A stretch of DNA of 5,177 bases, taken from Calditrichia bacterium. Lineage in GTDB: Bacteria; Calditrichota; Calditrichia; RBG-13-44-9. The stretch spans positions 1-5,177 of the forward strand of contig JALXCH010000375.1 in NCBI GenBank assembly GCA_026991005.1, read 5' to 3'. Below the pieces are notes generated by a model, which worked only from the letters and a program-made list of their open reading frames with translations, had not been told where the DNA came from and made no database searches. The stretch's first letter is position 1. The number at the start of each line of letters is the position of its first letter. Positions 1 through 5,177 of this stretch are shown here, piece after piece. The position numbers were made by a program, and so were the translations under genes.

Positions 1-74
1 AATGTGTGCAGTTCCGGATTGTAGGCGGGAATGATAATGCCCATTCCCGGAGCATCGGTTTTTACGCTGCCCAT
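1..74 (-). CDS. Probable family 2 glycosyltransferase, N-terminal fragment (runs off left edge)
   Basis: Twenty-four codons are visible before the window edge, reading MGSVKTDAPGMG followed by IIIPAYNPELHT. The hydrophobic strand leading into PAYN is the usual opening of GT-A fold family 2 glycosyltransferases, where this first beta strand and turn begin the nucleotide-sugar binding site. Such enzymes transfer a sugar from an activated donor to polysaccharide, lipid or protein acceptors, usually at the inner face of the cytoplasmic membrane. The ATG at 72-74 is chosen because GGAG (82-85) sits 7 nt upstream, and no ATG or GTG lies upstream in frame within about 50 nt. The gene lies 182 nt beyond the tRNA-Pro terminator, so it probably has its own promoter; a TAAAAT-like -10 exists in the gap but no convincing -35. 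The DxD motif and the rest of the enzyme are outside the window, so substrate and even family are tentative. Confidence 0.62.
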   Translation of the reverse strand, partial: MGSVKTDAPGMGIIIPAYNPELHT

Positions 75-256
75 GGACTGGCTCCAACTGTTTGAATGCT
101 CTGGTCTTTTTCGAACTAAACCCGATACATGGATTTACCAAGCCTTAATCAGGTGCATTAAAAGTTTTTTCTGATATCTCCTGTGGAAATTTTAGGCATC
201 CGGTTGTGTTAAAAGTTTATTTCCGATTCTGGTAGCATCACCGGATTTAAGAAGGG

Positions 257-293
257 ATATTAAAACAAAAGGGGAACTTTTGAGTTCCCCTTT
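257..293 (-). terminator. Rho-independent terminator of the tRNA-Pro unit
   Basis: On the minus strand an 11-bp perfect stem, AAAGGGGAACT pairing with AGTTCCCCTTT (arms 283-293 and 268-278), encloses the 4-nt loop CAAA and runs into TTTTGTTTT. It starts 6 nt after the tRNA 3' end, so it ends the tRNA transcript and separates it from the glycosyltransferase gene. Confidence 0.92.
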
Positions 294-298
294 CGCTG

Positions 299-373
299 TC
301 GGAGCGACTGGATTTGAACCAGCGACCCCTACCACCCCAAGGTAGTGCGCTATCCAGGCTGCGCCACGCTCCG
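299..373 (-). tRNA. tRNA-Pro, anticodon GGG
   Basis: This 75-nt tRNA folds completely. The acceptor stem is CGGAGCG with CGCTCCG, the anticodon stem CTACC with GGTAG around the loop TTGGGGT, and the T stem GCTGG with CCAGT (last pair G-T) around TTCAAAT. The discriminator base is A at 299. The anticodon is GGG (336-338), which reads the proline codons CCC and CCU. A C at position 1 of the acceptor stem is typical of bacterial tRNA-Pro. The gene does not encode CCA (the next bases are CAG), so a CCA-adding enzyme is needed. It has its own promoter just upstream and a strong terminator just downstream, making it a monocistronic unit. Confidence 0.97.
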
Positions 374-384
374 AACACGGCAAA

Positions 385-413
385 AATTTAATAAACCGGT
401 TTCTTTTTGTCAA
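385..413 (-). promoter_or_regulatory. Sigma-70-type promoter of tRNA-Pro
   Basis: On the minus strand TTGACA (408-413) is followed by a 17-bp spacer and TAAATT (385-390). The -10 box ends 11 nt before the mature tRNA 5' end, so transcription should start a few bases upstream of the tRNA. A consensus -35, ideal spacing and near-consensus -10 fit a strong stable-RNA promoter. It lies in the gap after the MerR-like gene's stop codon. Confidence 0.85.
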
Positions 414-462
414 CACTCTTTTCACAATACGCCGAAGAAAAATATTCGGTTCCCGCCGCAAG

Positions 463-813
463 TTAATCCGTTTCGTTCAGGAGCTGGCGGATTTCTTCCA
501 CTTCCATCTTTATTTCCGCCAACAGCGATTTGTAATAAGCGGGACTTTCCGTATCCTGAGCAACCCGGTATTGTTTCAGTTTTTCCCGGGCTTCTTCCTC
601 ACTTAGTTTGTGCACGAAAATTAAATCACGAATGTAAAAAATAAGCTTCACCTCCTGTGCCGGGTAACTCCGATTCCCGGCGCGGTTACGAACCGGTTTA
701 ATTTGCGGGAATACCTTCTCCCAGCGTTTGATGACCGATGGGGAGAGTCCCGTCATCCGGCACACTTCGCGTAAGGGGTAAAGCAGCTTCTTTCGCGGTT
801 TTTCGATGCGCAT
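463..813 (-). CDS. MerR-like winged-helix transcriptional regulator, 116 aa
   Basis: Residues 11-80 form a MerR-type DNA-binding domain. YPLREVCRMTGLSPSVIKRW (12-31) is the helix-turn-helix, in which MerR proteins read the sequence after a turn ending in a conserved RxWE. The wing follows as PVRNRAGNRSY (40-50), with the typical N-R-x-Y pattern before the second helix pair (51-80). The remaining 35 residues (PAYYKSLLAEIKMEVEEIRQ and the last six) look like one amphipathic helix, suited to dimerisation, and there is no obvious effector domain or cysteine metal site. The start is supported by AAGGA (820-824) 6 nt upstream of ATG. The gene lies between ftsY (249 nt upstream) and the tRNA-Pro promoter. 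Its targets are unknown. An inverted repeat 120 nt upstream of its start could be an operator. The family is clear; the specific role is not. Confidence 0.85.
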   Translation of the reverse strand: MRIEKPRKKLLYPLREVCRMTGLSPSVIKRWEKVFPQIKPVRNRAGNRSYPAQEVKLIFYIRDLIFVHKLSEEEAREKLKQYRVAQDTESPAYYKSLLAEIKMEVEEIRQLLNETD

Positions 814-933
814 GGAAAATCCTTTTATTTTCGCCGTGTTAAAATTCCCGGCAGCAAATGCCTCCGTTTAGCTTCCTTTCACTAAAACGGGATTTCAATG
901 GTACGAAAAAAAGCAAATTTTCGAAAAATCGTA

Positions 934-956
934 TTTCCTCTATGAAAATGAGGAAA
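934..956. promoter_or_regulatory. Inverted repeat upstream of the MerR-like gene, possible operator
   Basis: TTTCCTC (934-940) and GAGGAAA (950-956) form a perfect 7-bp inverted repeat with a 9-nt spacer. AAATCGT occurs on both sides of it, at 926-932 and 955-961. It sits in the AT-rich 249-bp gap between ftsY and the MerR-like gene, which holds no other gene. MerR-family proteins bind inverted repeats in promoters, so autoregulation is conceivable, but no clear -35/-10 pair is visible around it. Chance is not excluded. Confidence 0.3.
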
Positions 957-1062
957 ATCGTGAATAAATGCAACCTAAAATATCATTGATGTGATGAAAA
1001 AATGGTTTCTTAATTTTAACGGTTGTTCGGCTCCCGTGAAATCGTTTTAAAATTGGTTGCTT

Positions 1063-1983
1063 TTATTTCACGTTGTTTTTGAAAAGCCCTTCTACGAATT
1101 GTGCGGCATCAAATGGTTGTAAGTCATCCATCTGCTCGCCTACGCCGATGTAGCGCACAGGAAGTTTCAGGGTGTGGGAGATGCCGATAATGGCACCCCC
1201 TTTGGCAGTACCGTCCAGTTTGGTAAGCACAATGCCGTTTACATCTACCGCTTCAATGAATTGTTTTGCCTGGGAGATGGCATTTTGCCCGATGGTGGCA
1301 TCCAGCACCAGCAGGGTTTCGTGTGGTGCTTCGGGAAGAACTTTCCGGATAACCCGGCGAATTTTGCGGAGTTCTTCCATCAGATTCACTTTGGTGTGAA
1401 GTCGTCCCGCAGTGTCGATAATGGCCACATCCTTACCTCGTGCTTTAGCTGCCTGCATGGCATCGTACACCACGGCTGCGGGATCGGCGCCACTCTGGTG
1501 TTTAATGATATCGGCATTCAGCCGCTGCGCCCAGATTTCCAGTTGTTCGATGGCCGCTGCCCGGAAGGTATCTGCCGCTACCAGAAGCACATCCTTCCCC
1601 TCGTTCTGGTACCGGCGGGCAATTTTGGCGATGGAAGTGGTTTTGCCGGTACCGTTTACACCCACCACCAGAATGACGTACGGTTTTGGTAAAGGATTGG
1701 GCGGGGGAGGGGCCGGAACGAACATCTCGGTAATGACTTCTTTAAGGAGCTGGTACAGTTCCTCGCTGGTTTTGGCATTCTTGCGGCGAATTCGCATCTG
1801 GAGTCGCTCGATAATTTCCCGGGTGGTTTCCACACCCACATCTCCGGAAATGAGCAAATCTTCAATTTCTTCCAGCAATTCATCATCAATTTTACGGTAG
1901 GCAAAAATCACATCCTGAATCTGTCCGAATACCTGCTCCCGGGTACGGCTTAACCCTTTTTTAACCTTTTCCAGAAATCCCAT
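1063..1983 (-). CDS. ftsY: Signal recognition particle receptor FtsY, 306 aa
   Basis: FtsY is the membrane-associated SRP receptor. It binds Ffh-4.5S RNA-ribosome complexes and hands nascent membrane proteins to the Sec translocon, driven by reciprocal GTP hydrolysis. The N domain is the helical bundle at 1-90, beginning GFLEKVKKGLSRTRE as usual for the family. A proline-rich stretch (90-101) links it to the G domain. GTPase motifs are in order: P-loop GVNGTGKTTS (108-117), DTFRAAA (138-144), DTAGR (190-194), TKLD (254-257) and GVGEQMDDL (280-288). LDATIGQNA (228-236) favours FtsY over Ffh. There is no acidic A domain, so this is the short form common outside Enterobacteria. The SD AAGGAG has a rather long 12-nt spacer to the ATG, and a 2-codon ORF (ATG ACA stop) fits between them. 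No strong terminator follows the gene. All catalytic motifs are intact. Confidence 0.98.
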   Translation of the reverse strand: MGFLEKVKKGLSRTREQVFGQIQDVIFAYRKIDDELLEEIEDLLISGDVGVETTREIIERLQMRIRRKNAKTSEELYQLLKEVITEMFVPAPPPPNPLPKPYVILVVGVNGTGKTTSIAKIARRYQNEGKDVLLVAADTFRAAAIEQLEIWAQRLNADIIKHQSGADPAAVVYDAMQAAKARGKDVAIIDTAGRLHTKVNLMEELRKIRRVIRKVLPEAPHETLLVLDATIGQNAISQAKQFIEAVDVNGIVLTKLDGTAKGGAIIGISHTLKLPVRYIGVGEQMDDLQPFDAAQFVEGLFKNNVK

Positions 1984-2029
1984 AATTTATGTCATCTCCT
2001 TTTTTCGGTTGAAAATGTGTTTGGGGAGA

Positions 2030-2058
2030 AATATAACAATTTCCCCGATTTCAGAAAA
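2030..2058 (-). promoter_or_regulatory. Possible ftsY promoter
   Basis: On the minus strand TATATT (2030-2035) is a good -10 hexamer, with TTTTCT (2053-2058) 17 bp upstream as a weak -35. It would start transcription about 40 nt before the ftsY ATG. A perfect 6-bp inverted repeat, CGATTT/AAATCG (2046-2061), overlaps the -35 position. The match is modest and the region is AT-rich. Confidence 0.3.
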
Positions 2059-2131
2059 TCGCTTTGTGAAAGAGTGGCGATGTGAGATTAATTCATTTAG
2101 TTGTGTTCGGCAGATACTTAATAAAACTTTT

Positions 2132-2233
2132 AAACGCAGAGGCCACAGAGAAGAAGCAAAGTAAAAAACCAACATTTTACATTTCTTTTTTAACTGCAAA
2201 GTACGCAGAGGAAGCGCCAAGGATGCAAAGAAA
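2132..2233. repeat. ACGCAGAG-type dispersed repeat, two degenerate copies
   Basis: Two related stretches, about 2132-2167 and 2192-2233, share words such as ACGCAGAGG, GCAAAG and AAG-rich tails. They are separated by an AT-rich spacer. I know similar A/G-rich ACGCAGAG repeats from many environmental bacterial genomes, where they create spurious ORFs rich in Leu, Arg, Ser and Phe. That happens here too: an apparent 77-residue minus-strand ORF at 1987-2220 is this repeat read as protein. No inverted termini or target duplications are visible. Confidence 0.6.
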
Positions 2234-2320
2234 TTCCAAATCCGAAATAAGATATCTCAAATTATAATTATTTAAAAAACAAATAATTGAGCTGTTTTTT
2301 ATAATCTAATCATATTATTA

Positions 2321-2355
2321 TTTTTTATTCGTGTCCATTCGTGTGATTCGTGGTT
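2321..2355. repeat. ATTCGTG direct repeat, copy A
   Basis: A T-tract is followed by three head-to-tail variants of the unit ATTCGTG (spaced 9-10 bp), ending in GGTT. The whole 35-bp stretch recurs at 3645-3679 in the same orientation with only two differences. The two copies bracket the hairpins and mobile elements. Confidence 0.85.
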
Positions 2356-2377
2356 CTAATAATTTCAGTATTGTTTC

Positions 2378-2459
2378 GCCCCTTTGGGGCTCAAATTTCG
2401 CGTGTGCTCTATTCCCAGGGCTTCGCCCTGGGCTCTTCATGTGTGAGTGCTTCGCACTC
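2378..2459. repeat. Row of three short hairpins (part of a five-hairpin array)
   Basis: Three perfect palindromes follow each other: GCCCC/GGGGC with loop TTT (2378-2390), CCCAGGGC/GCCCTGGG with loop TTC (2414-2432) and GAGTGC/GCACTC with loop TTC (2445-2459). Stem sequences differ while loop size is constant at 3 nt. A fourth (interrupted by the mobile element) starts at 2476 and a fifth is at 3437. They resemble REP-like intergenic palindromes, but no REP transposase is in the window. None has a T-tract that would make it a standard terminator. Confidence 0.75.
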
Positions 2460-2475
2460 CTGAGGAATTCCCATT

Positions 2476-2488
2476 CCCATGGCTGAAG
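2476..2488. repeat. Left half of hairpin target and target-site duplication of outer element
   Basis: CCCATGGC (2476-2483) is the left hairpin arm and TGAAG (2484-2488) the left copy of the 5-bp duplication. The partners are TGAAG at 3412-3416 and GCCATGGG at 3417-3424. Removing the element and one TGAAG restores a perfect 8-bp stem whose 5-nt loop is TGAAG. Confidence 0.88.
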
Positions 2489-2749
2489 GAGGCTGTGTAA
2501 AAATAAAACTCAAAAGAATATTTAATCATAATTGCGCATATTGTAGCTCATGATGTTTATTTAAAACTGGACCAATAAAGAGTATGTTGTTCAATCTTTA
2601 CTTATTACTGAATTTAGTTTTCCTTTATAGTCATAAGATCCAAATATTAAGATAACAGTAAAGGAATACTTCTTTTCGATGGTATTTCCTGGTCTATAAA
2701 ATACGAGGTAATTCTTTAAATCATCATGATTTACAGTGTTTTTTTATAG

Positions 2750-2825
2750 CCACGAGCTTCTGCGCAGCATCCTGCCCGATGTCCGAAGGATCCCGTGGAC
2801 GGGCTCTGTGAGTGGAAGCTCGTGG
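2750..2825. repeat. Large hairpin in outer element with GC-rich 56-nt loop
   Basis: CCACGAGCTT (2750-2759) and AAGCTCGTGG (2816-2825) are perfect 10-bp arms. The inner element has the same hairpin at 3181-3200 but closed, with only TG between 9-bp arms. The 56-nt loop (2760-2815) is much more GC-rich than its surroundings and is itself partly palindromic (CCCGT/ACGGG at 2792-2803). It looks like a further small insertion into a hairpin loop, though no target duplication is evident. Confidence 0.7.
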
Positions 2826-2849
2826 AACACTGAATTTTCCTTTCTAAAA

Positions 2850-2886
2850 TTAGGCTTTAGCCTAAAATTGGGCTAAAGCCCAATTT
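2850..2886. repeat. Two adjacent palindromes in outer element
   Basis: TTAGGCT/AGCCTAA around TT (2850-2865) is followed at once by a 10-bp-arm hairpin with core GGGCT/AGCCC around AA (2865-2886). The second hairpin is repeated, identical in all 22 bases, in the inner element at 3239-3260. The first is present there only in degenerate form. Identity of this hairpin between copies contrasts with the strong divergence of the left arms. Confidence 0.8.
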
Positions 2887-2905
2887 ATAGTGTTTTTCTT
2901 AATTT

Positions 2906-2918
2906 CCCCGAGCTAAAA
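2906..2918. repeat. Left half of hairpin target and target-site duplication of inner element
   Basis: CCCCGAGC (2906-2913) is the left arm and TAAAA (2914-2918) the left copy of the 5-bp duplication. The partners are TAAAA at 3335-3339 and GCTCGGGG at 3340-3347. Removing the inner element rebuilds an 8-bp stem with loop TAAAA, belonging to the outer element. Confidence 0.88.
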
Positions 2919-3180
2919 GAGGCTGTGTAAAAATGAAAACCAGAAGAATAATTAATCAAAAACATGCATATTGCAATTTACCATATTTATGTAAAACTGT
3001 GGCAGTAAAGGACACAGAATTATTTTTATTTCTTTCTGAATTTAGTGTTTTTCTACGGACTCTATGACTCCATCATTAAGTCAACAACACAAGAATATTT
3101 TGTATCTGTTCATTTTCATAAATCCTTAAATTCAAGGCATATCTTTTAAAAATATCAATTTGCACTGATTTTTATTATAG

Positions 3181-3200
3181 CCACGAGCTTGAGCTCGTGG
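3181..3200. repeat. Hairpin in inner element
   Basis: CCACGAGCT and AGCTCGTGG are perfect 9-bp arms around TG. It corresponds to the hairpin at 2750-2825 of the outer element without the 56-nt insert. Confidence 0.8.
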
Positions 3201-3238
3201 ATCTCAGAATCCACCTCAAAAAATAAGGCTTTAGCTTT

Positions 3239-3260
3239 AAATTGGGCTAAAGCCCAATTT
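3239..3260. repeat. GGGCTAAAGCCC hairpin in inner element
   Basis: Ten-bp arms surround the 2-nt loop AA. The 22-bp palindrome is identical to 2865-2886 in the outer element, while flanking sequence differs. Confidence 0.8.
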
Positions 3261-3411
3261 GTAGTATGGTCCTTTAGTTCCCTTGAATAACAATGAATAA
3301 ATATTCTATTGATACTGCATTTTCACACAGCCTCTAAAAGCTCGGGGCTATGTTTTACTTTGAATGACAATGAATAAATATTCTGTTGACACAGGTTTTT
3401 TACACAGCCTC

Positions 3412-3451
3412 TGAAGGCCATGGGCTAACATCTTTCGGCCACTCCGTGGCC
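3412..3451. repeat. Right half of outer target hairpin, then fifth array hairpin
   Basis: TGAAG (3412-3416) and GCCATGGG (3417-3424) complete the hairpin split by the outer element. Twelve nucleotides later GGCCAC/GTGGCC closes around TCC (3437-3451), matching the 3-nt-loop style of the hairpins at 2378-2459. This places the element inside the hairpin row. Confidence 0.8.
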
Positions 3452-3542
3452 TCGTACCCTGCCTACCGACAGCTTTTAAATCCTAAAAGTCTATTCCGAC
3501 CACCTGGAATATCCGGTTAAAAAATATCTTTTCTAATTATTG

Positions 3543-3638
3543 AAACAAATTCCAATTAACAAATCCCAAATCACAAACAAACTCCAAATTCCAAATCTCA
3601 ATTAACAAAAAACAAATTCCAAATATCAACCTCAAATA
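3543..3638. repeat. AAATTCCAAA low-complexity repeat
   Basis: About 95 bp of G-poor DNA is made of loosely repeated words such as AACAAATTCC, CAAATCCC, TCCAAA and AATTAACAAA with no fixed period. A short similar stretch lies at 2230-2250. I recall this kind of A/C-rich run as a common intergenic repeat in environmental genomes. No coding potential or hairpin is seen in it. Confidence 0.6.
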
Positions 3639-3644
3639 TCGTTA

Positions 3645-3705
3645 TTTTTTATTCGTGTTCATTCGTGCGATTCGTGGTTAAGTGCTTTTTCGTGTGATTC
3701 GTGGG
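3645..3705. repeat. ATTCGTG direct repeat, copy B plus partial third copy
   Basis: Positions 3645-3679 repeat 2321-2355 with two substitutions. A further fragment, CGTGTGATTCGTGG (3691-3704), follows after 11 nt. The copy lies 48 nt past the cheA stop codon when read on the minus strand. Confidence 0.85.
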
Positions 3706-3752
3706 CAAACACCAATTCTTTTAATTCCCAGGCAAATAAGCTATTCCCATGG

Positions 3753-5177
3753 TCAATCTTCAAGAACAATGTACTCACCAAGCAATTTCATCAGTTCGTC
3801 TTCTTTAAACGGCTTTACAATAAATTCATCGGCTCCCAGGGTGCGGGTCAATTGCTGAATATGTTTACTGGCACGTCCGGTGAGAACAATAATGGGCATT
3901 TCCTTCCAGCGGTCTTCATCCCGTACCTGCTCGATGAGTTCGTAACCGGAAAGATGGGGCATTTCCAGGTCGGTAATCAGCACATCGAAATCCTGTTGAT
4001 TTAGCTTTTCCAGAGCGTTGTATCCATTTTTCGCCATTTCCACCTGATATCCCCGCTGGGTCAGCAAACTGGCCAGGAATTTGCGGATGCTGAGCGAGTC
4101 GTCCACCACCAGCACCGAGGGTTTGCGTCCTTTCACCACCCGCTGGCGTTTTTTCCGTTTCACACCCGCTTTGGCCGGGACTTCCTCCGGTTTGGTTAAG
4201 TCCTCCGGCGAAAGAACCGCGCCGGTAGCCTGCATCCGTACCGCTTCCTTGATGATTTGCGGAATATCCAGGACCAGCACCACCTTCCCATCTGCCAGCA
4301 CCGAGCCGCCGGTGATAAATTTCACCCGCTGGAGATTGGGTCCCAGGGATTTAATTAAAATCTCCTCCCGGTGCACAATTCGATCCACCAGCAAGGCTAC
4401 CCGATGCCCTTCATCCTGTACCACAATGGCGGGATACTCTCCCACCACCGAAATGGGTTTCCGTTTACCGGCCCGAATCTGAAGCAAATTCGCCAGATTC
4501 AGCACCGGAATGTACCCACCCCGATGCCGCATATAGTAGGAATTATCGCGCAGTTCCAGACTGCGCACTTCGATGTTGATGGTTTCTTCCGCCTGCAATA
4601 AAGGAATGGCGTACACGTGTCCGGCAACCTCCACCAGCATGGCCTGCGTCACCGTTAAAGAAATCGGTACCCGGATGATGAAACGGGTGCCCTTTCCCTC
4701 TTCGGAGAAAATACGCAAATCACCTTTGATCTTCTGGATCTGGCTGCGAACCACATCCAGCCCCACCCCCCTACCGCTAATGGTGGTTGCTTCCTCCCGG
4801 GTGGTAAAACCGGGATACATTAAGAACTCCAGCAGTTCCTGATCCGAGAGTTCATCGGCTTTGTCGGCTTCCAGATACCCCAGTTGAATCGCTTTCTCGC
4901 GCACTTTTTTCAAATCCACTCCCCGCCCATCATCTTCAATCTCGATGGTAACAAAGTTGCGGTCGTGACTGGCGCGCAGGGCAATGGTTCCTTCCTCCGG
5001 TTTCCCGGCCTTCTTGCGTTCTTCTGTGGACTCGATCCCATGATCCACCGCATTGCGGAGAATATGTAACAACGGCTCGTACAAATCCTCAATTAACACC
5101 CGATCCAGTTCGGTGCTTTCCCCTTCCAGCACCAGCTTTAGCCTTTTCCCGGACTTACGCGCCATATCCCGCAGCGG
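3753..5177 (-). CDS. cheA: CheA-type hybrid histidine kinase with C-terminal receiver domain (5' end outside window)
   Basis: The reading frame is open to the window edge, adding PLRD before the first visible Met; that Met is internal, since CheA proteins have this stretch just before the ATPase domain. Numbering from the Met, the HATPase domain shows the N box HILRNAVDHGIE (34-45), DDGRGV (78-83), PGFTTRE (118-124) and GRGVGLDVV (131-139). A CheW-like P5 domain follows (about 165-305). After a Lys/Arg-rich linker (310-348) comes a receiver domain with DD (355-356), phospho-acceptor D399, T429 and K451. CheA autophosphorylates in response to receptor arrays; a fused receiver is typical of chemosensory systems such as FrzE, PilL/ChpA and PixL that steer surface motility, though which output is used here is unknown. 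The Hpt, P2 and dimerisation domains lie beyond the edge. No other che gene is in view and no clear terminator follows. Confidence 0.95.
   Translation of the reverse strand, partial: PLRDMARKSGKRLKLVLEGESTELDRVLIEDLYEPLLHILRNAVDHGIESTEERKKAGKPEEGTIALRASHDRNFVTIEIEDDGRGVDLKKVREKAIQLGYLEADKADELSDQELLEFLMYPGFTTREEATTISGRGVGLDVVRSQIQKIKGDLRIFSEEGKGTRFIIRVPISLTVTQAMLVEVAGHVYAIPLLQAEETINIEVRSLELRDNSYYMRHRGGYIPVLNLANLLQIRAGKRKPISVVGEYPAIVVQDEGHRVALLVDRIVHREEILIKSLGPNLQRVKFITGGSVLADGKVVLVLDIPQIIKEAVRMQATGAVLSPEDLTKPEEVPAKAGVKRKKRQRVVKGRKPSVLVVDDSLSIRKFLASLLTQRGYQVEMAKNGYNALEKLNQQDFDVLITDLEMPHLSGYELIEQVRDEDRWKEMPIIVLTGRASKHIQQLTRTLGADEFIVKPFKEDELMKLLGEYIVLED

Follow-up and report, generated by a model that had tools for sequence, protein, structure and literature searches.

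The window, that is, the whole stretch of 5,177 nucleotides that was analysed, carries a nest of two elements within a repeat-rich intergenic region that extends from ftsY to a CheA-like gene (Table 1). The DNA is of Calditrichota origin and probably a metagenome contig; its FtsY shares 75% identity with proteins named Calditrichia bacterium and 89% with two others. Neither a transposase gene nor a RAYT gene was found in the list of open reading frames of the window. The nest is bracketed by two direct repeats of 44 nt (2312-2355 and 3636-3679, 91% identity), which represent a separate repeat type.

Table 1. Genes, elements and hairpin targets in the window, in order of position
Feature	Position	Strand	Description
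tRNA gene	299-373	minus	Rfam RF00005; downstream of the MerR-like regulator gene
MerR-like regulator gene	463-813	minus	weak CarH match, below cut-off
ftsY	1063-1983	minus	one border of the repeat-rich intergenic region
Empty hairpin	2414-2432		CCCAGGGC-TTC-GCCCTGGG, 3-nt loop; frame TTCCC...GGGCT
Left arm, outer target hairpin	2476-2483	+	CCCATGGC
Outer target duplication, left copy	2484-2488	+	TGAAG
Outer MITE	2489-3411		923 bp including the inner MITE; 502 bp minus the inner MITE and one duplication
Left arm, inner target hairpin	2906-2913	+	CCCCGAGC
Inner target duplication, left copy	2914-2918	+	TAAAA
Inner MITE	2919-3334		416 bp; nested within the outer MITE
REP-like hairpin within inner MITE, unoccupied	3181-3200		CCACGAGC-TTGA-GCTCGTGG
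Inner target duplication, right copy	3335-3339	+	TAAAA
Right arm, inner target hairpin	3340-3347	+	GCTCGGGG
Outer target duplication, right copy	3412-3416	+	TGAAG
Right arm, outer target hairpin	3417-3424	+	GCCATGGG
CheA-like gene with receiver domain	3753-5165	minus	other border of the repeat-rich intergenic region

The same terminal repeat, GAGGCTGTGTRAAAA, forms all four ends of the two elements; with up to two mismatches four occurrences were found against a chance expectation of 0.07, and none of 200 shuffles reached four. The inner element is bounded by GAGGCTGTGTAAAAA and TTTTCACACAGCCTC, and it aligns to the outer one with 72.2% identity over 413 positions. No listed open reading frame of at least 60 aa overlaps 2489-3411, and no IS1182-type DDE transposase was found within the window elements. 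Lacking such a reading frame, neither element can be autonomous, as expected of MITEs, and the nest is, to judge from these features, one MITE family inserted into itself. At 2760-2815, within the outer MITE, the loop of an internal hairpin (CCACGAGCTT...AAGCTCGTGG) is replaced by about 56 nt that are not in the inner MITE, which has the simple hairpin CCACGAGC-TTGA-GCTCGTGG at the equivalent place. A 30-nt block containing the inner target hairpin is present in the outer MITE and absent from its inner sibling, which suggests that this hairpin was an extra of the outer copy, probably already there before the insertion.

The outer target reads CCCATGGC-TGAAG-GCCATGGG and the inner one CCCCGAGC-TAAAA-GCTCGGGG, the central five bases being duplicated in both. 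An initial sequence-only reading had described the inner element as flanked by TAAAA duplications and then by complementary 8-nt arms, and the letters at the positions listed in Table 1 bear this out; at equal base frequencies, a match of 8-nt arms at one fixed place has a probability of 1.5e-5. The same reading had held that stem and loop differ completely between the two targets, and had treated them as unrelated sequences. Comparison of the 21-nt targets contradicts this, since 13 of 21 positions are identical (5 of 8 in each arm and 3 of 5 in the loop) and both targets have the frame TTCCC...GGGCTA in common. The identical geometry proposed for them, 8-bp arms and a 5-nt loop, holds for the letters and not quite for the predicted single-stranded fold: an 8-bp stem with a 5-nt loop is predicted for the outer target, whereas a 9-bp stem with a 3-nt loop is preferred for the inner one, owing to pairing of the outer T and A of TAAAA.

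Autonomous copies were found among the matches listed through paired ends about 1.7 kb apart. The terminal-repeat string GAGGCTGTGTNAAAA bounds three elements, each from a different relative, without mismatch at either end; two measure 1704 bp and the third, L325 from the held-out genomes, 1702 bp. The IS1182 model NF033551, which has a cut-off of 270 bits, gave scores of 352.6 and 351.5 for the transposases of the two 1704-bp elements, and both matched PF13751, PF05598 and PF01609 of Pfam; the third transposase is 78% identical to one of these two. Each of the full-length elements lies on an exact 4-bp duplication, the targets being CCCACGAC-TTAA-GTCGTGGG with 8 of 8 pairs, CTCCGACA-TTTA-ACTCGGGG with 5 of 8 and CCCCTCCA-TGAA-TGGCGGGG with 7 of 8. 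Starting from PF01609 (DDE_Tnp_1), a search of nine genomes led to 18 loci, and at none did the terminal repeat lie on both sides of the transposase within the flanks examined. Terminal repeats are therefore common to the window elements and to autonomous IS1182 elements, the latter from another phylum. As neither a transposase nor a RAYT gene was found in the window, the IS1182 assignment and the REP status of its targets are both transferred from these other-phylum relatives; on that footing, the window elements were probably moved by an IS1182-type transposase.

The survey covered relatives from another phylum than the Calditrichota window, chosen by terminal repeat. Of 198 genomes sampled from the phylum to which an Ignavibacteriales genome belongs, 9 contained GAGGCTGTGTNAAAA; so did at least 43 of 146 genomes from the order of the richest genome, G130 (an order picked because G130 had the most matches, and a draw that overlaps the 198), and 12 of 249 sampled from the phylum that includes a gammaproteobacterial genome. 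A reversed control pattern matched 5 of 198, at least 8 of 146 and 3 of 249 genomes, so that single matches may be due to chance. Following GTDB, we take the first set to be Bacteroidota and the last to be Pseudomonadota. Eighty stretches were taken from the matches listed for the 146-genome draw, and 156 loci in all. Adjacent reciprocal nearest ends with at most three mismatches were paired by a rule blind to hairpins; cases with no reciprocal partner within 1800 bp, more than three mismatches or flanks shorter than 16 nt were excluded before the count, as were duplicates. The resulting survey set comprised 63 paired elements from 24 genomes; 56 of these elements measured 68-333 bp, and two, both with a transposase, 1704 bp. 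A held-out set of 12 elements was obtained by identical rules from six of ten previously unused genomes. Nearest-end pairing made some errors: L213 entered the count with a wrong right end, and in the held-out L267 and L275, which were scored as misses, an IS end seems to have been matched to an inner repeat at a distance of 104 nt. Viral contigs contained no match to a 32-nt pattern derived from the left ends of both window MITEs.

Arms were scored 4 nt outside the element ends, and at least 6 complementary positions out of 8 were counted as a hairpin. At register 0, hairpins flanked 32 of the 63 survey elements, against 0, 0, 0 and 1 at registers -4 to -1 and 3, 1, 0 and 0 at registers +1 to +4 (each of 63); mispaired cross-genome flanks reached six of eight pairs in 7.8% of cases. 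The arrangement seen in the window, a hairpin centred on the duplication, thus recurred in the survey of family insertions that the sequence-only reading had called for, here run on relatives. An exact 4-bp duplication was present in 34 of 63 elements (13.2% in mispaired flanks) and an exact 5-bp duplication in only 2 of 63. Same-strand 4-bp duplications accompanied 21 of the 32 hairpin-flanked elements, the other 11 being without one. Among the 31 elements outside any recognisable hairpin, 13 had an exact 4-bp duplication where about 4 were expected, indicating that some insertions took place at non-hairpin sites or that the sites have decayed. The held-out set gave 5 hairpins at register 0, 0-1 elsewhere and 7 elements with a 4-bp duplication (each of 12), and six further elements of genome G263 were hairpin-flanked in five cases and had a duplication in two. 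Inverted centres, for example TTTA on the left and TAAA on the right, were observed in 3 of the 32 hairpin-flanked and 1 of the 31 other elements; in L192, L193, L184 and L107 the flanks end in reverse-complementary tetranucleotides (TTTA/TAAA, TGAA/TTCA). Such centres look like the outcome of recombination or inversion between MITE copies in different repeats.

Positional analysis of the 75 elements of the survey and held-out sets showed pairing of 0.55-0.63 at arm positions 1-6, against 0.26-0.36 in the mispaired control. At position 7 the values were 0.69 and 0.58, and at position 8 they were 0.64 and 0.64; a C is conserved at both positions (0.75 and 0.79, respectively). Beyond position 8, pairing was 0.24-0.44 against 0.28-0.46 in the control, an excess that is at most slight. 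A typical target thus has a TNNA centre, six pairs of variable sequence and, at the base of the stem, two constant C-G pairs. Loop length was checked in the 43 elements with 4-bp duplications, of which 18 have well-folded targets; three of these have 3-nt loops and three 8-nt loops, figures that establish the existence of such cases and not their frequency, since only elements with 4-bp duplications were taken in. In the 3-nt-loop targets (L207, L213 and L261), the duplication includes one stem base. That targets with 3-nt and 8-nt loops all carry 4-bp duplications argues for a stagger of fixed width, and against a cut set by the loop.

Not every hairpin serves as a target. Among 21 occupied hairpins, all with 7 or 8 of 8 positions paired, 20 have the motif CC-N6-TNNA-N6-GG on one side or both; among free hairpins of intergenic DNA, counted where the arms were perfect over 8 or more and the loops 3-8, it occurs in 29 of 126 (p = 2e-10). 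The 21 occupied hairpins have 18 distinct left arms. REP-like hairpins recur in the genomes of the relatives, and PF01797, a RAYT-like family that presumably also covers IS200-type transposases, is present in 7 of 7 relative genomes, 24 of its 47 matches being examined. At 9 of 24 loci the PF01797 gene was flanked on both sides, within 700 nt, by hairpins of the C...G/TNNA type, and 12 of 24 had such a hairpin on either side or both, with 0 of 17 among controls; a looser hairpin count gave 13 of 24 loci against 3 of 18 control pieces, the control pieces for these counts coming from four genomes only. Flank arms were within one mismatch of an arm of such a hairpin in 10 of 64 comparisons for the same genome and 47 of 986 for other genomes. 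At L330 and L339, a RAYT-like gene and a MITE occupy one cluster of alternating REP-like hairpins, and the RAYT-like gene cluster at L333 has one readable MITE end only. With the seven host genomes pooled, the strict motif pattern (64 matches) was no more frequent than its reversed control (65); only G033 stood out. Excerpts of PMC2817692 define REPs by a GT(A/G)G head. This head was not found: on the minus strand the window targets have TAGCCC...GGGAA, and in relatives CC is often preceded by ATAG or ATTG. By position and shape, the occupied hairpins of the relatives are to all appearances REP-like, though without the GT(A/G)G head, and the window targets are probably of REP nature as well.

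These observations bear on what the transposase recognizes. A transposase dimer could read symmetric bases in duplex DNA, namely CC/GG 7-8 positions out from the stagger and T/A at its edges, in which case hairpins would be seen only because most intergenic motif sites are REP-like repeats; we regard this as close to an even proposition, just on the doubtful side. The conserved target positions of the relatives speak for it, and so do ten IS1182-type elements of Pseudomonadota with the same ends. The latter include three full-length elements, with transposases 31-34% identical to the Bacteroidota ones, and have exact 4-bp duplications, six of which are GGCC. Their sites contain symmetric conserved bases (17 of 20 half-sites have G at distance 6, and 18 of 20 have C at distance 8) and no clear pairing excess, although at n = 10 a modest excess could be missed; L318, a Pseudomonadota element without a duplication, was excluded from this position test. 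IS1182 elements and MITEs with the same ends were noted in Pseudomonadota at L312, L313, L310, L311, L314, L293, L296, L297 and L306. Among free intergenic motif sites, 41 had at least seven pairs, 3 had six and 22 had five or fewer; for occupied sites, taken where both sides carry the motif and the duplication is exact, the numbers were 15, 4 and 3. Occupied sites lean to hairpins, which speaks against duplex reading, but not significantly so (p = 0.16, sixes left out), and because free intergenic motif sites are themselves mostly hairpins, the survey cannot separate shape from sequence. The pairing difference between occupied sites and motif sites inside reading frames is large (p = 1.4e-9) and also counts against duplex reading, though selection can explain it.

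Recognition by shape is possible. In its strict form, in which the transposase would recognize an extruded hairpin or cruciform and cut its loop irrespective of sequence, we consider it unlikely, despite arms that vary (18 distinct left arms among 21) and yet pair far above controls, and despite reports that IS1272, of the same family, chooses stem-loops without a common sequence (excerpts of PMC5678879 and PMC4923244). Occupied hairpins nearly all fit CC-N6-TNNA-N6-GG and most other intergenic hairpins do not, pairing adds nothing significant among motif sites, the Pseudomonadota relatives insert at hairpin-free sites, and 4-bp duplications occur at the three targets with 3-nt loops. Together with the similarity of the two window targets and the CC and T..A motif of the relatives, these results leave the initial claim, that targeting is structure-guided rather than sequence-guided, without support. 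That reading had named a shared motif without consistent hairpin geometry as the contrary finding; the motif is there in the relatives, but so is the hairpin geometry, and the reading is to that extent not refuted. A more specific proposal, which we likewise put forward as doubtful, is that this IS1182 branch reads extruded REP hairpins and attaches its ends at both 5' edges of the loops, so that only the loop is duplicated, while sisters with the same ends read symmetric duplex. If this were true, IS1182 MITEs would live on landing pads spread by RAYT/REP.

Two further explanations carry little weight. Insertions into genes would be selected against, and near-random insertion with survival only in harmless repeat clusters might be invoked on that ground, but survival would not put elements exactly on the dyad axis, where 32 of 63 lie, against 0-3 at each other register; it is very improbable as an account of the data and was rejected for the register, while a contribution to the choice of repeat is possible. 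Even less credible, and likewise rejected, is that the arms belong to the element as a longer terminal repeat: perfect inverted repeats do adjoin the ends of each window copy, but the arms differ between these copies and are mostly distinct among the relatives while the 15-nt ends are nearly constant, and the duplication sits between arm and end.

An IS1182-family transposase whose stagger is fixed and falls centrally on the dyad axis of REP-type hairpins is, in our view, the likely mover of these MITEs. Both window MITEs would be moved by such a DDE transposase from a gene located elsewhere, presumably through a staggered cut whose width is constant, 5 bp in the Calditrichota host, a value resting on two cases that are both in the window, and 4 bp in the surveyed relatives. 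The cut would be centred on the dyad axis of a hairpin whose arms measure about 8 bp and whose loop is 3-5 nt long. What lies between the two cuts would then be the loop or nearly so, and gap repair would duplicate these bases and leave an arm on either side; the loop would be duplicated because it is about as wide as the stagger. The inner copy would be the later one, having landed in a REP-like hairpin within the older outer copy. The loop rule of the initial reading is accordingly best understood as a stagger of constant width that is centred on the dyad axis of REP hairpins.

With the same ends and related transposases in both bacterial sets, hairpin targets in one and symmetric hairpin-free sites in the other, these elements offer a comparative system for asking whether a DDE transposase reads the shape or the sequence of DNA. 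They also link two mobile families, RAYT/REP and IS1182, through a common landing site. Use of REPs as landing sites is likewise described, in the excerpts consulted of PMC1525189 and PMC2817692, for IS1397, ISKpn1, IS621, ISPpu9/10 and ISRm22. ISPsy8 of Pseudomonas syringae also lies on the symmetry axis of a predicted REP hairpin and has a short direct repeat, but it differs in belonging to the IS3 family, in its 3-bp repeat and in using one REP consensus (excerpts of PMC1525189). The REP-targeting families named in those excerpts are IS3, IS110, IS4, IS256 and IS5, and IS1182 is not among them. MITEs of 160 and 169 bp related to ISMac2 of Methanosarcina have also been assigned to an IS1182 element; the table in the excerpt of PMC3852290 lists values of 4 and 0, which we take as direct repeats, and gives no hairpin target.

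A search of paper texts for the string GAGGCTGTGT was uninformative, returning among the matches listed only a zebrafish paper. No description of loop-only duplication for IS1182 was found in the literature searched, which lay outside two main IS reviews and ISfinder, so that the rule may be in print there. A close known system is IS1272/TnSha1, which has a transposase of the same family (IS1182, NF033551) and hairpin targets with varied arms (excerpts of PMC5678879 and PMC4923244); as cited in the same excerpts, a 2015 review had already noted palindromic targets for some IS1182 members. Insertion of IS1272 removes the stem-loop and produces no duplication (excerpts of PMC5678879), whereas in both window copies the arms are kept and the centre is duplicated, with arms and duplications on both sides. 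Stem-loop replacement is equally at variance with 21 of the 32 hairpin-flanked relatives, in which a same-strand duplication is present. Loop-only duplication is, however, drawn as possible pathway c in the excerpted text of PMC5678879, and the window elements have the anatomy of that pathway, providing natural cases of what a published model had listed as a possibility.
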